From positions 1,054,001 through 1,118,000 of the forward strand of contig NZ_JAFBFW010000001.1 in assembly GCF_016909495.1 (NCBI RefSeq): 64,000 bases of DNA. Reading direction: 5' to 3'. The notes under the pieces were generated by a model, which had not been told where the DNA came from, did not search any database, and saw only the letters and a list, made by a program, of their open reading frames with translations. The DNA is from Pantoea coffeiphila. Lineage in GTDB: Bacteria; Pseudomonadota; Gammaproteobacteria; Enterobacterales; Enterobacteriaceae. This document shows positions 1-64,000 of the stretch, piece by piece. Position 1 is the first letter of the stretch; each line of letters begins with the position of its first letter. The translations under genes were made by a program, and so were the position numbers.

Positions 1-1
1 C

Positions 2-208
2 TACAGAATCTTTACGGCATGGAACCTCCAGCCAAGACTATATTGCCTCAGCCGCCTTAACGATAACAAGAATCAAAGGACTTTATTATATCTGTTGGAT
101 CGGTCTATACATGATCGGGAAGCACAATCAATTCAGCATTGTGTTAAGGAAGTAGTTGAGCATATATGTTTCGACCACACAGAACACTTCTATGGCGATG
201 CTTCATAG
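2..208 (+). CDS. 3' end of an unidentified ORF (partial)
   Basis: A frame open from the window edge runs 68 codons to TAG at 206-208. The product tail is rich in His, Arg and Leu and matches no family I recognise. The only support is uninterrupted reading from the edge and a GC-rich inverted repeat soon after the stop (about 212-233, pairing ATTACC with GGTAAC), which could end transcription. Its start lies outside the window, so length and function cannot be judged. It may be a chance open frame. Confidence 0.3.
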   Translation, partial: YRIFTAWNLQPRLYCLSRLNDNKNQRTLLYLLDRSIHDREAQSIQHCVKEVVEHICFDHTEHFYGDAS

Positions 209-525
209 CGCATTACCGCCAGAGTGGTAACGCCCCCCCTGACTGAAATTCACAATGAATGTATTTAACCGCATCTTTTTATTGTCCTCATTATCACGCT
301 AAGTCATGACACCATTGCACCAGCGAAACGCTGAAAACTACACAGCAGCACAACTATCCTTCTCCACATCCTTATACAACTAATAACTTATTATTTATTC
401 ACTACAAAACCGTACTAAGGATCTTCCCATCAGTAATAAGGTGCTATCGGCTTTTCCTAAGCTTACTGCTGTGTTCTTTTATTTTCTCTGGACATGCACC
501 AGTCATTCCACAATAGGAGAATACA
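209..525. other. Intergenic region, no gene seen
   Basis: Between the partial ORF and the AlpA-like gene I see only short chance frames. The stretch starts with the small inverted repeat near 212-233 and becomes AT-rich from about 240, as expected for the promoter region of the downstream regulator. An AGGAGA ribosome site lies at 515-520, ahead of the ATG at 526. Confidence 0.5.
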
Positions 526-720
526 ATGACATCACATCAGTTATTACGTTTAAAACAGGTCGAAGAAAAAACCGGTTTGAAACGCTCTCAAATTTACCTG
601 TATATGAAAAATGGAACCTTTCCACGTTCAATAAAAATTGGCCCGGCCAGTGTGGCCTGGCTCGAATCGGAAATTGATGAATGGATCAGCCTTAAATTGG
701 CCGGACGTTCAAACAGTTAA
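526..720 (+). CDS. AlpA-family transcriptional regulator
   Basis: A 64-residue protein with the AlpA/MerR-like winged helix that binds DNA. It shows the typical order RLKQVEEKTGLKRSQIY, then a turn with FPRSIKIG, then WLESEIDEWI. AlpA proteins activate integrase or excision genes of prophages and integrative elements, so this is a likely control gene of the ICE. The start at 526 is preceded by AGGAGA at 515-520. The next gene begins 52 bases downstream on the same strand, so they are probably co-transcribed. Its actual target cannot be told from the window. Confidence 0.85.
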   Translation: MTSHQLLRLKQVEEKTGLKRSQIYLYMKNGTFPRSIKIGPASVAWLESEIDEWISLKLAGRSNS

Positions 721-772
721 AAATGTCCGTTTATTTGCTCAACTTTTCCATATAGATTGAGGAGATAACAGA

Positions 773-1360
773 ATGATTCCATTAATTAATTACACCATCT
801 TAACTGATGCGTTGCACGCTCTGAAAGTTGGGGATATTCGTCACTGCGAGTCCCTCGGATTCACTTTCGACGAAATGAATGCTCTTAATCAGTTATCACT
901 CGATGAACTGTTTGCTGTCAGCCGGGCGACGGCTCCCTTTGTTTCGGTCAGTGTCCGCCATGATGTCCTGCATCATTTACTGGCGCAGGCCCGACAGGAA
1001 TACCGACAACAGCAGCAGATTAACCGGGCTATCCGGCTGGGCGGTTCTATCGCGTTGCTCAACCACTACTTTGGCTTGACGTCTAATGATGTCTGCCTTC
1101 GCCGACGGCTGCTTGGTGTCAGCGTGCCATATGGACGTACACCTGAGCCGGATGAAGAGACAGATGCCGAGATCTGGCGGCAATGGCAGAAGTGCCGGGT
1201 GGAAAGCCTTGAATCCCCCGACGCGCTGATGGCCATGATGCAGGTTACTGAACTCCTGCTACCAAGTTCCCTGGGACTATCACTCACCATGGTATGGAGA
1301 CGTATCACGCTTTGTGAAAAGGAAGTTGCCGCTAACAGGAGGGCACCACATGCCGGATGA
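773..1360 (+). CDS. DUF2857 domain protein
   Basis: A 195-residue protein that I recognise as a DUF2857 protein, a family found almost only on integrative elements near AlpA-like regulators and conjugation genes. The central part has a helix-turn-helix look (residues about 95-140, with NHYFGLTSNDV, GRTPEPDEETDAEIW). This resembles the FlhC-like layout of ICE regulators, so a role as a transcriptional regulator of transfer is a reasonable inference but is not shown. A GAGGAGA site at 758-764 precedes the ATG. Its 3' end overlaps the start of the next gene by 11 bases, which implies translational coupling. Confidence 0.7.
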   Translation: MIPLINYTILTDALHALKVGDIRHCESLGFTFDEMNALNQLSLDELFAVSRATAPFVSVSVRHDVLHHLLAQARQEYRQQQQINRAIRLGGSIALLNHYFGLTSNDVCLRRRLLGVSVPYGRTPEPDEETDAEIWRQWQKCRVESLESPDALMAMMQVTELLLPSSLGLSLTMVWRRITLCEKEVAANRRAPHAG

Positions 1361-1559
1361 GATCGATCGCGATCAGGAATTTAATGAGCAGCGCCTGGAG
1401 GAGATGATTGAACAGAGTCGTTTTAAGCCGGGGTCGACACCATCATTATTTCACTGTCGTGTATGTGGTAAACCCATTCCAGAAAAGCGACGGCAAGCAC
1501 TGCCGGGTGTAACCACCTGTACGGAATGTCAGGAAAAACTTGAACGTAGTAGCCGCTGA
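1350..1559 (+). CDS. TraR/DksA-type zinc finger protein
   Basis: A 69-residue protein with the C4 zinc finger CRVCGKPIPEKRR followed by CTEC, the signature of the TraR/DksA C-terminal domain. TraR-like proteins bind RNA polymerase through the secondary channel and change promoter use without ppGpp; many conjugative elements and phages carry one. I place the start at ATG 1350 because an AGGAGG site lies at 1337-1342, seven bases upstream, and the N-terminal acidic helix then has the family's usual length. An upstream in-frame ATG at 1314 has no such site. The gene overlaps the DUF2857 gene. Confidence 0.8.
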   Translation: MPDEIDRDQEFNEQRLEEMIEQSRFKPGSTPSLFHCRVCGKPIPEKRRQALPGVTTCTECQEKLERSSR

Positions 1560-1953
1560 CAGGATAAAAAGGACGTGTAGAGATGTTATATCTCTGCATG
1601 TCTTTATTATTCACGGTGAATGTTAATACCACTCTCTCGTGTTTTTTAAATCCTCATTATTCTCACTGCATCTTAAATACTCCACTATTTTTCTCTCTTC
1701 TTTTTGTTTTGAGTTTCTCATTTATATCCCTCACCAGATATTCGAATCTGAGAACGCCATTACAGCATTAGTCGCCCCTATGGACATTAATTCGTCCTGA
1801 CAGGGTATTGCTCTTTAACAAAATGGATCGGGCTGTCACGTAACCACAATTCAGGGTGCCGCTGAATGTTCTCGCTGACCCGTTAAAACCGGAATGCAGA
1901 ACCGGGATGTGACTGGTTTATTTCATTTACTGTTTTTGATCAAAGGAAATTCC
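1560..1953. other. Intergenic region upstream of the vir operon
   Basis: A 394-base stretch without a convincing gene; the frame at 1583-1771 is low-complexity and AT-rich with no ribosome site. It probably holds the promoter of the downstream transfer genes: the sequence is T-rich from 1620 to 1720 and contains TTGCTCTTTAACAAAATG near 1808-1825, then a small CGG...CCG hairpin near 1891-1906. I cannot fix a transcription start. Confidence 0.45.
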
Positions 1954-2175
1954 ATGAGAAAACCCGCTTATCACGTCTTTGTTACCCAGGAAAGCCAGCC
2001 CGATGTGCAGGGCGAAACAAACACGTACTGGACAAAAGTTGGCGTGGCCTTCGCGCATAACGGCAAGCCCGGTCTGAATATCGTGCTGATACCCGGTATT
2101 GCGGTTTCCGGCAGGCTGGTACTGCTCGAACCGAGAGAAGAAAGCGACATTTCACAGGATGCCGCTGCCACTTAA
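1954..2175 (+). CDS. Small conserved mobile-element protein
   Basis: A 73-residue hypothetical protein. I chose ATG 1954 because AAAGGAAA lies just upstream (1942-1949); a longer frame from 1894 lacks a site. The core (YWTKVGVAFAHNGKPGLNIVL, then SGRLVLLEP) is a pattern I associate with small proteins of unknown role on plasmids and ICEs, probably a compact beta-rich fold. It is the first gene before virB1, 72 bases away and on the same strand, so a function in transfer or its control is plausible but unproven. Confidence 0.6.
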   Translation: MRKPAYHVFVTQESQPDVQGETNTYWTKVGVAFAHNGKPGLNIVLIPGIAVSGRLVLLEPREESDISQDAAAT

Positions 2176-2247
2176 TCCATTTTCTCTTCTTCTCACCCGG
2201 CGGCGTACTTTTCTGTAAGCCGCCGGTCTCTCTGTTGCGAGGCCAGC

Positions 2248-2892
2248 ATGCTTTCCACCACTGCCTTTCTGGCACTGGCGGTGCAGTGCGCCGCCAGTAT
2301 TCACCCGTCCACGTCACTTGATGTCGCACGGGTCGAATCCGGCTTCCACCCCTACGCCATTGCTGAAATCCTGCCAGACAGCCGGGGCGTGATTTCACAT
2401 TTCCCCTCGAGCCTGCCGGAGGCGATCCTCCTTACCAGACAGCTGGCTGCACAGGGCCGACGCTATTCGGTCGGCCTGATGCAAATCACCAGCATCAATT
2501 TCCGCCATTACGGCGTCACGGCCAGCGACCTGCTTAACCCTTGCATCAATCTGTCGGTATTTGAGCGCATTCTCGCCGACTGTTACCGGCGCGGCGGAAC
2601 ACTGAAACGGGCGCTCAGTTGTTACTACTCCGGCAACTTTGAAACCGGCCAGCGGCCGGAATCCGCCTTTAACCAGACCAGCTACGTGCAGCGCATTGGC
2701 TATGTCGTCCCGTCCACGCGGAAAGACCGGCAGCGTGCCCCTGACCGGAACGCACAGCCGTCTGTCCGTTATCCCGCCGTTGTGCTGCGCGGCGAGCCTG
2801 CCGGTGCCACTGCGCCGATCCTGACTTCCCTGCATTATCCCGGTTCCGTCATTCGCGGCGCTATCCCTGTTATCCCTGATGAGGAGAAATGA
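2248..2892 (+). CDS. virB1: VirB1 lytic transglycosylase
   Basis: A 214-residue periplasmic enzyme that locally cleaves peptidoglycan so that the type IV secretion channel can cross the wall. It has a hydrophobic export segment at residues 1-16, the catalytic glutamate in ARVESGFHPYAIA (E30), and the lysozyme-like GLMQIT motif that positions the glycan. A C-terminal Pro/Arg-rich tail follows. The gene opens the virB operon, and its stop overlaps the region holding the ribosome site of virB2. The order virB1-B2-B3/4-B5 follows the VirB operons of R6K-, pX01- and ICEKp1-type elements. Confidence 0.9.
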   Translation: MLSTTAFLALAVQCAASIHPSTSLDVARVESGFHPYAIAEILPDSRGVISHFPSSLPEAILLTRQLAAQGRRYSVGLMQITSINFRHYGVTASDLLNPCINLSVFERILADCYRRGGTLKRALSCYYSGNFETGQRPESAFNQTSYVQRIGYVVPSTRKDRQRAPDRNAQPSVRYPAVVLRGEPAGATAPILTSLHYPGSVIRGAIPVIPDEEK

Positions 2893-2894
2893 TC

Positions 2895-3167
2895 ATGCGT
2901 AAACGCCGTTACTCCGCTGTTGTTTCCGTGCTGCTGTCTTCCCCGGTGCTGGCGGCGGACAGTGGTTTTAACAAGGCCAATGAAACACTGAGCAATACCT
3001 CGACCGGCCTGCTGGGACTGGCCGCCGTCACCATCACGCTGGCGACCATGTGGGTGGGCTACAAGGTGCTGTTCGACGGCAAGAGCCTGCACGACATGCG
3101 TAACGTCATCATCGGCGCGATCCTGATTGTCGGTGCATCCGGCTTCGGTGCCTACTGGGCGTCATAA
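2895..3167 (+). CDS. virB2: VirB2 major pilin (TrbC/VirB2 family)
   Basis: A pilin precursor of about 90 residues: a signal peptide ending near SSPVLA, a short polar stretch, then two hydrophobic helices (LLGLAAVTITLATMWVGY and VIIGAILIVGASGFGAYW) separated by a basic loop with FDGKSLHDM. This is the usual VirB2 topology, and the processed subunit builds the conjugative pilus. ATG codons occur at 2889 and 2895. The site GAGGAG at 2881-2886 is only two bases from the first but eight from the second, so 2895 is preferred. Confidence 0.9.
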   Translation: MRKRRYSAVVSVLLSSPVLAADSGFNKANETLSNTSTGLLGLAAVTITLATMWVGYKVLFDGKSLHDMRNVIIGAILIVGASGFGAYWAS

Positions 3168-3178
3168 GGGAGGCAACG

Positions 3179-5926
3179 ATGGCTACGCTGAATAAAGCGC
3201 TTACGCGGCCTGCCGCCATTATGGGTATTCCTCTTGTGCCGTTCGTTCTTGTCAGCGGGGCCATCGTCCTGCTGGCGGTCTATGTCAGCTATTACCTGGC
3301 GGTTCTGCTCATTCCTGCCTGGGCGGAAATGAAAAATAAAGCCCGAAAGGATATTCATTATTTCAGCCTGCTCTGGCTGGCGTTTAAAACCCGTGGACGG
3401 CTTTTCACCAATACCCATTTTGGCGCGAATGCCCTTCTGGCAAACCAGTACGATAATGTTGATGTCTCGGAGTTTATTCAGAAAATGAAATTAAACGAGC
3501 GTATTACGCTGGATAAATATATTCCGTATTCCTCCCATATTCACCCCTACGTCATCAGAAATCGTCACCGTGATTTTGTTGCCACCTGGGAGCTGGGCGG
3601 CACAGTCTTTGAATGTGAAGACGAACATCACCTGACCCTGATGGCCACGCACCTGAATAACGTTATTCGTTCGTATGAGGGGCTGCCGGTAACATTCTAT
3701 ATTCACCGGCTCCGTGAAAAATACCATGATACTTTTGAAGCCCGTTCGGGTATTCCCTTTTCCGATGAGGTAACACGGCGGTATTACCAGCCGGTAAAAG
3801 AAAAACCGTTCTGGCGGCACCGGCTGTTTTTTACCGTCTGCTACGCGCCGTTCTCTGCGATTGAGAAAAAAACCATGAAAGCGCAGCCGCCCGGTAAACG
3901 CCAGCCAGCACTGGAGGACGCGCTCAAAATCATGCTGGAATACCGCGACGCGCTGGAGTCTGCGTTATCCCGCTATATGGCAATGCCGCTGGGGATATAT
4001 GAAGAAAACGAGCGGGTGTATTCCTCACAACTGGCGTTCTTTCATCGTCTGCTTACCGGCCAGTGGCAGAAAGTGGCCGTAACGCGCTCACCATTTTATG
4101 AAACGCTCAGTACGCCAGACGTCTTTTTCACCACCGACACCGGTGAATGCCAGACGGTCAGCGGTTCCCGCTTCTTCCGCAGCCTCGAGATTAAGGATTA
4201 TTCCCCGGAAACCCATACCGGTATGCTGGACGCACTGCTGTACGCCGAAAGCGAGTATGTTCTGACGCAGTCCTTTACCTGCATGGCGCGGGATGAAGCG
4301 CAGGATCATATCCGGCTGGCGGAAAAACGGCTGAACTCAGCGGACGACGACGCGATTTCCCAGCGCGAAGAGCTGATTGTCCTGCGCGACCTGCTCCAGT
4401 CCGGGCATGTGTCGTGCGGTAAATTCCACTTTTCCCTGCTGATCTCCTCAGACAGTGCCGGGCAGGTGGTGAAGGACACTAACGTTCTGGCCCAGCCCTT
4501 CGCCGATCTGGGTATTATGACGACGCTCTCCACCCTGTCACTGCCCGCCGCATATCTGGCGCAACTGCCGGGCGTCTATACGCTGCGTCCCCGACTGGTG
4601 GCCGTCAGCAGCCAGAATTTTGCCGATATGGCCTGCCTGCATAACTTCCATCCCCACAAACGCAGCGGCAATCCGTGGGGGGAAGCCATCGCCATCCTCA
4701 CATCGCCCGGCGGTGGCGGGTATTACCTGAACCTTCACGACAGCCAGGCCGGACGGGATGACACCGGTGAGAAAACGCCGGGAAATACGGCGATTATCGG
4801 GAAAACCGGCTCCGGCAAAACCCTGCTGATGACCATCCTGCAACAACTGATGCAGAAGTACCGTAACCCGGCGTCGTTTGCGCCTTCTGCCACCCTCAAA
4901 CGGCTGACCACGGTGTATTTCGATAAGGACCGGGCGGCGGAGATGGCGATCCGCCAGGCGGGCGGGCGTTATTTCCGCATCCGTACCGGCGAGCCCACCG
5001 GCTTCAACCCGTTTGCGCTGGAGCCAACCCGCCGGAACATCAGTTTCATCAAACGGCTGGTGCGCATGCTGTGCCGCCGCAACGGTAAGCCGCTCGATCC
5101 GCGCGATGAGGAGCGGATCAGTGCCGCCGTTGACACCATCATGCTGGACTATCCGCCGGAGTACCGCCGGTTCGGAATCACCCGGCTGCTGGAAGTGCTG
5201 CCGGAGCCGCCGACCACAGACGCCCGCACCAACGGGCTGCGTATCCGCCTGAAACAGTGGGCACAGGGGGGCGAGTTCGGCTGGGTGTTTGATAACGAGG
5301 CTGATACTTTCACCATCAGCGATGTCGATAACGTTGGTATCGACGGCACCGAATTTCTGGATGATGACGATATTCGCGGCCCCGTGACCTTTTACCTGCT
5401 GTATCGCGTGACCAGCCTGCTGGACGGTCGCCGCCTGGTGATGTTTATGGATGAGTTCTGGCGCTGGCTGTCCGATGTCGAATTTTCCCGTTTCTCGCTC
5501 AATATGCTGAAAGTTATCCGCAAGCTGAACGGCATATTCGTCCCCGCAACACAGTCACCGGATGAAATCGTCAGACATCCCATCGCCCCGGCGATTATTG
5601 AACAGTGCGGCACCCAGATTTTCCTCGCCAACCCGAAGGCCAGTCATGCGGATTACGTGGAGAAAATGAAAGTGCCGGACAGCGTTTATGAGACTGTCAG
5701 GAACCTTGATCCGGGCGAGCATTATATGGTCATCCTGAAAACACCGTTGCGGGCCGGGGAAACCCGCCCGTTTGTGGCGTTGGCAAAAATGGATCTGTCC
5801 GGGCTGGGTAAACTCACCCGGCTCCTCAGCGGCAGTGAGGACAACCTGAAAATATTCGATGCCATCTATCAGGACGGTATGCGACCTGATGAATGGAAAG
5901 AAACCTTCCTTGAGCGGGCAATCTGA
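3179..5926 (+). CDS. virB4: VirB3-VirB4 fusion, conjugation ATPase
   Basis: A 915-residue protein. Residues 1-75 match VirB3 (inner-membrane helix at about 14-45, then KARKDIHYF), and the rest is VirB4, the ATPase that energises pilus assembly and substrate transfer. Walker A is GKTGSGKT at residues 541-548, and Walker B is the hydrophobic run ending in MDEF at about 754-760. A VirB3-VirB4 fusion is known in several VirB-type systems (for example Campylobacter and R6K-like types), and here it replaces two genes. It starts 11 bases after virB2, with GGGAGG upstream. Confidence 0.93.
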   Translation: MATLNKALTRPAAIMGIPLVPFVLVSGAIVLLAVYVSYYLAVLLIPAWAEMKNKARKDIHYFSLLWLAFKTRGRLFTNTHFGANALLANQYDNVDVSEFIQKMKLNERITLDKYIPYSSHIHPYVIRNRHRDFVATWELGGTVFECEDEHHLTLMATHLNNVIRSYEGLPVTFYIHRLREKYHDTFEARSGIPFSDEVTRRYYQPVKEKPFWRHRLFFTVCYAPFSAIEKKTMKAQPPGKRQPALEDALKIMLEYRDALESALSRYMAMPLGIYEENERVYSSQLAFFHRLLTGQWQKVAVTRSPFYETLSTPDVFFTTDTGECQTVSGSRFFRSLEIKDYSPETHTGMLDALLYAESEYVLTQSFTCMARDEAQDHIRLAEKRLNSADDDAISQREELIVLRDLLQSGHVSCGKFHFSLLISSDSAGQVVKDTNVLAQPFADLGIMTTLSTLSLPAAYLAQLPGVYTLRPRLVAVSSQNFADMACLHNFHPHKRSGNPWGEAIAILTSPGGGGYYLNLHDSQAGRDDTGEKTPGNTAIIGKTGSGKTLLMTILQQLMQKYRNPASFAPSATLKRLTTVYFDKDRAAEMAIRQAGGRYFRIRTGEPTGFNPFALEPTRRNISFIKRLVRMLCRRNGKPLDPRDEERISAAVDTIMLDYPPEYRRFGITRLLEVLPEPPTTDARTNGLRIRLKQWAQGGEFGWVFDNEADTFTISDVDNVGIDGTEFLDDDDIRGPVTFYLLYRVTSLLDGRRLVMFMDEFWRWLSDVEFSRFSLNMLKVIRKLNGIFVPATQSPDEIVRHPIAPAIIEQCGTQIFLANPKASHADYVEKMKVPDSVYETVRNLDPGEHYMVILKTPLRAGETRPFVALAKMDLSGLGKLTRLLSGSEDNLKIFDAIYQDGMRPDEWKETFLERAI

Positions 5927-5948
5927 TATTAATACGGAGGTCGTTGAT

Positions 5949-6677
5949 ATGCGTACCAGATATACCTTTCTGGCATTATCGTTATTTTTCCCGACGCAGA
6001 CGTTCAGCGCCGGAATACCGGTTTTCGACGCCGTGCAGAATACCGAATCCATTAACCAGTGGATGCAGAAATTACAGCAATGGGAGGATACGGTTACCCA
6101 TTATAAAAGTGAACTTGATGCGTATAAAAAACAGTTAGCTACTGCAACCGGCGTGCGGGATATTCAGGGTTTTCTCAGCGATGCCCGAAGCCTGAAAACC
6201 GATATTGATAATCTCCGTAAGAGCAGTATTTCACTGGATGATCTGCTGACCACGCAAAACAGTTCATATTCTTCTGAACTGCAAAACCTTTACAGTAAAT
6301 ACAAATCATTCAGCGTATGCAGCGAGGAACAGGAAGGGATAAAGTCTCAGGCCCTGGCCGACAGTTGTAAACAGATAATCCTCAATCAGGCAATGGCGAT
6401 TGAGAATACCACTGACGTTGAAAACAGGATCAACAGCACACTCAGCGATATATCAGACTTATCTGACCGTATATCGAATGCACAGGATTCGAAAGAGTCT
6501 CAGGATCTGGCTAACGCCATCGCGGCGAAAAGCGTACAGTTAAATGCGCTGACAAATCAGTGGGAGATGTCTGTCAGACAGGCTGAACAGCGAACGACAT
6601 TGCTGGAACAGCAAAGACAGAAAGCCTTTGAACAGCAGCAGCTATCGGCACCTGTTGCTGACCTTAATAATTTATAA
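5949..6677 (+). CDS. virB5: VirB5 minor pilin/adhesin
   Basis: A 242-residue secreted protein with a cleavable signal peptide (residues 1-21, ending TFSA) and a long alpha-helical, Gln- and Ser-rich body. This is typical of VirB5, a minor component at the pilus tip that helps contact the recipient. The start ATG 5949 follows ACGGAGG at 5934-5940; a longer frame from 5859 would overlap virB4 and lose the signal peptide. Two cysteines near the middle (VCSEEQ and DSCKQ) may form a disulfide in the periplasm. Confidence 0.85.
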   Translation: MRTRYTFLALSLFFPTQTFSAGIPVFDAVQNTESINQWMQKLQQWEDTVTHYKSELDAYKKQLATATGVRDIQGFLSDARSLKTDIDNLRKSSISLDDLLTTQNSSYSSELQNLYSKYKSFSVCSEEQEGIKSQALADSCKQIILNQAMAIENTTDVENRINSTLSDISDLSDRISNAQDSKESQDLANAIAAKSVQLNALTNQWEMSVRQAEQRTTLLEQQRQKAFEQQQLSAPVADLNNL

Positions 6678-6688
6678 GGAGGTTATCC

Positions 6689-6964
6689 GTGGTCAGATCC
6701 TTATTCACCTTATGCACACTCTCAGGCGTGATATTACTTTCCGGCTGCAAGGAAACCAAATCCGAAACCTGGTATAAGCAGCATCCTGACGAAACATATG
6801 CGGTTTACACGCAATGCCTGAAGGATGGCGAGGCAAGCGATAACTGCGAGTTTGCTCAACGGGCTGCCATTATGTTCGCTCAAATTGGCAAACCCGGAAT
6901 AAAAGAAAAATTTGAGACATTCTTTCAGCAAGAAGCCGAAAAGAGAAAATCCGTCACACAATAA
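6689..6964 (+). CDS. EexN-family entry exclusion lipoprotein
   Basis: A 91-residue lipoprotein with lipobox LLSGC (lipidated C20). The sequence ETWYKQHPDETYAVYTQC, then CEFAQRA, fits the EexN pattern (W-Y-x2-HP-x-E ... C ... C-x-NA-like). Such proteins sit in the donor envelope and block redundant transfer into a cell that already carries the element. Translation starts at GTG 6689, with AAGGAGG at 6676-6682. The position between virB5 and virB6 is the usual site for eex in VirB-type operons. Confidence 0.8.
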   Translation: MVRSLFTLCTLSGVILLSGCKETKSETWYKQHPDETYAVYTQCLKDGEASDNCEFAQRAAIMFAQIGKPGIKEKFETFFQQEAEKRKSVTQ

Positions 6965-7035
6965 TATCTCCTCCAGCAAAACAGAGAATTCTCCCTGTTT
7001 TTTATTTCCTTTCTTTATCTATCAGGTGAGGCACC

Positions 7036-8067
7036 ATGTCCGGTGGTATTTTTGTGGGTATGGACAAAAACATCATGGATGGACTGAATGCCGTACTGGA
7101 AGGTCAGTCTTCCACTTACGGTACGATGATCAGCGTTATCATCGTCAGCTCTTTTACCTTATTTATACTGTATCGCGGTTATCAGACGCTGGCTGGCAAA
7201 CTCCGGGCCCCGGTTGAAGATGTCGTCTGGGATGTGGGGCGAATGTTGCTGATCACCACCTTTGCGTTAAACCGGGATGGCTGGCTGGATATGGCGGTAG
7301 CGGCTATCCAGGGACTCAAAGACGGTGTCAGCGGCAATGATAACGTCTGGGCGCTGCTTGATACCGTCTGGGAAAAGGCACAGACACTGGGGCAGACACT
7401 GTTCAGTATGGACACCTCGACTTACGTCAAACTGAATGGTGGCTTTGCCGAAGTGCTGGTATGGGGCGGCGCGATCGTTCTGTTACTGGCTGCCACCTTT
7501 GTCAACCTGCTCGCTGAAATTATCATCCTGTTAATGACGACCACCGCGCCGCTCTTTATTTTCTGCCTGCTGTACGGTTTTCTTAAGCCGATGTTTGATA
7601 ACTGGCTGAAAACGATTTTCGCGGCAATATTAACGATCATGTTTTCCGCCTTATCCATCCGTATCGCCATCAATTACCTGAATAAAATCCTTGATGCAGC
7701 GACCCGGACATCCAATGTCAGCAACATGGTGACGCTGGCGGCACAGTGCCTGCTGGCCGGGATTGCAGCGGGTGTGGTGGTCTGGTTCTCGGCGAAGCTC
7801 GCCAGCGCCCTCAGCGGAGCCGCTGTACAGGCGGTGTTACAGGGGGCGGCCATGAGTGGTCTGACCGGACTGGCGAACAAATCCGCTGACCTGGCCGGGC
7901 CGGGGATAAAGGGCGGTGCCCGCCTGGCTGCGAAAGGCGGCATGGCCGTCGCCGCGGCGACCGGCAGACTCACTGGCGCAGGCGCGGGTAAAACCGTGAG
8001 CGCCTGGCAGAAACGCGCCGCCGCCATCGAAAGCATGAAACGCCTGAACCGGCAGCGTCACCGTTAA
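7036..8067 (+). CDS. virB6: VirB6/TrbL inner-membrane channel protein
   Basis: A 343-residue polytopic membrane protein with at least five hydrophobic helices (about residues 30-52, 65-80, 145-170, 175-195, 235-260), preceded by a polar N-terminus and followed by an Ala/Gly-rich, basic tail. VirB6 forms part of the inner-membrane passage for DNA in type IV secretion. TGAGG lies a few bases ahead of the ATG. A 71-base gap separates it from the exclusion gene; no terminator is visible there, so it is probably part of the same transcript. Confidence 0.87.
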   Translation: MSGGIFVGMDKNIMDGLNAVLEGQSSTYGTMISVIIVSSFTLFILYRGYQTLAGKLRAPVEDVVWDVGRMLLITTFALNRDGWLDMAVAAIQGLKDGVSGNDNVWALLDTVWEKAQTLGQTLFSMDTSTYVKLNGGFAEVLVWGGAIVLLLAATFVNLLAEIIILLMTTTAPLFIFCLLYGFLKPMFDNWLKTIFAAILTIMFSALSIRIAINYLNKILDAATRTSNVSNMVTLAAQCLLAGIAAGVVVWFSAKLASALSGAAVQAVLQGAAMSGLTGLANKSADLAGPGIKGGARLAAKGGMAVAAATGRLTGAGAGKTVSAWQKRAAAIESMKRLNRQRHR

Positions 8068-8156
8068 TCCTCCCGACCCTTAATTTCCTTTCCCCGTCAC
8101 GCCGTGGCCTGCGCCACCGGTGCGGCATTTCTGCATCCCTGTAATAAGGAACTTCC

Positions 8157-8297
8157 ATGAAATTCAGCATCTTCCTTCTGATGCTGTGCGCGCTCACGGG
8201 CTGCGTACAGTATCAGGGCGACCTTCCGCCGGTATCCGGCGAACCCGAGCCGGTAAATTCCCCCGCCATCATTCAGGAGCTCACTCACCATGTCTGA
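8157..8297 (+). CDS. virB7: VirB7-like small lipoprotein
   Basis: A 46-residue lipoprotein with a short signal peptide and lipobox LTGC (C16), followed by a Pro-rich tail (LPPVSGEPEPVNSPA). In VirB systems a small VirB7 lipoprotein stabilises VirB9 in the outer-membrane core ring, and its gene sits between virB6 and virB8 as here. TAAGGA lies upstream of ATG 8157. The last eight bases overlap the start of virB8, a sign of coupling. Genes this short are often left out of annotations. Confidence 0.85.
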   Translation: MKFSIFLLMLCALTGCVQYQGDLPPVSGEPEPVNSPAIIQELTHHV

Positions 8298-8973
8298 TAT
8301 TCAGAACATTGTTAATGTTTCCCGCTCTTTTGAATCCATCCTGCTGGAAAAGGAAGAGCGTTCCCGAAGAACCGCCTGGCGGGTGGCCGCTGCCGGACTG
8401 ATTCTGGCCGCAATGGCGATTGCGACCATTATTATTCTGCTGCCGCTGAAAACCACCGACACTGAATTATGGTCAGTGGATAAACAAACCGGGCGCTATG
8501 AATATATGACGCGCGTAAAGGAGCGGGATATTTCGTCTGAAAAGGCACTGGCGCATTCACTGGCAGCACACTATGTCAGGCTCCGCGAAGGATATAATTA
8601 TTTCTCCCTCCAGCGTGATTATGACGACGTGCAGTTATTTAACAGCGACAGCGTGAACCGGGACTATCTGGACGGGTTTAACGGCGACCAGGCACCGGAC
8701 GTGATTTTTAACAAGGCGGAATATATTGTTGATATCGACATTATTTCCAATGTGCATGCGCCTGCCACCGGGCCGGATAATCTGGCAACCCTGCGTATCA
8801 AGCGCACTATCCGCCGTATTGCTGATAATTCCGTGAAAACGGATGTCTGGAATATCCGCCTCACATACCGCTACGTCCCGCACCGGCAACTGACCGACAG
8901 CCAGCGTGAAGTGAACCCGCTGGGCTTTATCGTCACCAGCTACCAGCGCGACAAAGAGCTGAGGGGGGAATGA
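8290..8973 (+). CDS. virB8: VirB8 assembly factor
   Basis: A 227-residue bitopic inner-membrane protein: a short cytoplasmic N-terminus, one transmembrane helix (about residues 33-54, AAAGLILAAMAIATIIILLPL) and a periplasmic NTF2-like domain ending in the conserved NPLGFIVTSYQRDKE. VirB8 nucleates the core complex and binds VirB9 and VirB10. The gene overlaps virB7 at its start and virB9 at its end (ATGATG at 8970). Confidence 0.92.
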   Translation: MSDIQNIVNVSRSFESILLEKEERSRRTAWRVAAAGLILAAMAIATIIILLPLKTTDTELWSVDKQTGRYEYMTRVKERDISSEKALAHSLAAHYVRLREGYNYFSLQRDYDDVQLFNSDSVNRDYLDGFNGDQAPDVIFNKAEYIVDIDIISNVHAPATGPDNLATLRIKRTIRRIADNSVKTDVWNIRLTYRYVPHRQLTDSQREVNPLGFIVTSYQRDKELRGE

Positions 8974-9860
8974 TGCTGAAACACATTCTGCTCCTCACGG
9001 GTTTACTGGCGTCATGCGTGGCATGGAGCTCGGCGACACCGCGCGGCAGCGCGTATGACAGCCGGATGCAGAACGTCACGTACAACAGCCAGAACGTCAC
9101 GGTCGTCAGTACCCGACCCGGCTACGTCACCATGCTGGTATTTGATGACGATGAAACAGTCATCGATGCGCAGGCGGGTTTTCCCAGAGGCTGGACCGTG
9201 ACGAAAAGCGATAACCGGGTGGGTGTCAGCCCGAATCCCATCGCCCAGCCAGTCACGGATGCCAGCGGCAACAACATCAGCCAGGTCTTTCTGCCGACGG
9301 CAAAAGACTGGAAAACCAACCTGTTCGTGGTGACATCGAAACGCGACTACAGCCTGGAGCTGAACGTACTGGATAAAGACTCTCCCGCCCAGGCATTCAT
9401 TATCCGCTACCACTATCCTGACGAACTGCGGAAAAAGTCAGCCGCCGCCAGTGCCACCCGCCAGCAACAACAGCAGGAAGCGCTGGACCGACAGCGGATA
9501 GCGTCGGCATTCCGGCATCCGGCCACGCCGCGCAACTGGCGCTACACCAGGCGTGTAGCCGCCGGTTCAGCCTCCATTGCCCCGGACTTTGCCTGGGATG
9601 ACGGTCGTTTTGCTTATATCGGTTTTTCTCCCGCGAAAACCCTGCCTTCCGTTTTCCGGGTGGTTAACGGTCAGGAGCAGGCGGTCACGCCCGGAACGGT
9701 TAAACGGGGCAACTACACCGTGATGGTGGTTCCGGCATCTCCGCAGCTGGTTCTGCGCTACGGGAGCTCAGTGGTGGGGATCGAAAACGACGGATTCGGG
9801 CGTATCCCGCTGACCAACAGTGACACCGTTTCGCCGTCCGTTACGCTGGAGGCAAAATGA
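8970..9860 (+). CDS. virB9: VirB9 outer-membrane core subunit
   Basis: A 296-residue periplasmic protein with a signal peptide (residues 1-23) and the two-domain CagX/VirB9 layout. The N-terminal part contains RPGYVTMLVFDDDETV and FVVTSKRDYSLELNV. A Gln-rich linker follows (about 160-175), and the C-terminal domain reads WDDGRFAYIGFSP...LPSVFRV. It builds the outer ring with VirB7 and VirB10. ATG codons at 8970 and 8973 are both possible. It overlaps virB10 by four bases. Confidence 0.92.
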   Translation: MMLKHILLLTGLLASCVAWSSATPRGSAYDSRMQNVTYNSQNVTVVSTRPGYVTMLVFDDDETVIDAQAGFPRGWTVTKSDNRVGVSPNPIAQPVTDASGNNISQVFLPTAKDWKTNLFVVTSKRDYSLELNVLDKDSPAQAFIIRYHYPDELRKKSAAASATRQQQQQEALDRQRIASAFRHPATPRNWRYTRRVAAGSASIAPDFAWDDGRFAYIGFSPAKTLPSVFRVVNGQEQAVTPGTVKRGNYTVMVVPASPQLVLRYGSSVVGIENDGFGRIPLTNSDTVSPSVTLEAK

Positions 9861-11164
9861 CCGACAAATCTTTCCCGGACGAACCGGAAAAAACCACCGC
9901 CGAACGGGAAGCGGAAGCCCGTGAACGCGCCCGCGCGGCAATGGCATATCAGGAGCCGGAGCAGAAAACGCCGCCCGGTAAGCCGGAAGTGACCCGTTTC
10001 CGTAAAGCTTCCGGTCACCGCACGCTGATCGTCAGCCTGCTGAGTCTGGTCCTGGTCATCGCGCTGGCATCCGGTGGCGATCGTCTTCTCAGCGCCCTGA
10101 AAAGGGGTGATGAGAAAGAATCTGACACCGCGTCGCCGCCCTCCTCCGGGGCGGTGCAGCAGGAGCGTAAAAATCTGGGCATGGACAGTAATCCGTTTGG
10201 CCTCTTCGGGCCAGGGAGGCAGGAAAGCGTAGCCCCTGCCAGTCAGAGCCCCCCTGCCACTCCAGCCCTGCCGCCCGGGCCACCCGCCCTGAACAAGGCG
10301 GCAGCGCTGGCAGACGGGCTGAACAGCGGCAGTACAGGGTCAGGCGACGATATACGCACGTCCCGAAGCGGATCGCGCAGCAATGCGGGAACGTCGGGCA
10401 GCCCGTCAGCCTCCACGGCGTACACATCCTGTCAGTCGGTACTGGTCAGTGGCGAAGATGGACGCCTGCGCTGCCCGGATACAACAGCACCGGCAGGCAG
10501 CAATAACAACGACAATCCGGGCGTCGCACGCGTCACCGGTGTCAGGCGGCTGGGCCTTGATCCCGATCTCTATATCCCGGTGGATCGCTATATTCCGTGT
10601 TCGATGATGCGGCGCTTCGTGTCCGATGTTGGCGGTCATATCTCCTGCCTGATCGGTGAGAATGTCTGGAGCTCCAGTAACCATGTAATGCTGATCCCGG
10701 CGGGAACAGTTGCCCGTGGTATCTACCGCACCGGGGCACTGCAACACGGGCGCAGCCGGATGTTTGTACTGTGGACGGAGTTGCGCACGCCGGAGCCCGG
10801 CAGCCTGCAAATCCCGCTCACCGATACGCAGGCCACCGGCCCGCTTGGCGAGGCGGGGATCACGGGCTGGATCGACAGCCATTTCTGGGAGCGTTTCGGC
10901 AACGCCCTGATGCTGAGTACCGTACAGGACGTGGCAGCAGCGGCATCAGATGCCGCGCCGGGTAAAGACCGCAATACCGACTATACCGAAAATACCCGCG
11001 CCGCCACGGCGGAAATGGCGAAAACGACGCTGGAAAACAGCATCAGTATCCCGCCCACGATGTACCTGAACCAGGGCGATGTGATCGGCATCATGACCGG
11101 CACGGATATTGATTTTTCCTCTGTTTATCAACTACGGCTGAAAAAGAAATGGTATGAACGCTGA
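9857..11164 (+). CDS. virB10: VirB10 envelope-spanning scaffold
   Basis: A 435-residue protein with a cytoplasmic N-terminus, one membrane helix (about residues 55-75), a Pro/Ser/Gly-rich periplasmic spacer (about 85-190), and the TrbI/VirB10 C-terminal beta-barrel domain with the family motifs around LMPAGTV-like (LIPAGTVARGIYRTG) and LNQGDVIGIMTGTDIDFS. VirB10 senses ATP use at the inner membrane and gates the outer-membrane pore. The gene overlaps virB11 by 11 bases. Confidence 0.93.
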   Translation: MTDKSFPDEPEKTTAEREAEARERARAAMAYQEPEQKTPPGKPEVTRFRKASGHRTLIVSLLSLVLVIALASGGDRLLSALKRGDEKESDTASPPSSGAVQQERKNLGMDSNPFGLFGPGRQESVAPASQSPPATPALPPGPPALNKAAALADGLNSGSTGSGDDIRTSRSGSRSNAGTSGSPSASTAYTSCQSVLVSGEDGRLRCPDTTAPAGSNNNDNPGVARVTGVRRLGLDPDLYIPVDRYIPCSMMRRFVSDVGGHISCLIGENVWSSSNHVMLIPAGTVARGIYRTGALQHGRSRMFVLWTELRTPEPGSLQIPLTDTQATGPLGEAGITGWIDSHFWERFGNALMLSTVQDVAAAASDAAPGKDRNTDYTENTRAATAEMAKTTLENSISIPPTMYLNQGDVIGIMTGTDIDFSSVYQLRLKKKWYER

Positions 11165-12173
11165 AAACCTGTCACTGGACTTTATGAAAAACCGGCTCTT
11201 TGGTGATTTTCTTGCGCAGGATGGCCTGACAGAAATTGCCGTTAACCGACCGGGCGAACTGCATACGAAAATCCGGGGGAATTGGCATAAACAGGCATCC
11301 CCGATCACGCTGCGTCAGTGTCATGCCTTTGCCAGGGCGCTGGCATCCTGGCAAGACGACAATATTGACGATACATCACCCATCCTTTCTGCAACATTAA
11401 GATCCGGCGAACGTATTCAGGCGATTATTCCCCCGGCCTGTGAGCGTAATACGGTATCCATTACGCTGCGCAAGCCTTCGTTTGAGCAGAAAACACATCA
11501 GTCATGGATTGATGCAGGATTTTATCAGCGTGTGGCTGGTCAGGAGAGAACGGAAAGCCAGGATGATGCACTGGTTCAGTTATATCACAGCGGGAATATC
11601 CCCCGTTTTATGGAAAAGGCCGTGGAATATGGCAAAACGATTTTTATTGTGGGTGAAACCGGCTCCGGTAAAACCACCTATATGAAAACGCTGCTGCATT
11701 ATATTCCACTGCATCTTCGGCTGACCACAATCGAAGATAATCCCGAAATCCATTTTTATCACCACGCCAATTATGTGCATCTTTTTTACCCGGCGGATGG
11801 CGGGGATAATGCCATTGTCACCCCCGGCAGGCTGATCCGTGCTAATTATCGGATGAACCCTGACCGGATATTACTGGCGGAAATTCGTGGGCGGGAGGCA
11901 TGGGACGCGCTTAAAATTATTGGTTCCGGGCATGAGGGATTAATCACCTCCCTGCATGCAGGCAGCCCGGAAGAATGTATTGAAGGGATCATTGACCGCT
12001 GCTATGAAAACCCCGACTGCCGGAATATTCCTTTTGATGTGCTGTTACGCAAGGTACTTAAAAGCATTGATGTCATCGTCAGTATTGACATACACGGCGA
12101 TGTGCGCCGGATGAGTGATATTTACTTTAAGCCAGTTCATTTAAAAAGCATGAAAGAGGCATTCAGACAATAA
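11154..12173 (+). CDS. virB11: VirB11 hexameric ATPase
   Basis: A 339-residue traffic ATPase of the VirB11/PulE family. Walker A is GETGSGKT at residues 167-174; the Asp box region (TTIEDNPEIHF), Walker B region (RILLAEIRGREAWDAL) and His box (GHEGLITSLHAGSPEECI) are all in place. It forms a ring at the base of the channel and switches between pilus assembly and DNA transfer. Its start lies inside the end of virB10, so translation is coupled. This completes the ATPase set with VirB4 and the coupling protein MobB. Confidence 0.94.
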   Translation: MNAENLSLDFMKNRLFGDFLAQDGLTEIAVNRPGELHTKIRGNWHKQASPITLRQCHAFARALASWQDDNIDDTSPILSATLRSGERIQAIIPPACERNTVSITLRKPSFEQKTHQSWIDAGFYQRVAGQERTESQDDALVQLYHSGNIPRFMEKAVEYGKTIFIVGETGSGKTTYMKTLLHYIPLHLRLTTIEDNPEIHFYHHANYVHLFYPADGGDNAIVTPGRLIRANYRMNPDRILLAEIRGREAWDALKIIGSGHEGLITSLHAGSPEECIEGIIDRCYENPDCRNIPFDVLLRKVLKSIDVIVSIDIHGDVRRMSDIYFKPVHLKSMKEAFRQ

Positions 12174-12233
12174 CTCTGGCAAATAACATTACCCTAAATA
12201 CGCAACCTTTCATTAATCATACCGGTGACTGAA

Positions 12234-12536
12234 ATGAAGAAAGTCATACTCTCCTTATTATTTCTCGGCGTTATGGCGTCATGTTCAACATCCGCAACGA
12301 CCGCTGAAGCCTGCGAAGTGGTTTTATGCATGTACGGTAAAACAACGGGAAACAGCGGCAGCAGTGAATGTCATTCCGCTGAACGGGCATTCTTTAATAT
12401 CGTGAAAGAGAATAAACACGGTTTTCTTCCTGACCATACGGCCGATGCCAGAAAATCGTTTTTACTTGAATGTGTTTCGGCAGACCCGGCGGCTATCAGT
12501 CAGGTCATCAGTAAATATGGCCGCGTTCGTGGTTAA
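12234..12536 (+). CDS. TrbM/KikA-like conjugation lipoprotein
   Basis: A 100-residue predicted lipoprotein (lipobox VMASC, C17). The Cys-rich segment ACEVVLCMYGKTTGNSGSSEC resembles the TrbM/KikA family (CEAILCLSSG...SEC), small periplasmic proteins encoded at the ends of IncN/IncP-type transfer operons. The likely start is ATG 12234 with GGTGA just upstream; a GTG at 12225 is in frame. The function in transfer is accessory and poorly defined. Another cysteine (LECVSADP) near the C-terminus could allow a disulfide. Confidence 0.65.
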   Translation: MKKVILSLLFLGVMASCSTSATTAEACEVVLCMYGKTTGNSGSSECHSAERAFFNIVKENKHGFLPDHTADARKSFLLECVSADPAAISQVISKYGRVRG

Positions 12537-12590
12537 TACTGGCGAGACGGGCGGAGAGCGTGACGGTTTTCAGGTTTTTATGGCTTCTGT

Positions 12591-12673
12591 TTTTCGCGGA
12601 TTAAGGAGCGAAGAAACAGGGGCCGTAAAAATGAGGCAGCGGACAGAAATATTTTCGCGGGTTAAGGAGCGAA
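12591..12673. repeat. Pair of 22-bp hairpin direct repeats
   Basis: TTTTCGCGGATTAAGGAGCG followed by AA at 12591-12612, and the same sequence with a single A-to-G change at 12652-12673; the starts are 61 bases apart, about six helical turns. Each copy can also fold, because TTTCGC pairs with GCGAAA (TTCGC/GCGAA in copy one). The spacing and symmetry suggest binding sites for a transfer or partition protein at one edge of oriT. Confidence 0.75.
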
Positions 12674-12859
12674 AATAATTCAGGCACCGCGCCTCACCTG
12701 CAAACAGCCGCGCCCACGCGGATTTTGCAGGCCGGGGGAGCCGGATAAATTTCGCCGCCCCAGCGAGCGAAAAGCTGTCGCCCACGACAGCGGTTTATTT
12801 GGGGGGCATCGCCCCGCACACCGTCGCAGATAAGTCTCCGGCCAAAAGCCGGTAGCGTG

Positions 12860-12966
12860 GCGCGACCACCCTCTTTAAAGGTCAGCTTCCCTTTTATTCC
12901 CGCTACGAGGAACGAGTAAAGGGAAGAAAAAGGCGAAAGCGACCGTCTTAAAGGGGGTGGTCGCGC
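12860..12966. repeat. oriT inverted repeat with nic-like motif
   Basis: Outer arms 12860-12879 and 12947-12966 match at 18 of 20 positions, including a perfect GCGCGACCACCC / GGGTGGTCGCGC core. Inside lies a second pair, CTTCCCTTT (12886-12894) and AAAGGGAAG (12918-12926). By analogy with CloDF13, nicking would fall after GGGTG at about 12959/12960. The nick position is an inference, because both arms carry the motif on opposite strands. Confidence 0.7.
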
Positions 12967-13232
12967 GTAGCGGGCGACGGTGTGCCGCCGTTGACGTTGG
13001 GGTTTTGGCACGGCGTCCAGCCGCGACATTACCCCCATGTGACAGGCCATAAGGGCGTCCAGCCCGCATGTACTGGCGCACGCCGTTCGGGCAGGCAAGC
13101 ATGCTTTCCTGCACATGGTCGCAACGCGGCCACCTTCTTCGTCCCTGACGTTCGCCCCGCCTTTTCGCCCAACACCGTGGGGCGAATTGATGGGGCGACG
13201 TCATGGGGCGAACTGCTGACGAAGGAGGCATC

Positions 13233-15107
13233 GTGATTTTGAATAAGCTGGCCGTTTCACTGTCGCCGATAGTGAATGGCGCGCTGAGCTTCATTGCTTT
13301 TATGCAACAGCACCAGCTGATGCTGGCGCTGTTATCGGGGCTGACGATGCCGTTTTTCGCGTCGATGAAAAGCGATGAACGGCAAAAAGCCCCGTTGTGG
13401 CAAAAGCTGATTATCGCTTTTTCCCTGCTGTGTTTTCTTTGCGGTACGATGGCCCCGGTTGTTATCTGGATTTTCCAGTGGCTTTATAAAGGCCGTGTAG
13501 TCACCAGCATTCCCGTTCTGGCATGGTCGGTTCTGATTACTTTTACCGTAACGGGTTTTATTTTGCATATTCTGCTGCGCAGGGTATTAACCCCTGAATT
13601 AGACAAAATAAAGAAACGCCTCGTCAGAAAAACCACGCTTGAACGGGAATTACGCACCGATGTCCGTACGGTGAAATCACTGCTGCCGGAAACGCTGCAT
13701 TATGACCCGCTGGATTATATCGACTTGAACAAAGGGTTATTTATCGGCATTGACCGAGATATTCAGCCGATGTATTTGCCGTTAAAAGACTGGCAAAAAC
13801 AACACGCGGATATTATCGGCACCACCGGCGCCGGTAAAGGCGTTGCCACCGGCATATTACTTTATCAAAGTATTCTGGCCGGTGAAGGCGTATTTGTTAT
13901 GGACCCCAAAGATGATGAATGGGCACCGCACCTTTACCGCAAAGCCTGCGAGGATGCAGGCAAACCTTTTGCCCTGATTGACCTGCGAAAATCGCAATAC
14001 CAGTTAAACCTGATTGAAGAGATTAACGCCGATGAACTGGAAGAGCTTTTTGTTGCCGGTTTCAGTCTGGCAGAGAAAGGTCAGGAGTCAGACTTTTACC
14101 GGATTGACGACCGGAAAGCGGCCCGAATAGCCGCGCAGTTTGTTAATCAACATGCCACCGCAACTATTCGGGATGTGTATAACGGAGACTACGTTCAGGG
14201 TATTGCCGATAAGATAAAAGCCTTTTTCGGGAAAATTGAAGAGCTTGCCTTACTCAATGCCATCAATGCGCCGACAGGATTTTCGCTTAATAAGATATTT
14301 GAGGCAGGCGGTTGCTGTTACGTCATCGGTTCAATGCGCAACAGCAAAATCATTACCGCTCAGCGCATGCTGCTGGTTCGCCTGTACCAGCTGGCAGAAA
14401 GGCGCGAGCGGGTGAAAGATGTGCCCCGCCCCATTGCAATTTATCTTTCCGAACTGAAATACCATTTATCCAGGCCCGCGCTGGAAGGTTTAGGCGCGGC
14501 ACGCGATAAAGGCGTGCATATTATTATGGACCATCAGTCTATTGCCGATTTAAAAGACTGCCCGGCAGATTTGAAAGGTGACGCCGTTGTCGGCGCTGTC
14601 GTTGAGAACGCCAAATTCAAACTGGTTTATCGTGTCATGGATCCGGATACCGCTGAATGGGTAGCCAGAATGTCAGGCACTATATTAGTCGATGATGAGG
14701 TCCGCAAAGCGAAAACCGACGCCGTGCTGACAGAGACTATCGACAGTGAACGCACCATCAGGCAGGCCGAGCGTTTCTTTACCGACAGCAATATGATCCT
14801 GAACCTACCCGATTTTGTCAGCTTCATCTTCACGACAAAAGCACTCCCCTCTGCTTCGCTGATTTCGCCCATCAGGGTGAAAAAACGCGAACTGGAGATC
14901 TGTGCCGTGTCGCCCGCAATATCCGCCACCGCCGCAACAGTAAACATCACCCTGGATTTTGGCGAGGAGGAAACTTCCCCCGGACCCGCATCAACACCGG
15001 ATATCACCACAACGCGGCCCGATCTTTTTTTTGATGAGACGAGCGAAAAAGACACGACAATGCCGAATGCCGACAAAGAGGAAAACCCGTCATTGCTAGA
15101 TTTTTAA
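13233..15107 (+). CDS. mobB: MobB, VirD4-type coupling protein
   Basis: A 624-residue type IV coupling protein. Three or four N-terminal membrane helices (within about residues 20-120) are followed by an AAA-type motor with Walker A GTTGAGKG (196-203) and Walker B GVFVMDPKDDEW (about 221-232). It brings the relaxase-DNA complex to the VirB channel. I place the start at GTG 13233 because AAGGAGG lies seven bases upstream; the longer frame from ATG 13203 has no site. The pairing with mobC matches the mobB-mobC pair of CloDF13 and of ICEKp1-type elements, where the plasmid or ICE carries its own coupling protein. Confidence 0.9.
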   Translation: MILNKLAVSLSPIVNGALSFIAFMQQHQLMLALLSGLTMPFFASMKSDERQKAPLWQKLIIAFSLLCFLCGTMAPVVIWIFQWLYKGRVVTSIPVLAWSVLITFTVTGFILHILLRRVLTPELDKIKKRLVRKTTLERELRTDVRTVKSLLPETLHYDPLDYIDLNKGLFIGIDRDIQPMYLPLKDWQKQHADIIGTTGAGKGVATGILLYQSILAGEGVFVMDPKDDEWAPHLYRKACEDAGKPFALIDLRKSQYQLNLIEEINADELEELFVAGFSLAEKGQESDFYRIDDRKAARIAAQFVNQHATATIRDVYNGDYVQGIADKIKAFFGKIEELALLNAINAPTGFSLNKIFEAGGCCYVIGSMRNSKIITAQRMLLVRLYQLAERRERVKDVPRPIAIYLSELKYHLSRPALEGLGAARDKGVHIIMDHQSIADLKDCPADLKGDAVVGAVVENAKFKLVYRVMDPDTAEWVARMSGTILVDDEVRKAKTDAVLTETIDSERTIRQAERFFTDSNMILNLPDFVSFIFTTKALPSASLISPIRVKKRELEICAVSPAISATAATVNITLDFGEEETSPGPASTPDITTTRPDLFFDETSEKDTTMPNADKEENPSLLDF

Positions 15108-15118
15108 AGGGGGTAATG

Positions 15119-15868
15119 ATGCTTATCACCGCATACAGCGAACGCCAGACGCGACATCGCGAAAAAATACAACGACTGCTGAATTTCCTGAAAGAAGAAA
15201 CGTACAGTGACTTTAAAACATTGATGCTGCTGTTCGGGTTCATAGATCATAAATCGCTGTATTCCCTGCTTTCAAAAGTCGAGGGCATGGGGTTAATACA
15301 AAAGCACGTCCTGGTATCACGCACGATGAAAATTTCATTGTGGGGCATTACCAGTGACGGGATAGCCGTTGTGTTAACACCCGACGATGCGCTTTTCCCG
15401 GCGCGATTTGAGCCGTCAAAAGTTACCGGCTGGACGCTGGAGCATCACCTTGATAATCAGGTAGCCCGCATCATCCTTGAGCAAAAAGGCGCATCCGGGT
15501 GGGTAAACGGCGATCGCACAACCTTCCTCAACCGGTATCAGGTCGGTCATCGCCCGGACGGTCTGATCACCCTGCCCAGCGGCACCGTGATCGCCATTGA
15601 GACCGAGCGTCGTCTGAAAACCAGAGCCCGCTACCAGTCAATCATCGCCAGCCATTTGCTGGCCCGGACCCGTAAAGACTGGATTTACGTTTTCTATATC
15701 GTGCCGGACCCGCAGAAAAAGCGCGGTCTTGAACGGCTGTTTGACAGTATCAGACACGTCATCGTTAACCATCAGCATATCCCGCTGGAAACCCGCCACC
15801 GAAATGTCTTTCGCATCTACACGCTAGACGAGTTGCAACGGCTCGATGTAGGCCACCACGGCATATAG
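15119..15868 (+). CDS. mobC: MobC, MOBC-family relaxase
   Basis: A 249-residue relaxase of the MOBC (Replic_Relax) type. A winged-helix N-terminus (about residues 15-80) is followed by a nuclease-like core with HRPDG, IETERR and a following lysine (D147, E161/E163 and K167, counted from ATG 15119). These acidic residues and the lysine, rather than a tyrosine, are thought to do the chemistry in this family, which includes CloDF13 MobC. ATG codons lie at 15116 and 15119; AAAGGGGG at 15106-15113 favours the second. It is eight to eleven bases after mobB. Confidence 0.85.
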   Translation: MLITAYSERQTRHREKIQRLLNFLKEETYSDFKTLMLLFGFIDHKSLYSLLSKVEGMGLIQKHVLVSRTMKISLWGITSDGIAVVLTPDDALFPARFEPSKVTGWTLEHHLDNQVARIILEQKGASGWVNGDRTTFLNRYQVGHRPDGLITLPSGTVIAIETERRLKTRARYQSIIASHLLARTRKDWIYVFYIVPDPQKKRGLERLFDSIRHVIVNHQHIPLETRHRNVFRIYTLDELQRLDVGHHGI

Positions 15869-15971
15869 TTCTTCTGTATCACTTACAGTCCCAACCCACG
15901 CAGCAGCGCAACGAGCTGAAATAATGCCCCTCTAAATACTCACCCAAAATAAGAACAGACAGGACACCAGA

Positions 15972-16259
15972 ATGAACAGAGAAACTGACCAACTTTCGGA
16001 CGTACTGACTGAAATGAGCGCCAAAGCGCTGGTGACATGGTTGACGCATTCCGCATTGCAGGACATACCGCGCGAAGCATTACTGGTTCGCGGCCACGAT
16101 TTTGTGTACGCCCTGCACACAAATTTTGTGCTGCTACGTGACGTTCTGTCAGAAACGCTGGAAGATATTGAGCAGCAGAGCCATGACCTCGAAGAAAGAC
16201 TGGATAGCCTGGAACAGCGGCTGCAGACGCTCCAGAAAGATACTGATAATTTGTATTAG
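15972..16259 (+). CDS. Small coiled-coil protein of unknown role
   Basis: A 95-residue acidic protein. The C-terminal third (ETLEDIEQQSHDLEERLDSLEQRLQTL) is an almost ideal coiled coil with heptads of leucine. I do not recognise the family. It follows mobC by 103 bases on the same strand and closes the conserved transfer block, just before the arsenic cargo. A GGACACC stretch precedes the ATG but is a weak ribosome site. It may be an accessory of DNA processing or merely a neighbour. Confidence 0.6.
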   Translation: MNRETDQLSDVLTEMSAKALVTWLTHSALQDIPREALLVRGHDFVYALHTNFVLLRDVLSETLEDIEQQSHDLEERLDSLEQRLQTLQKDTDNLY

Positions 16260-16376
16260 CTCAGACTTGGCCTGGCACAACTACGACACAGGGCCAAACC
16301 TAATCTGACAGGCAGCTCTGTGCCAGGAGCGGACGTTGTTGAGTTCACTCAGGATGGGTTCACGATACAAGGAACT

Positions 16377-17075
16377 CTATATTTTCTCCTGATTGACGCG
16401 GGCTGACAGTTCCTGATGGCTTTCCTTGCGTTCGCTGTAACGATCGGCAAGGTACTCCGTATGACCTTTCAGCAGCAGCGTGATTTTGAACAGCTCTTCT
16501 GCCACATCCACGATGCGGTCATACCAGGATGATGGTTTCATTCGCCCGTTTTCATCAAATTCCTGCCAGGCATTCGCCACGGAGGACTGATTCGGGATGG
16601 TGAACATGCGCATCCAGCGTCCCAGAATACGCATCTGATTGACGGCATTGAAGGACTGAGAACCGCCACATACCTGCATGACCGCCAGCGTTTTTCCCTG
16701 GGAAGGACGAACAGCGCCCTCTGACAAAGGGATCCAGTCAATTTGCGCCTTCATTATTGCGCTCATCGCCCCGTGACGCTCCGGGGAACTCCAAACCATG
16801 CCATCACACCATCTCACCAGTTCGCGCAGCTCCGTCACTTTAGGGTGAGTTTCTGGTGCATCATCAGGCAGAGGCAAGCCGGACGGGTTAAACGTTTTGA
16901 CCTCAGCACCCATAGCAATGAGCAATCGACCCGCTTCCTCGGCAGCAAAACGGCTGTATGAACGTTCACGTACTGACCCATACAGAATCAGGATACGTGG
17001 TAGTGTCGGATGCTGAAGCCGCTCAGCGATCTGCCTGTCGAAACACTCAGCATTCAGGGCTGGAAACTGATCCAT
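16377..17075 (-). CDS. arsH: ArsH, NADPH-dependent organoarsenical oxidase
   Basis: A 232-residue flavoprotein of the NADPH-dependent FMN reductase family. It shows the FMN-binding [10 protein letters not shown] near residue 33 and [20 protein letters not shown]. ArsH oxidises toxic trivalent organoarsenicals to less toxic pentavalent forms and gives resistance to them. The start at 17075 has GAGGAAG just upstream; an in-frame ATG at 17108 lies inside the operator region. The gene is divergent from arsR, so both share the ArsR operator. Confidence 0.92.
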
Positions 17076-17114
17076 TTTTTCTTCCTCTCTAAAATCGATA
17101 ATGTTCAAACCAAT

Positions 17115-17134
17115 ACATATGTTTTATCATATGT
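17115..17134. promoter_or_regulatory. ArsR operator between arsH and arsR
   Basis: A perfect 7-bp inverted repeat, ACATATG-TTTTAT-CATATGT, in the short divergent intergenic space. It resembles the operators I know for enterobacterial ArsR (TCATATG-containing dyads). Bound ArsR would shut off both arsH and arsRBC; arsenite or antimonite would release it. A related TCATATGT half-site lies at about 17505-17512, just before arsB. Confidence 0.75.
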
Positions 17135-17160
17135 GTATTCTAAATTTACCGGAAGAGAAA

Positions 17161-17481
17161 ATGCTACAGCCTGTTCAGCTTTTCAAAATTCTGTCAGACG
17201 AAACCCGTCTGGCTATCGTGATGCTTCTCAGAGAATCAGGCGAGATGTGCGTGTGTGACCTTTGCGGGGCCACCTCCGAGTCGCAGCCCAAAGTTTCCCG
17301 GCATATGGCAATTCTGCGGGAGGCTGAGCTCGTTCTGGACCGTCGGGAAGGGAAATGGGTCCATTACCGACTTTCTCCACATATGCCCGCATGGGCAGCA
17401 GAAACCATCAAGATATCCTGGCACTGCCTGCGGGAAGACGTTCGTCAGTGGCTGGATAAATCAGCGGCATCATCCTGCTGA
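17161..17481 (+). CDS. arsR: ArsR arsenic-responsive repressor
   Basis: A 106-residue ArsR/SmtB winged-helix repressor. The metalloid site is CVCDLC (C30, C32, C35) at the start of the recognition helix region (SQPKVSRHMAILREAELV). Binding of As(III) to the cysteines frees the DNA. The start at ATG 17161 is preceded by GGAAGAG; the upstream frame from 17101 runs through the operator and is unlikely. It is first in an arsR-arsB-arsC operon. Confidence 0.93.
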   Translation: MLQPVQLFKILSDETRLAIVMLLRESGEMCVCDLCGATSESQPKVSRHMAILREAELVLDRREGKWVHYRLSPHMPAWAAETIKISWHCLREDVRQWLDKSAASSC

Positions 17482-17526
17482 GATGAATCGAACACATTCT
17501 TTTAATCATATGTAATGGAGTCGGAA

Positions 17527-18816
17527 ATGTTACTGGCAGGGAGTATATTTTTACTGACACTGATCCTGGTTATCTGGCAACCCGGGGGACTCAGTATTGG
17601 CTGGAGCGCCTGCATTGGTGCTGCGCTGGCCTTGGTATTTGGTGTTATCCATATGGGTGATATTCCGGTGGTCTGGAATATCGTCTGGAACGCAACCGCG
17701 ACCTTTATCGCGGTAATTATCATCAGCCTGCTGCTCGATGAGTCGGGTTTTTTCGAATGGGCTGCGCTGCATGTCTCCCGTTGGGGCAACGGACGTGGTC
17801 GTCTATTGTTTACCTGGATTGTCCTGTTGGGTGCAGCTGTAGCGGCACTGTTTGCTAACGATGGGGCTGCGCTTATCCTGACCCCCATCGTCATCGCCAT
17901 GTTGCTCGCGCTGGGGTTCAGCAAACAGACAACGCTGGCCTTTGTCATGGCCGCCGGGTTTATTGCCGATACCGCCAGCCTACCGCTTATCGTGTCGAAC
18001 CTGGTGAACATCGTCTCTGCTGACTTCTTCCGGCTTGGCTTTACGGAATACGCATCCGTCATGCTTCCCATTGATATTGCTGCCATCGCCGCCACTCTGG
18101 GTATGCTGCATTTGTTTTTCCGCCGGGATATTCCTGCAACCTACAACGTCACTCTACTGAAAGCACCTGCCAGTGCGATTAAAGATCCCGCAACCTTCAA
18201 AGCCGGTTGGGTTGTTCTGGTTCTGTTGCTTGCCGGGTTCTTTGTGCTTGAGCCTCTGGGGATCCCCGTCAGCGCTATTGCAGCCGTCGGCGCAGCAGTG
18301 CTGTTCGCCGTTGCGAAAAAAGGTCATGCCATTAATACCGGAAAAGTGCTGCGCGGTGCGCCGTGGCAGATCGTTGTGTTCTCACTGGGTATGTACCTGG
18401 TGGTCTACGGCCTGCGCAATGCTGGCTTAACGGAGTATCTTTCCGGGGTTCTGAATATGCTGGCGGATAAGGGACTGCTGGCGGCAACGTTTGGCACGGG
18501 TTTCCTGACTGCATTCCTGTCATCAGTCATGAACAATATGCCAACCGTTCTTGTTGGAGCACTGTCGATTGACGGAAGCACGGCGTCCGGCGTCATCAAG
18601 GAAGCGATGATTTACGCCAACGTGATTGGTTGCGATTTAGGCCCCAAAATCACGCCAATAGGCAGTCTGGCGACCCTGTTGTGGCTGCATGTGCTTGCCC
18701 AGAGAAATATAACGATTACCTGGGGATATTACTTCCGCACCGGCATTATCATGACTCTGCCCGTGCTGTTTGTCACTCTGGCCGCGCTGGCGTTGCGGCT
18801 CTCCATCACTTTGTAA
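17527..18816 (+). CDS. arsB: ArsB arsenite efflux pump
   Basis: A 429-residue inner-membrane transporter with about 12 hydrophobic helices that exports arsenite and antimonite using the proton gradient. The N-terminus [19 protein letters not shown] and the loop with [12 protein letters not shown] are typical of enterobacterial ArsB. GGAG at 17518-17521 sets the start at ATG 17527, the same position as in E. coli ArsB. There is no arsA gene, so this is the secondary-transporter form of the system. Confidence 0.95.
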
Positions 18817-18828
18817 TGAGATACAGAT

Positions 18829-19254
18829 ATGACCAACATTACCATCTATCACAACCCTGCCTGCGGCACTTCACGCAACACGCTGGAGATGATCCGTAAC
18901 AGCGGCAACGAACCGACGATAATTTATTATCTCGATACACCACCGACCCGTGATGAGCTGATTAAACTTATTTCAGATATGGGAATTACGGTGCGTGCAT
19001 TACTGCGTAAGAATGTTGAGCCTTATGAAAACCTGGGTCTTGATGAAGAGAAATTTAGTGATGAGCAGTTGATTGATTTCATGCTTCAACATCCGATCCT
19101 GATTAATCGGCCGGTAGTCGTTACGCCGCTTGGCACTCGTCTTTGCCGCCCTTCAGAAATAGTGTTGGATATTCTACCGGAAGGTCAGAAAGGAGCGTTT
19201 ACCAAAGAGGATGGCGAGAAGGTCATTGACGAAACGGGGAAGCGGGTTAAGTAA
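18829..19254 (+). CDS. arsC: ArsC glutaredoxin-coupled arsenate reductase
   Basis: A 141-residue enzyme that reduces arsenate to arsenite, which ArsB then exports. It has the N-terminal catalytic site NPACGTSRNTL (nucleophile C12) and the conserved arginines around LINRPVVVTPLGTRLCRPSE that bind the oxyanion. Length and motifs match the plasmid R773/E. coli class. It starts 12 bases after arsB and ends the operon. Confidence 0.95.
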   Translation: MTNITIYHNPACGTSRNTLEMIRNSGNEPTIIYYLDTPPTRDELIKLISDMGITVRALLRKNVEPYENLGLDEEKFSDEQLIDFMLQHPILINRPVVVTPLGTRLCRPSEIVLDILPEGQKGAFTKEDGEKVIDETGKRVK

Positions 19255-19589
19255 TCTGCACACTTCAAAATATCGGACGCCTGTTTACGCTATGCGGGCT
19301 TCCGCTCTTCGCTCTCAGCAGACCTTCAGCGCCACGTGCTTGTCTGCTGTGTGCCAAATATAGTCATTCTAACCCTGAGGGTTACACTTTTAAGTGATTC
19401 AGGGTATGCGCTTACTGGTTACGAATATTGTGCCAGAATCATGTGATCTGATGATTGCCGCTTTGCTTTCGAGCCAGTAAGTGCTCCACGTTCGCTAACG
19501 AATACTCAGGGCATGCAGATAAACTGCTGACTATATTTCTCTCGAAGGGCGTGGAATGCATACCAATCCCCGGTTAAAAGGAGTTGGTG
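19255..19589. other. Structured leader of the IS110 element
   Basis: A 335-base non-coding stretch between arsC and the IS110 transposase gene. It contains a 7-bp stem at 19317-19348 (see the paired repeat entry), several dyads, and near-repeats CAGGGTATGC (19400-19409) and CAGGGCATGC (19508-19517). In IS110 elements the non-coding end next to the transposase encodes a bridge RNA that pairs with target and donor, so this segment is the place to look for one. The left boundary of the element is not clear from the sequence alone. Confidence 0.45.
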
Positions 19590-20828
19590 ATGACTGCTAT
19601 AGATCTGTTTGCTGCTCATGTTGGTCTGGATTGGGCGGATAAAAAGCACGATGTCTGCGTTCAGTTTAAAAACGGTGAGCGCACATTCCATGTGATTAAC
19701 CATACGCCGGAAGCGCTTGATACCTGGCTCAATGAGTTGCACCAGAAGGTCAAAGGCAGGATCGCTATCGCCCTTGAACTGAAGAAAGGCCCGGTAGTAT
19801 ATGCTCTCCAGAAGTACCCCTTTATTACTGTCTTTCCCATACACGCGTTATCATTGGCCCGCTATCGGCAGACCTTCTGGCCAAGTGGTGCGAAGGATGA
19901 TCCTCAGGATGCCGAGTTGGCGTTAGATCTGATGCTACGCTATCCCCAAAAGATTAAAGCCATCGAACCCGACAATGCTGATATCCGTTTACTTCTACAA
20001 CTAGTCGAGCAGCGTAGGCTGCTGGTAGAAGACAAACGCCGCTTTGTTAATCGGATCATTAACACGCTTAAGCAGTACTATCCTCAACCCCTGGAATGGT
20101 TCTCGCATCGGGACAGTTCATTGTTCTGTGAGCTCATAATCCGCTGGCCAAGCCTGCAACAGCTCAAACGTGCCCGGAGTGATACCGTCCGTCATTTTAT
20201 GAACGCAAGAGGTGGTCCCGCTGTTGCGTATACAGAACAGCGGGTTACAAGCATTGCCAACGCGATTCCCCTGACCACTGATAAAAGTGTCATCGAGGCG
20301 AACGCGCTAATGGCAACAGCTCTTGCATCACAAATCAAACTTGTAGGTGAACTTATCAGAACCTACGACGAACGAATCGAATCGTTATTCGATACGCTTC
20401 TGGATGCAGAGCTGTTCAAATCACTACCGGGCATGGGGCCGTGTATGGGCCCACGTATGCTTGCCGCACTGGGTGATAACCGCGACCGCTTCAACAGCGC
20501 TGAGGAAATTCAAAACTACGCAGGTATTGCTCCGGTGACTGAACGGAGTGGCCAGAAATCCTGGGTTCACTGGCGATGGCAGTGTGCAAAGTTCGTCAGG
20601 CAAACCTTTGTCGAATGGGCTGCCAAGACGGTTAACTCATCATACTGGGCCAAGCTGTATTATCAGGGGATGCGAGAAAAAGGAAAATCTCATCAATCAG
20701 CGATCCGAGCTCTGGCATTCAAATGGATAAGGATTATTTACCGCTGCTGGAAGACCAGAACCCGTTATGACGAAGCGAAATATTTGCTGGCACTGGAAGC
20801 GCGAAAATCGCCCTTACTAATGCCGTAG
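19590..20828 (+). CDS. IS110-family transposase (DEDD)
   Basis: A 412-residue transposase of the long IS110 type. The RuvC-like DEDD domain shows GLDWADKKHDV (first Asp), ALELKKG (Glu) and AKDDPQDAELA (Asp pair); the C-terminal Tnp20 part shows LPGMGPCMGPRMLAALGD and the conserved serine in ERSGQK. IS110 enzymes use a bridge RNA to join element and target without terminal inverted repeats or target duplication. GTG at 19584 is an alternative start; AAAAGGAG lies ahead of both. The frame is intact, so the element may be active. Confidence 0.92.
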   Translation: MTAIDLFAAHVGLDWADKKHDVCVQFKNGERTFHVINHTPEALDTWLNELHQKVKGRIAIALELKKGPVVYALQKYPFITVFPIHALSLARYRQTFWPSGAKDDPQDAELALDLMLRYPQKIKAIEPDNADIRLLLQLVEQRRLLVEDKRRFVNRIINTLKQYYPQPLEWFSHRDSSLFCELIIRWPSLQQLKRARSDTVRHFMNARGGPAVAYTEQRVTSIANAIPLTTDKSVIEANALMATALASQIKLVGELIRTYDERIESLFDTLLDAELFKSLPGMGPCMGPRMLAALGDNRDRFNSAEEIQNYAGIAPVTERSGQKSWVHWRWQCAKFVRQTFVEWAAKTVNSSYWAKLYYQGMREKGKSHQSAIRALAFKWIRIIYRCWKTRTRYDEAKYLLALEARKSPLLMP

Positions 20829-20962
20829 AGAGCTTGTCGAATGTCTCAGGGCGTGAAGCGGACTGATACTTTCCTGTTCGACCGTATTCGGTAAAACCCG
20901 TAATTTACCGGCAATCAAAACCTTACCAGTACCTGGATTTGATATCTACCTGCTATGAGAGA

Positions 20963-20988
20963 GATCACTTTATTGAATTATAGTGATC
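20963..20988 (-). terminator. Dyad over the retron RT stop codon
   Basis: GATCACT at 20963-20969 and AGTGATC at 20982-20988 form a perfect 7-bp dyad with a 12-base loop that spans the last codons and stop of the retron gene. No clear U-tract follows on the minus strand (TCTCTC), so a role as terminator or as an RNA-stabilising 3' hairpin is only possible. Confidence 0.35.
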
Positions 20989-22806
20989 TATCACTTTTTC
21001 AATGCGTTCTAAAAGATGAGTAAACCGTGAAAAATCAATAATACCTTTCTGCGTCTTAACAATATGCGTCGCAAATGCTTCTTTGCTTAGGTCATTAACC
21101 TCGTCACGGTCGGCGACCGTATTAAAACGTTTTCCTTTATGTTCCCTGAGCCGATCAGCATCACTAAAGAAATACTCAATATCAGTCTCAGAGCTTCCCG
21201 CTCCCTGAGGAGTGAGCACCAGATAAAGATTGCAAAAAATATGAACAAACTCAGACTGACGGATGTCGGCTAAACCTACACCCGCCGGGAAAATTTCAAT
21301 GCCCTTAACTCTTTTAACTTTATTAATCAGATTATTAGGCCCGGAGTCATTATCCACGAATATAATTACCGGGTGCGATGGTTTAGGTGCTTTGTAAGCA
21401 TTAAACAATTCTTTGTAATTGTCTACAAAATCCCTGAGGTAATCACCACCACCAAAAAGCTCTAATAAATATCGGGTTCGCTCATTATATTTGAAAAACC
21501 GAGTCAAAGCCTTATAAGGTTCTGTGGCACTTTTTCCAGTTGCCAGTTTCGGGAAGTTGGCTGCAAGCTTCCATATTGCTGACTTTAAATAAATGTTATC
21601 AGTCTGACCTTCAGTAAGAATTGTAGGTTTTGTATTACCATAGAACCAGCGATAAAACAGAAACTTACTAAATGTTGTCTCTCTGGACGTATGTAAATAA
21701 CGCCTGATTGAAGGGTTACTTTTTCTGATGGCGTCTTTTTTTAAATGATACTTAGGATTTAACTTTTCGCCCTGACGAAGCCGGTTATAATGATCAACCT
21801 GGTCAATGAAAGTCAGTTTCCCTTCGAGCCTGTGAATGTTGCCACTCACCTCAGCGCCATTTATCGTCTCTTTAAACTCGCCCGTGTTAAAAAGATGATT
21901 GCACTGAGCGCGCACAAGCCGCCAGTATTCTTTTTTAGTATTTGGTTTTTTATTTACAACTAACCCCGTAACTTCCTGCCGGGAGTCTTTGTATTGATTC
22001 CTCGTTTTAGATTCATTAATCGAAAATCCTGAACGGACAATCTCATTTCTGATGACCTTCCCCGCAACAAAAGTATGATTATCTGATTTCGCTATAGAAG
22101 AGGGTAAACTTTCCTTCCTGGTTGAAAAAGTTATATCGTCTGCATATCTCGTATACGTACATGAATGCTTTGCGGCGACCGCCGCTAATTTAATATCTAA
22201 AGCATGAGTGATTAAATTAGAAATGACGGGTGAGCACGGGCTGCCCTGAGGCAGTTCGTTATTATAACAGGCTATTTTTGCAATCACAGTGGCTATTTCT
22301 GGCTCTAGCAAAAAGTTTCCGTTTTTAATGAAAAAACCTCTCACCCTTCCGAAATTGAAACTACTGAAGAAGTTTTCTAAATCAATATTGAAGACGTGTT
22401 TTTTTCCTAAGTGCATCATTGCGTTGGTGATAATTGAACGTTTTCTTTCAAATCCATGCGAAAGTGAAGGCTGTTTTGTTTCTGAGCCAGAGCACTTCAC
22501 TTTTAAAAATAGAGAGTTTTTTGCTTTTGGCCTCGTTATCTCTGAATCGGGGAACTTCAGAAAGATAATTTCATCCAGGCAGTCAAGTAATAAATCTGAA
22601 AGAGAGGATTGCAGGGTTTTTAGCATTCCTGAGGGAGCGCTGATAAATCTTTTACCCCCGTTTCTCTTGGGGATCTCGAATTGCACGTATTGATTTTCGG
22701 GCTTAACGATATATAAGCAATGCGTTAATGCAGAAGGTTTTACGCCTAAAATCCTTGCTAAATCCGGCTTTGTCTTTGCCGATTTTAATAATAAAAGTCT
22801 ATTCAC
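20965..22806 (-). CDS. Retron reverse transcriptase with C-terminal TOPRIM
   Basis: A retron RT of about 613 residues. The RT part has the retron-specific NAMMH (NAxxH) motif, the active site YADD (about residue 220) and the EVTGLVV (VTG) motif. The C-terminal part is a TOPRIM nuclease-like domain with ILTEGQTD (about 398) and VIIFVDNDSG (about 485). This RT-TOPRIM layout is that of retron Ec67/Eco2 (type I-C in the Mestre scheme as I recall), an anti-phage system in which msDNA controls the toxic domain. I prefer GTG 22806, with GGGGA upstream, because longer frames run into the msr-msd; GTG 22839 and ATG 22881 are alternatives. Confidence 0.9.
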   Translation of the reverse strand: MNRLLLLKSAKTKPDLARILGVKPSALTHCLYIVKPENQYVQFEIPKRNGGKRFISAPSGMLKTLQSSLSDLLLDCLDEIIFLKFPDSEITRPKAKNSLFLKVKCSGSETKQPSLSHGFERKRSIITNAMMHLGKKHVFNIDLENFFSSFNFGRVRGFFIKNGNFLLEPEIATVIAKIACYNNELPQGSPCSPVISNLITHALDIKLAAVAAKHSCTYTRYADDITFSTRKESLPSSIAKSDNHTFVAGKVIRNEIVRSGFSINESKTRNQYKDSRQEVTGLVVNKKPNTKKEYWRLVRAQCNHLFNTGEFKETINGAEVSGNIHRLEGKLTFIDQVDHYNRLRQGEKLNPKYHLKKDAIRKSNPSIRRYLHTSRETTFSKFLFYRWFYGNTKPTILTEGQTDNIYLKSAIWKLAANFPKLATGKSATEPYKALTRFFKYNERTRYLLELFGGGDYLRDFVDNYKELFNAYKAPKPSHPVIIFVDNDSGPNNLINKVKRVKGIEIFPAGVGLADIRQSEFVHIFCNLYLVLTPQGAGSSETDIEYFFSDADRLREHKGKRFNTVADRDEVNDLSKEAFATHIVKTQKGIIDFSRFTHLLERIEKVIDHYNSIK

Positions 22807-22826
22807 TCTACGTCCCCATTTAAAAA

Positions 22827-22959
22827 GGTTTATGGGCACTCTTACGCAAACTTGACAAGAACCTAAGAAGCGCCAGGACAATGAGTTCCTGAAAGGGCAA
22901 TCCTACCGGACATTTTTTTCACTGATCGCGAAACGCGACCCAAAATCTGCCCATAAACC
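22827..22959 (-). ncRNA. Retron msr-msd non-coding RNA
   Basis: On the minus strand, directly upstream of the RT, GGTTTATGGGCA and TGCCCATAAACC form a perfect 12-bp inverted pair (22948-22959 with 22827-22838). These fit the a1/a2 repeats that flank every retron ncRNA. Between them (109 bases) lie a TCGCG-TTT-CGCGA hairpin close to a1, as expected for msr, and further stems (CAGGA/TCCTG and TCTTA/TAAGA) in the msd part. Total length of 133 is like that of Ec67. The branching G cannot be placed with certainty. Confidence 0.8.
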
Positions 22960-23573
22960 ATCTTCAATATATCAAAAACCGGGCGGCTTGCAATTTCTCT
23001 GTTCCTGCCCGACTGACATTTTATGATTTCAGCAGCATCCGCTTCTTGTACAGAGGGACGTTGTTCACATTTCACGGCCTGACCGCCCCTGATGTTTTTT
23101 CTTTCCTTTCGGTAAAAAGCCAATTCTATCGAATCGCCCTGCTGCTGCGCTGAACGCTACATGTTGTGCCTCTCTCAGTGAGGAGACATACCAGATATAG
23201 GGGGCTGGCGGTCAGCACTGGATCAGAACGCGCCGGTTTGCCTGCTGCGCCATTCGGTAAAACTCCGGCAGCGGAGGCTTTAACCGAATACGATTTACCG
23301 CCAGCGGAGTTTTTCAACTTGCTTTTTTACAGACTTCACAAGGGTTAGGTGGAGTTAGAAAATGTCATTGCTGACATTAATCAAATGTCCGCTTTTCTCT
23401 CACAGCGGACCTTCAGCTCAGTAAGCTTGTCCGCTTTATACTGTGAGTTTAACGGGTCGTTGCAACGCTATCCTTAATCAAAGGAAAGTGATCATTCCGC
23501 TCGTTCGGTCGGATGCTTCGAACCTGATCTAGTCGATGGATTTTTTCATGGATGCGCTCGTCAACGGAAGGCT
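22960..23573. other. Structured intergenic region between retron and rloC
   Basis: A 614-base stretch with no convincing gene; the two minus-strand frames here (within 22863-23317) lack recognisable motifs and the first runs through the retron RNA. It contains a near-perfect hairpin at 23252-23289 (ATTCGGT...ACCGAAT outer, CTCCG-GCAG-CGGAG inner), a further CGGAGTTTTT at 23304-23313, and the second copy of the covarying repeat (23388-23435). The retron promoter must lie here. Confidence 0.5.
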
Positions 23574-25949
23574 TTAAAACGGCATACCCTGATCGAATCC
23601 TGGCAGAGCAATCTCAGACTTGAGTACAGTCGGTACTGGGGCTGATTCCTCTACTACACCGGCATCATTAAATACAACGCCCCCCTCTTCTTTAGCATCA
23701 GTCATCGCCTGCTGCTCTAAAATCTCTTCCGGATCTAGATCAACATATGAATCGCCCATCATCATTCTGTAATGCGCATCATGCTTAGCCGCCTTGAATA
23801 TCTTGAAGAAAATTCTCAGGTAGCTTGCTGCCATATTGTCACTAATGGCCACGTAGAGCTCATCCGGAGCGTAATGCGATCCATCGTTTACCCAACTCAT
23901 CAAAGACTGGCATTGTGTCTTTTCAATACCCTCAAACTTGTCGACCAAGTGGTACGTATCGACACCACCCAAAATCTTGAAATAGTTCTCCAAAATCCGT
24001 CGCATGGTATTCTGCAACGTAAGGACTGGCACCGGTGTCCTTTTCAGCTCTGCCCAGAGTAATTGATAAGAATTCCTGATTGGATTACTTGAATGGAACT
24101 CAATTACCGAATACTCATTTGGTTTGCGGACAATCCAAAATGTCTCATCAGCAAGAGATGTATTGGCCTTCCGGCGCTGATCGTATGTGACCTCTTTATG
24201 GAAATGCACGTTGTGTGTAAGCACCACAACTTGTTTAAGATGGCTACCACTCTTTCTAACTTCGGCGAAAAGCTCCTTGATCAAACTACTCACGATAAAC
24301 AACACATCACTATCAAGGCTAGAAACAGGGTCATCGATGACCACAATCCTATCGGCGGTTATACCGGATGTCGTAATACTCCCTCTCAACAGGTGGTAGA
24401 AATAAAGGAACGTTACGAAGGTCTTCTCGCCCTCGCTCAATGTTTGCTTGGCATCTCTCCCATCCGCTCGGATAATTCTATAGGAGTTATCCGCACATGC
24501 AGGATCTAGAGAAAAGCTGAGGAATCCAAAATTTTTTAAAATCTTATTTATAGCAATTACTGTAGGCTTTACACTGGTAAGCTCCGTCTCAATCTTATCG
24601 ATATCTACGTCTGTAGCATTAATATCTTCCGTGGCTTTATCCCGGCTCAATGCGATGCCCGAAATAGATTTCTGTAGCTTATTCTTCTCAGAGGTGTAAT
24701 CAGCTAAGGTATTCTTTAGCTCGGCATCGACAATATATTTCCACACTTCTCCGGTGAGCCTGCGCTGCTCAGCAGTGAAGCTTGCAACTAGGCGATTTTG
24801 TTCGGTTATTTTCGCATTCGCCGTATTAACAATAGCAGCAATATCCGCCTCAATACCCTCCAGCCCCTCAAGAAACACCTCAGCACTTGGAGTGGTAACT
24901 TTATTTTCCATCCGCCCTTTATTGACAAGAACAACAGCATCCAGTGCTTGAATCTTAGGATTAAGTTTTTCCTTGTCCAGTTCTGTGCAATCCAAAGCTA
25001 ACAGAACATGTGCCTGAGCCAAAAGATCCTCAGCAATTTGAAAATAATCATTACGCAGGGCAGAGACCGCCTTCGAATCCGCCTCAAAAGTCTCATCGAA
25101 GTAGTCAGTAAGTTCCTTCTCGAAGTCGTGGGACAGAGTCTGCTGACAGAACGGACATTGTTCATCCGTATGCTCCAGAAATCTCATACCCTGCCTAACC
25201 CAGTCGCTATTACCTAACCGCTGAATAATCGTGGATATACTAACATCGTCTTTGCCTACCACCTTTTTAACCAGAATCGGGCTTTTCTCGAATGCTATCA
25301 ACCGTGATAAATCCAAGGTCGAAACAAGATCTATTTTCGAGGGTTGGTCACCATATAAAACTGCCGTTCTAGCCTTGAGATCAACCAAATCAACTAAGTT
25401 GGATTTGTTATTCTCATGTTCTTGAAGAACCCTTGCTTTGAATGCTTCCTTATTATTCCTTGAACCAGTAAATGCCCCCTTGAAATATTCATCATGCTTC
25501 ACTTTCTGTTCCCAGCATCGGCCAACCAACTTTGCTTCCAAAGAAATCAACTCAGCATGCTTTCCAGGTTTTCCATCTTCACCATCAAGAGAGATGATTA
25601 ACTTGGCCCTCAACTGTTCATGGCGCTTTCTTTCATCTTTAAGATCTTTGAGGCGGTCGAGCTGAACTTTCTCGGCCTTGCCGAGTGTAAATACTCCCTG
25701 AAACTCTTTGGATTCTGAGAAGTTGGCAGTGATGAAGTCGTTGTTATAGATCATTGCTGGCACTGGCATATTTCTGAGCCAGGTAATACTAGAGTCTGTT
25801 GAGAGGCTAGGTTTCTCAATAAGTCGACTGATTGTGGTCTTGCCCGCTCCATTTGCTCCATAAATGAAATTAATCTTTTTGAGATTAATAACTTCTGATT
25901 TGTCAGGACGGTAGGTAGCGATATTGGAGAGACTAATTGATTCGATCAT
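23574..25949 (-). CDS. rloC: RloC-like AAA_13 ATPase, anticodon nuclease candidate
   Basis: A 791-residue protein of the AAA_13/RloC type (COG4694). Walker A is GANGAGKT (residues 31-38), a coiled-coil middle carries a CPFC zinc-hook-like motif near 265, and the ABC signature LSEGEK lies near 500 with Walker B IVVIDDP near 540. The C-terminal part has R650-x3-E654 and H692, which fits the Arg-Glu-His triad of PrrC/RloC anticodon nucleases. RloC cuts tRNA at the wobble position when DNA damage or restriction is sensed, a suicide defence against phage. No restriction-modification genes are adjacent. The assignment of the triad is inferred from spacing and context. Confidence 0.8.
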   Translation of the reverse strand: MIESISLSNIATYRPDKSEVINLKKINFIYGANGAGKTTISRLIEKPSLSTDSSITWLRNMPVPAMIYNNDFITANFSESKEFQGVFTLGKAEKVQLDRLKDLKDERKRHEQLRAKLIISLDGEDGKPGKHAELISLEAKLVGRCWEQKVKHDEYFKGAFTGSRNNKEAFKARVLQEHENNKSNLVDLVDLKARTAVLYGDQPSKIDLVSTLDLSRLIAFEKSPILVKKVVGKDDVSISTIIQRLGNSDWVRQGMRFLEHTDEQCPFCQQTLSHDFEKELTDYFDETFEADSKAVSALRNDYFQIAEDLLAQAHVLLALDCTELDKEKLNPKIQALDAVVLVNKGRMENKVTTPSAEVFLEGLEGIEADIAAIVNTANAKITEQNRLVASFTAEQRRLTGEVWKYIVDAELKNTLADYTSEKNKLQKSISGIALSRDKATEDINATDVDIDKIETELTSVKPTVIAINKILKNFGFLSFSLDPACADNSYRIIRADGRDAKQTLSEGEKTFVTFLYFYHLLRGSITTSGITADRIVVIDDPVSSLDSDVLFIVSSLIKELFAEVRKSGSHLKQVVVLTHNVHFHKEVTYDQRRKANTSLADETFWIVRKPNEYSVIEFHSSNPIRNSYQLLWAELKRTPVPVLTLQNTMRRILENYFKILGGVDTYHLVDKFEGIEKTQCQSLMSWVNDGSHYAPDELYVAISDNMAASYLRIFFKIFKAAKHDAHYRMMMGDSYVDLDPEEILEQQAMTDAKEEGGVVFNDAGVVEESAPVPTVLKSEIALPGFDQGMPF

Positions 25950-26479
25950 AGCGGGTCATCCCTGCACGCAACGGCGCTAATTTGGCCGCTGCTCAGTAAA
26001 ATTCTGAAGGTCTAGGCAATTGAACGACTACCTAAACATTTTACTATCATATGAAAGCTATTGGCTTGATAAACATATACGGCATGGTGATTTATGTAAA
26101 GGCCAGAGGTATAAAGGAGGACTAAGACCGGTGCAGTTTTGCCTACGCTACAGGTTAGGGATGCTATAAGTATTCCTGCAAATTGTGTCACTCAATTTTA
26201 GAGCTTACCTCCCTGTTCAGACAATGTCCGCTGTTCGTTCGTTGTCGACTGTCAGGTTGAATCGTTTTCTAACAAAGAGCACAGCCGGATCAAGTCGGAG
26301 CCTATACATTTAAAGGGTTGACGGGCTCTTTGCCGCCCGCCCCGCAGCCTGCGAATTTTCCTGGCATCCGGTGCCAGGAAAATTCGCAGTGGAATTATAC
26401 CCCCCTAACACCACCGCTACTCCACCCACTACCATATTATGTTAAAGTCACATTCCTTTGCGGCTTCTTGCTCCTGCCC
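25950..26479. other. Intergenic region with a long perfect palindrome
   Basis: A 530-base gap between rloC and ardC with no gene. From 26227 there is a weak third relative of the covarying repeat (TCCGCTGTTCGTTCG...). At 26349-26389 lies an 18-bp perfect hairpin listed separately. The rest is moderately AT-rich and probably contains the promoter of rloC (minus strand) and the terminator of ardC. Confidence 0.5.
26349..26389. repeat. 18-bp perfect inverted repeat, 5-base loop
   Basis: CTGCGAATTTTCCTGGCA, then TCCGG, then the exact complement TGCCAGGAAAATTCGCAG. It lies 91 bases past the ardC stop on the minus strand. There is no T-tract on either side, so it is not a standard terminator. A stem this long and perfect could be a cruciform binding site, a single-strand origin or the remains of an insertion. 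Confidence 0.8.
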
Positions 26480-27433
26480 TCAGGCTTTATCCATTAAATA
26501 ACGATGCGCTTTTGATGCCCCACTTGCAGCTTTGAAAATATAGCGTTTGTCGTTTTTCAGCGCTTTCAGCGCTTTCAGCCAGGAAGCAATATAGCTTTCA
26601 TGCTGTACCTCTCCATCAATCCCCAGATCCGCCATCAGAAAAGCACTTCCCAGCTCCGCTACCAATTCTTCCTCCGCATAATCCGCACTTCCAAACTTCC
26701 CTTTCATTTCACGGTTAAGTCGTTTTTTACCACCACTCCAGTGAACCAGTTCATGCAGGCCGGTAGCATAGAAATTAGCTGCATCTGAAAACAGATGGCG
26801 ATCCGGTAGCCAGACTTCATCGGTTGAAGATCTGAAAAAGGCGTTTTGTCCTTTCTCAATGATGTTTGCGCCGCTCTTTTGGAACAGATTTTCAGCCTCC
26901 GGCAACGGGTCAAAGGTTGCTTCCGAGCTGACTCTTTCAGTTGTCAGTGGAAGGCCATCAATTTGTTCAACATTGAACACATTGAAGGTTTTCAGCATCG
27001 GGATATGGTCGATTTCCCCGGCCTTGTTTTCCTTCTCTAAGGTTGTATAGAAAATGGCTGTCGTGCCGTGCTCGCCTTTGCGAACCTGCCCACCTACTGC
27101 CTGTGCTTGTTTGAAGGTCATCCAGCGTGAATCACCTAAGCCCTGTTCTGATGCACTGCACCACAGCAGCATGATATTCATTCCACTATACGCAATACCG
27201 GTTGCGAAGTTAGAAGGCAAGCCAGACATACCGGATACTCTTTGCCACGGACAAGACCACGGTTTTACACCGGCTTCAAGCGCTGCAATGATGCTGTTGG
27301 TGACAGTCTGATAAATATCTGTTCTGGTTTGAGAAAATTTCGTTTTTGAGGAGCCTGACTGCTCCAGCGGGGATACGCTGGTCGCCGCTGCGGTGTTAGG
27401 GGCGCTAGTCTGGGTATGCAGGGAAATGGTCAT
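26480..27433 (-). CDS. ArdC-like antirestriction protein
   Basis: A 317-residue protein with the ArdC N-terminal ssDNA-binding domain (about residues 35-160: QTRTDIYQTVTNSIIAALEAGVKPW, SGMNIMLLW, VRKGEHGTTAIFY) and a C-terminal zincin-like metalloprotease domain with HELVHW (HExxH) and EELVAELGSAF. Proteins of this class protect incoming plasmid DNA from host restriction during conjugation. ACGGAG precedes the ATG by seven bases. Ser/Thr-rich residues 5-33 look disordered. Confidence 0.9.
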   Translation of the reverse strand: MTISLHTQTSAPNTAAATSVSPLEQSGSSKTKFSQTRTDIYQTVTNSIIAALEAGVKPWSCPWQRVSGMSGLPSNFATGIAYSGMNIMLLWCSASEQGLGDSRWMTFKQAQAVGGQVRKGEHGTTAIFYTTLEKENKAGEIDHIPMLKTFNVFNVEQIDGLPLTTERVSSEATFDPLPEAENLFQKSGANIIEKGQNAFFRSSTDEVWLPDRHLFSDAANFYATGLHELVHWSGGKKRLNREMKGKFGSADYAEEELVAELGSAFLMADLGIDGEVQHESYIASWLKALKALKNDKRYIFKAASGASKAHRYLMDKA

Positions 27434-27445
27434 GTTTTTTCTCCG

Positions 27446-27679
27446 TCAGTGGTGTGATTTTCGTCTTCGTATCGCCTGACGGTTCGCTTTCTCGGCAGCG
27501 TTCTGGCCCGCAAGGGCGCAGCATGCGTGCCATTTACCCTTGCGGGACAGGTTGTGTTGGGAAACGATTAACCGGAAGCTGATACGGGGAACGGAAAGCA
27601 CGTGGGAGAAAAATCTGACGCTGTATAGCTGGACGTAGCGCCCCTTGCTCCGCAGCGGTAGGATGAGAATAATCTCCAA
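27446..27679 (-). CDS. Small basic hypothetical protein upstream of ardC
   Basis: A 77-residue frame ending 12 bases before ardC on the same strand. It is rich in Arg, Lys and His, with a hydrophobic N-terminus. I do not recognise it, and no strong ribosome site precedes the first ATG. Tight linkage to ardC is the only argument that it is real; it may be a leader or a chance frame. Confidence 0.3.
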   Translation of the reverse strand: MEIILILPLRSKGRYVQLYSVRFFSHVLSVPRISFRLIVSQHNLSRKGKWHACCALAGQNAAEKANRQAIRRRKSHH

Positions 27680-27769
27680 TAACTGTATAAAAAAACAGTA
27701 TGCTGTTGTATGATTTTTATATTCTATTTAGACATTTTTAACTATTATGCTATGAACCGGGGGTGTGAA

Positions 27770-28360
27770 ATGAAAATCAAGGGGACATTTAATAAGATAG
27801 GGTTGTATATACTATCCTTAATGTTGCTGTTCGTTTTTATTATCCTCTTAAGTGCAAAAATCCCGTTATGTTATGGTGACTCATGTGAATTCATAGGTTT
27901 TTATAGATTAGCCATAACTAATGTAATACCAATAATATGCTTCTTTTTAATTGGATTCTCATTCTATTTCTACAACAGGTTTCGCTCGTTAATCAAAATT
28001 AACAATGCTGACGCCGTCACAATAACATCCTGTCAAAGTGAAAACTATGAAAGCTTAACCTTTTTAGCCACATATATAGTTCCATTTATGGGTTTTAGTT
28101 TTGATGACATTCAGAAAAACATTGCTTACCTCTTGTTAGTAATAGTTATTGGTTTGATTTTCATAAAAACGGACAAATATTATGCAAACCCTACCCTAGC
28201 TCTATTTGGATATAAACTGTACAGGGTTAATATTTCCCACATAGGAAGTAATGAAGTTAAAAATATCATCGCAATATCAACTGACACCCTAGAAGTCAAT
28301 GATCAAGTCTTCTACAGTTTTTTAGATGACTATGTTTTTATAGCAAGGAAAAAACAATGA
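27770..28360 (+). CDS. kwaA: KwaA, membrane sensor of the Kiwa system
   Basis: A 196-residue protein with four membrane helices (about residues 10-30, 48-69, 95-110 and 118-135) and a small C-terminal soluble tail. Together with the next gene it has the size, topology and order of Kiwa, a two-gene anti-phage system in which membrane KwaA detects injection or its inhibition and acts through KwaB. The start at ATG 27770 follows GGGGG; the upstream frame from 27710 lacks a site. The gene is very AT-rich compared with its neighbours, which marks recent transfer. It overlaps kwaB by four bases. Confidence 0.8.
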   Translation: MKIKGTFNKIGLYILSLMLLFVFIILLSAKIPLCYGDSCEFIGFYRLAITNVIPIICFFLIGFSFYFYNRFRSLIKINNADAVTITSCQSENYESLTFLATYIVPFMGFSFDDIQKNIAYLLLVIVIGLIFIKTDKYYANPTLALFGYKLYRVNISHIGSNEVKNIIAISTDTLEVNDQVFYSFLDDYVFIARKKQ

Positions 28361-29316
28361 CTCCTGAGATTTTTAAACAAGAAATTCATGATATATTCAA
28401 TAAATTTACTGGTATTAGAATAATTTTCATTGTTAGAATTGAAGATGGATATTCTTTAAAATTATCGAAAATTGATGCAGCAGCCATGCCGAAAATTCTT
28501 GATGGATTTAAAAGAAAACTATCAGAGGATATCTTAGAGAATGACGATTTGACCATTCCTCTCTTATCAAACTTTGATGACAGAAAGAACGCTTTGTTTA
28601 AATTTGATTATGAAAAACAACCTAAAGAATTCGAATTTATTAAAAGCGCCACAGCTATCCCACCGAATTCACAAAATTATTATGATTTAAATAATAAATT
28701 TACTGATGTTAAGGGAATAATAATTCAGTTACGTGGAAACAATAAATGCTTATCTTTATATAAAAACAAAACCAATCTTACTGTTTTTGAACAAAGTCGT
28801 AAACTATTCAACTTGATACCTGATGCAGATGGTTATTTAAAAGAATTACCAAATCAAGTATTTAGGTTGGATTACAATTACGACTTAGCACTCTTAGACG
28901 ATGAATTTTTGATAAAAAACCAAAAAACGCTCGAAATTACGATGCAATTCCATCAAGTTATTGAAGCTCAGGCTGCTGTCGCCTTAGAATCTTTGAGGTC
29001 ATCTTTATTGATTGAGGATATTTCTCATCTTGAAAAAAGCTCTAAAGAAATCTCTTTTTCAAGAAAGCTTGCTAAAATATCCAAACATTCACCTGTTCTA
29101 GGGAAAATTGATGTTCCAGTAATCATCGATTATGTCAGTCATCACATCTATCTTTCTACAGTATTGATTGTGAGTGAGGATGGAGGGAAATTAATTATAA
29201 AAACCAAAGAGTCTCAAAAACATTTTATAAAATTATTAAGTGATGATTACCTTGAGTCTCCTTTGACTAAGATCCTCTATGATTCTTTAGCTAAAGATGA
29301 ATTAAAAGCACATTAA
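28357..29316 (+). CDS. kwaB: KwaB, DUF4868 effector of the Kiwa system
   Basis: A 319-residue DUF4868 protein, close in length to the described KwaB (about 315). It begins TPEIFKQEIHDIFNKFTGI and has the conserved body through FDYEKQPKEF, VFRLDYNYDLALLDDEFLI and LEALR-like FHQVIEAQAAVALESLRSS. KwaB binds DNA and is the effector arm that stops phage replication and late transcription. ATGA overlap with kwaA shows coupled translation. GC content is about one third, far below the conjugation genes. Confidence 0.82.
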   Translation: MTPEIFKQEIHDIFNKFTGIRIIFIVRIEDGYSLKLSKIDAAAMPKILDGFKRKLSEDILENDDLTIPLLSNFDDRKNALFKFDYEKQPKEFEFIKSATAIPPNSQNYYDLNNKFTDVKGIIIQLRGNNKCLSLYKNKTNLTVFEQSRKLFNLIPDADGYLKELPNQVFRLDYNYDLALLDDEFLIKNQKTLEITMQFHQVIEAQAAVALESLRSSLLIEDISHLEKSSKEISFSRKLAKISKHSPVLGKIDVPVIIDYVSHHIYLSTVLIVSEDGGKLIIKTKESQKHFIKLLSDDYLESPLTKILYDSLAKDELKAH

Positions 29317-29337
29317 TATATGAGGGTTAAAATTAAG

Positions 29338-29363
29338 GCCCTGTACTTTAGATAAAGCAGGGC
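29338..29363. terminator. Hairpin between convergent kwaB and ABC-3C genes
   Basis: CCCTG-TA-CTTT-AGAT-AAAG-CAGGG forms a stem of nine pairs with a two-base bulge, 20 bases after the kwaB stop. On the minus strand it is followed by CCTTAATTTTAA. It probably ends transcription from one or both sides, though the U-tract is weak. Confidence 0.4.
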
Positions 29364-29450
29364 TAAACTTGACCTTATCAGTTAAAAACATGATTAATCT
29401 GTCTTTCACTAGTTCATGCATGGTTTTGTTCCCCCGGATAAGTACCTTAG

Positions 29451-31070
29451 TTACTGTTGTTTTCTCCAGTCTTTATTATAGAGAAGATCGTCATCGCTTA
29501 ACTTAAGAACGGTATGAACACGCAATAATCGTTCTACTTTGGCACCGAATTTTGTGGCCTCATCAAATGAAAGGAATATTTGCTTACGTTTAACTGATGC
29601 TAGAATTCGAATGATGTTCCTTGTAGCAGGCACCTCAATATTCTTGTAAATTACTGAGTCATGGATGATGAATGGGAGGTGAGTCAGTGAAAGCATAGCA
29701 AGATCAAATCCAACTAAACCGGCATACGACTTTCCAGTTCCAGTATCTTCCGGCGAGATGAAGTTGTATGAATTTGCGTTTTTTATTCTCAGCTGAGAGG
29801 CATTTCTGCTTGGTCCGTATACCACATTATTAAAGTTTTTTAATTTTATATTCATTACAGCTTCAATACTGAGAAAAATGTCCACGTATATCGCTTCCAA
29901 GCGTTCTTTAGATAACAACGCTTCTTTCTCAATTGCTTTTTTTTTGTCGTAGAAGTTATTCTCTTCAGCAGCTTTGTCCGCAAGTTCTTTTAACTCGAAT
30001 ACTCGCGTAAACATATCATCAGGGGTCCCTTTTGATGCCAAGCCTAATCGTATTTTGTTGTCTAAACTATCGATCTCTACATTGAAATTTGATAAACGTT
30101 CAGAATACAATTCAAGATCCCTCTTAAGCTCCCTTTGTACCATTTTGCTAATATTTTGATGAAAAGATTCAACCTGCTCGAGTCTTTTAGCATCTACATT
30201 AGGAAAAAACTCCTTAACAAGAGCAATATTAGCAGTTAATCTCGGTGTCACACCTAAGAGGTCTCGCTTAATTCGGTCTATTTTTATAAGCACATCTTTC
30301 TTTTGGCTAGAAAACTCATTTTTCTGCTGCTGAAGTTTACGCAGTTCCTCGTCAAAAAGAGCCTCATAAGCACTTAACGCACCAGTAAATCCCCTTTTTA
30401 ACGCTTCAATAGTATTCGTGTTACCCGTAATTATTTTCTGGTTGGTCTTGTATTGAGCCCTATTGATTTTGGGGATAATTTCTGCATTCATAGACTTGGA
30501 TATTAGCTTTTTCCTTTCATTATGTGCGTCTAAAACAGATTTCTCTTCAGCGATATCAGTCATGTGTTCAAAAAGATCGATGAGCCGTCCTATAGCCTTT
30601 CCTGCTGACTCTTTTGCATCTCCAGAAAATGGTTGCTCAGGATCTAAAGCACCTTTATTCCATATTCGACTAAAAGGGCTAACTAATGAACGAAAACTGC
30701 TTACTAGGTGATCTAAATAATAGAGTTCTTTGAGCTTAGCAGTATATTCATCTATACTAATATTATTAATTATTTCATAGTTTATATTGCAGATATGAAC
30801 TATATTCGATTCATCAGTTGAGCGTTTGAAAAAATAGCTAATATTATTGAAAATAAATTCAAAGTTGTATGAGTGATGCCCTAATGATTTGATAACACCA
30901 GCTTTATCATCCATAAGAGACGTCCCTCCCATGGCAAAATCAATTACCATTAAAGCAGAGGATTTTCCAATTGAATTTTTAGCATCATCATCACCAAGGA
31001 TTACATTCAAGCCATGAGTAAAAGATATTTCGCCATGATTGAAAAGCGGGCAGGTTATTTTACTTAACAT
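29451..31070 (-). CDS. ABC-3C system ATPase (DUF2326, Rad50-like)
   Basis: A 539-residue SMC/Rad50-like ATPase. The P-loop is the split form LGDDDAKNSIGKSSAL near residue 25-40, typical of DUF2326 proteins. A long coiled coil (about 180-400) follows, then a C-terminal head with EDTGTGKSYAGLVGFDLAM and PFIIHDSVIYKNIE. In ABC-three-component defence systems such an ATPase detects invading DNA and triggers an effector bound through a middle component. It overlaps the upstream small gene by 11 bases, so the three genes form one operon. Confidence 0.82.
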   Translation of the reverse strand: MLSKITCPLFNHGEISFTHGLNVILGDDDAKNSIGKSSALMVIDFAMGGTSLMDDKAGVIKSLGHHSYNFEFIFNNISYFFKRSTDESNIVHICNINYEIINNISIDEYTAKLKELYYLDHLVSSFRSLVSPFSRIWNKGALDPEQPFSGDAKESAGKAIGRLIDLFEHMTDIAEEKSVLDAHNERKKLISKSMNAEIIPKINRAQYKTNQKIITGNTNTIEALKRGFTGALSAYEALFDEELRKLQQQKNEFSSQKKDVLIKIDRIKRDLLGVTPRLTANIALVKEFFPNVDAKRLEQVESFHQNISKMVQRELKRDLELYSERLSNFNVEIDSLDNKIRLGLASKGTPDDMFTRVFELKELADKAAEENNFYDKKKAIEKEALLSKERLEAIYVDIFLSIEAVMNIKLKNFNNVVYGPSRNASQLRIKNANSYNFISPEDTGTGKSYAGLVGFDLAMLSLTHLPFIIHDSVIYKNIEVPATRNIIRILASVKRKQIFLSFDEATKFGAKVERLLRVHTVLKLSDDDLLYNKDWRKQQ

Positions 31071-31284
31071 AATTTATCATTTCCATCGAAGCATCAACAT
31101 CAATCAAACCAAGAACATAGAGTATATCTAAAGCATGTAAAAATTCCGAGGCATCTTGAAAATCCCCAGATGTTCTAGCCAATAATTCCGATAACTTTTC
31201 ATCATTTACTTTCGTATTTAAAATGACACGCATCTTAAAGATGGTCGATTCTTCAAGAGTAGTAAATTTAGTTGGAATCAGCAT
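31060..31284 (-). CDS. ABC-3C system middle component
   Basis: A 74-residue protein starting MLIPTKFTTLEESTIFKM, the pattern I know for ABC-3C middle components (MC6-like), small adaptors linking the ATPase and effector. Its ATG at 31284 lies within the last codons of the HNH gene (17-base overlap), and its stop overlaps the ATPase start. An upstream in-frame ATG at 31335 is less likely because it would overlap more deeply. The subfamily number is tentative. Confidence 0.75.
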   Translation of the reverse strand: MLIPTKFTTLEESTIFKMRVILNTKVNDEKLSELLARTSGDFQDASEFLHALDILYVLGLIDVDASMEMINYVK

Positions 31285-32047
31285 CGAAGACCTCACAATT
31301 TTGGATAAAAAAAGAGGTAAGGATTTTAGATGCAATTAGAGATCTTCCAGACTTTAGGCATATCCATTGTGAAACATAGTTGAAAACTAAATCTTTGTTT
31401 CTAGGATTTTGCTTATCTATTACTAAATAGTAAGAGTTTATCTGGTTTTGCAATATTCGTATTGCCGCTTGATCTATCTGCTCAATAAGACGAATATGAT
31501 TTCTAATGGGCACAAAAAAATCAATAACATTTGACTGAATTTCTCTTTTCTGCAAAGGACTTATATCACTTTTGAGTTTACCATTAAGTGAACTGACATC
31601 TAGTTTAGTCTCAGACAAATCGCCAAAATTTCCATCAACACGCACAATAAGATCCAATATTTCACAAACCTCACCTTGAAGAACATGTTGAGATGCAGTC
31701 AGTCTTGCTTTTGTCTCACTTAGATAGCCATTTTTAATTTGAAGAAGTTTAAGGTATTCTTCTACTTTAAAATCCTTGTTATACTTTGTGTGGCAGCTCG
31801 GGCATAAGAGAATTACATTATCAAGTGAATTAATATCATCAGGGACTATATATCCTTCCAGAGACTTCTCTTGGGTTTTATTTGGATTCAAAGGATAAAT
31901 ATGAGCAATTTCATAACCTATGCTGGGGTGCCTAGAACTTGCCTTCTTGAACATCATCGGTGATGTGCAAAGCGGGCAACAGCCTCCTGTTTCCGCATAC
32001 AGAATACTGTGTTCATTAGCATGGTATTTAATCCTTGCATTCGCCAT
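31268..32047 (-). CDS. ABC-3C system HNH nuclease effector
   Basis: A 259-residue protein with an N-terminal HNH nuclease: CCPLC at residue 23-27, YEIAHIYPLNP near 46, and NVILLCPSCHTKYN near 78. The remaining 150 residues are helical and match no enzyme; this fits the C-terminal adaptor domain (CTD) that defines ABC-3C effectors. The likely mode is abortive or direct DNA cleavage on phage entry. It is the first gene of the three-gene operon. GC is low, like the Kiwa genes. Confidence 0.78.
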   Translation of the reverse strand: MANARIKYHANEHSILYAETGGCCPLCTSPMMFKKASSRHPSIGYEIAHIYPLNPNKTQEKSLEGYIVPDDINSLDNVILLCPSCHTKYNKDFKVEEYLKLLQIKNGYLSETKARLTASQHVLQGEVCEILDLIVRVDGNFGDLSETKLDVSSLNGKLKSDISPLQKREIQSNVIDFFVPIRNHIRLIEQIDQAAIRILQNQINSYYLVIDKQNPRNKDLVFNYVSQWICLKSGRSLIASKILTSFFIQNCEVFDADSN

Positions 32048-32512
32048 ATGCTAAAATCCTGTTCGCTTCTTTAGAATTCTTTTGTAAGTGTACGTACAAG
32101 TAGTGCGAGAACGAGCCCCCCTGTCCCCGACAGTTTACAATGTAATGCCCTCATATCGCTACAACCCAATGATAGATCACATAATTCATAAACTCTTTGA
32201 AAGATCTCAGATTTTATAAAAAAGTACAATTAAAATAATATAAGGTGAAAGAAGCCGTCAGCATCCCGGAAACTGCATGCAACCGCACACTTAAATATTC
32301 CCCTGCCAGTGCAAAACTGGGCTGTCAATCCGAAGGTTTAGTGTAAAGTTTAACAGCATTTGCTTACTATCTGTAAAGTGACATGCATGACAACGGATTG
32401 GTTTAGCAAAAGTATTTGTCGACTCATTGATGTGGTGGTCATTCTGGGGGTCTTGACAGAAAGGGAATTCAGGATTAGCTTACTTATTAGCCAGTTACTG
32501 GCAAAGGCGATC

Positions 32513-32528
32513 CCAGTCAGAGGAGCCA
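32513..32528 (+). other. attR: Right attachment site (attR), tRNA-Asn 3' end
   Basis: CCAGTCAGAGGAGCCA equals the last 16 bases of enterobacterial tRNA-Asn and the known direct repeat (17 bp, CCAGTCAGAGGAGCCAA) of asn-tRNA elements such as the Yersinia HPI and ICEKp1. Upstream sequence does not fold as a tRNA, so this is the duplicated fragment left at the distal end of the element. The intact tRNA gene must lie left of the window. Confidence 0.85.
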
Positions 32529-32538
32529 TATTTAGAGA

Positions 32539-32572
32539 AGCCCGCTTAAGGAAACTTAAGCGGGCTTTTTGT
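32539..32572 (+). terminator. Rho-independent terminator of the former tRNA-Asn gene
   Basis: AGCCCGCTTAAG-GAAA-CTTAAGCGGGCT: a 12-bp perfect stem with a GAAA tetraloop and a T-tract (TTTTTG). It lies 10 bases after the tRNA fragment, so it probably ended the tRNA-Asn transcript before the ICE was inserted. It now separates the element from the higAB-like pair. Confidence 0.9.
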
Positions 32573-32591
32573 TTTTCATGCCACTTACGAA

Positions 32592-32894
32592 TTACAGTAC
32601 AAATCCGTAGTGAGAACCATCAGGCAGTTCAATATCCAGGCGAAGTTTACCGCCGGTGGCTTCAACATAGCGTTTAAGCGTGGAAAGCTTGAGGTCGCGC
32701 CCCGGTTTTTCCATCCCTGCAATGGTCGGTTGTTTGATGCCCAGCGCCTGCGCCATTTCCACCTGAGTTTTCTGCACTTTCTCACGCAGTTCGGCGAGGT
32801 GAATGTTGAGCAGGATGTCCGTCGCCATCGCCTGAGCTTTGGCCACGACTTCAGGTTTTTCATCCGCAATAAGCTGCTCCAGCGTTCTGCCCAT
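32592..32894 (-). CDS. HigA-like antitoxin, XRE family
   Basis: A 100-residue protein with a helix-turn-helix of the XRE type (TQVEMAQALGIKQPTIAGME, about residues 43-62) and a C-terminal tail with LRLDIELPDG. It fits the antitoxins paired with phage Gp49/HigB-like toxins. It would bind the toxin and repress the operon. It starts five bases after the toxin stop, which is the reverse (toxin-first) order of higBA. Confidence 0.85.
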   Translation of the reverse strand: MGRTLEQLIADEKPEVVAKAQAMATDILLNIHLAELREKVQKTQVEMAQALGIKQPTIAGMEKPGRDLKLSTLKRYVEATGGKLRLDIELPDGSHYGFVL

Positions 32895-32898
32895 CGCG

Positions 32899-33249
32899 TT
32901 ACTCCTTTTGTAATGTGTTCAACCAGTTCGTGAATTCCCAGTCAGCAACAGGGAGCATTTCTTCGTAAAAACGCTTTTCACTGCCAACCTTATTGCCAGC
33001 ACAAAGCACAATGCCTGTGCGGGCTGGGTCAAAAGCGAAAAATGCCCGTATAGGATTACCCCGGCTCTGAATGCGCAACTCCTTCATGTTACTGTAGCGG
33101 GAGCCTTTAAGCGTATCGGCATAAGGTCTGGACAAACCCGGTCCTTTTTCCCGCAGGACCAATAGTGCTGCTAGCACGCAGGCTCTATCGGTATCATCGA
33201 GCGAGGTAAACCAGCGATCAAACCTGTCCGTTGTTTTAATCGTCCACAC
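32899..33249 (-). CDS. HigB/Gp49-like RelE-fold toxin
   Basis: A 116-residue protein of the phage-derived Gp49-like/HigB family in the RelE superfamily. It shows RFDRWFTSLDD, then GSRYSNMKELRIQSRGNPIRAFFAFDPARTGIVLCAGNKVG and FYEEMLPVADWEF, the usual conserved run. Such toxins cut mRNA on the ribosome. It is co-encoded with the antitoxin and lies just outside the ICE junction; such pairs can stabilise genomic islands. Confidence 0.87.
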   Translation of the reverse strand: MWTIKTTDRFDRWFTSLDDTDRACVLAALLVLREKGPGLSRPYADTLKGSRYSNMKELRIQSRGNPIRAFFAFDPARTGIVLCAGNKVGSEKRFYEEMLPVADWEFTNWLNTLQKE

Positions 33250-33654
33250 GGGACCTCCTGAACAATATAGGCTGAATACTATATAGGTGTAAAGCTATAA
33301 AGGTGATTATGATACGAAGGAGTGAGGAACTCATCTGCCATTACGGCAAAACTGAAGATGCATTCAGATATTTCGGTGAATAACATGTATGGCATTCAAA
33401 GCCTTACGATCTGTATCGAAAAACAGATTCAAATCAGGATGCTGCTCGCAGAGCATGAAACACAGGGGCACCCCGGAGGGCCATTTGTTGCAGAGAGGAA
33501 ATAATGTGAATAGGACTGATGTAGAAAGAGGAAACTATTTTAGCCTGAAAAACATTTCCCGCTGATATGATGAAATGCTGAGTGGTCACTGGTGGATGTC
33601 GCTTTCACGATCTCCTACCTGCAAAAACAGGCAGAAGATCGGGAGGAACTGCAC
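33250..33654. other. Intergenic region between toxin-antitoxin and Thoeris-like loci
   Basis: A 405-base gap. The upstream part (33250-33310) is AT-rich and probably has the toxin-antitoxin promoter. A 60-codon plus frame (33322-33504) has no ribosome site or recognisable motif. I see no terminator of note except possible pairing of CTGCAAAAACAGGCAG near 33620-33635. Confidence 0.4.
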
Positions 33655-34170
33655 TCAGGCACCTAACGCCGCCTTCACCGCCTGATAATCCCAGTAATAT
33701 TTCCCATCTTCTTTGTAGCACATGGCTACATGGGTACCGGCGTATTTTACGGCGTCCGGGCATTTAGCTTTATTGACGGACGCGGCGTTGTAAAGCACCA
33801 CAATTTTCAGTTTATCTTTAACCGCTTTTTCGCACTCGTAGGTAATATAGCTACGATGGTCTACCGCCCGCCCCCTGTCGCAATACTCCCACAGACTGTT
33901 GTAGCTCGCGCAATATCGACAGCCGCCGCTTCTGGCATCTTTGGTATTACTACCCACAATCAGTACGAATGTTTTTGACGCATTAAGCCGGGTAGCTAAA
34001 GAAGCCTTGATGCTGCAATTCAGGCTGCTGTCCCTGGCCTGGGTTAAGCTATGCGCATCGGTGAAAGACAAACTCCAGTAATTATTTTCATTCCATGTAT
34101 GCAGCTGCTCAATGGCATCACTGTCGCCATCCCATTCCCCGGCCAGATAGGTTTTTGTACGATAGACCAT
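33655..34170 (-). CDS. TIR-like protein (ThsB candidate, distal copy)
   Basis: A 171-residue TIR-like (DUF1863/MTH538 type) protein: KTYLAGEWDGDSDAI at the start, LSFTDAHS, then CSIKASLATRLNASKTFVLIVGSNT (TIR beta strand and helix) and SYITYECEKAVKDKLKIVVLY with the glutamate expected to be catalytic. In Thoeris, ThsB TIR proteins make a NAD-derived signal upon infection. This copy differs strongly from the second TIR protein at 35171-35734. Several cysteines (GCRYCASY and YCDRG) are unusual and could bind metal. Confidence 0.75.
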   Translation of the reverse strand: MVYRTKTYLAGEWDGDSDAIEQLHTWNENNYWSLSFTDAHSLTQARDSSLNCSIKASLATRLNASKTFVLIVGSNTKDARSGGCRYCASYNSLWEYCDRGRAVDHRSYITYECEKAVKDKLKIVVLYNAASVNKAKCPDAVKYAGTHVAMCYKEDGKYYWDYQAVKAALGA

Positions 34171-34315
34171 AAAAGCTCACTCCTCTGTTGTGTTGAGCGT
34201 TATGTGAAATTTCGGGAAAGTGAAGCCGCGATAATAAAGAATCCGCTTCAACCCCTATCCGAATGCTTGAAAATGAACTTAATAAATACGGCCAGGCTGA
34301 TTATATGAAAAAAAT

Positions 34316-35152
34316 TCATAGCCCATTTTTAGATGACTTAAGCTCGAAGAGATTAATTTTTTTTATTTTATCCTGATGGATAACAATGGTGAGCTTTGCA
34401 GGATAGGCAAAGCGCATCTCACTCACGCGGAATGTCCACAGCATAATCTTCAGCAGCTCTTCATCGCTAATTCCCCTGTGCTCCTTTATTCGGGTTATTC
34501 CGGAACCGAAAATGGGCACGGAAACACTCTCCATGGCATAGACGCGATTAACGCGATCCCAGAAGTTAATCAAAAACGTCAGGTATTCTGCCATTGTTAA
34601 ACGCGCTTCATTATGCTCACTGAAACGGGCAAATGCCGTCAGCAGATAATCTTGCCAGACGCAAATTGTCCCCAGTTGGTAACTCTGTTTCTTCCCGCTC
34701 ACTCGCTCTTCTTTAACGCTAATCATATCTTCCCGTTCGAAGCGATAGTTAGCGATATGTTCATCAAGCTCCGCCAGGTCGCGGTTAAGGTGTTTATTGA
34801 TGAAAATGCCGTTAAGGCTGCGGCTGGCAATGATCTTCTCATCGACCTGTGTATCAAAGTATTCGTTGAACGCGATGGCTTTCAGACCCGGCTGGCTAAA
34901 AATATCGCCAGCCTTAATCGTCACCGTCGTTCCGTCAACGGTTAAATCGATGGAAGTTAATTTATTCGCCCGACGCCATACAAACGCGTAGATGCCGAGC
35001 AAAAGAAGGATACATATAATGCCAGCGAGCGTTTTATATTCATCGGGAATATCCCAGAAGAGGACGTAAGCGGTGATGGCACCGGTAATACCTGAGGCAT
35101 ATTTAAAAAACTCATCCCTGACCTTCTTATCAAACAGTTTAACCTTTAACAT
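34316..35152 (-). CDS. Membrane-macro protein (type II ThsA-like effector)
   Basis: A 278-residue protein: two membrane helices (about residues 18-34 and 42-60), then a macro-type (DUF6430-like) domain with VTIKAGDIFSQPGLKAIAFNEYFDT, GTICVWQDYLLTAFARFSEH and VPIFGSGITRI. In type II Thoeris the ThsA effector has this TM-macro layout; as I recall, the macro domain binds histidine-ADP-ribose made by ThsB and the helices then damage the membrane. The flanking TIR-like genes on the same strand support the assignment. The 145-base gap to the distal TIR gene is wider than the 18-base gap to the proximal one. Confidence 0.78.
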   Translation of the reverse strand: MLKVKLFDKKVRDEFFKYASGITGAITAYVLFWDIPDEYKTLAGIICILLLLGIYAFVWRRANKLTSIDLTVDGTTVTIKAGDIFSQPGLKAIAFNEYFDTQVDEKIIASRSLNGIFINKHLNRDLAELDEHIANYRFEREDMISVKEERVSGKKQSYQLGTICVWQDYLLTAFARFSEHNEARLTMAEYLTFLINFWDRVNRVYAMESVSVPIFGSGITRIKEHRGISDEELLKIMLWTFRVSEMRFAYPAKLTIVIHQDKIKKINLFELKSSKNGL

Positions 35153-35170
35153 CTCTGCTCGCTCCCTGAG

Positions 35171-35734
35171 TTAAGACGTATAACGATACGCTCCGGAATC
35201 AACCTTACCATTAACGGTAAAACCCTCATCGTTAAGCGCGCGCGTGATCAAATCCTTATTCAGCGGAACGTGAAGCGTCGGTACGGATGACATTGAGTCT
35301 CTGAGCACAGGAAGTTTTTCCCAAAGATCTTTTATCGACTGTTTAAGATTATTATTTTCCAGCAAACTCTGTGCAGTATCATAGTCTGGATAAATAATAA
35401 TAACCGGCAGCCCCCGATCGTTTATACCATAGTCAATTTCTTCTGCCAGAGCGCGGGAAGATTTGGTTTGCGAGCTTAAAAAAAGTACGATGTTTTTTGA
35501 ATGTCTCAGCCGCTGATGCAGGCGCGGCTTGAGCGTTTTTTCCCAATCGCTGCCATCCCTGACGTTATAGGTTTTATCATGCGAGTCAATAAAGGGGAAC
35601 GTATCATCTTTCCCTTCCCACATACGGAGCATGTTGTAATACACAAAATCTTTTGCTCCATGAGCATCTAAATTCCCTTCCTGAAAAGGTTCCGCAACGT
35701 AAAAGGCGCAATAGTTTCCATTCCTGTACGACAT
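35171..35734 (-). CDS. TIR-like protein (ThsB candidate, proximal copy)
   Basis: A 187-residue TIR-like protein beginning MSYRNGNYCAFYVAEPF. It carries the typical ThsB run FPFIDSHDKTYNVRDGSDW, then RLRHSKNIVLFLSSQT and SRALAEEIDYGINDRGLPVIIIYP. The glutamate in ALAEEID is the likely catalytic NADase residue. Start 35734 has GAGG seven bases upstream; the upstream frame from 35773 is less likely. It leads the three-gene operon (TIR, membrane-macro, TIR). Confidence 0.82.
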   Translation of the reverse strand: MSYRNGNYCAFYVAEPFQEGNLDAHGAKDFVYYNMLRMWEGKDDTFPFIDSHDKTYNVRDGSDWEKTLKPRLHQRLRHSKNIVLFLSSQTKSSRALAEEIDYGINDRGLPVIIIYPDYDTAQSLLENNNLKQSIKDLWEKLPVLRDSMSSVPTLHVPLNKDLITRALNDEGFTVNGKVDSGAYRYTS

Positions 35735-36029
35735 CCAATACCTCGAGTTTTTAAAAGATAACAGCCACGCCATATTGTATATATCGGTATGATGTTAAAT
35801 CCATACGGTAAATAATGAATTAGCTGGAAGCTCATTCCAGTAACCTCGTTAATTTAACGCTGTTTTATAACGTGATTACTCATCAAAATAGCGCTGCGCC
35901 AAAACGACATAGCTGGATCACAGCGGGGCCGATCATAATGCTCTCCACCAGCCGGGCCGCTACCCCTGGTACAGCCGTAAAAAAACCAGGTATAATCTCT
36001 GGCATCATTCAACGGATTCAGAAGCGAAG
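35735..36029. promoter_or_regulatory. Divergent promoter region, Thoeris-like locus and yaiL
   Basis: Here the operon on the minus strand and yaiL on the plus strand diverge. A TATAAT box lies at 35991-35996, with a TGGTAC-like -35 about 18 bases before it, placed well for yaiL. The first 100 bases are AT-rich and would hold the promoter of the TIR operon. No gene is visible. Confidence 0.5.
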
Positions 36030-36569
36030 ATGTCAAAACTCACCTTACAAGAGCAGATGCTCAAAGCTGGCTTAGTGAGCAGCAAAAAGATGGAAAAAGT
36101 GCAACGAACGGCGAAGAAATCGCGGGTGCAGGCGCGTGAAGCAAGGGAAGCCGTGGAAGAAAACAAGAAGGCGCAGATTGAGCGAGACAGGCAGCTGAGC
36201 GAACAGCAGAAGCAGGCCTCGTTAGCAAAAGAGTACAAAGCGCAGGTAAAACAGCTGATTGAGATGAACCGCATCCTCATCTCAAAAGGCGATATTGGCT
36301 TTAACTTTACCGATGGCACGCTGATTAAGAAAATTTTTGTGGATAAAACGACTCAGGCCCAGCTGATTAACGGCCGTCTGGCGATTGCACGTCTTGGCGT
36401 GGATAACGTGGGTGAAAGCACCTACGCAATTATCCCGGCCGTCGTTGCCGATAAAATCGCCCAGCGCGATGCCGACAGCATTGTGTTAAACAGCGCGTTG
36501 AGCCAGGAAGAGCAGGATGAGGACGATCCGTACGCCGATTTCAAAGTGCCGGACGATCTGATGTGGTGA
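36030..36569 (+). CDS. yaiL: YaiL, DUF2058 nucleic-acid-associated protein
   Basis: A 179-residue DUF2058 protein, same length class as E. coli YaiL. The highly charged N-terminal half (residues 1-80) is a long helix; the C-terminal half has INGRLAIARLGVD and YAIIPAVVADKIAQRD. YaiL is described as nucleoprotein/polynucleotide-associated, but its role is not known. It marks the return to core chromosome right of the islet. Confidence 0.9.
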   Translation: MSKLTLQEQMLKAGLVSSKKMEKVQRTAKKSRVQAREAREAVEENKKAQIERDRQLSEQQKQASLAKEYKAQVKQLIEMNRILISKGDIGFNFTDGTLIKKIFVDKTTQAQLINGRLAIARLGVDNVGESTYAIIPAVVADKIAQRDADSIVLNSALSQEEQDEDDPYADFKVPDDLMW

Positions 36570-36664
36570 TACCCGCGCGATGCGGTTCGAAGAATGAGCT
36601 GGCTTTCGTGTCGGCTCATCTCAGGCTGCGGTGTCCGATCGCCGCAGCATCAGCCTCAGCAAGA

Positions 36665-37363
36665 TCAGAACGGCGCTTCACAGCGGGCTTCAATACGCTC
36701 TCCGCTGACCGGATGGTTAAAATGCAGCTCGCTGGCATGCAGCATCAGCCGCGTAGTCTTCTCTGTTCCGGGCAGCCGCAGCCCGCCGTAAAGATCGCAG
36801 CCTAAAATGGGATGCCCCAGCTGCTGGCAGTGGATGCGCAGCTGATGCGTGCGTCCGGTTTCCGGCGTCAGCTCAACCCGCGTTAGCGGCAGGAATGTTC
36901 CATCTGGCAGCTGGCGCTCGAAGCGCTCAACCACCCGATAGCGGGAGCGTGCAGGTTTCCCATTGACGGCGCATATCGACATCAGCGGGAACAGAGCAGG
37001 ATCTTTGGCAACAGGCGCATCAATGAGCCCTTCATCAGCGACCACATGCCCGCAGAGCAGAGCGCTGTAAATCTTGCTCACCGATCGCTGGCTGAACTGC
37101 TGGCACAGTGCAGCGTTGACGGCCTTATTGCGGGCGATCACCATCAGTCCGGAAGTGCCAAAATCCAGGCGATGCACCAGCGTACAGCCGGGAAAAATTT
37201 TAACCATCCGGTGGTGAACCGAATCAAGGTTCTGCGGATTTTTCCCCGACAGGCTCAGCAGCCCGCTGGGTTTATCGATCAGCACCAGATGTTGATCCTG
37301 ATAGAGCGTTTCGATGCTGTCATGGCACGGCGGAGCAATAAAGGTGTCGATAATCTCGGACAT
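36665..37363 (-). CDS. RluA-family pseudouridine synthase
   Basis: A 232-residue enzyme of the RluA family. The catalytic aspartate lies in HRLDFGTSG, and the family motifs KIYSALLCG and LTPETGRTHQLRIHCQQLGHPILGCDLYG are intact. It converts a uridine of rRNA or tRNA to pseudouridine. RluA itself is about 219 residues and this protein is similar, but paralogues differ in target, so I do not assign which RNA it acts on. No S4 domain is present. Confidence 0.88.
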   Translation of the reverse strand: MSEIIDTFIAPPCHDSIETLYQDQHLVLIDKPSGLLSLSGKNPQNLDSVHHRMVKIFPGCTLVHRLDFGTSGLMVIARNKAVNAALCQQFSQRSVSKIYSALLCGHVVADEGLIDAPVAKDPALFPLMSICAVNGKPARSRYRVVERFERQLPDGTFLPLTRVELTPETGRTHQLRIHCQQLGHPILGCDLYGGLRLPGTEKTTRLMLHASELHFNHPVSGERIEARCEAPF

Positions 37364-37599
37364 CAGGTCACCCGGAGCGAAAGTGGCTGCGGATAATAAC
37401 CCATTTTAAGCCGGGGAACGAATTTGCGACGGGGTTACTGACCCGGTCCTTATTCCGTCTGATTAACGCCCTGCCCCGCCGACCTGGCACTGCTGAAATT
37501 TATCATCCAGACTGATAGTAAAGGCGTGGTCTGCGCGGGGATTGTGTTTTACACTGCGCGCTGCAAAAACCGAGTAGATAAACGATTAAGTAGGCAAAA

Positions 37600-38082
37600 A
37601 TGGCGATGAACGGAACGATCACAACCTGGTTTAAAGACAAAGGCTTTGGATTTATCAAAGATGAAAACGGTGACAACCGTTATTTTCATGTGATCAAAGT
37701 CGCCAACCCGGACCTGATAAAGAAAGACGCGGCGGTCACCTTCGAACCAACCACCAATAACAAGGGCCTGTCCGCCTTCAACGTCAAGGTCGCTCCAGAG
37801 AGCAAATACATCTTTATTGCCGGTGAACGAATTAAGCTCACCTCGATCAAATCCTGGCTGGTTTACAACGAAGAAGTGCCCGCCGACACCCGCATTGATA
37901 AAGAACATGTGGTGCTGTCCGTGGGTGCGCTGATGAGCAGCATTAAACCTAAGGCTACTGTGAATCCTGACGAAATGCGTTCAATAAAAAAACTGGCGAT
38001 CAACACCTTCCAGGGGACGACATTAATCTTCTCGGAAGATGAGATAGACGTGGATGCCACGGTGAAAATGCTGAAGATCTGA
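37600..38082 (+). CDS. Cold-shock-domain protein
   Basis: A 160-residue protein. Residues 1-65 form a cold-shock-like OB fold with the RNP1-type run KGFGFIKDE and a second part NRYFHVIKV; the C-terminal half is of unknown function and lacks known motifs. Proteins with an N-terminal CSD may bind single-stranded nucleic acid. Spacing to the neighbours suggests a single-gene unit. Confidence 0.75.
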   Translation: MAMNGTITTWFKDKGFGFIKDENGDNRYFHVIKVANPDLIKKDAAVTFEPTTNNKGLSAFNVKVAPESKYIFIAGERIKLTSIKSWLVYNEEVPADTRIDKEHVVLSVGALMSSIKPKATVNPDEMRSIKKLAINTFQGTTLIFSEDEIDVDATVKMLKI

Positions 38083-38192
38083 GATCGATCGCGCTGACAG
38101 ACCGGCAAAACAGAGAATAACTGGATAACGATATTCACCGGGCCAGACAAGGCACACCACAGCTGGCCCGGTCCTAACACCCGGAGCAAACA

Positions 38193-38438
38193 ATGAGCAA
38201 TAACATCCCTCTGAAATACTACGATATGGCCGAAGAATATGCGGAGGAAACCGCGCTGCCGGTGAATGAGGCAGAGTTAGATTCACTGGCACATTACTTC
38301 CAGCTGCTGCTCACCCGCCTGGCGAACAATGAAGAGATCAGCGAAGAAGCGCAGGGAGAGATGGCGGCGGAAGCCGGTATTAAAGTGGAGCGGATTGACG
38401 ACATCGCCAATTTCCTCAATCAGTGGGGCAACGAGTAA
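38193..38438 (+). CDS. ymjA: YmjA-like DUF2543 protein
   Basis: An 81-residue protein almost co-linear with E. coli Ymj[39 protein letters not shown], and the ending FLNQWGNE. Function unknown. A CGGAG site precedes the ATG. A 9-bp inverted repeat (GCAGGCCGC 38450-38458, GCGGCCTGC 38476-38484) follows its stop and probably serves as a shared terminator with the cytochrome gene that converges from the right. Confidence 0.9.
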
Positions 38439-38490
38439 CTCACTGAACAGCAGGCCGCCTCAGCCCTCAGCAAAAGCGGCCTGCTCATCG

Positions 38491-39774
38491 TTACTGCCTC
38501 TGTCCTCTACTGTCCTTCTCAGGCTTCGGCAGATTTTTACGAATCTCCTCAACCTGTTCCGCACTGACTGCCGACGCATTATTACCCCAGCCGCTACGAA
38601 CGAAACTCAGTAAATTCGACATCTGCCGGTCATCCAGACGCCAGGCAAAACCCGGCATTGTCAGGCCGGTTATCGCCCCCTGTGTCACCGGTGTTTTCCC
38701 CCCGCGCAGCACCATGCTAATCAGCGATGACGGATCGTCACTGAGCACCGCCGGATTATGCGCCAGCGCCGGGAAGGTCTTGTCATAGCCTTGACCATCA
38801 ATACGGTGGCAGGCGGCGCAGTTATCCATATACTCCTGCGCGCCCGGGCGGCTCATATCCCCTTTAGTCAGCGCTGCCGCCGTGGCCGAGTCCTCCTTCG
38901 GCGCGACGGCCTGCGGATCTGAGGATTTCAGTGATTTCAGATACACCGCAATCGCCTGCAGATCCCGATCGCTCATATGCTGGGTGCTGCGTGTTACCAC
39001 CTCGCTCATCAGCCCAAACGCCGCGCTGCTGCCGGTGTGCCCGGTTTTCAGGAAAACAGCAATATCCTGCTCTGACCAGCGGCCAAGCCCGACTTTGATA
39101 TTGCTGGTCAGATCCGGCGCATGCCAGTCTTCCAGGGTGCCGCCGGTGAGAAATGCGTCATCATGCTGATCGAGGCCCTTTTCCTGGAAACCGATGCCGC
39201 GAGGCGTATGACAGGAGCCGCAGTGCCCCAGCCCCTGCACCAGATAGGCCCCGCGATTCCACTGCGCGCTCTGGCGGTTATCCGGCTGATACACCTTTTT
39301 GTGATGGAAGATCTTATTCCACACCGCCAGCGGCCAGCGCATGTTCAGCGGCCACACTATCTCGCTGCTCCGATTGTGCTGGTTCACCGGTTTCACCTGA
39401 TGCATAAAGTAGTCATACAGCGTGCGAATATCCTCGTCAGAGACCTTAGAGAACGAGGTGTAAGGCATCGCCGGATAGAGGTGATGGCCGTCTTTGGCCA
39501 CGCCTCTGCGCAGAGCTTTAGCAAAGTCATCGTAGCTGTAATCGCCGATGCCCGTCTGCCCGTCCGGTGTAATATTGGTGGAGTAAATCGCCCCCACCGG
39601 CGTCGACATTTTCAGCCCACCGGCAAAAGGTTTGCCGCCCGCCGCCGTATGGCAGGCGACACAGTCCCCGGCGGCAACCAGTTCCTGCCCGCTGCTGGCG
39701 GGGCTGCTGCTGGCCGGGGCCGACATCAAAGCCAGCGCCAGCAGGGATAACCGCATAGTCCATTGAGTTTTCAT
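38491..39774 (-). CDS. Gluconate 2-dehydrogenase, cytochrome c subunit
   Basis: A 427-residue periplasmic cytochrome with a signal peptide and three haem-binding CxxCH sites (CVACH, CGSCH, CAACH). This is the layout of the membrane-bound gluconate/alcohol/sorbitol dehydrogenase cytochrome subunit, which passes electrons from the FAD subunit to ubiquinone. Methionine ligands are visible in the C-terminal part (GAITGLTMPGFAWRL). It is last in an operon with the small and the FAD subunit. Confidence 0.9.
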   Translation of the reverse strand: MKTQWTMRLSLLALALMSAPASSSPASSGQELVAAGDCVACHTAAGGKPFAGGLKMSTPVGAIYSTNITPDGQTGIGDYSYDDFAKALRRGVAKDGHHLYPAMPYTSFSKVSDEDIRTLYDYFMHQVKPVNQHNRSSEIVWPLNMRWPLAVWNKIFHHKKVYQPDNRQSAQWNRGAYLVQGLGHCGSCHTPRGIGFQEKGLDQHDDAFLTGGTLEDWHAPDLTSNIKVGLGRWSEQDIAVFLKTGHTGSSAAFGLMSEVVTRSTQHMSDRDLQAIAVYLKSLKSSDPQAVAPKEDSATAAALTKGDMSRPGAQEYMDNCAACHRIDGQGYDKTFPALAHNPAVLSDDPSSLISMVLRGGKTPVTQGAITGLTMPGFAWRLDDRQMSNLLSFVRSGWGNNASAVSAEQVEEIRKNLPKPEKDSRGQRQ

Positions 39775-39789
39775 CTGCCTTCCTCCCTG

Positions 39790-41565
39790 TCAGGCCTGAA
39801 CCAGTGGTCCAGGATTAGCCAGATACCGCGTGCGGATTGCCTCGGCGGCAAACAGCGCGGTAGCTCCCACGATCCCCGTTGGGTTATAGGCCTGATTCTG
39901 CGGGAAGCAGCAGGCACCCAGCACAAACACATTCGGCACGTCCCAGCTTTGCAGGTATTTATTAACCACGCTGGTTTTCGGGTTATCGCCCATCACCGCG
40001 CCGCCGGTGGTATGCGTTGACTGATAAGGACGCACGTCGTAGTGCGCATCCATTCCCATAAAGCCCATTTCATAACGATCGGGATTAATCTTGCGGACGA
40101 TGCCCTCGGCTTTGCCGCCGACAAAGTGTGTCATTTTCAGCTCGTTCGGCTGCCAGTCGAAGGTCATCCGCAGCAGCGGCTGGCCGTGCAGATCTTTATA
40201 GGTGGGATCGAGATCGAGGTAGCACTGCTTATAGGGCATCACTGACCCGGAAGCGCTGACATTCATCGTGTGCAGATAGCTCTCTTTAATCGCCTTCTTC
40301 CAGCCCGTTCCCCACTTCGGCGCATCGTGCGGAGTGCTCATTTGCTGAATGGGCCGTCCACCGGTAATGGTGGCCGAAATCGTCGATCCGCCGATAAAAT
40401 CCAGCCCACTGTGATCGAAGTTTTCGGAGTTATATTCGTCGATAAACATGCCCGTGGTGCCGCTGGCGGCAAACGGATTGAAGAAGGTATCTTTATTGAA
40501 ATACAGCGAAATACCGCCGTTCATCTGGTAGGCATAATTGCGACCGACCACGCCCTCGCCGCTGACCGGGTCGTAAGGCTTGCCGATTTTGGACAGCAGC
40601 AGCAGACGCACGTTATGCAGCTGGAACGCGCTCAGCACTACTAAATCAGCAGGCTGCTCAACCTCCTGGCCGTTAGCATCAATGTAGGTGACCCCGGTGG
40701 CTTTAGTGCCGGTAGAGTCAGTATTCACCCGCAGCACCTGCGACTGCGTACGCACCTCAATATTGCGGTACGGCTTCAGGGCCGGATGCACGCAGGACTG
40801 CGGCGACCCTTTCGAGTAGGTAAAACAGCCGAATCGTTCGCAGAAGCCACAATAGTTGCAGACGCCAAGCTGAACACCGTAGGGATTGGTCCAGGGTTCG
40901 CTACAGTTGGCGGCCGGAACCGGGAAAGGATGATAGCCCAGCTCTTTGGCGGCTTTACTGAACAGCATCCCGGAATACTGCTGTTTTAGCGGTTTGGTCG
41001 GGTAATGATTACGCCGCTCCGACTCATAAGGATTACCGCCGTCGATCAGCGTGCCGTTGACGTTACCCGCCTGGCCCGCCGCACCGCAGATCTTCTCAAA
41101 CTTGTCGAAAAACGGTTCCATTTCTTCGTAACTGAACGGGTAATCCTGCACCGTCATATCCGCAGGAATAAAGCCCGCGCCGTACTTTTCAATCACCGTG
41201 CTGCGTAATTTCAGATCCGCTTTCAGCGGACGCCACAGCATGCCATTCCAGTGTACGCCTGCCCCGCCTACGCCGTTACCGGGTAAGAACGACCCAAACC
41301 GGCGGTAGGGCAGCGCGGTCTGCGATTGGTTGTGGCGGACGGTCACCGTCTCCTTCGACGGGTCCTGAAACAGCTTCAGGCGAATCGCGTAGGTCAGCTC
41401 ATCGGTGATCCGCGGATAGGCAAAATCAGGCCAGGTATCGCGCGCCTCGCCGCGTTCCAGCGCCAGAATTTTCAGCCCGGTATCGGCCAGCTCTTTCGCC
41501 ATCAGCGATCCGGTCCAGCCGAAACCGACGATCACAATATCAACGGGGTCTTTTTTAATTACCAC
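39790..41565 (-). CDS. Gluconate 2-dehydrogenase, FAD (GMC) subunit
   Basis: A 591-residue GMC-family flavoprotein. The FAD-binding site is IVIVGFGWTGSLMAKEL at the N-terminus, and the conserved C-terminal block is THTTGGAVMGDNPKTSVVN...GACCFPQ. A Cys cluster CNYCGFCERFGC may bind a [3Fe-4S] centre, as in related glucose and fructose dehydrogenases. It oxidises gluconate (or a related sugar acid) in the periplasm. I set the start at GTG 41565, eight bases after AAGGAGT, because the longer frame overlaps the upstream gene. Confidence 0.88.
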   Translation of the reverse strand: MVIKKDPVDIVIVGFGWTGSLMAKELADTGLKILALERGEARDTWPDFAYPRITDELTYAIRLKLFQDPSKETVTVRHNQSQTALPYRRFGSFLPGNGVGGAGVHWNGMLWRPLKADLKLRSTVIEKYGAGFIPADMTVQDYPFSYEEMEPFFDKFEKICGAAGQAGNVNGTLIDGGNPYESERRNHYPTKPLKQQYSGMLFSKAAKELGYHPFPVPAANCSEPWTNPYGVQLGVCNYCGFCERFGCFTYSKGSPQSCVHPALKPYRNIEVRTQSQVLRVNTDSTGTKATGVTYIDANGQEVEQPADLVVLSAFQLHNVRLLLLSKIGKPYDPVSGEGVVGRNYAYQMNGGISLYFNKDTFFNPFAASGTTGMFIDEYNSENFDHSGLDFIGGSTISATITGGRPIQQMSTPHDAPKWGTGWKKAIKESYLHTMNVSASGSVMPYKQCYLDLDPTYKDLHGQPLLRMTFDWQPNELKMTHFVGGKAEGIVRKINPDRYEMGFMGMDAHYDVRPYQSTHTTGGAVMGDNPKTSVVNKYLQSWDVPNVFVLGACCFPQNQAYNPTGIVGATALFAAEAIRTRYLANPGPLVQA

Positions 41566-41567
41566 GG

Positions 41568-42293
41568 CTACGCACTCCTTTTGCCGGAAATACTGACCGG
41601 ACCGAGCGGATAAGGTCGGTTCGGGTGATCCATCACCTGCTGATAGTCGGCACGCGCACCGGGGAAGCCAATTAACTTCCACGAGGCCAGCGTCTGATTG
41701 CCCCCGTGCATCGGATCGGCAAAATACCCCTCTTTGCAGTTCTCAAGCATCTGGGTAAAGAACAGGCTGCCGGGCACCTCATCAAAGCTCAGGTCGTTGC
41801 TTTCCAGCCTGCGCAAGATATCGTTCTGCTGCGGATGTTCCAGCTCGGCAAACGGTTTATGGAACGTTTTCTGGCACCAGCCGTTAACCGCCCGAATGCC
41901 GCGCCGCCAGCTCTCGCGAGGGATCAGAGCCGACTGATAACCCAGCTCGGGTTCTGCCGTGGCAAAGGGTCCGTGCATATACCACAGATGACCGTATCCG
42001 TAAGGCAGTTCCATCTGTCGGTCAATAAACACCGGCACACCTTCGCTCAACGCTCCCGGCCCATGCTCATCGGCGGGGATCAGACGATCGGTCACCGCCA
42101 GCACGAACGGCCATTCCTCGCTGTTAAAAAAGATCGGTACGTAGTCGGCGCTGACCCCCTCCGACGGTTCTGAAGCGGCCATGCCGTCAAATGAAACCAG
42201 GCTGTTACCGGCAGCGGCCAGCGGGATTAAGGCGAGAGTTTGCTGCAAAAAGCGGCGCCTTGAGGGGACGCCCTTATTTCCTTGTTTGCTCAT
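41568..42293 (-). CDS. Gluconate 2-dehydrogenase, small (gamma) subunit
   Basis: A 241-residue gluconate dehydrogenase subunit 3. The twin-arginine signal SRRRFLQQTLALIPLAAAG at residues 11-29 is thought to carry the folded FAD subunit across the membrane with it. The body has the family runs FFNSEEWPFVLAVTDRLIPAD and FFTQMLENCKEGYFADPMHGGN. It is the first gene of the three-gene operon, and the next gene starts two bases past its stop. Confidence 0.9.
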   Translation of the reverse strand: MSKQGNKGVPSRRRFLQQTLALIPLAAAGNSLVSFDGMAASEPSEGVSADYVPIFFNSEEWPFVLAVTDRLIPADEHGPGALSEGVPVFIDRQMELPYGYGHLWYMHGPFATAEPELGYQSALIPRESWRRGIRAVNGWCQKTFHKPFAELEHPQQNDILRRLESNDLSFDEVPGSLFFTQMLENCKEGYFADPMHGGNQTLASWKLIGFPGARADYQQVMDHPNRPYPLGPVSISGKRSA

Positions 42294-42544
42294 AAAGCTT
42301 CCTGTTGCTTACGCTAAAAGGTGCCTCAAGACGAGGCACCAGAATGATAAGATCTTGTTATGTCGTATCAATTAGCCATACTACGCACGGAAGAAGCCGC
42401 TGAGAACGCCGTAAAATATCCATTTTTACCAGCATTACCCTTAACGTTAAGAAGATAAAATTATTTAACACACTGACTTTATTAGCATTGGTATCAATAT
42501 CGTCAGAGACGTTTTTAACAATATGTAAAGAATTAATCCATGAC

Positions 42545-43705
42545 TTACTCAGCCACAGGCCGACGGCGCAACCGCACGCCGGGCAGCATGGTCAGCATAG
42601 CGATCGCGGCCAGGACCAGCCCCAGCAGAATCGGTGAGCGAAAACCCAACCCGGCATCAATGGCGTAGCCGCCGCCCCACGACCCAACCACCACGCCAAG
42701 GCAGATCACCGAGGTATGCAGGGTATTAATCAGCGAGGTGTTTTCGGTCACCTTGAACACCCTGGCGGACATCGCTGGCGTCAACGTAATTCCGGTCAGT
42801 CCCATCATCATCACCGATAGCAGCACGGCGGTTTTACTTTCCACCAGCGTGTAAAGTCCGATCAGCGCCGCAATTAATAGCAGGCCACCGTAAAATATCA
42901 CCCGCAGCGGTATTTTATCCGCCACGCGGCCAACGATAATATTGCCGATCACACTGCATAAACCGTAGGCAAACAGAATGGCGGGGATCGATTTTGTTGA
43001 GAAGCCCGCCGCCCCGGAAAAATAAGGCACGAAATAGCTGAATACGGCAAAGGTGGCGGCAATAATAAAGAAGCTGGTGCTGTAGGCCAGCCACAGTCCG
43101 GGGTGAAATACAGAATTCACCTCAGCCCGAATGCTGCCCTGTTTTTCCGCCTTCACCTCGGGAACAAACAGCATAATTCCCAGCGCAGCCAGCGCGGTCA
43201 GCACAATCACCAGAGAAAATGCCGCACGCCACCCGAGATAGCGATCGAGCAGCGCTGACAGCGGCAGGCCAAAAACCATCGCTATCATCATTCCACCTAA
43301 CACAATCGACGCCGCCACGCCAAAACGGGCAGGATCGACCATCTTCGACGCCGCCAGCAGAGCAAAACCAAAGAATGCGGCAGAGGATAAACCGGTAAAG
43401 AATCGCGCCACCGCCAGCAGTTTCCAGGAGTGCGAAAAAGTCGCCACGCTCTGCGCCGCAAGAAACAGCAGGCTGATGACGAGCAGCGCGGTCTTATTAC
43501 CCACCTTAATTAAAACGGCCGCCAGCAGCGGACCGCCAACCACCATCCCCAGCGAATAAATGGTGATCAGATAACCGATATCGGGAATAGAAACCTGCAG
43601 GTCCTGCGCCATCGAACTGATTAATCCGGCCACCATAAATTCAGACGTGGTCATGGCAAATAACGTAAATCCCAGTATATATATTGGCAAAGGCATAATA
43701 ACCAT
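42545..43705 (-). CDS. MFS transporter, DHA1 exporter type
   Basis: A 386-residue transporter with 12 hydrophobic helices, of the DHA1 drug/sugar efflux group. It begins with PIYILGFTLFAMTTSEFMVAGL and has the loop motif GGPLLAAVLIKVGNK (a variant of motif A) and motif C-like SIVLGGMMIAMVFGLPL. Substrate unknown. It is divergent from the LysR-type gene at 43888, which may control it. The start may be ATG 43705 or 43696. Confidence 0.85.
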   Translation of the reverse strand: MVIMPLPIYILGFTLFAMTTSEFMVAGLISSMAQDLQVSIPDIGYLITIYSLGMVVGGPLLAAVLIKVGNKTALLVISLLFLAAQSVATFSHSWKLLAVARFFTGLSSAAFFGFALLAASKMVDPARFGVAASIVLGGMMIAMVFGLPLSALLDRYLGWRAAFSLVIVLTALAALGIMLFVPEVKAEKQGSIRAEVNSVFHPGLWLAYSTSFFIIAATFAVFSYFVPYFSGAAGFSTKSIPAILFAYGLCSVIGNIIVGRVADKIPLRVIFYGGLLLIAALIGLYTLVESKTAVLLSVMMMGLTGITLTPAMSARVFKVTENTSLINTLHTSVICLGVVVGSWGGGYAIDAGLGFRSPILLGLVLAAIAMLTMLPGVRLRRRPVAE

Positions 43706-43887
43706 CCGGTAGTAATACAGCGTTTTAGATGATTCCGACCTTAATTTAAAATTCGCTGTCCGGTAAACGCGCCGATATTCATATTGGTTATGATAAAAAT
43801 CATAAGCATCCCGTTATCCCTGAAGTGACAAACTCGCTAATATAGTCGGGCGATATTCCACAGCGGCAAACAGAGAATGGCAACGAT

Positions 43888-44793
43888 ATGGATCTGAACG
43901 CGTTAAAAATATTCGTTAAGGTCGGCGAGCTGCAAAGCTTTACCCGTGCGGCGCACGCACTGGGCTTCACTCAGTCCGGCATCTCCCGCTCCGTGGCCCG
44001 GCTGGAGGAAGACCTGAAAATCTCGCTGATCAACCGCAACACCCACAGCATCAGCCTGACGCCGGACGGGCAGTTTCTCTATGCAGCCTCCAGGGGACTG
44101 ATCCGGCAGATGGATGAAATTGAGCACCGCTTGGATCAGCGCAGCAGCGTGGTCGAAGGCGCGCTGAAAATCACCACGCCCTCCGCCTTTGGCCGCCTGG
44201 TCGCCATGCCGCTGCTGGCGGACATGCTGCATCGCCACCCGCAGCTGACCATTGATACCGTGATGAGCGATCGCGTGGTGGATATCATTGAGGACGGTTT
44301 CGATGCCGCCATTCGCATCGGCGACGTTGAGGATCAGCAGGTGATCGCCCGCAGGATAAAAGATCTGCGGCTGGTCACCGTCGCTTCCCCGTCCTTCGTG
44401 ACGAGCTTCGGCACGCCAGCAACGCCCGCAGAACTGGTCGGTTTCAACTGCCTGACGGTGAAAGGGCAAAAAGACGGGCGCAGTACAGACTGGATGTTTC
44501 GGAACCAGGGAGAAGATCTGCGGGTCAGCGTGACGGGCAATATGAGCGTCGACAACGCCGATGTGCTGCTGGACGCCGCGCTAAACGGCATCGGGCTGGT
44601 GCAGGTGATGGATTTCGCCGTGGAACCGCTGATTGCCAGCGGCAAACTGGTGGAGGTACTGCCCGACTTTTCCGGCTTTACCCGCCCGCTGCATCTGATC
44701 TATTCGCCCTCCCGCCACCGTTCGCCGAAGATCACCGCGCTGTTGCAGGCTTTCGGCGTTGTCGATTTGGAAACGGCGGTGAAAGCGCGCTAG
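43888..44793 (+). CDS. LysR-type regulator
   Basis: A 301-residue LysR protein: N-terminal winged HTH (ALKIFVKVGELQSFTRAAHALGFTQSGISRSVARLEEDL) and a co-factor domain with ALKITTPSAFGRLVAMPLL. Its C-terminal part resembles the regulators of MFS efflux genes, and the 182-base divergent gap before the MFS exporter gene probably holds a shared operator. The effector is unknown. Confidence 0.88.
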   Translation: MDLNALKIFVKVGELQSFTRAAHALGFTQSGISRSVARLEEDLKISLINRNTHSISLTPDGQFLYAASRGLIRQMDEIEHRLDQRSSVVEGALKITTPSAFGRLVAMPLLADMLHRHPQLTIDTVMSDRVVDIIEDGFDAAIRIGDVEDQQVIARRIKDLRLVTVASPSFVTSFGTPATPAELVGFNCLTVKGQKDGRSTDWMFRNQGEDLRVSVTGNMSVDNADVLLDAALNGIGLVQVMDFAVEPLIASGKLVEVLPDFSGFTRPLHLIYSPSRHRSPKITALLQAFGVVDLETAVKAR

Positions 44794-44840
44794 ATGCCGC
44801 CAGAACATTATTTTATACTGGCCCCCGTCGCTATAACGCC

Positions 44841-45758
44841 ATGAGTAGCAGGATGAAAAGCACCGACCTCTCGCTGTTTCTGGCTGAATCTTACGGCCTG
44901 CAGTTCCTCAAACCACCACAGGCCACGCCGCTTTCAGACGGCCATTTCCGCTATCTGAAAACTCCGGCGGCGACATTTTCGCAGTTCAGCGCCTTCAGCG
45001 ATGCACTCGCGCCCTGCCGCGATACGCCTTTCAGCAACCAGGTGGTATTTAAACTGGTCACAGAGGGGGATATACGCATCGAAAACCGCTTCGGCGAGCT
45101 GTCCCTGCCGCACGGTTCCCTGTCATTAATGCCGTGGAATCCGCAGTTTGAAGAGACATTTACCGCGCCCACCTCTCTGTATGTCATCGGCTGCGACCGC
45201 GCGCTGTGCCAGCGCATTATGCCACTCGCACAGCAGCATGGCGGCTACTCAACGCAGCTTACCACTGAAGATTTCGCCTGGCTGACGCAGCTGATCGATC
45301 AGTATGTTTCCCAGTCGCAGCAGCTCAGCCCTGCGCTGGCCACCATCGGCAGCCAGATGATTATCGCCACGCTGGGCGAGGTGTTGTTAAGTAGCGAAAA
45401 AGTCACCAGCGCGAAGAAAGTGTCGAAAATGCACAATATCGTCGCCATTAAGGACTATATTGCGTTGAATTTGCAGGCGCAGGATCTGAGCCCCGAAACG
45501 ATTGCCGATCATATGCGCCTGAGCGTTAACTACATGAACCGCATTCTGGCGGAGGAAGGCCTGTCGCTGATGAAGCTGGTCTGGCAGATGCGGCTGGAAG
45601 AGGCTCGCTGCCTGCTGACCCGGCCGCTGACCAGCGGCATGCAAATGGCCGAAATTGCCTGGCAGTGCGGCTTCAGCAGCCAGTCCCATTTTTCCCAGGC
45701 GTTCCGTCGGCATTTTGGCCTCAGCCCAAGGGAAATGCGGGCGGCGCGCCCGCATTAA
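44841..45758 (+). CDS. AraC/XylS-family regulator
   Basis: A 305-residue regulator. The C-terminal 100 residues hold two helix-turn-helix units (LSPETIADHMRLSVNYMNRILAEEG and MAEIAWQCGFSSQSHFSQAFRRHFGLSP), the AraC signature. The N-terminal half has no recognisable ligand fold. It lies next to the aldehyde dehydrogenase gene and ends eight bases from its stop (convergent), so it may regulate the alcohol/aldehyde oxidation genes. Start ATG 44841; a second ATG at 44853 also fits. Confidence 0.87.
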   Translation: MSSRMKSTDLSLFLAESYGLQFLKPPQATPLSDGHFRYLKTPAATFSQFSAFSDALAPCRDTPFSNQVVFKLVTEGDIRIENRFGELSLPHGSLSLMPWNPQFEETFTAPTSLYVIGCDRALCQRIMPLAQQHGGYSTQLTTEDFAWLTQLIDQYVSQSQQLSPALATIGSQMIIATLGEVLLSSEKVTSAKKVSKMHNIVAIKDYIALNLQAQDLSPETIADHMRLSVNYMNRILAEEGLSLMKLVWQMRLEEARCLLTRPLTSGMQMAEIAWQCGFSSQSHFSQAFRRHFGLSPREMRAARPH

Positions 45759-45766
45759 CGTCTGTA

Positions 45767-47074
45767 TTATTTGCAGCTAACGGTGCGCACCGAGCGCCGG
45801 TGCGAATACACATCAAAGCTGGCTTTGCCGTGATATTTTCCCATTCCCGATGGCCCAATGCCGCCAAACGGCAGTTCTGCCGATAACACGTGGGTCAGAA
45901 TATCGTTGATCTGCGCATCGCCCGACTGGATTGATTTAATAAACGCCAGCGCGCGCTCTTCATCGCGGCTGAACGCATACAGCGCCAGCGGTTTAGCATG
46001 GCGGGTGATGATGTTCTGGCGGCATTCGTCCAGATCGGCGTAGGTAATAATCGGCAGGATCGGCCCAAAGATCTCATCCTGCATCAGCGCATCGTCCCAG
46101 CCAACGTGCGTCACCACCGTCGGTTCAAACTGGCGGGAAGCCTTATCGTAACCGCCGCCGACCACCACGTTACCACCGGTTTTTTCCAGATAGCCTGCCA
46201 GCTTTTCAATCTGCCGCTCGCTGACTACTTTGCCGATCGACTGCCCGTTAAAACCGGCCCGTAGCACCGCCGCCAGCTTCGATGCCAGCGTATCCCGCAG
46301 CGCCTCCGGCACCAGCAGATAGTCCGGTGCCACACAGGTTTGCCCGCTATTCAGGTATTTACTGAAGGCCAGCCGCTCGACCAGATGGTCCAGATCGGCG
46401 TCCTCAAACACCACCACCGGGCATTTACCGCCAAGCTCCAGCACCACCGGGGCCAGATGTTCGGCGGCGGCCTTCATCACGATCTTGCCCACCGTCGGGC
46501 TGCCGGTGAAGAAGAAGAAATCAAACGGCAGCGACAGCAGGATTTCATTTTCCGCCCGGCCCCCTTCAACCACCGCCACCCACTCCACGGCAAAAGCCTG
46601 CTCCACCACGGCCTTAATGACCGCCGAGGTGGCGGGTGTGGCCTCTGAAGGCTTGATGATCGCCGTATTGCCCGCGGCAATCGCCCCCACCAACGGCGTC
46701 AGCGCCAGATTAAACGGATAGTTGAACGGGCCGATGATATAGCAAACGCCGTACGGTTCAGCGCAGATGCGCCCTTCGGAACCGGCGAGAAAACCGCTGA
46801 GGGGAAACACCTCATCTTCAGCCCACCCGGCCAGCCCGGCCAGCACGCCGTCAATTTCCTCGATGACTGCGCCGATTTCCGCCAGATCGACGATGTCCGG
46901 CGTTTTACCCAAATCGCTTTCCAGCGCGTGATGAATTGCCTCGCGGTTAGCCAGGATAACCTGCTTCAGCTTGTGCAACGCCGCAGCACGCTGCTCAACG
47001 CTCTGCGTTTTACCGGCAAGAAATGCCCGCTTCTGGCCATGAAAGAGTTCGGTAATACCCTGTTGATTAATCAT
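45767..47074 (-). CDS. NAD(P)-dependent aldehyde dehydrogenase
   Basis: A 435-residue ALDH of the class 3 group. It has the cofactor-binding run PFNYPFNLALTPLVGAIAAGNT, the glutamate in LELGGKCPVVV, the catalytic cysteine in NSGQTCVAPDYLL, and the C-terminal PFGGIGPSGMGKYHG. It oxidises an aldehyde to the acid. Divergent from the GMC alcohol dehydrogenase across 352 bases, it fits a two-step alcohol-to-acid route. Confidence 0.92.
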   Translation of the reverse strand: MINQQGITELFHGQKRAFLAGKTQSVEQRAAALHKLKQVILANREAIHHALESDLGKTPDIVDLAEIGAVIEEIDGVLAGLAGWAEDEVFPLSGFLAGSEGRICAEPYGVCYIIGPFNYPFNLALTPLVGAIAAGNTAIIKPSEATPATSAVIKAVVEQAFAVEWVAVVEGGRAENEILLSLPFDFFFFTGSPTVGKIVMKAAAEHLAPVVLELGGKCPVVVFEDADLDHLVERLAFSKYLNSGQTCVAPDYLLVPEALRDTLASKLAAVLRAGFNGQSIGKVVSERQIEKLAGYLEKTGGNVVVGGGYDKASRQFEPTVVTHVGWDDALMQDEIFGPILPIITYADLDECRQNIITRHAKPLALYAFSRDEERALAFIKSIQSGDAQINDILTHVLSAELPFGGIGPSGMGKYHGKASFDVYSHRRSVRTVSCK

Positions 47075-47426
47075 TTCTATTCTTTGCTCCCGTCATTAAT
47101 AGCATTCGTTACGTTTCCACAGCGCGGTATGAATATTGTCAGCGGTAAAAACGTTAATTCATACTTTCAGTGTGGCCAATCTAACAATCTGGATACAAAA
47201 AATTTTACTCCTCGGTGCATTTAATTTTATCCTGCGGTGCATTTTATTTTTATTTGTTAATTATCAATAATTTAAAAAATGTCTTTTTCTTATCATTCCC
47301 GGCCATTTATTAACTTCTCAATTGATGTTTTTCACATAATTAATCATATTGCATAACAGAAATAGCCCTCCCACCTGCTGTTAATTAATGACGGCTATGC
47401 AAAATAACTCGCAGTAAGGAAAAAGA
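47075..47426. other. Divergent promoter region of the ALDH and GMC genes
   Basis: A 352-base AT-rich gap (mainly 47210-47400) between the divergent aldehyde dehydrogenase and alcohol dehydrogenase genes. It probably has both promoters and a site for the nearby AraC-type regulator; TATGCAAAATAA near 47394-47405 is a candidate element. I see no gene or strong hairpin. Confidence 0.5.
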
Positions 47427-49022
47427 ATGAGTCAGCAAGATTACGACGTACTGGTGATTGGCAGCGGCGCGGCAGGATGCGTAGTGGCCGGTTATCTGGC
47501 CGAAAATACCCAGGCAAAAATCGCCGTTCTGGAAGCCGGATCAACAGATAAAGATCCAATGATCCATATCCCGGCGGGCTACGGCCAGATTCTGGCGAAA
47601 GATCGCCACGTCTGGCCCTATGACACCACGCCGCAGCACGGCACGGTCAGACGTTTTCGCATGGGCAAAGTGGTCGGCGGCGGCACCTCGATCAACGCCA
47701 TGTGCTACGTGCGCGGGCAAAAGCGCGACTTTGACCACTGGCATGAAGCCAGCGGCCACGACGCTGACTGGTCGTTTGAAAACATCTGGGACACCTTTAT
47801 CGAGCAGGAAAAAAACGACACCTTCCACAATCAGCATCACGGTATCAAAGGCACGCTGGCGGTACAGCTGCCCCACGGTATCAATCCCCTGAATCAGTAC
47901 TGCATGAAGGCATTCCAGGAATACGGTGTGCCGTACAATGCCGACTACAACGGCGACAGCCAGCTCGGGGTTTCCCCGGTACAGAGCAACGTCAGCGAAC
48001 AGAAGCGCTGTAGCGCGTACGTCGCCCATCTGAAGTGCCACGTCGATTCCGGGCGCGTGACGCTGCTGACCGACCGCACCGTGCGCCGCGTGCTGATCGA
48101 TGCGAACAAAGCCACCGGCGTGGAAGTGGACGTCAAGGGTGAAATCCAGCGCATTCACGCCGCCCAGGTCATTCTGTCCGCCGGAGCGGTGCAGTCACCG
48201 AAAATCCTGATGCATTCCGGTGTCGGCCCGGCGGCGGAACTGCAAAAATTCGGTATCGACGTGAAGGTCGATCGGCCTGCGGTCGGGGAAAACCTGCACG
48301 ATCATCCGATTATCCCGGTCAGCGCCTACGTGAAAGGCGTGCTCGGCTATCAGAGCGCCGCGCTGGGCTTTGGCACCATCAAAGCCGGTATGCGTTACTA
48401 CATCACCAAAGATGGCCCGGCATCCGGCAACGGCATCGAAACCGTTTCCTACTGGAATCCGCTGGATCTGGCGGCAGAGCCGACGGTGCAGTGCTACCAC
48501 GAACCGATCATTTCCACCAACGGCCTGAGCCCGACCGGCACCCGCTCCGGCGTCACATTTGCCCTGGTAGTACTGCAACCGCGCAGTCGGGGCTCGGTTC
48601 GCCTCGCCAGCAAAGATCCGCTGGAGATGCCGCTGATCGATCCGAACTTTATCGGCGATAAGTGGGACCTCGACGTGGGCGTTCAGGCGGTGAAATCGAT
48701 CCGCGAAGTGATGAAGCAGGAGTCGCTGGCCGGTATTCTTGAAGAGGAACTGATGCCGGGCGCAAAAGTGCAGAGTGATGAAGAGATCGAGACCTTCGTC
48801 AAATCCGTGGCAACCACTATGTGGCACCCGGTGGGCACCTGCCGTATGGGAAGCGATGACGACGCGGTGGTGGATGCCAGTCTGCAGGTGCGCGGCGTGG
48901 AAAACCTGTACGTTATTGATGCGTCGATCATGCCGACCATTACCAGCGGCAACACCAATGCCCCCACCCAGGCGCTGGCGCTGATCGGCGCGAAGCGGCT
49001 GGCAAAACGCGTCTTTGCCTGA
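47427..49022 (+). CDS. GMC-family alcohol/choline-type dehydrogenase
   Basis: A 531-residue FAD enzyme of the GMC family (BetA/AlkJ group). The dinucleotide site is VLVIGSGAAGCVVAGYL, with GKVVGGGTSINAM as GMC signature 1 and VQSPKILMHSGVG as signature 2; the C-terminal catalytic block is MWHPVGTCRMGSDDDAVVD...SGNTNAPT. It oxidises a primary alcohol to the aldehyde; the linked ALDH would take the product further. A terminator hairpin ACCCGCCG-CCA-CGGCGGGT (49032-49050) follows. Confidence 0.9.
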   Translation: MSQQDYDVLVIGSGAAGCVVAGYLAENTQAKIAVLEAGSTDKDPMIHIPAGYGQILAKDRHVWPYDTTPQHGTVRRFRMGKVVGGGTSINAMCYVRGQKRDFDHWHEASGHDADWSFENIWDTFIEQEKNDTFHNQHHGIKGTLAVQLPHGINPLNQYCMKAFQEYGVPYNADYNGDSQLGVSPVQSNVSEQKRCSAYVAHLKCHVDSGRVTLLTDRTVRRVLIDANKATGVEVDVKGEIQRIHAAQVILSAGAVQSPKILMHSGVGPAAELQKFGIDVKVDRPAVGENLHDHPIIPVSAYVKGVLGYQSAALGFGTIKAGMRYYITKDGPASGNGIETVSYWNPLDLAAEPTVQCYHEPIISTNGLSPTGTRSGVTFALVVLQPRSRGSVRLASKDPLEMPLIDPNFIGDKWDLDVGVQAVKSIREVMKQESLAGILEEELMPGAKVQSDEEIETFVKSVATTMWHPVGTCRMGSDDDAVVDASLQVRGVENLYVIDASIMPTITSGNTNAPTQALALIGAKRLAKRVFA

Positions 49023-49031
49023 TAGCAGAGT

Positions 49032-49058
49032 ACCCGCCGCCACGGCGGGTCACTTTTC
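49032..49058 (+). terminator. Terminator of the GMC dehydrogenase gene
   Basis: ACCCGCCG (49032-49039), loop CCA, CGGCGGGT (49043-49050), followed by CACTTTTC. An eight-bp GC-rich stem with a short T-run, 9 bases after the stop codon. Confidence 0.65.
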
Positions 49059-49108
49059 ATCCGTACTGAAAGCGTGAGCGCAGATGGCCGATCCGCCATC
49101 CGGCCGGT

Positions 49109-49771
49109 TTATTTCTCGGGGTGCAACAGCAGCTGGCGGAATTTATCGATATCGCAAATGACATAGTCGCTGGCGACCTTCTCAAGATACTTTTCGTCCA
49201 CCAGCTGATGCAGCGCACGGCGGTAGGTGCGCTCGGAGCAGCCAAAGCGTTCGGCTTCCCGATAAACCTGTGAAAAGTCGACCAGCGGTTTGTTCTGCTG
49301 ATGCCGTTCATACAGATCCGACACGATATTCAACATCAGCGGCTGGAGGAAACGCTCCATGGTTTTCGCCATGCCGCGCTGGTAGCTGGTCGACAGCAGC
49401 TGGCTGAGCCAGACGCCGACCTCCGCATGGCGGGTCAGCAGCTCGTCCATCATCGCCCGGGGGATCACCTTCACCGTCATCGATTCATGGGCCACCACCG
49501 AAAACTGGCTGGGCGTGTGGGTCAGATATTCAATTTCCCCGATGATCGTATCACTGACGAAGCGCTGGCCGAGGCTGAAGGTTTTCCCGTTGCCCGCGTT
49601 GTAATGCATGGTGTATTCACCCAGCGCAATCCAGTAAAGGGCTTTAATCTCCTCGCCCTGTCGCAGGATAACCTCACCGGCTCCCATCAGTTTACTTTTC
49701 AACGGTGCCGCATTAACCGCATCGCGCAGGATCTGATGCCCGCGCTGCGCAAATTGCTGAATAATTGTCAT
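49109..49771 (-). CDS. Crp/Fnr-family transcriptional regulator
   Basis: A 220-residue regulator with an N-terminal cyclic-nucleotide-like beta-roll (AGEVILRQGEEIKALYWIALGEYTM) and a C-terminal HTH (VDFSQVYREAERFGCSERTYRRALHQLVDEKYL). It lacks the Fnr cysteine cluster and does not show a clean cAMP pocket, so its signal is unknown. It is divergent from the nucleoside phosphorylase/NCS1 permease pair (251-base gap), its most likely target. Confidence 0.85.
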   Translation of the reverse strand: MTIIQQFAQRGHQILRDAVNAAPLKSKLMGAGEVILRQGEEIKALYWIALGEYTMHYNAGNGKTFSLGQRFVSDTIIGEIEYLTHTPSQFSVVAHESMTVKVIPRAMMDELLTRHAEVGVWLSQLLSTSYQRGMAKTMERFLQPLMLNIVSDLYERHQQNKPLVDFSQVYREAERFGCSERTYRRALHQLVDEKYLEKVASDYVICDIDKFRQLLLHPEK

Positions 49772-50022
49772 AATATCGCGCTCTCAACGGCAAAAAAGTG
49801 GCTGAGACTAGCCGCCCGGCTGAAGCATTGTCAATACGCTATCAGCCGTTCATTCTCGCACTCCTTTCTTCAGCACACCGCGTTTTCTGCGGATTCACCG
49901 CCGCACAGAACGGCAAATAAATGAATTTTGTGATCGCCGTCGGCCAGGCCCGGACATTTGCCTTTTTCACGCCGCGCCGGGATTTCTACCATCGGGGCCT
50001 GAACCACAGCAGGAGCACTCTG

Positions 50023-50733
50023 ATGACGCCACATATTAATGCCAGGCTCGGCGACTTCGCCGACACCGTAATTATGCCGGGCGATCCGCTGCGCGCGCAG
50101 CGTATTGCGGAAACGTATCTGACCGACGCCAGGCGCGTCTGCGATACCCGCAACATGTTCGGCTACACGGGCTACTACAAGGGGAAACGCCTCTCCGTCA
50201 TGGCGCACGGCATGGGCATCCCTTCCGTTTCGATCTATGTCCACGAACTGATTACCGGCTTTGAGGTGAAAACGCTGATCCGCGTGGGCACCTGCGGCGC
50301 GGTGGATGACGGCGTGGATATGCGCAACGTCATCGTCGCCACCGGTGCGGGCACCTCGTCGTCGGTCAACCGCGACCGCTTCGGCGGCTACGACTACGCC
50401 GCCGTGGCGGATTTCGATCTGCTGCGCCACTGCTGGACCGTGGCACAACATCAGCAGATCCCCGCGCAGTTCGGCAACACCTTCACCAACGATCTGCTGT
50501 ACGACAAGCCCGCCGGGATGCTGCCCGCGCTGCGCAAAATGAACATCCTGGCCGTCGAAATGGAAACCTCGGCGCTGTATTCCCTCGCCGCACAGCATCG
50601 CGCCAGGGCACTAAGCCTTCTGACCGCCTGCATTAACAGCAATACCGGAGAAGAACCCGCCGCAGAACAACAACAAACCGCGTTAGACAATATGTTCCGG
50701 CTGGCATTAGAAACCGCCATTTTTAGCGATTGA
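50023..50733 (+). CDS. DeoD-type purine nucleoside phosphorylase
   Basis: A 236-residue hexameric-type PNP. It shows TVIMPGDPLRAQRIAETYL, HGMGIPSVSIYVHEL and the ribose-binding ILAVEMETSALYSL. It splits purine nucleosides into base and ribose 1-phosphate. The start at ATG 50023 has CAGGAG upstream; the longer frame from 49921 adds an unrelated N-terminus. Because enterobacteria keep the main deoD in the deo operon, this looks like a second copy with a role tied to the permease next door. The usual catalytic Asp near position 204 is not clear (TACINSNTGEE). Confidence 0.87.
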   Translation: MTPHINARLGDFADTVIMPGDPLRAQRIAETYLTDARRVCDTRNMFGYTGYYKGKRLSVMAHGMGIPSVSIYVHELITGFEVKTLIRVGTCGAVDDGVDMRNVIVATGAGTSSSVNRDRFGGYDYAAVADFDLLRHCWTVAQHQQIPAQFGNTFTNDLLYDKPAGMLPALRKMNILAVEMETSALYSLAAQHRARALSLLTACINSNTGEEPAAEQQQTALDNMFRLALETAIFSD

Positions 50734-50755
50734 ACCTCTTGATAAGGCTTATCCG

Positions 50756-52282
50756 ATGACAAACTCTACACAGCAGCCCACCTCCGGCGGGCTAAAAGTT
50801 GAAGCCAACGGCGTCAATGCCGTCCCGGAATCTGAACGCTACGGCTCGCCGTCCGGGCTGTTCCCGGTGTGGTTTTCCTGGAACGTCTCAATCCTCGGCA
50901 TCGCCTACGGGATTTACGTTTACTCTCTGGGACTGAATGTCTGGCAGTCGATCAGCGCCGGTATTGTCGGCTATCTGATCTCCTGCTTCCTGGTGGGTAT
51001 TCTGGCCGTCGGCGGCCCGCGAACCGGCCTGCCGACGCTGACCCAGACCCGCTTCTGCTTTGGCTATCACGGCAATAAATTCCCGACTCTGTTTGCCTAT
51101 ATTTCCAATATGGGCTGGAAGATCACCCTGATCACCCTCGCCTCCACCTCCGGCGCGGCGCTGTTTGCCAAACTCTGGCCCGCCGCCTTCGCACTGGCCG
51201 ACGGTAAGCCGACGCTCGGCTGCATACTCAGCTGGTTTATTCTCAGCCTGGTGCTGACCATGTCGGTGGCGGTCTATGGTCATCAGCTGATTATGAAGGT
51301 GGAAAAATACATCGCCTGGCTGACCGGCTTTATGAGTATTATCTTTATTTTCCTGATCCTGCCGCACATTCACTGGGATCGCGTTGGCGTCAGCGCCCAT
51401 CAGGGCAGCCTGCTGACCTGGATCGGCGGCGCGGTAATGGCGATGACCATGGTTGGACTGGGCTTTCTGAACTACGGCGGCGATTTTGCCCGCTATCTGC
51501 CGAAGAAAACCCCGGCCTCGAAGGTGATTTTCTGGACCACGGCGGGCATCTCCTTCCCGGTCAGTATCTTGCTGATCCTGGGAACCCTGCTGGCCGACAG
51601 CAACCCGGACCTCAGCGCAGCGGCGGCGCAGTCACCGATATCCTCGCTGACCGACCTGCTACCAATGTGGTTCTACGTGCCCTTCTCCGTGGTGATTATT
51701 ATCTCCCTGCTGTCGGCGGCGATTACCGGTATCTACAGCTCCGGTCTGGCGCTGCTGGCGCTCGGCCTGCCGGTCAGCCGCGCGGCGACCACCGCGATCA
51801 ATGCGCTGATTATCGGCTTCGGTGCGTTCTATCTGATGTTTATCTCCGACTCCTTCCTGTCGACCTTCCAGTCATTTCTGGCGTCGATTTCGGTGGTCAT
51901 CGGCTCCGCCGGAGCTATCCAGCTGATTGATTTCGTGCGGCAGAAGCGCCTGGGCTGGGATGTGACCCTGGCCAACAAACCCGAATCGGGCGGCAGAAGC
52001 GGACGCTGGACGGCGCTGCTGGCGCTGTGCGTCGCCACGCTGGTCGGCTTGGGGACCATTACCTCCAGCGATCCCTATATCGCACATATCGTCGGATTTT
52101 TACTGACCGATGAAGCCCGCAAAAGCCTGTTTGCCACGGCGAACATTGGCGTGATTGTCTCAATGGTGACCGGCGGCGGGATCTATGCGCTGCTGACTTT
52201 TGTGCTGAAGATTGAATCGGCTTCGGCGTCTGATACTCAGAGCGGGAAGCTTAAGGCGAGCCATCCGCAGAAAGCGCTGTAA
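50756..52282 (+). CDS. NCS1-family permease (CodB-like)
   Basis: A 508-residue transporter with 12 hydrophobic helices of the NCS1 nucleobase group: WFSWNVSILGIAYGIYVYSLGL, then SFLVGIL with GPRTGLPTLTQTRFCFGYHGN, and GLGFLNYGGDFARYLPKK. It takes up a nucleobase or related compound such as allantoin or cytosine. It starts 22 bases after the phosphorylase, so both form an operon, which suggests uptake and use of a purine nucleoside or base. Confidence 0.9.
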   Translation: MTNSTQQPTSGGLKVEANGVNAVPESERYGSPSGLFPVWFSWNVSILGIAYGIYVYSLGLNVWQSISAGIVGYLISCFLVGILAVGGPRTGLPTLTQTRFCFGYHGNKFPTLFAYISNMGWKITLITLASTSGAALFAKLWPAAFALADGKPTLGCILSWFILSLVLTMSVAVYGHQLIMKVEKYIAWLTGFMSIIFIFLILPHIHWDRVGVSAHQGSLLTWIGGAVMAMTMVGLGFLNYGGDFARYLPKKTPASKVIFWTTAGISFPVSILLILGTLLADSNPDLSAAAAQSPISSLTDLLPMWFYVPFSVVIIISLLSAAITGIYSSGLALLALGLPVSRAATTAINALIIGFGAFYLMFISDSFLSTFQSFLASISVVIGSAGAIQLIDFVRQKRLGWDVTLANKPESGGRSGRWTALLALCVATLVGLGTITSSDPYIAHIVGFLLTDEARKSLFATANIGVIVSMVTGGGIYALLTFVLKIESASASDTQSGKLKASHPQKAL

Positions 52283-52436
52283 CTTACTTAGCGATAGCCG
52301 CTGCGCCTGCGAAAGCACATCAGACAGGCGCGGTGGCACAGCGAAGCCGGACGTTAAGCGTATAACGTTCGGCCTTCGCCGCATAAACCGGGCGGGCGTC
52401 TGTTCTCCCCGGCAGATATCACCGGGGAAAAGTCGG

Positions 52437-54671
<2,235 letters not shown>

Positions 54672-54850
54672 CTACTCTATACGCGGGTTTAAGCGGGTCA
54701 CATTTGAAACACCCTATATATTTAATAGCCTTTTCCTTACTTTCTGAGAGGAGTAATGAAAACTGTCGGGCAATCAGCCTATTGGCGGGCAACAATTCGC
54801 ATAATTTGGCTTTTTAGCGCTGAATCCGTTGTTTGCAGGCCAACAACGCA

Positions 54851-54880
54851 AAAGGCCTGCATTATGCAGGCCTTTATTCG
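54851..54880 (-). terminator. Terminator of gabT
   Basis: AAAGGCCTGCA (54852-54862), loop TTA, TGCAGGCCTTT (54866-54876): an 11-bp perfect stem whose flanking A/T runs give a U-tract on the minus strand. It lies 17 bases past the gabT stop codon. Confidence 0.85.
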
Positions 54881-54893
54881 GTTAGAAAGGCGA

Positions 54894-56165
54894 TCAGATG
54901 GCTTTTAGCGCATCGCTCAGGATCGCCAGTGCCCTTTTGAACTGGGCATCAGGAATCGTAAGCGGGTAGAGAAAGCGGATAACGTTGCCGTAAGTGCCGC
55001 ATGAGAGCAGCAGCAGACCGTTTTCCAGCGCTTTCTGCTGCACCAGGCGGGTTAGCTCCGCCGACGGCTGGCCGGTAGCGGGATCGTTTAGCTCAACGGC
55101 AACCATCGATCCCAGCGCACGAACCTCCGCAATCGCCGCGCATTCCGTTTTCAGGCCGTTCAGCACCTCAGCCAGTTCGCTGCCGAGGCGGCGGGAGCGT
55201 TCGCAAAGCCGCTCACCGTCGATAATATCCAGCACCGCATGCGCGGCGGCCAGCGCCAGCGGGTTCCCCGCGTAAGTACCGCCCAGTCCACCCGGTGCAG
55301 GTGCATCCATCACCTCGGCCTTACCGGCCACCGCCGACAGGGGCAGACCACCCGCCAGGCTTTTCGCCATCGTCAGCAAATCGACCTCCACATCCGGGTA
55401 ATGCTCCATCGCAAACATCTCGCCGGTGCGGGCAAAACCGGCCTGTACCTCATCGGCAATCATCAAAATACCGTGCCGATCGCAAAGCTCACGCAGCGCC
55501 CGCATAAAATCGGCCGGAGCAATATTAAAACCGCCTTCCCCCTGGACCGGTTCCAGAATAATCGCCGCCACCTGCTTCGGGTCGATATCGGTTTTAAACA
55601 GCGTTTCCAGGCTGGCAAGGGCCTCTTCGGTGGATACGCCGTGCAGTGCGTTCGGATAACGGGCGTGGAAGACCTGTCCGGGGAACGGCCCGAAACCGAG
55701 CTTGTAGGGAGCCACTTTGCCGGTCAGCGCCATGGTCATAAAGGTACGACCGTGGAACGCACCGCCAAAAGCAATAACGCCGGGGCGCCCGGTATGCGCG
55801 CGGGCAATTTTCACCGCGTTTTCCACCGCTTCTGCGCCCGTTGAGAAAAATGCCGTTTTGCACGGCCCGGCAATCGGCACGCGCTGGTTAATTTTCTCGG
55901 CCAGCGAGACGTAGCTTTCATAGGGAACAATCTGGTAGGCGGTATGCGTAAACTGCGTCAGCTGCCGGGTGACGGCCTCAATGATTTTTGCATGGCGATG
56001 CCCGGTATTCAGCACCGCAATCCCGGCGGCAAAATCAATATATTCGCGGCCTTCCACATCCCACAGCGTGGCATTCTCCGCCCGTTCGGCAAAGAAATTA
56101 CACATCACACCGATACCACGGGGTGTGGCCTGCTGACGTCGTTGATTCAGTTCTGCATTATTCAT
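54894..56165 (-). CDS. gabT: GabT, 4-aminobutyrate aminotransferase
   Basis: A 423-residue PLP enzyme that moves the amino group of GABA to 2-oxoglutarate. PLP sites: TGAEAVENAVKIARAHTGRPG, the Asp in IADEVQAGFARTG, and the Schiff-base lysine in LTMAKSLAGGLP. AGGGA just upstream of ATG 56165 sets the start (a GTG at 56177 is in frame). The divergent MocR-type gene is the likely activator. A gabD gene is not adjacent. Confidence 0.93.
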   Translation of the reverse strand: MNNAELNQRRQQATPRGIGVMCNFFAERAENATLWDVEGREYIDFAAGIAVLNTGHRHAKIIEAVTRQLTQFTHTAYQIVPYESYVSLAEKINQRVPIAGPCKTAFFSTGAEAVENAVKIARAHTGRPGVIAFGGAFHGRTFMTMALTGKVAPYKLGFGPFPGQVFHARYPNALHGVSTEEALASLETLFKTDIDPKQVAAIILEPVQGEGGFNIAPADFMRALRELCDRHGILMIADEVQAGFARTGEMFAMEHYPDVEVDLLTMAKSLAGGLPLSAVAGKAEVMDAPAPGGLGGTYAGNPLALAAAHAVLDIIDGERLCERSRRLGSELAEVLNGLKTECAAIAEVRALGSMVAVELNDPATGQPSAELTRLVQQKALENGLLLLSCGTYGNVIRFLYPLTIPDAQFKRALAILSDALKAI

Positions 56166-56242
56166 TATGTCCCTCACTTAAAATCGGCAACCGGCGAATA
56201 AAGTACTTTGAACGCGTACGTATTAATGATTATATAGCCCTA

Positions 56243-56292
56243 AATTGGCCCCATAAACGAGAGCCAGTTATGAATACTTTAGGGGGCCAATT
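56243..56292. promoter_or_regulatory. Inverted repeat spanning the MocR gene start
   Basis: AATTGGCCCC at 56243-56252 and GGGGCCAATT at 56283-56292: a perfect 10-bp dyad with a 30-base centre that includes the ATG at 56270. The right arm lies inside codons 5-8. MocR-type regulators bind paired half-sites near their own start and the divergent target gene, so this is the likely autoregulatory and gabT operator. No ribosome site other than GAGAG is seen. Confidence 0.65.
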
Positions 56293-57826
56293 GCGATCGC
56301 TTAACGGGGATTTACTGCTGCAGCGCCTGGCCGCACAGCCGGGGAATAAGCGCTATACACGGTTATACAATGCGGTACGGCTCAGCATTCTTGACGGCAG
56401 CCTGCCGCCCCGCACCCGGCTACCGCCGTCCAGAGATCTGGCCCAGGAACTCACGCTTTCCCGAAATACGGTGCTCAAAGTGTATGAGCAGCTGCTGGCA
56501 GAAGGCTATCTGGAGGCGCGGGCAGGCAGCGGGACTTTCGTCACCGACAGCGTGCCCGACCTGCCGCCGGTGCCTGCCACTCCCGTACAGCGCCAGCCGG
56601 AGCCGGTTTCCCCACCCGCGCTGTCGCAGCGAGGCATGGCGCTGATCGCCAATGCCAGCGCCGGTCCCCGACAGTGGGGGGCATTTATGCCCGGCGTACC
56701 GGACGTGTCGGCCTTCCCGCATAAGCTGTTTGCCAAATACCTCAACCGCTTCAGCCGCCAGCCCGCGCCGCAGCATCTCACCTACAACAGCCATCCCGGC
56801 GGCAGTCGGGAATTGCAGCAGGCGCTGGTTGACTATCTGCGAGTGGCGCGTTCCGTTCAGTGCCTGCCGGAGCAGATCCTGATAACCGAGGGCATACATC
56901 AGGCGCTGGATCTGGTGACCCGCATGCTGTGCAATCCGGGTGATTCAGCGTGGGTCGAAGAGCCGGGCTACTGGGGCATCCGTAACATTCTGCGGATGAA
57001 CGACGTTAACCTCTGCCCGGTGACGGTCGATGAGGCCGGTATGCTGCCGCCGGACGATATGCTGACCGTGCCGCCCCGACTGATTTTCGTCACCCCTTCG
57101 CATCAGTATCCGCTCGGTTCCGTCATGAGCCTTTCGCGCCGTCAGCAGCTGCTGGCGATTGCCCGCAGGCAGGGCAGCTGGATCGTTGAGGATGATTACG
57201 ACAGCGAATTCCGCTTTGCCGGTCAGCCAATCCCGTCGCTACAGGGGCTGGAAGCCGGTGCGCCGGTGATTTATATCGGCACCTTCAGCAAAACGCTCTA
57301 TCCCGGTTTGCGCCTCGGCTATGTGGTGTTCCCTGAGCCGCTGGCTGCCGCCATGATGACGGCGCACGCCGAGTTTTATCGCGCCGGGCATCTGATTGCA
57401 CAAAACGCCCTCGCCCACTTTATTACCGACGGGCATTACAGCGCGCATATTCGCCGTATGCGCCTGCAGTACGGCAAACGCCGCGCCTGCCTGGTCGCAC
57501 TGATCGAACAGCATTTTGGCGACGGGGCGTTGCATCCCTTCAGCAGTAATGCCGGTCTGCACGTGGTGTTGCGTTTACCCGAGCAAGTGGATGACGTTCG
57601 GCTGGCCGCTATCGCCAACGAACGCGGCGTTCTGGTCCGCCCCCTGTCGCGTTACTACCTGGGTTCACGGAAAGAAACCGGCCTGCTGATGGGCTTTTCC
57701 ACCCTGCCGGAAGAGGACATGCGGCAGGCGTTCGGCGTACTGATTGCCTGTATTCAGACGCACTATCCCGCACTGCGGCTCACCGCCGAGGAAGAAAATC
57801 ATGTCACCGATTCACGACCGTCTTGA
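56270..57826 (+). CDS. MocR/PdxR-family regulator with aminotransferase domain
   Basis: A 518-residue MocR regulator: an N-terminal GntR-type winged helix (RLYNAVRLSILDGSLPPRTRLPPSRDLAQELTLSRNTVLKVYEQL), a Pro-rich linker (about 97-125), and a fold-type I aminotransferase-like domain with PSHQYPLGSVMS and the PLP lysine in IGTFSKTLYPGLRLGY. Such proteins sense PLP or amino compounds such as GABA and activate the divergent aminotransferase gene. The start 56270 keeps the HTH intact; the upstream frame is an artefact of the divergent gabT gene. Confidence 0.9.
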   Translation: MNTLGGQLRSLNGDLLLQRLAAQPGNKRYTRLYNAVRLSILDGSLPPRTRLPPSRDLAQELTLSRNTVLKVYEQLLAEGYLEARAGSGTFVTDSVPDLPPVPATPVQRQPEPVSPPALSQRGMALIANASAGPRQWGAFMPGVPDVSAFPHKLFAKYLNRFSRQPAPQHLTYNSHPGGSRELQQALVDYLRVARSVQCLPEQILITEGIHQALDLVTRMLCNPGDSAWVEEPGYWGIRNILRMNDVNLCPVTVDEAGMLPPDDMLTVPPRLIFVTPSHQYPLGSVMSLSRRQQLLAIARRQGSWIVEDDYDSEFRFAGQPIPSLQGLEAGAPVIYIGTFSKTLYPGLRLGYVVFPEPLAAAMMTAHAEFYRAGHLIAQNALAHFITDGHYSAHIRRMRLQYGKRRACLVALIEQHFGDGALHPFSSNAGLHVVLRLPEQVDDVRLAAIANERGVLVRPLSRYYLGSRKETGLLMGFSTLPEEDMRQAFGVLIACIQTHYPALRLTAEEENHVTDSRPS

Positions 57827-58733
57827 CTGGAACCTGCTGCGTACATTTCTGGCGATTGTTCAGGAGGGCAGCATCAGCCGCGCTGCGGTTCGCCTGCACC
57901 TGTCGCAGCCCGCCGTCAGTCTGGCGCTGAAACGGCTGGAAGAGCGGCTGGGCGAAAGCCTGATCGCCCGCAGCGGATCGGCATTCACGCTGACCGCCGC
58001 CGGGGAGATGGTCTACCAGGAATCGCTGGTTATTTACGGCAGTATTGCCCGCCTGTCGCTCGCCGTGCAGGATATCCCCCAGGATCTGAGCGGCGTGGTG
58101 CGACTGGCGCTGGTATCCGGTGTTAACAGCGAGATTATGGATAGCGTGATTGCCCGGTTTCACGCCGATCATCCCCGCGTCACGTTTGATATCACCACCG
58201 GCTCCAGCCATGAGGTACAGCATGCGCTGCTGCACTATCAGGCCGGGCTGGGCGTTTCCCTGCGGCATAAACCGGTACAGGGGCTGGCGCACGCGCCGCT
58301 GCTGCACCAGCGCTATTTTCTTTACTGCGGCCGCAGCCATCCGCTGTATGGTCGGCAACAACTTGAGGTTGATGACCTCCGTCACGAGGCATTTATCTCC
58401 TTCGCCAGTGAGCAGCTCGACGGCGTCCTCGCGCCGCTGGCGCTGTTCCGCGCCCAGCAGGCGCTGGAAGGCACCGTGGTGGGCACCAGCTCCAGCCTGC
58501 ATGAAGTGAAGCGGATGATCCGCTGTGGCTTAGGTATCGGGGCCCTGCCGGAACATGTGGTGAACGATGAAACCGCCGCCGGGCACCTGTGGCAGCTGCC
58601 ACCCGAAGACGGTATTGCGCAGATTACGCTGTATCTGATGTGGAATGAGGTGCTGAAGATCAACAAGGCCGAAGAGGCCTTTCTCTGCCGGTTGAAAGAG
58701 GCGTTGTTTAACGCGGGCTATTCACCCGCTTAA
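57801..58733 (+). CDS. LysR-type regulator
   Basis: A 310-residue LysR protein: winged HTH (LLRTFLAIVQEGSISRAAVRLHLSQPAVSLALKRLEERL) and a substrate domain. The start ATG 57801 follows GAGGAAG and lies inside the end of the MocR gene (26-base overlap, different frame), which couples the two. It faces the RidA gene of the operon that comes from the right, which it may control. Effector unknown. Confidence 0.87.
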   Translation: MSPIHDRLDWNLLRTFLAIVQEGSISRAAVRLHLSQPAVSLALKRLEERLGESLIARSGSAFTLTAAGEMVYQESLVIYGSIARLSLAVQDIPQDLSGVVRLALVSGVNSEIMDSVIARFHADHPRVTFDITTGSSHEVQHALLHYQAGLGVSLRHKPVQGLAHAPLLHQRYFLYCGRSHPLYGRQQLEVDDLRHEAFISFASEQLDGVLAPLALFRAQQALEGTVVGTSSSLHEVKRMIRCGLGIGALPEHVVNDETAAGHLWQLPPEDGIAQITLYLMWNEVLKINKAEEAFLCRLKEALFNAGYSPA

Positions 58734-58739
58734 CGCCGC

Positions 58740-59117
58740 TCAGGGGTGTTCAATAACCTGAGCGACACAGTCGATCTCCAGCTCCACGCCCCATAGCGAC
58801 ACGCAGACGGTGGTTCTGGCCGGCGGCGCATGCCCGAGGAACTCCCGGTAAACGCGGTTGAACGTTTCCAGCTGGTCAGGATCGGTCAGATAGCCGTTCA
58901 CCTTGATAACGTGGTCGAAGTCAGACCCCGCAGCCCGCAGGCAGGCTTCGAGATTACGCAGCGTCTGGCGGACCCGCTCCTCAAAACTGTCCGGCTGACT
59001 GCCGCTGGCGTCCAGCGGAATTTGCCCCGCCGTCCACACCAGGTTGCCGCTGACGACGGCCTGCGAATACGGGCCTGCGGGGGAGGGTGAATTTTGCGCG
59101 GCGGTAATGCGTTTCAT
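58740..59117 (-). CDS. RidA/YjgF-family deaminase
   Basis: A 125-residue protein of the YjgF/YER057c/RidA group: SPSPAGPYSQAVVSGNLVWTAGQIPLD, then LRNLEACLRAAGSDFDHVIKVNGYL and HAPPARTTVCVS with the conserved arginine that binds the carboxylate. RidA proteins hydrolyse reactive imines/enamines. It is the last gene of the operon with the MHS transporter, RraA-like and TPP enzyme genes. Confidence 0.88.
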   Translation of the reverse strand: MKRITAAQNSPSPAGPYSQAVVSGNLVWTAGQIPLDASGSQPDSFEERVRQTLRNLEACLRAAGSDFDHVIKVNGYLTDPDQLETFNRVYREFLGHAPPARTTVCVSLWGVELEIDCVAQVIEHP

Positions 59118-59151
59118 AACTTTCTCTCATTGGATTTTCGGTGAAGTTGGC

Positions 59152-60486
59152 TCAGCGCTTTTCGTCTGCGCTGCTGCGTAGGTCGCGGCGGAAGGTTTCG
59201 GTCAGCAGCAGCAGCGCCACCAGCGAAATCAATGCCGATCCCATCAGATACCAGGCCACCGACGATCCCTTCCCGGTCCAGGAAAGCAGCGCGGTGGTGA
59301 CGATTGGCGTGGTGGCGCTGCCCAGCAGGCCGGAGAGCATATAGGCCACCGACAGCCCGGAATAGCGAACCCGGGTGCCAAACAGTTCGGCAAGGAAGGT
59401 GGCGATGGGGCCGTAGTTGGCGGCAAACGCCGTCATCAGCAACCCGTAGCCGAGGAAGACCAGCGGCAGCGACTGGGTATCCATCAGCCAGAACATCGGG
59501 AAGGCGACAACCGCTTCGGCAATGATGCCGCCGATAATCACCGGCTTGCGGCCAAAGCGATCCGACAGTGCGCCAAAGGCGGGCAGCAGCACAATGCAGA
59601 GCGCGCAGGAAGCCAGCACCACGGTAAGCATGATCGAGCGGCTGAAGCCGAGCGTCTGCGTGCCGTAGGTCAGGCCGAAGGCGACGATAATATTAAAGGA
59701 TGAACCCGTGGACATGGTGGCAACCCCGCCCAGCAGTACCTGCTTCCAGTGTTTACGGGCGATCTCCAGCAGCGGCACCTTCACCTGCTGCTGCTGTTTT
59801 TTCGTTTCCTGGAAGACCGGCGTTTCATGGATATTCAGGCGGATATACAGGCCAACGGCGATCAGCAGCGCGCTGGCCAGGAACGGAATGCGCCAGCCCC
59901 AGCTCAGCAGATCTTCCAGTGGGAACAGCGCCGCAATCGCCAGAAACGCCAGGTTGGCCAGCAGGGTGCCGACCGGCACGCCGATTTGCACCCACGAGCC
60001 GTACAGGCCGCGTTTATTCTCCGGAGCGTGCTCCACCGCCATCAGTACCGCACCGCCCCACTCACCGCCCAGCGCCAGGCCCTGAATCAGCCGCAGCGTC
60101 AGCAGCAGAATCGGTGCCCAGATGCCAATAGCGGCATAGTCCGGCAGCAGCCCGATAGCGAAGGTCGAAATGCCCATCGCCAGCAGCGAGATCAGCAGCA
60201 TCGATTTTCGCCCCAGCCTGTCGCCAAAATGCCCGAACAGCGCAGCACCGACGATACGCGCGCCGTAGGCGGAAGCGAATGTGCCGAACGCCAGCAGCGT
60301 GCCGATCAACGCATCAAACGAAGGAAAGAATATTTTATTAAACACCAGCGCGGAGGCGGTGGCGAAAATAAACAGATCGTACCATTCAACCGTCGTACCA
60401 ATAACGCTGGCTACCGCAATTTTTTTCATATTCACTTTTGCGGGCACGTCAGAAATCACAGCATCGTAATTCACCGAGCTTGTCAT
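59152..60486 (-). CDS. MHS-family MFS transporter
   Basis: A 444-residue proton symporter of the metabolite:H+ family (ShiA/ProP/KgtP group). It has 12 helices, the N-terminal signature GTTVEWYDLFIFATASALVF, and the inter-helix motifs FGHFGDRLGRKSML and RFGRKPVI. It probably takes up the carboxylic acid that the neighbouring enzymes use. It lies between the RidA and the RraA-like gene on the same strand, with short gaps. Confidence 0.92.
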   Translation of the reverse strand: MTSSVNYDAVISDVPAKVNMKKIAVASVIGTTVEWYDLFIFATASALVFNKIFFPSFDALIGTLLAFGTFASAYGARIVGAALFGHFGDRLGRKSMLLISLLAMGISTFAIGLLPDYAAIGIWAPILLLTLRLIQGLALGGEWGGAVLMAVEHAPENKRGLYGSWVQIGVPVGTLLANLAFLAIAALFPLEDLLSWGWRIPFLASALLIAVGLYIRLNIHETPVFQETKKQQQQVKVPLLEIARKHWKQVLLGGVATMSTGSSFNIIVAFGLTYGTQTLGFSRSIMLTVVLASCALCIVLLPAFGALSDRFGRKPVIIGGIIAEAVVAFPMFWLMDTQSLPLVFLGYGLLMTAFAANYGPIATFLAELFGTRVRYSGLSVAYMLSGLLGSATTPIVTTALLSWTGKGSSVAWYLMGSALISLVALLLLTETFRRDLRSSADEKR

Positions 60487-60532
60487 GCTTTTCTCTCCAG
60501 TGGGTTGGGCTTCGCGAAATATAACGTTGGAA

Positions 60533-61147
60533 TTATCCGTGACCGTAAATATCAGCCAGGCTTATTCCCTGTTTTAGTTGTTCAATAATTAATGGCTCCT
60601 GCTGTTGCATCCGCAGCGCCTGCTGTAAATGTGTTTCGAATTCGCTGCGTGGCAGTGCCAGCACGCCATTTTCATCGGCAAGAATAATATCGCCGGGGTT
60701 CACGCCAACTCCGCCACAAATAATCGGCTTATTTACCGATCCACCCTGCTTTCCTTTTTTCGTGGTTAACGGCGATCGTCCTTTGCACCACACCGGAAAC
60801 GGTGCGGCAATAATCGCCGAAATATCGGTGATGTACCCGTCGAGTACCACCGCGACAATTCCCGCCTGCTGAGCAGCCGCGGTCATTACTGCTCCCCAGC
60901 AGGCATGTCGGTCATCGTTGAGCCGCTCAATCACCAGAATGCTGCCCTGCTCCGCACTTTGCAGCGCAGCGGGCAGGCTGTAGCCGTCATCCTCCGGCAG
61001 CGAAACGGTCACCGCCGGGCCACAGCAGCGCACGGCGGGCAGCACACACTGCAACTGCGGATGCATAAAGCCGTGATCGATGATGTGCCCGAGCGTGGCG
61101 GTTTCTATCGTTAACAGCTGGGTAAGTAAGGAAGATGGAAGGCTCAT
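60533..61147 (-). CDS. RraA-family aldolase/decarboxylase-like protein
   Basis: A 204-residue RraA-like protein (HMG/CHA aldolase type): TATLGHIIDHGFMHP at the start, then CWGAVMTAAAQQAGIVAVVLDGYITD with the family's G-x-x-x-D-G-x-x-R/T-D motif, PFPVWCKG, and VNPGDIILADENGVLALP. The usual Arg of the DGxxRD motif is replaced by Thr (DGYITD), so the substrate may differ. As an aldolase it would cleave or decarboxylate an oxoacid. ATGA overlap with the TPP enzyme shows an operon. Confidence 0.82.
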   Translation of the reverse strand: MSLPSSLLTQLLTIETATLGHIIDHGFMHPQLQCVLPAVRCCGPAVTVSLPEDDGYSLPAALQSAEQGSILVIERLNDDRHACWGAVMTAAAQQAGIVAVVLDGYITDISAIIAAPFPVWCKGRSPLTTKKGKQGGSVNKPIICGGVGVNPGDIILADENGVLALPRSEFETHLQQALRMQQQEPLIIEQLKQGISLADIYGHG

Positions 61148-62847
61148 GCACGCCTCTCTTCCAGCGCTTTGCGCTGAATGTCGCTGAGTAAAATGCCGGG
61201 CGCAATGCCGTTGGCGTCGTAGCGCAGTTCCAGAATCGCCGGGCGCTGATGTTCCTCCGCAAACGCCAGCGCCTGGCGAAACGCGTCCTCGAAATCGTCA
61301 ATGTGGTCCACAACGTTACCGAAGCCTTCATAGGCGGCGGCCAGACGGGCAAACTCGGGGTTAGTGAAGCGCAGCGCCGTTTCCCGGCCGGGGAAGTCCC
61401 GCTCCTGATGGGCGCGAATGGTCCCCCACATACCGTTATTGAACACCAGTACCACCACGCCAACGCCGTACTGCAGGGCGACACCCAGCTCCTGCATATT
61501 CATCTGGAAACAGCCGTCGCCGGCATAGCAAACGGCTGGCTGCTGAGGATTCTCCAGCTTGTAAGAGATAGCGGCAGGCAGGCCGTAGCCCATCGATCCC
61601 ACCGTGGGTGCCAGCGAGCTGCCCAGCCCGCGAAAAGCAATATAACGATGCGGATAGAGCGCGTAGTTCCCGGCCCCCACCGTGATACAGCCCCGGCCTT
61701 CCAGCACTTTTGCCACCGTGGCCGACACCCGATCCAGGCTCAGGTTACCCGGCGAGGCGAGCGGTTCCAATGTATCCCGCCACGCCCGGCGCGCACGTTG
61801 CCGCAGCGCGGACCAGGCGGGATTTCCGACGGGCCGGAGCGCCGCCAGCGATGCGGCGAAGGCATTGACGCTGGCGTTAATCGCCAGATCGGGGCGATAA
61901 ACCCGGCCCAGCTCTTCAGGATCGGCATAGATATGGATCAGCTTCTGACGCGGGTGGGGCGATGTAATCCAGCTGTAGCCTTCGCTGGTGGCTTCTCCGA
62001 GGCGGGTGCCGAGGGCGATAATCAGGTCGCTGTCGATCAGCTGCTGCCGAAGCGCATCGGGCATGCCGAAGCCCACGTGGCCGACAAACTGTTCGTCCTG
62101 CTGGTCGTAGCACTCCAGCCGACGCCAGGCGACGCCCACCGGCAGGTCAAAGCGCTGAGCAAACGCCTGCAGCTGCAGCTGGGCCTCTTGCGACCAGCCG
62201 CTGCCGCCCACCAGCAGAAACGGCCGTTCGGCCCGCTCGATGGCGTCAGCAAACTCCGCCATCTGCGCGCTCCCCGGCCAGGTTTCCAGCCGCGGCCGGG
62301 CCGGAACGATGGCGGCATCGGATTCTCCCCACAGCACATCCTCCGGCAGTGCCAGCACCACCGGCCCGGGGCGGCCACTGGTAGCGATCGCCCAGGCGCG
62401 GGCCACATACTCAGGAATGCGTTCGGTGCGATCGATTTGCGCAACCCACTTGGCCATTTGCCCGAACATCCGCCGGTAGTCGATCTCCTGAAAGGCTTCG
62501 CGTTCAACAAAGTCGTTTCCCACCTGGCCGATAAACAGGATCATCGGCGTGGAGTCCTGGAAGGCGGTGTGCACGCCAATCGAGGCATTGGTGGCTCCCG
62601 GCCCGCGGGTGACCATGCAAATCCCCGGTTCGCCGGTCATTTTGCCATAGGCTTCCGCCATAAAGGCCGCCCCGCTCTCCTGACGGCAAACGATGGGCTG
62701 AATGCGGTCGCGGTGCTCATTGAAGGCATCAATACAGGGCAGAAAGCTCTCGCCCGGGACCAGAAAAATTCGGCGCGCGCCCTGCTCCCGCAGCTGTTCC
62801 AATACCATTTGTCCGCCGTTACGCGGGGCAATGTTTGATCCTGTCAT
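61144..62847 (-). CDS. TPP-dependent enzyme (acetolactate synthase-like)
   Basis: A 567-residue thiamine pyrophosphate enzyme. The N-terminal domain has the catalytic Glu in VPGESFLPCIDAF, the middle holds the nucleotide-binding-like domain, and the C-terminal part has the TPP motif GDGCFQMNMQELGVALQYGVGVVVLVFNN. It belongs with the ALS/benzoylformate decarboxylase-like proteins of unknown substrate. Leading the operon with RraA, MHS transporter and RidA, it probably decarboxylates or condenses a 2-oxoacid in a catabolic route. Confidence 0.88.
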   Translation of the reverse strand: MTGSNIAPRNGGQMVLEQLREQGARRIFLVPGESFLPCIDAFNEHRDRIQPIVCRQESGAAFMAEAYGKMTGEPGICMVTRGPGATNASIGVHTAFQDSTPMILFIGQVGNDFVEREAFQEIDYRRMFGQMAKWVAQIDRTERIPEYVARAWAIATSGRPGPVVLALPEDVLWGESDAAIVPARPRLETWPGSAQMAEFADAIERAERPFLLVGGSGWSQEAQLQLQAFAQRFDLPVGVAWRRLECYDQQDEQFVGHVGFGMPDALRQQLIDSDLIIALGTRLGEATSEGYSWITSPHPRQKLIHIYADPEELGRVYRPDLAINASVNAFAASLAALRPVGNPAWSALRQRARRAWRDTLEPLASPGNLSLDRVSATVAKVLEGRGCITVGAGNYALYPHRYIAFRGLGSSLAPTVGSMGYGLPAAISYKLENPQQPAVCYAGDGCFQMNMQELGVALQYGVGVVVLVFNNGMWGTIRAHQERDFPGRETALRFTNPEFARLAAAYEGFGNVVDHIDDFEDAFRQALAFAEEHQRPAILELRYDANGIAPGILLSDIQRKALEERRA

Positions 62848-63577
62848 TTCTCACTCCGAATTACAAAATTTGGTTTTCTTGATTAGCGTACGAGGGTTGG
62901 AAATAATTTATTATTTATTAGTTAATATATTAACTACGCACTTTCAGATTCACGCAGCGGTGATATTTCGTCAACTTTAATATTTTTATAAGCCGTATAA
63001 ATTTGGTTTATGACTTAATATAAATATTCACACTCACCATCACAGTGCGTTATTTACCAGCAGGAGCAAAAAAGGGGCGACGGTTGCACACCCACAAAGC
63101 AAAGGAATAATAAAAACTTATAACTGTAACTTCACATAAGTTATTTATATTACCTGCGCGATAGTCGATACAGGGAAAATTGAAAATTCTCAACTGATAA
63201 AATGTGGGTAATATCACTGTTTAATCCTGGCGATTTTAATATATGTGATGAGTGTGTCGGTGGAGGTTTTATTTTCGGCATGCTGGCTGAGCTCTGAACG
63301 TAGATGTTAAAAGCATTGCTGTGGGATCGCGACCGGGCTAAGGATGTGGGGCGGCTTGCTGCACCGGCACAAGTATGTCCCTATAGCATGACGCACGGCC
63401 ATCCCTGGCCGTGAGTCTGCATCAAGCCGCCCCACATCCTTTCCTCATTAACTTCTTCATCGCTGTTTAAAACGATAAAGCATACAGAGATACAGGTTTG
63501 CCGATCCAGTGTGCGCCATCCCCCCTGGACCATATCCCAACGCACAGGCGAATTTCGCCCAGCCATCCAACCAACTG
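62848..63577. other. Intergenic region with a large hairpin element
   Basis: A 730-base gap. The first 350 bases are AT-rich and probably contain the promoter of the TPP operon. From 63340 to 63441 there is a large palindrome listed separately. The minus frame at 63381-63599 crosses the hairpin and is not a gene. Confidence 0.55.
63340..63441. repeat. 102-base palindromic element with inner hairpin
   Basis: AAGGATGTGGGGCGGCTTG at 63340-63358 pairs exactly with the 19 bases at 63423-63441, and TGCA continues the stem after one mismatch. Inside is CACGGCCA-TCCC-TGGCCGTG (63394-63413), an eight-bp perfect hairpin. This looks like an interspersed palindromic (MITE- or ERIC-like) unit of this genome; I cannot match it to a named family. 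Confidence 0.75.
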
Positions 63578-64000
63578 TTAACGATTCGCCCGTCCCCACA
63601 CCGCCTGCAACAGCACATTGGCCCCCTGCTCCGCGTGGTCCGGCTCAATACTCTCCGCCTCGTTATGACTGATCCCTCCGGCACAGGGGATAAAAATCAT
63701 CGTCGTCGGGCAGTGTTTGGCAATATGAATCGCATCGTGGCCCGCCCCGCTAATAATGCGCTGATGAGCGTATCCCAGCATCCGGGCGGCGCTGTCGACG
63801 CGATCAACGCAGTCGCTGTCGAACGGCGTTGCCGCACTCAGCCAGTGCTGTTTCACCGTCACCTGCACGCCACGCCCCTCCGCAACCGCCGCCAGCGCCA
63901 GCCGACACTCGCTATCGAAGCGGGCCAGCACCTCGTCATCCGGGTGGCGCAGATCCAGGCTCAGGGTGATGCTGCCCGGAATGGTATTGCGGGACGGCGA
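63578..64000 (-). CDS. M20-family amidohydrolase, C-terminal part (partial)
   Basis: The 3' 141 codons of a zinc-dependent hydrolase of the allantoate amidohydrolase/N-carbamoyl-amino acid hydrolase group (AllC/HyuC type). The frame is open to the window edge, so it is cut off. Visible are SRNTIPGSITLSLDLRHPDD, GAGHDAIHIAKHCPTTMIFIPCAGGISHNEAE with the metal-binding and catalytic residues of the C-terminal lobe. It hydrolyses a ureido or amide bond. It lies upstream of the TPP operon on the same strand but 730 bases away. Confidence 0.88.
   Translation of the reverse strand, partial: SPSRNTIPGSITLSLDLRHPDDEVLARFDSECRLALAAVAEGRGVQVTVKQHWLSAATPFDSDCVDRVDSAARMLGYAHQRIISGAGHDAIHIAKHCPTTMIFIPCAGGISHNEAESIEPDHAEQGANVLLQAVWGRANR

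Follow-up and report, generated by a model that had tools for sequence, protein, structure and literature searches.

The intergenic region at 12537–13232 bp of the window (the whole 64,000-nucleotide stretch of DNA that was analysed), which lies between a TrbM-like gene following virB11 and the mobB gene, is almost certainly the oriT of an integrated VirB/MobBC element and belongs to the MOBC (CloDF13) type. Comparison of its sequence with that of its relatives indicated that the main nic quite probably lies in the right, mobB-side arm of an inner inverted repeat. The full reading, a MobBC oriT in which the + strand is nicked in the right arm, the mobB side is transferred first and the left arm acts as pairing partner, is also likely on these grounds. 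This type of oriT is already known, and two nic sites in the inverted repeat have already been published for relatives. What is new is that paired arms are common upstream of mobC, that the arms change in step, and that a flank and direct repeats are found on one side only.

The inner inverted repeat consisted of a left arm at 12860–12878 bp (− strand) and a right arm at 12948–12966 bp (+ strand). These were 95% complementary, had 69 nt between them and were nested inside an outer inverted repeat, the left arm of which (12816–12827 bp) matched the right (12974–12985 bp) perfectly over 12/12 nt. The preliminary description had reported paired arms of 20 bp; the pairing was real and the arm length was 19 nt. 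It had also placed a nic-like motif on opposite strands in the two arms, and GGGTGGTCGCG was indeed located in both, at 12861–12871 bp (−) and 12955–12965 bp (+). These were the two exact copies in the 64-kb window, in which no further copy was found even when one mismatch was allowed. The nic-like GGGTG/GTCGCG lay at 12867/12866 in the left arm, the predicted pairing partner, which had a variable 3′ flank and no adjoining GCGTCCAGC. In the right arm the predicted nic in GGGTG/GTCGCG was at 12959/12960. This arm was followed on the + strand by a conserved 3′ flank, GTAGCG (12967–12972 bp), that was absent beside the left arm, and then by the right outer arm at a near-constant offset. Beyond these were two + strand direct repeats of GCGTCCAGCC, the first at 13013–13022 bp, a candidate relaxase binding site, and the second at 13055–13064 bp, 42 bp from the first.

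Arm pairing in the window exceeded chance, unlike the motif by itself. With at most one mismatch GGGTGGTCGCG was seen twice against 1.4 expected, and at least two copies occurred in 42/100 shuffles. Inverted repeats matching at no fewer than 18/19 positions with a gap of 40–120 nt had 8 placements anywhere in the window, and none of 20 first-order resamples contained one. Folding of 12800–13000 bp compared with shuffled sequences gave z-scores of −7.6 and −8.1 for the two strands (0/200 shuffles each), and the exact arm-pair pattern was found at a single place in the window's own genome. To the left of the oriT core, between 12591 bp and 12673 bp, there were two 22-nt direct repeats of the TTTTCGCGGATTAAGGAGCGAA type (95%), the second of which overlapped a small inverted repeat.

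The preliminary description had put the repeat just upstream of a MOBC relaxase. It was upstream of mobC, but the next gene was mobB, encoding a coupling protein, and mobC came after it at 15116–15868 bp (+ strand). The longest mobB ORF (13203–15107 bp, + strand) matched Pfam TrwB_AAD_bind and had relatives annotated as T4SS DNA-binding or DNA-transfer proteins; its start is probably the GTG at 13233, as in the annotation of the chromosomal relative L077. The mobC product was assigned as a MOBC relaxase with D148, E162, E164 and K168 from NCBIfam (NF041423) and alignments, and it scored 368 bits against NCBIfam MobC_subf (cut-off 200). An alignment of 22 sequences had invariant E162, E164 and K168 and a nearly invariant D148, in agreement with the D...ExE...K pattern, and D148, E162 and E164 were also invariant in six distant sequences. 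No Pfam family matched the window's MobC at E ≤ 1, and a sequence search of solved structures with MobC returned no match. A structure model of MobC was of low confidence (pLDDT 67.8) and gave no Foldseek match at E ≤ 0.001. A second look at this model placed restriction, nicking and VRR_NUC nucleases among the top rows (Z 7.1–7.8, rmsd 3.1–4.2, 91–133 residues aligned), mixed with other proteins and at Z values that chance matches also reach.

The virB1–virB11-like secretion genes occupied 2248–12173 bp (+ strand), with Pfam matches for five ORFs. A tyrosine integrase was encoded approximately 28 kb upstream of oriT, and no tRNA genes were found in the window or within 20 kb on either side. 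The element is a putative ICE, a label that rests on its gene content and this integrase. The region beyond mobC encoded arsH, arsR and arsB (16377–18816 bp), where the close relatives L075 and L077 have ArdC. Adjoining the arsenic genes and an IS110 transposase was a Retron Ec67-type reverse transcriptase/endonuclease fusion (20965–22881 bp, − strand; NCBIfam NF038237, 748.9 bits). Beside the retron was a large AAA_13 protein (23574–25949 bp, − strand; PF13166, 554 bits), which is possibly a member of a defence cluster.

DNA similar to the oriT region was found in 325 records of E. coli and in 276 of plasmids. In the annotated regions that were read and in which both genes are annotated, the similar DNA was upstream of mobB-mobC, preceded by virB genes in many and by an H-NS-like gene in some. 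The window's repeat was likewise linked to a MobC-family relaxase and a MobB coupling protein, and the nic core T(G/A)GTC was present in both inner-repeat arms, as it was in CloDF13. In four loci (L006, L009, L044 and L045) the oriT was approximately 300 bp upstream of mobC, leaving too little room for an intervening mobB, and no MobB match was found in the available stretches of these loci. The site thus goes with MobC rather than with MobB.

Published relatives have the same arrangement. A 1760-bp virB11–mobB segment of ICEKp1 confers oriT function when carried by a cloned plasmid (PMC6761156); the window is like ICEKp1 in that its oriT also lies between virB11 and mobB. The suggestion in the preliminary description that the segment is a candidate oriT of CloDF13 type was therefore supported by this functional region, by the MobC_subf match and by the same paired arms in CloDF13. 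The accessible text of PMC2262945 gives the order oriT-mobB-mobC for pMET1 and HPI-ECOR31, with two nic sites since nic is inside an inverted repeat, and the window shares both this order and the nic motif in both arms. Whether one or both arms are used is a question already raised in print for these relatives, as transfer of either strand was suggested for pMET1 (same text of PMC2262945). Either-strand transfer is not favoured here, and the window differs from HPI-ECOR31 and pMET1 in having arsenic genes beyond mobC. No published statement on the nicked arm in the ICE branch, or on an inverted CloDF13 oriT, was found in a literature search that did not reach the primary CloDF13 and HPI-ECOR31 papers.

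The conservation analysis covered 81 loci and the window, 82 sequences in all. Upstream of mobC, 61/82 had an accepted arm pair; 16 with mobC had none, and five were outside the count. As this search demanded identical five core letters in both arms, equality there was partly by construction. In an earlier search of 69 sequences each arm was free to differ by one base independently and the best-matching pair was kept. This revealed a pair in 45/69, and the eight of these 45 that deviated from GGGTGGTC all had the identical change in both arms. All 61 loci that had inner arms also had a 10-nt outer repeat, which matched at 10/10 positions in 59 of them and at 9/10 in the other two. Positions −5 to +3 were equal between the arms in 26/26 arm types (60 loci), and three of these positions varied among types; L057, which had a pair and a short mobC, was left out of the tree and arm-type counts.

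Ten of the 16 pairless loci with mobC had less than 2 kb upstream of it, so that the oriT was mostly out of reach, and one (L004) was the window's own mobC. The right arm of L039 was intact, and its left arm contained two N. No arm pair was found in L037, L055, L058 and L062, in which mobC was present. L056 (around 5672 bp) had a natural oriT deletion in which both nic arms and the spacer were gone and the outer repeat, direct repeats and mobC were kept. The five sequences outside the count (L059 and L078–L081) were those in which the window's MobC matched no mobC; L059, the CloDF13 record, and L078 nonetheless have paired arms.

A MAFFT alignment of 18 paired loci picked for diversity showed that 95.8% of 553 cells in the nested repeats form standard pairs, compared with 36–53% in slid versions. 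Changes on both sides were seen in 11/31 pairs, nine in the inner repeat and two in the outer. None of 500 shuffles reached the pairing percentage, the both-sided changes or the covariation score, and 1/500 reached the number of pair types. On a MobC tree of the 60 loci, 29/38 right-arm changes were accompanied on that branch by an identical change in the left arm, including 8/8 at position −3. Because recombination of a whole oriT could inflate such counts of parallel changes, an oriT-flank tree was built with the arms left out, and this gave 17/25 mirrored changes (5/5 at −3). As the outer repeat, which lacks a nic motif, covaries as well (2/12 pairs changed on both sides), the pairing itself appears to be under selection, and equal arms are not in themselves proof of two nic sites. 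Position −6, with no mirrored change in either tree, escapes this constraint. Two further clues to the strand used were rejected. G-T wobbles (12 of the 553 cells on the + strand, five on the − strand and 18 on neither) were not decisive, and the A/G difference at −6 fits a + strand G-T pair but does not discriminate since the right arm mostly has G there.

The two arms differed in what adjoins them. At flank positions +8 to +12 there were 36 left changes and seven right changes on the MobC tree, none of them mirrored, and 17 left and four right on the oriT-flank tree. Exact GCGTCCAGC was found 54–58 nt from the right-arm core in 46/60 loci and 96–100 nt from it in 54/60; with up to two mismatches these numbers were 59 and 54 of 60 loci respectively. 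In the window the GCGTCCAGC repeats were at +54 and +96 from nic. The core-to-core distance varied from 79 to 94 nt among 60 loci (L061 left out), whereas the GCGTCCAGC distances were near-constant. Measured from the core end, the right outer arm began 10–14 nt past the right core in 59/60 loci and 6 nt past it in one, whereas the left outer arm was 12–51 nt from the left core. To judge by these spacings the right arm forms a rigid unit with its flank, the adjoining outer arm and the repeats, relative to which the left arm floats. The mobB-side arm is favoured as the site of the main nic because a conserved flank and repeats at nearly constant distances occur there only.

CloDF13 is a mobilizable plasmid type, and CloDF13-type plasmids encode a MobC 27–28% identical to that of the window; a search of the CloDF13 record with the window's MobC gave no match. 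The record (L059) contained the same paired arms, of which the mob-distal one carries GGGTGGTCGGG and its partner GGGTGGTCAGC. The orientation of the mob genes was taken from an annotated mobilization protein in this thinly annotated record and from an annotated relative, L061, with a similar oriT. The CloDF13 oriT is like that of the window in that its paired arms contain GGGTGGTC, the GGGTGGTCGGG arm has two GCGTCCAGC repeats beside it (at +49 and +98) and an outer repeat is visible in the sequence (measured in L061). It differs in having a core-to-core distance of 70 rather than 94 nt and a third GCGTCCAGC between the arms, at −27. The outward flank of the GGGTGGTCGGG arm scored 20 against the window's right flank (shuffled 11.1, sd 1.9; 1/300 as high) and 9 against the left, whereas the flank of the other arm scored 16 against the window's left flank (6/300 as high) and 10 against the right. 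The outer-repeat offsets of L061 were also swapped, at 21 on the right and 10 on the left. As the repeats and the matching flank sit at the mob-distal arm, the CloDF13 oriT is inverted with respect to its mob genes. The mapped nic of CloDF13 we take to be GGGTG/GTCGGG. Since the same asymmetry is seen at the GGGTGGTCGGG arm of this inverted oriT, the right arm of the window is the counterpart of the arm with that presumed nic.

Similar architecture was found in six Gram-positive plasmids, namely pAM373 and five plasmids that encode relatives of its relaxase (four enterococcal and one from Listeria at 39% identity). All six had a perfect inner repeat of 20–27 nt with TGGTC in the arms and an outer repeat of 17–22 nt; the chance of TGGTC on either strand in an arm that long is approximately 4% by a hand estimate, and the six plasmids are related. 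Five of the six had an array of at least three direct repeats with a period of 11–12 bp on one side only, approximately 63–174 bp from the nic-like site of the facing arm (measured by hand in the five); no array was detected in L088. These distances are near those reported for pAD1, in which TraX binds five direct repeats approximately 70–120 bp downstream of nic (accessible text of PMC12857230). The pAD1/pAM373 oriT is like that of the window in having an inner repeat nested in an outer one, with TGGTC in each of the inner arms, and direct repeats at a distance from the nic-like site. The repeat and arm sequences differ outside TGGTC, and the oriT is flanked by the genes for the coupling protein and the relaxase, with the arrays on the side facing away from the latter. 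The arrays of pAM373, L086 and L087 were on the coupling-protein side, whereas ssb or anti-CRISPR genes were on the relaxase side; pAM373 had a second ssb on the secretion-gene side. L088 had an anti-CRISPR gene beyond the relaxase, no ssb or anti-CRISPR gene was found in the stretch of L090 that was read, and the L089 record carries no annotation. Clues to direction therefore clash in at least three Gram-positive plasmids, in which one of the two rules, that on repeats or that on leading regions, does not hold, or else both arms serve.

A scan of viral contigs with the arm-pair pattern identified four contigs, one of which (L078) encoded a Replic_Relax protein at E 5e-5 and 23.9 bits, under the cut-off of 25.3; the other three gave no Replic_Relax match. 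The L078 arm pair, found by DNA pattern alone, was at 729–817 bp with 22-nt arms containing GGGTGGTCGC, upstream of the Replic_Relax-like protein and of an ORF with weak AAA/DUF87 matches. When used as a query, this protein matched only itself among the viral contigs, and searches of plasmids and phages gave no match. A MobC profile search of the viral contigs was empty, as was a search with the right-flank pattern, the gap range of which was shorter than the window's own spacing.

The direction of transfer was considered using the ArdC N-terminal domain, which was searched for in 15 of 19 whole plasmid records, those with an ICE-type or Vibrio-type oriT; the four CloDF13-type records were left out. 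ArdC was encoded in 10/15, and in all ten it lay to the mobC side of the oriT and was read from the opposite strand to mobC, although these are related elements sharing ancestry and not ten independent cases. It was annotated at the same place in the chromosomal relatives L075 and L077. If the right arm is nicked, ArdC would therefore enter the recipient early. The accessible text of PMC11541004 takes the side opposite to the relaxase as leading and describes no discernible anti-defence enrichment for MOBC; this assignment may be reversed for the ICE branch. The direction rule is itself unproven, given that repeat arrays and ssb or anti-CRISPR genes are on opposite sides in three of the Gram-positive plasmids.

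Other readings of the nested repeat were weighed against a single main nic in the right arm. Both arms could be nic sites, with either strand transferable or with one arm starting and the other ending transfer, as has been suggested in print for pMET1 and HPI-ECOR31. This would agree with the suggestion in the accessible part of PMC2262945 and with the equality of positions −5 to +3 in all 26 arm types, which is partly due to how the pairs were searched for, and it would explain the clash of direction clues in the three Gram-positive relatives. A conserved flank and near-fixed repeats at the right arm only nevertheless argue against equal use of the arms of the sort seen in R6K-type two-oriT elements, and covariation of the nic-less outer repeat (2/12) means that pairing alone can keep arms alike, leaving use of both arms improbable. 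Nicking of the left arm on the − strand would send the virB genes first and mobBC last, following the usual rule that relaxases are typically lagging (PMC11541004, in its accessible part). The presumed CloDF13 nic in the mob-distal arm would also fit that order, but the CloDF13 repeats (+49/+98) and flank similarity, and the near outer arm of L061, are at the mob-distal arm too, whereas those of the window are at the mob-near arm, which makes nicking of the left arm quite unlikely.

That the nested repeat is a structured RNA, a terminator or a regulatory site of the mobBC operon rather than an oriT is suggested by its position upstream of mobB and its strong folding. Against this, an Rfam search of 12100–13400 bp gave no family at gathering score, with two matches that were both far below it. 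The same structure is also found approximately 300 bp upstream of mobC in the four loci with no room for mobB and is turned round in CloDF13, and the corresponding ICEKp1 region functions as an oriT (accessible text of PMC6761156). Such a role is thus very improbable.

The sequences themselves show how the site is built and that it is conserved, covarying and asymmetric, and from this the nicking, the choice of arm, the direction and the role of pairing were deduced. With the main nic in the right arm, MobC, aided by MobB, would probably recognise this arm together with the flank on its 3′ side and both GCGTCCAGCC repeats. The + strand would be nicked between 12959 and 12960 (GGGTG/GTCGCG), such that entry into the recipient would begin with mobB-mobC and the genes beyond and end with the virB genes. 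A left arm kept complementary would allow the nic region to form a hairpin or cruciform. It may also supply the complement in cis and thereby restore a double-stranded nic on the single strand that has been displaced, as would be required for a round of transfer to end. We infer this role for the left arm because MOBC relaxases resemble restriction endonucleases and seemingly form no covalent DNA intermediate. According to the accessible parts of PMC12857230 and PMC9299015, PD-(D/E)XK enzymes are relatives of the MOBC relaxases, TraX of pAD1 was not seen to form a covalent intermediate, and MobC of CloDF13 probably works without one. That the pairing is a device for a double-stranded nic is a tentative proposal, less likely to be right than wrong. 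More doubtful still is its extension to MOBC oriTs from Enterobacterales and Vibrio to Enterococcus and Listeria, in which the second arm would be a built-in template for a double-stranded nic and the oriT of the ICE branch would be turned so that the relaxase gene leads.

If this were true, a restriction-enzyme-like relaxase working without a covalent intermediate would cut, and rejoin, double-stranded sites only, hence the nic in both arms. How MOBC and MOBH relaxases for which no covalent intermediate has been detected direct and rejoin the transferred strand is left open in the accessible text of PMC12857230. A turned oriT in the ICE branch could likewise explain the absence of anti-defence enrichment for MOBC in a survey that took the relaxase as lagging. 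The covarying arms make the role of the second arm, whether in initiation, termination or both, directly testable. The choice of arm sets which genes enter the recipient first, and hence the assignment of the leading region for MOBC elements.
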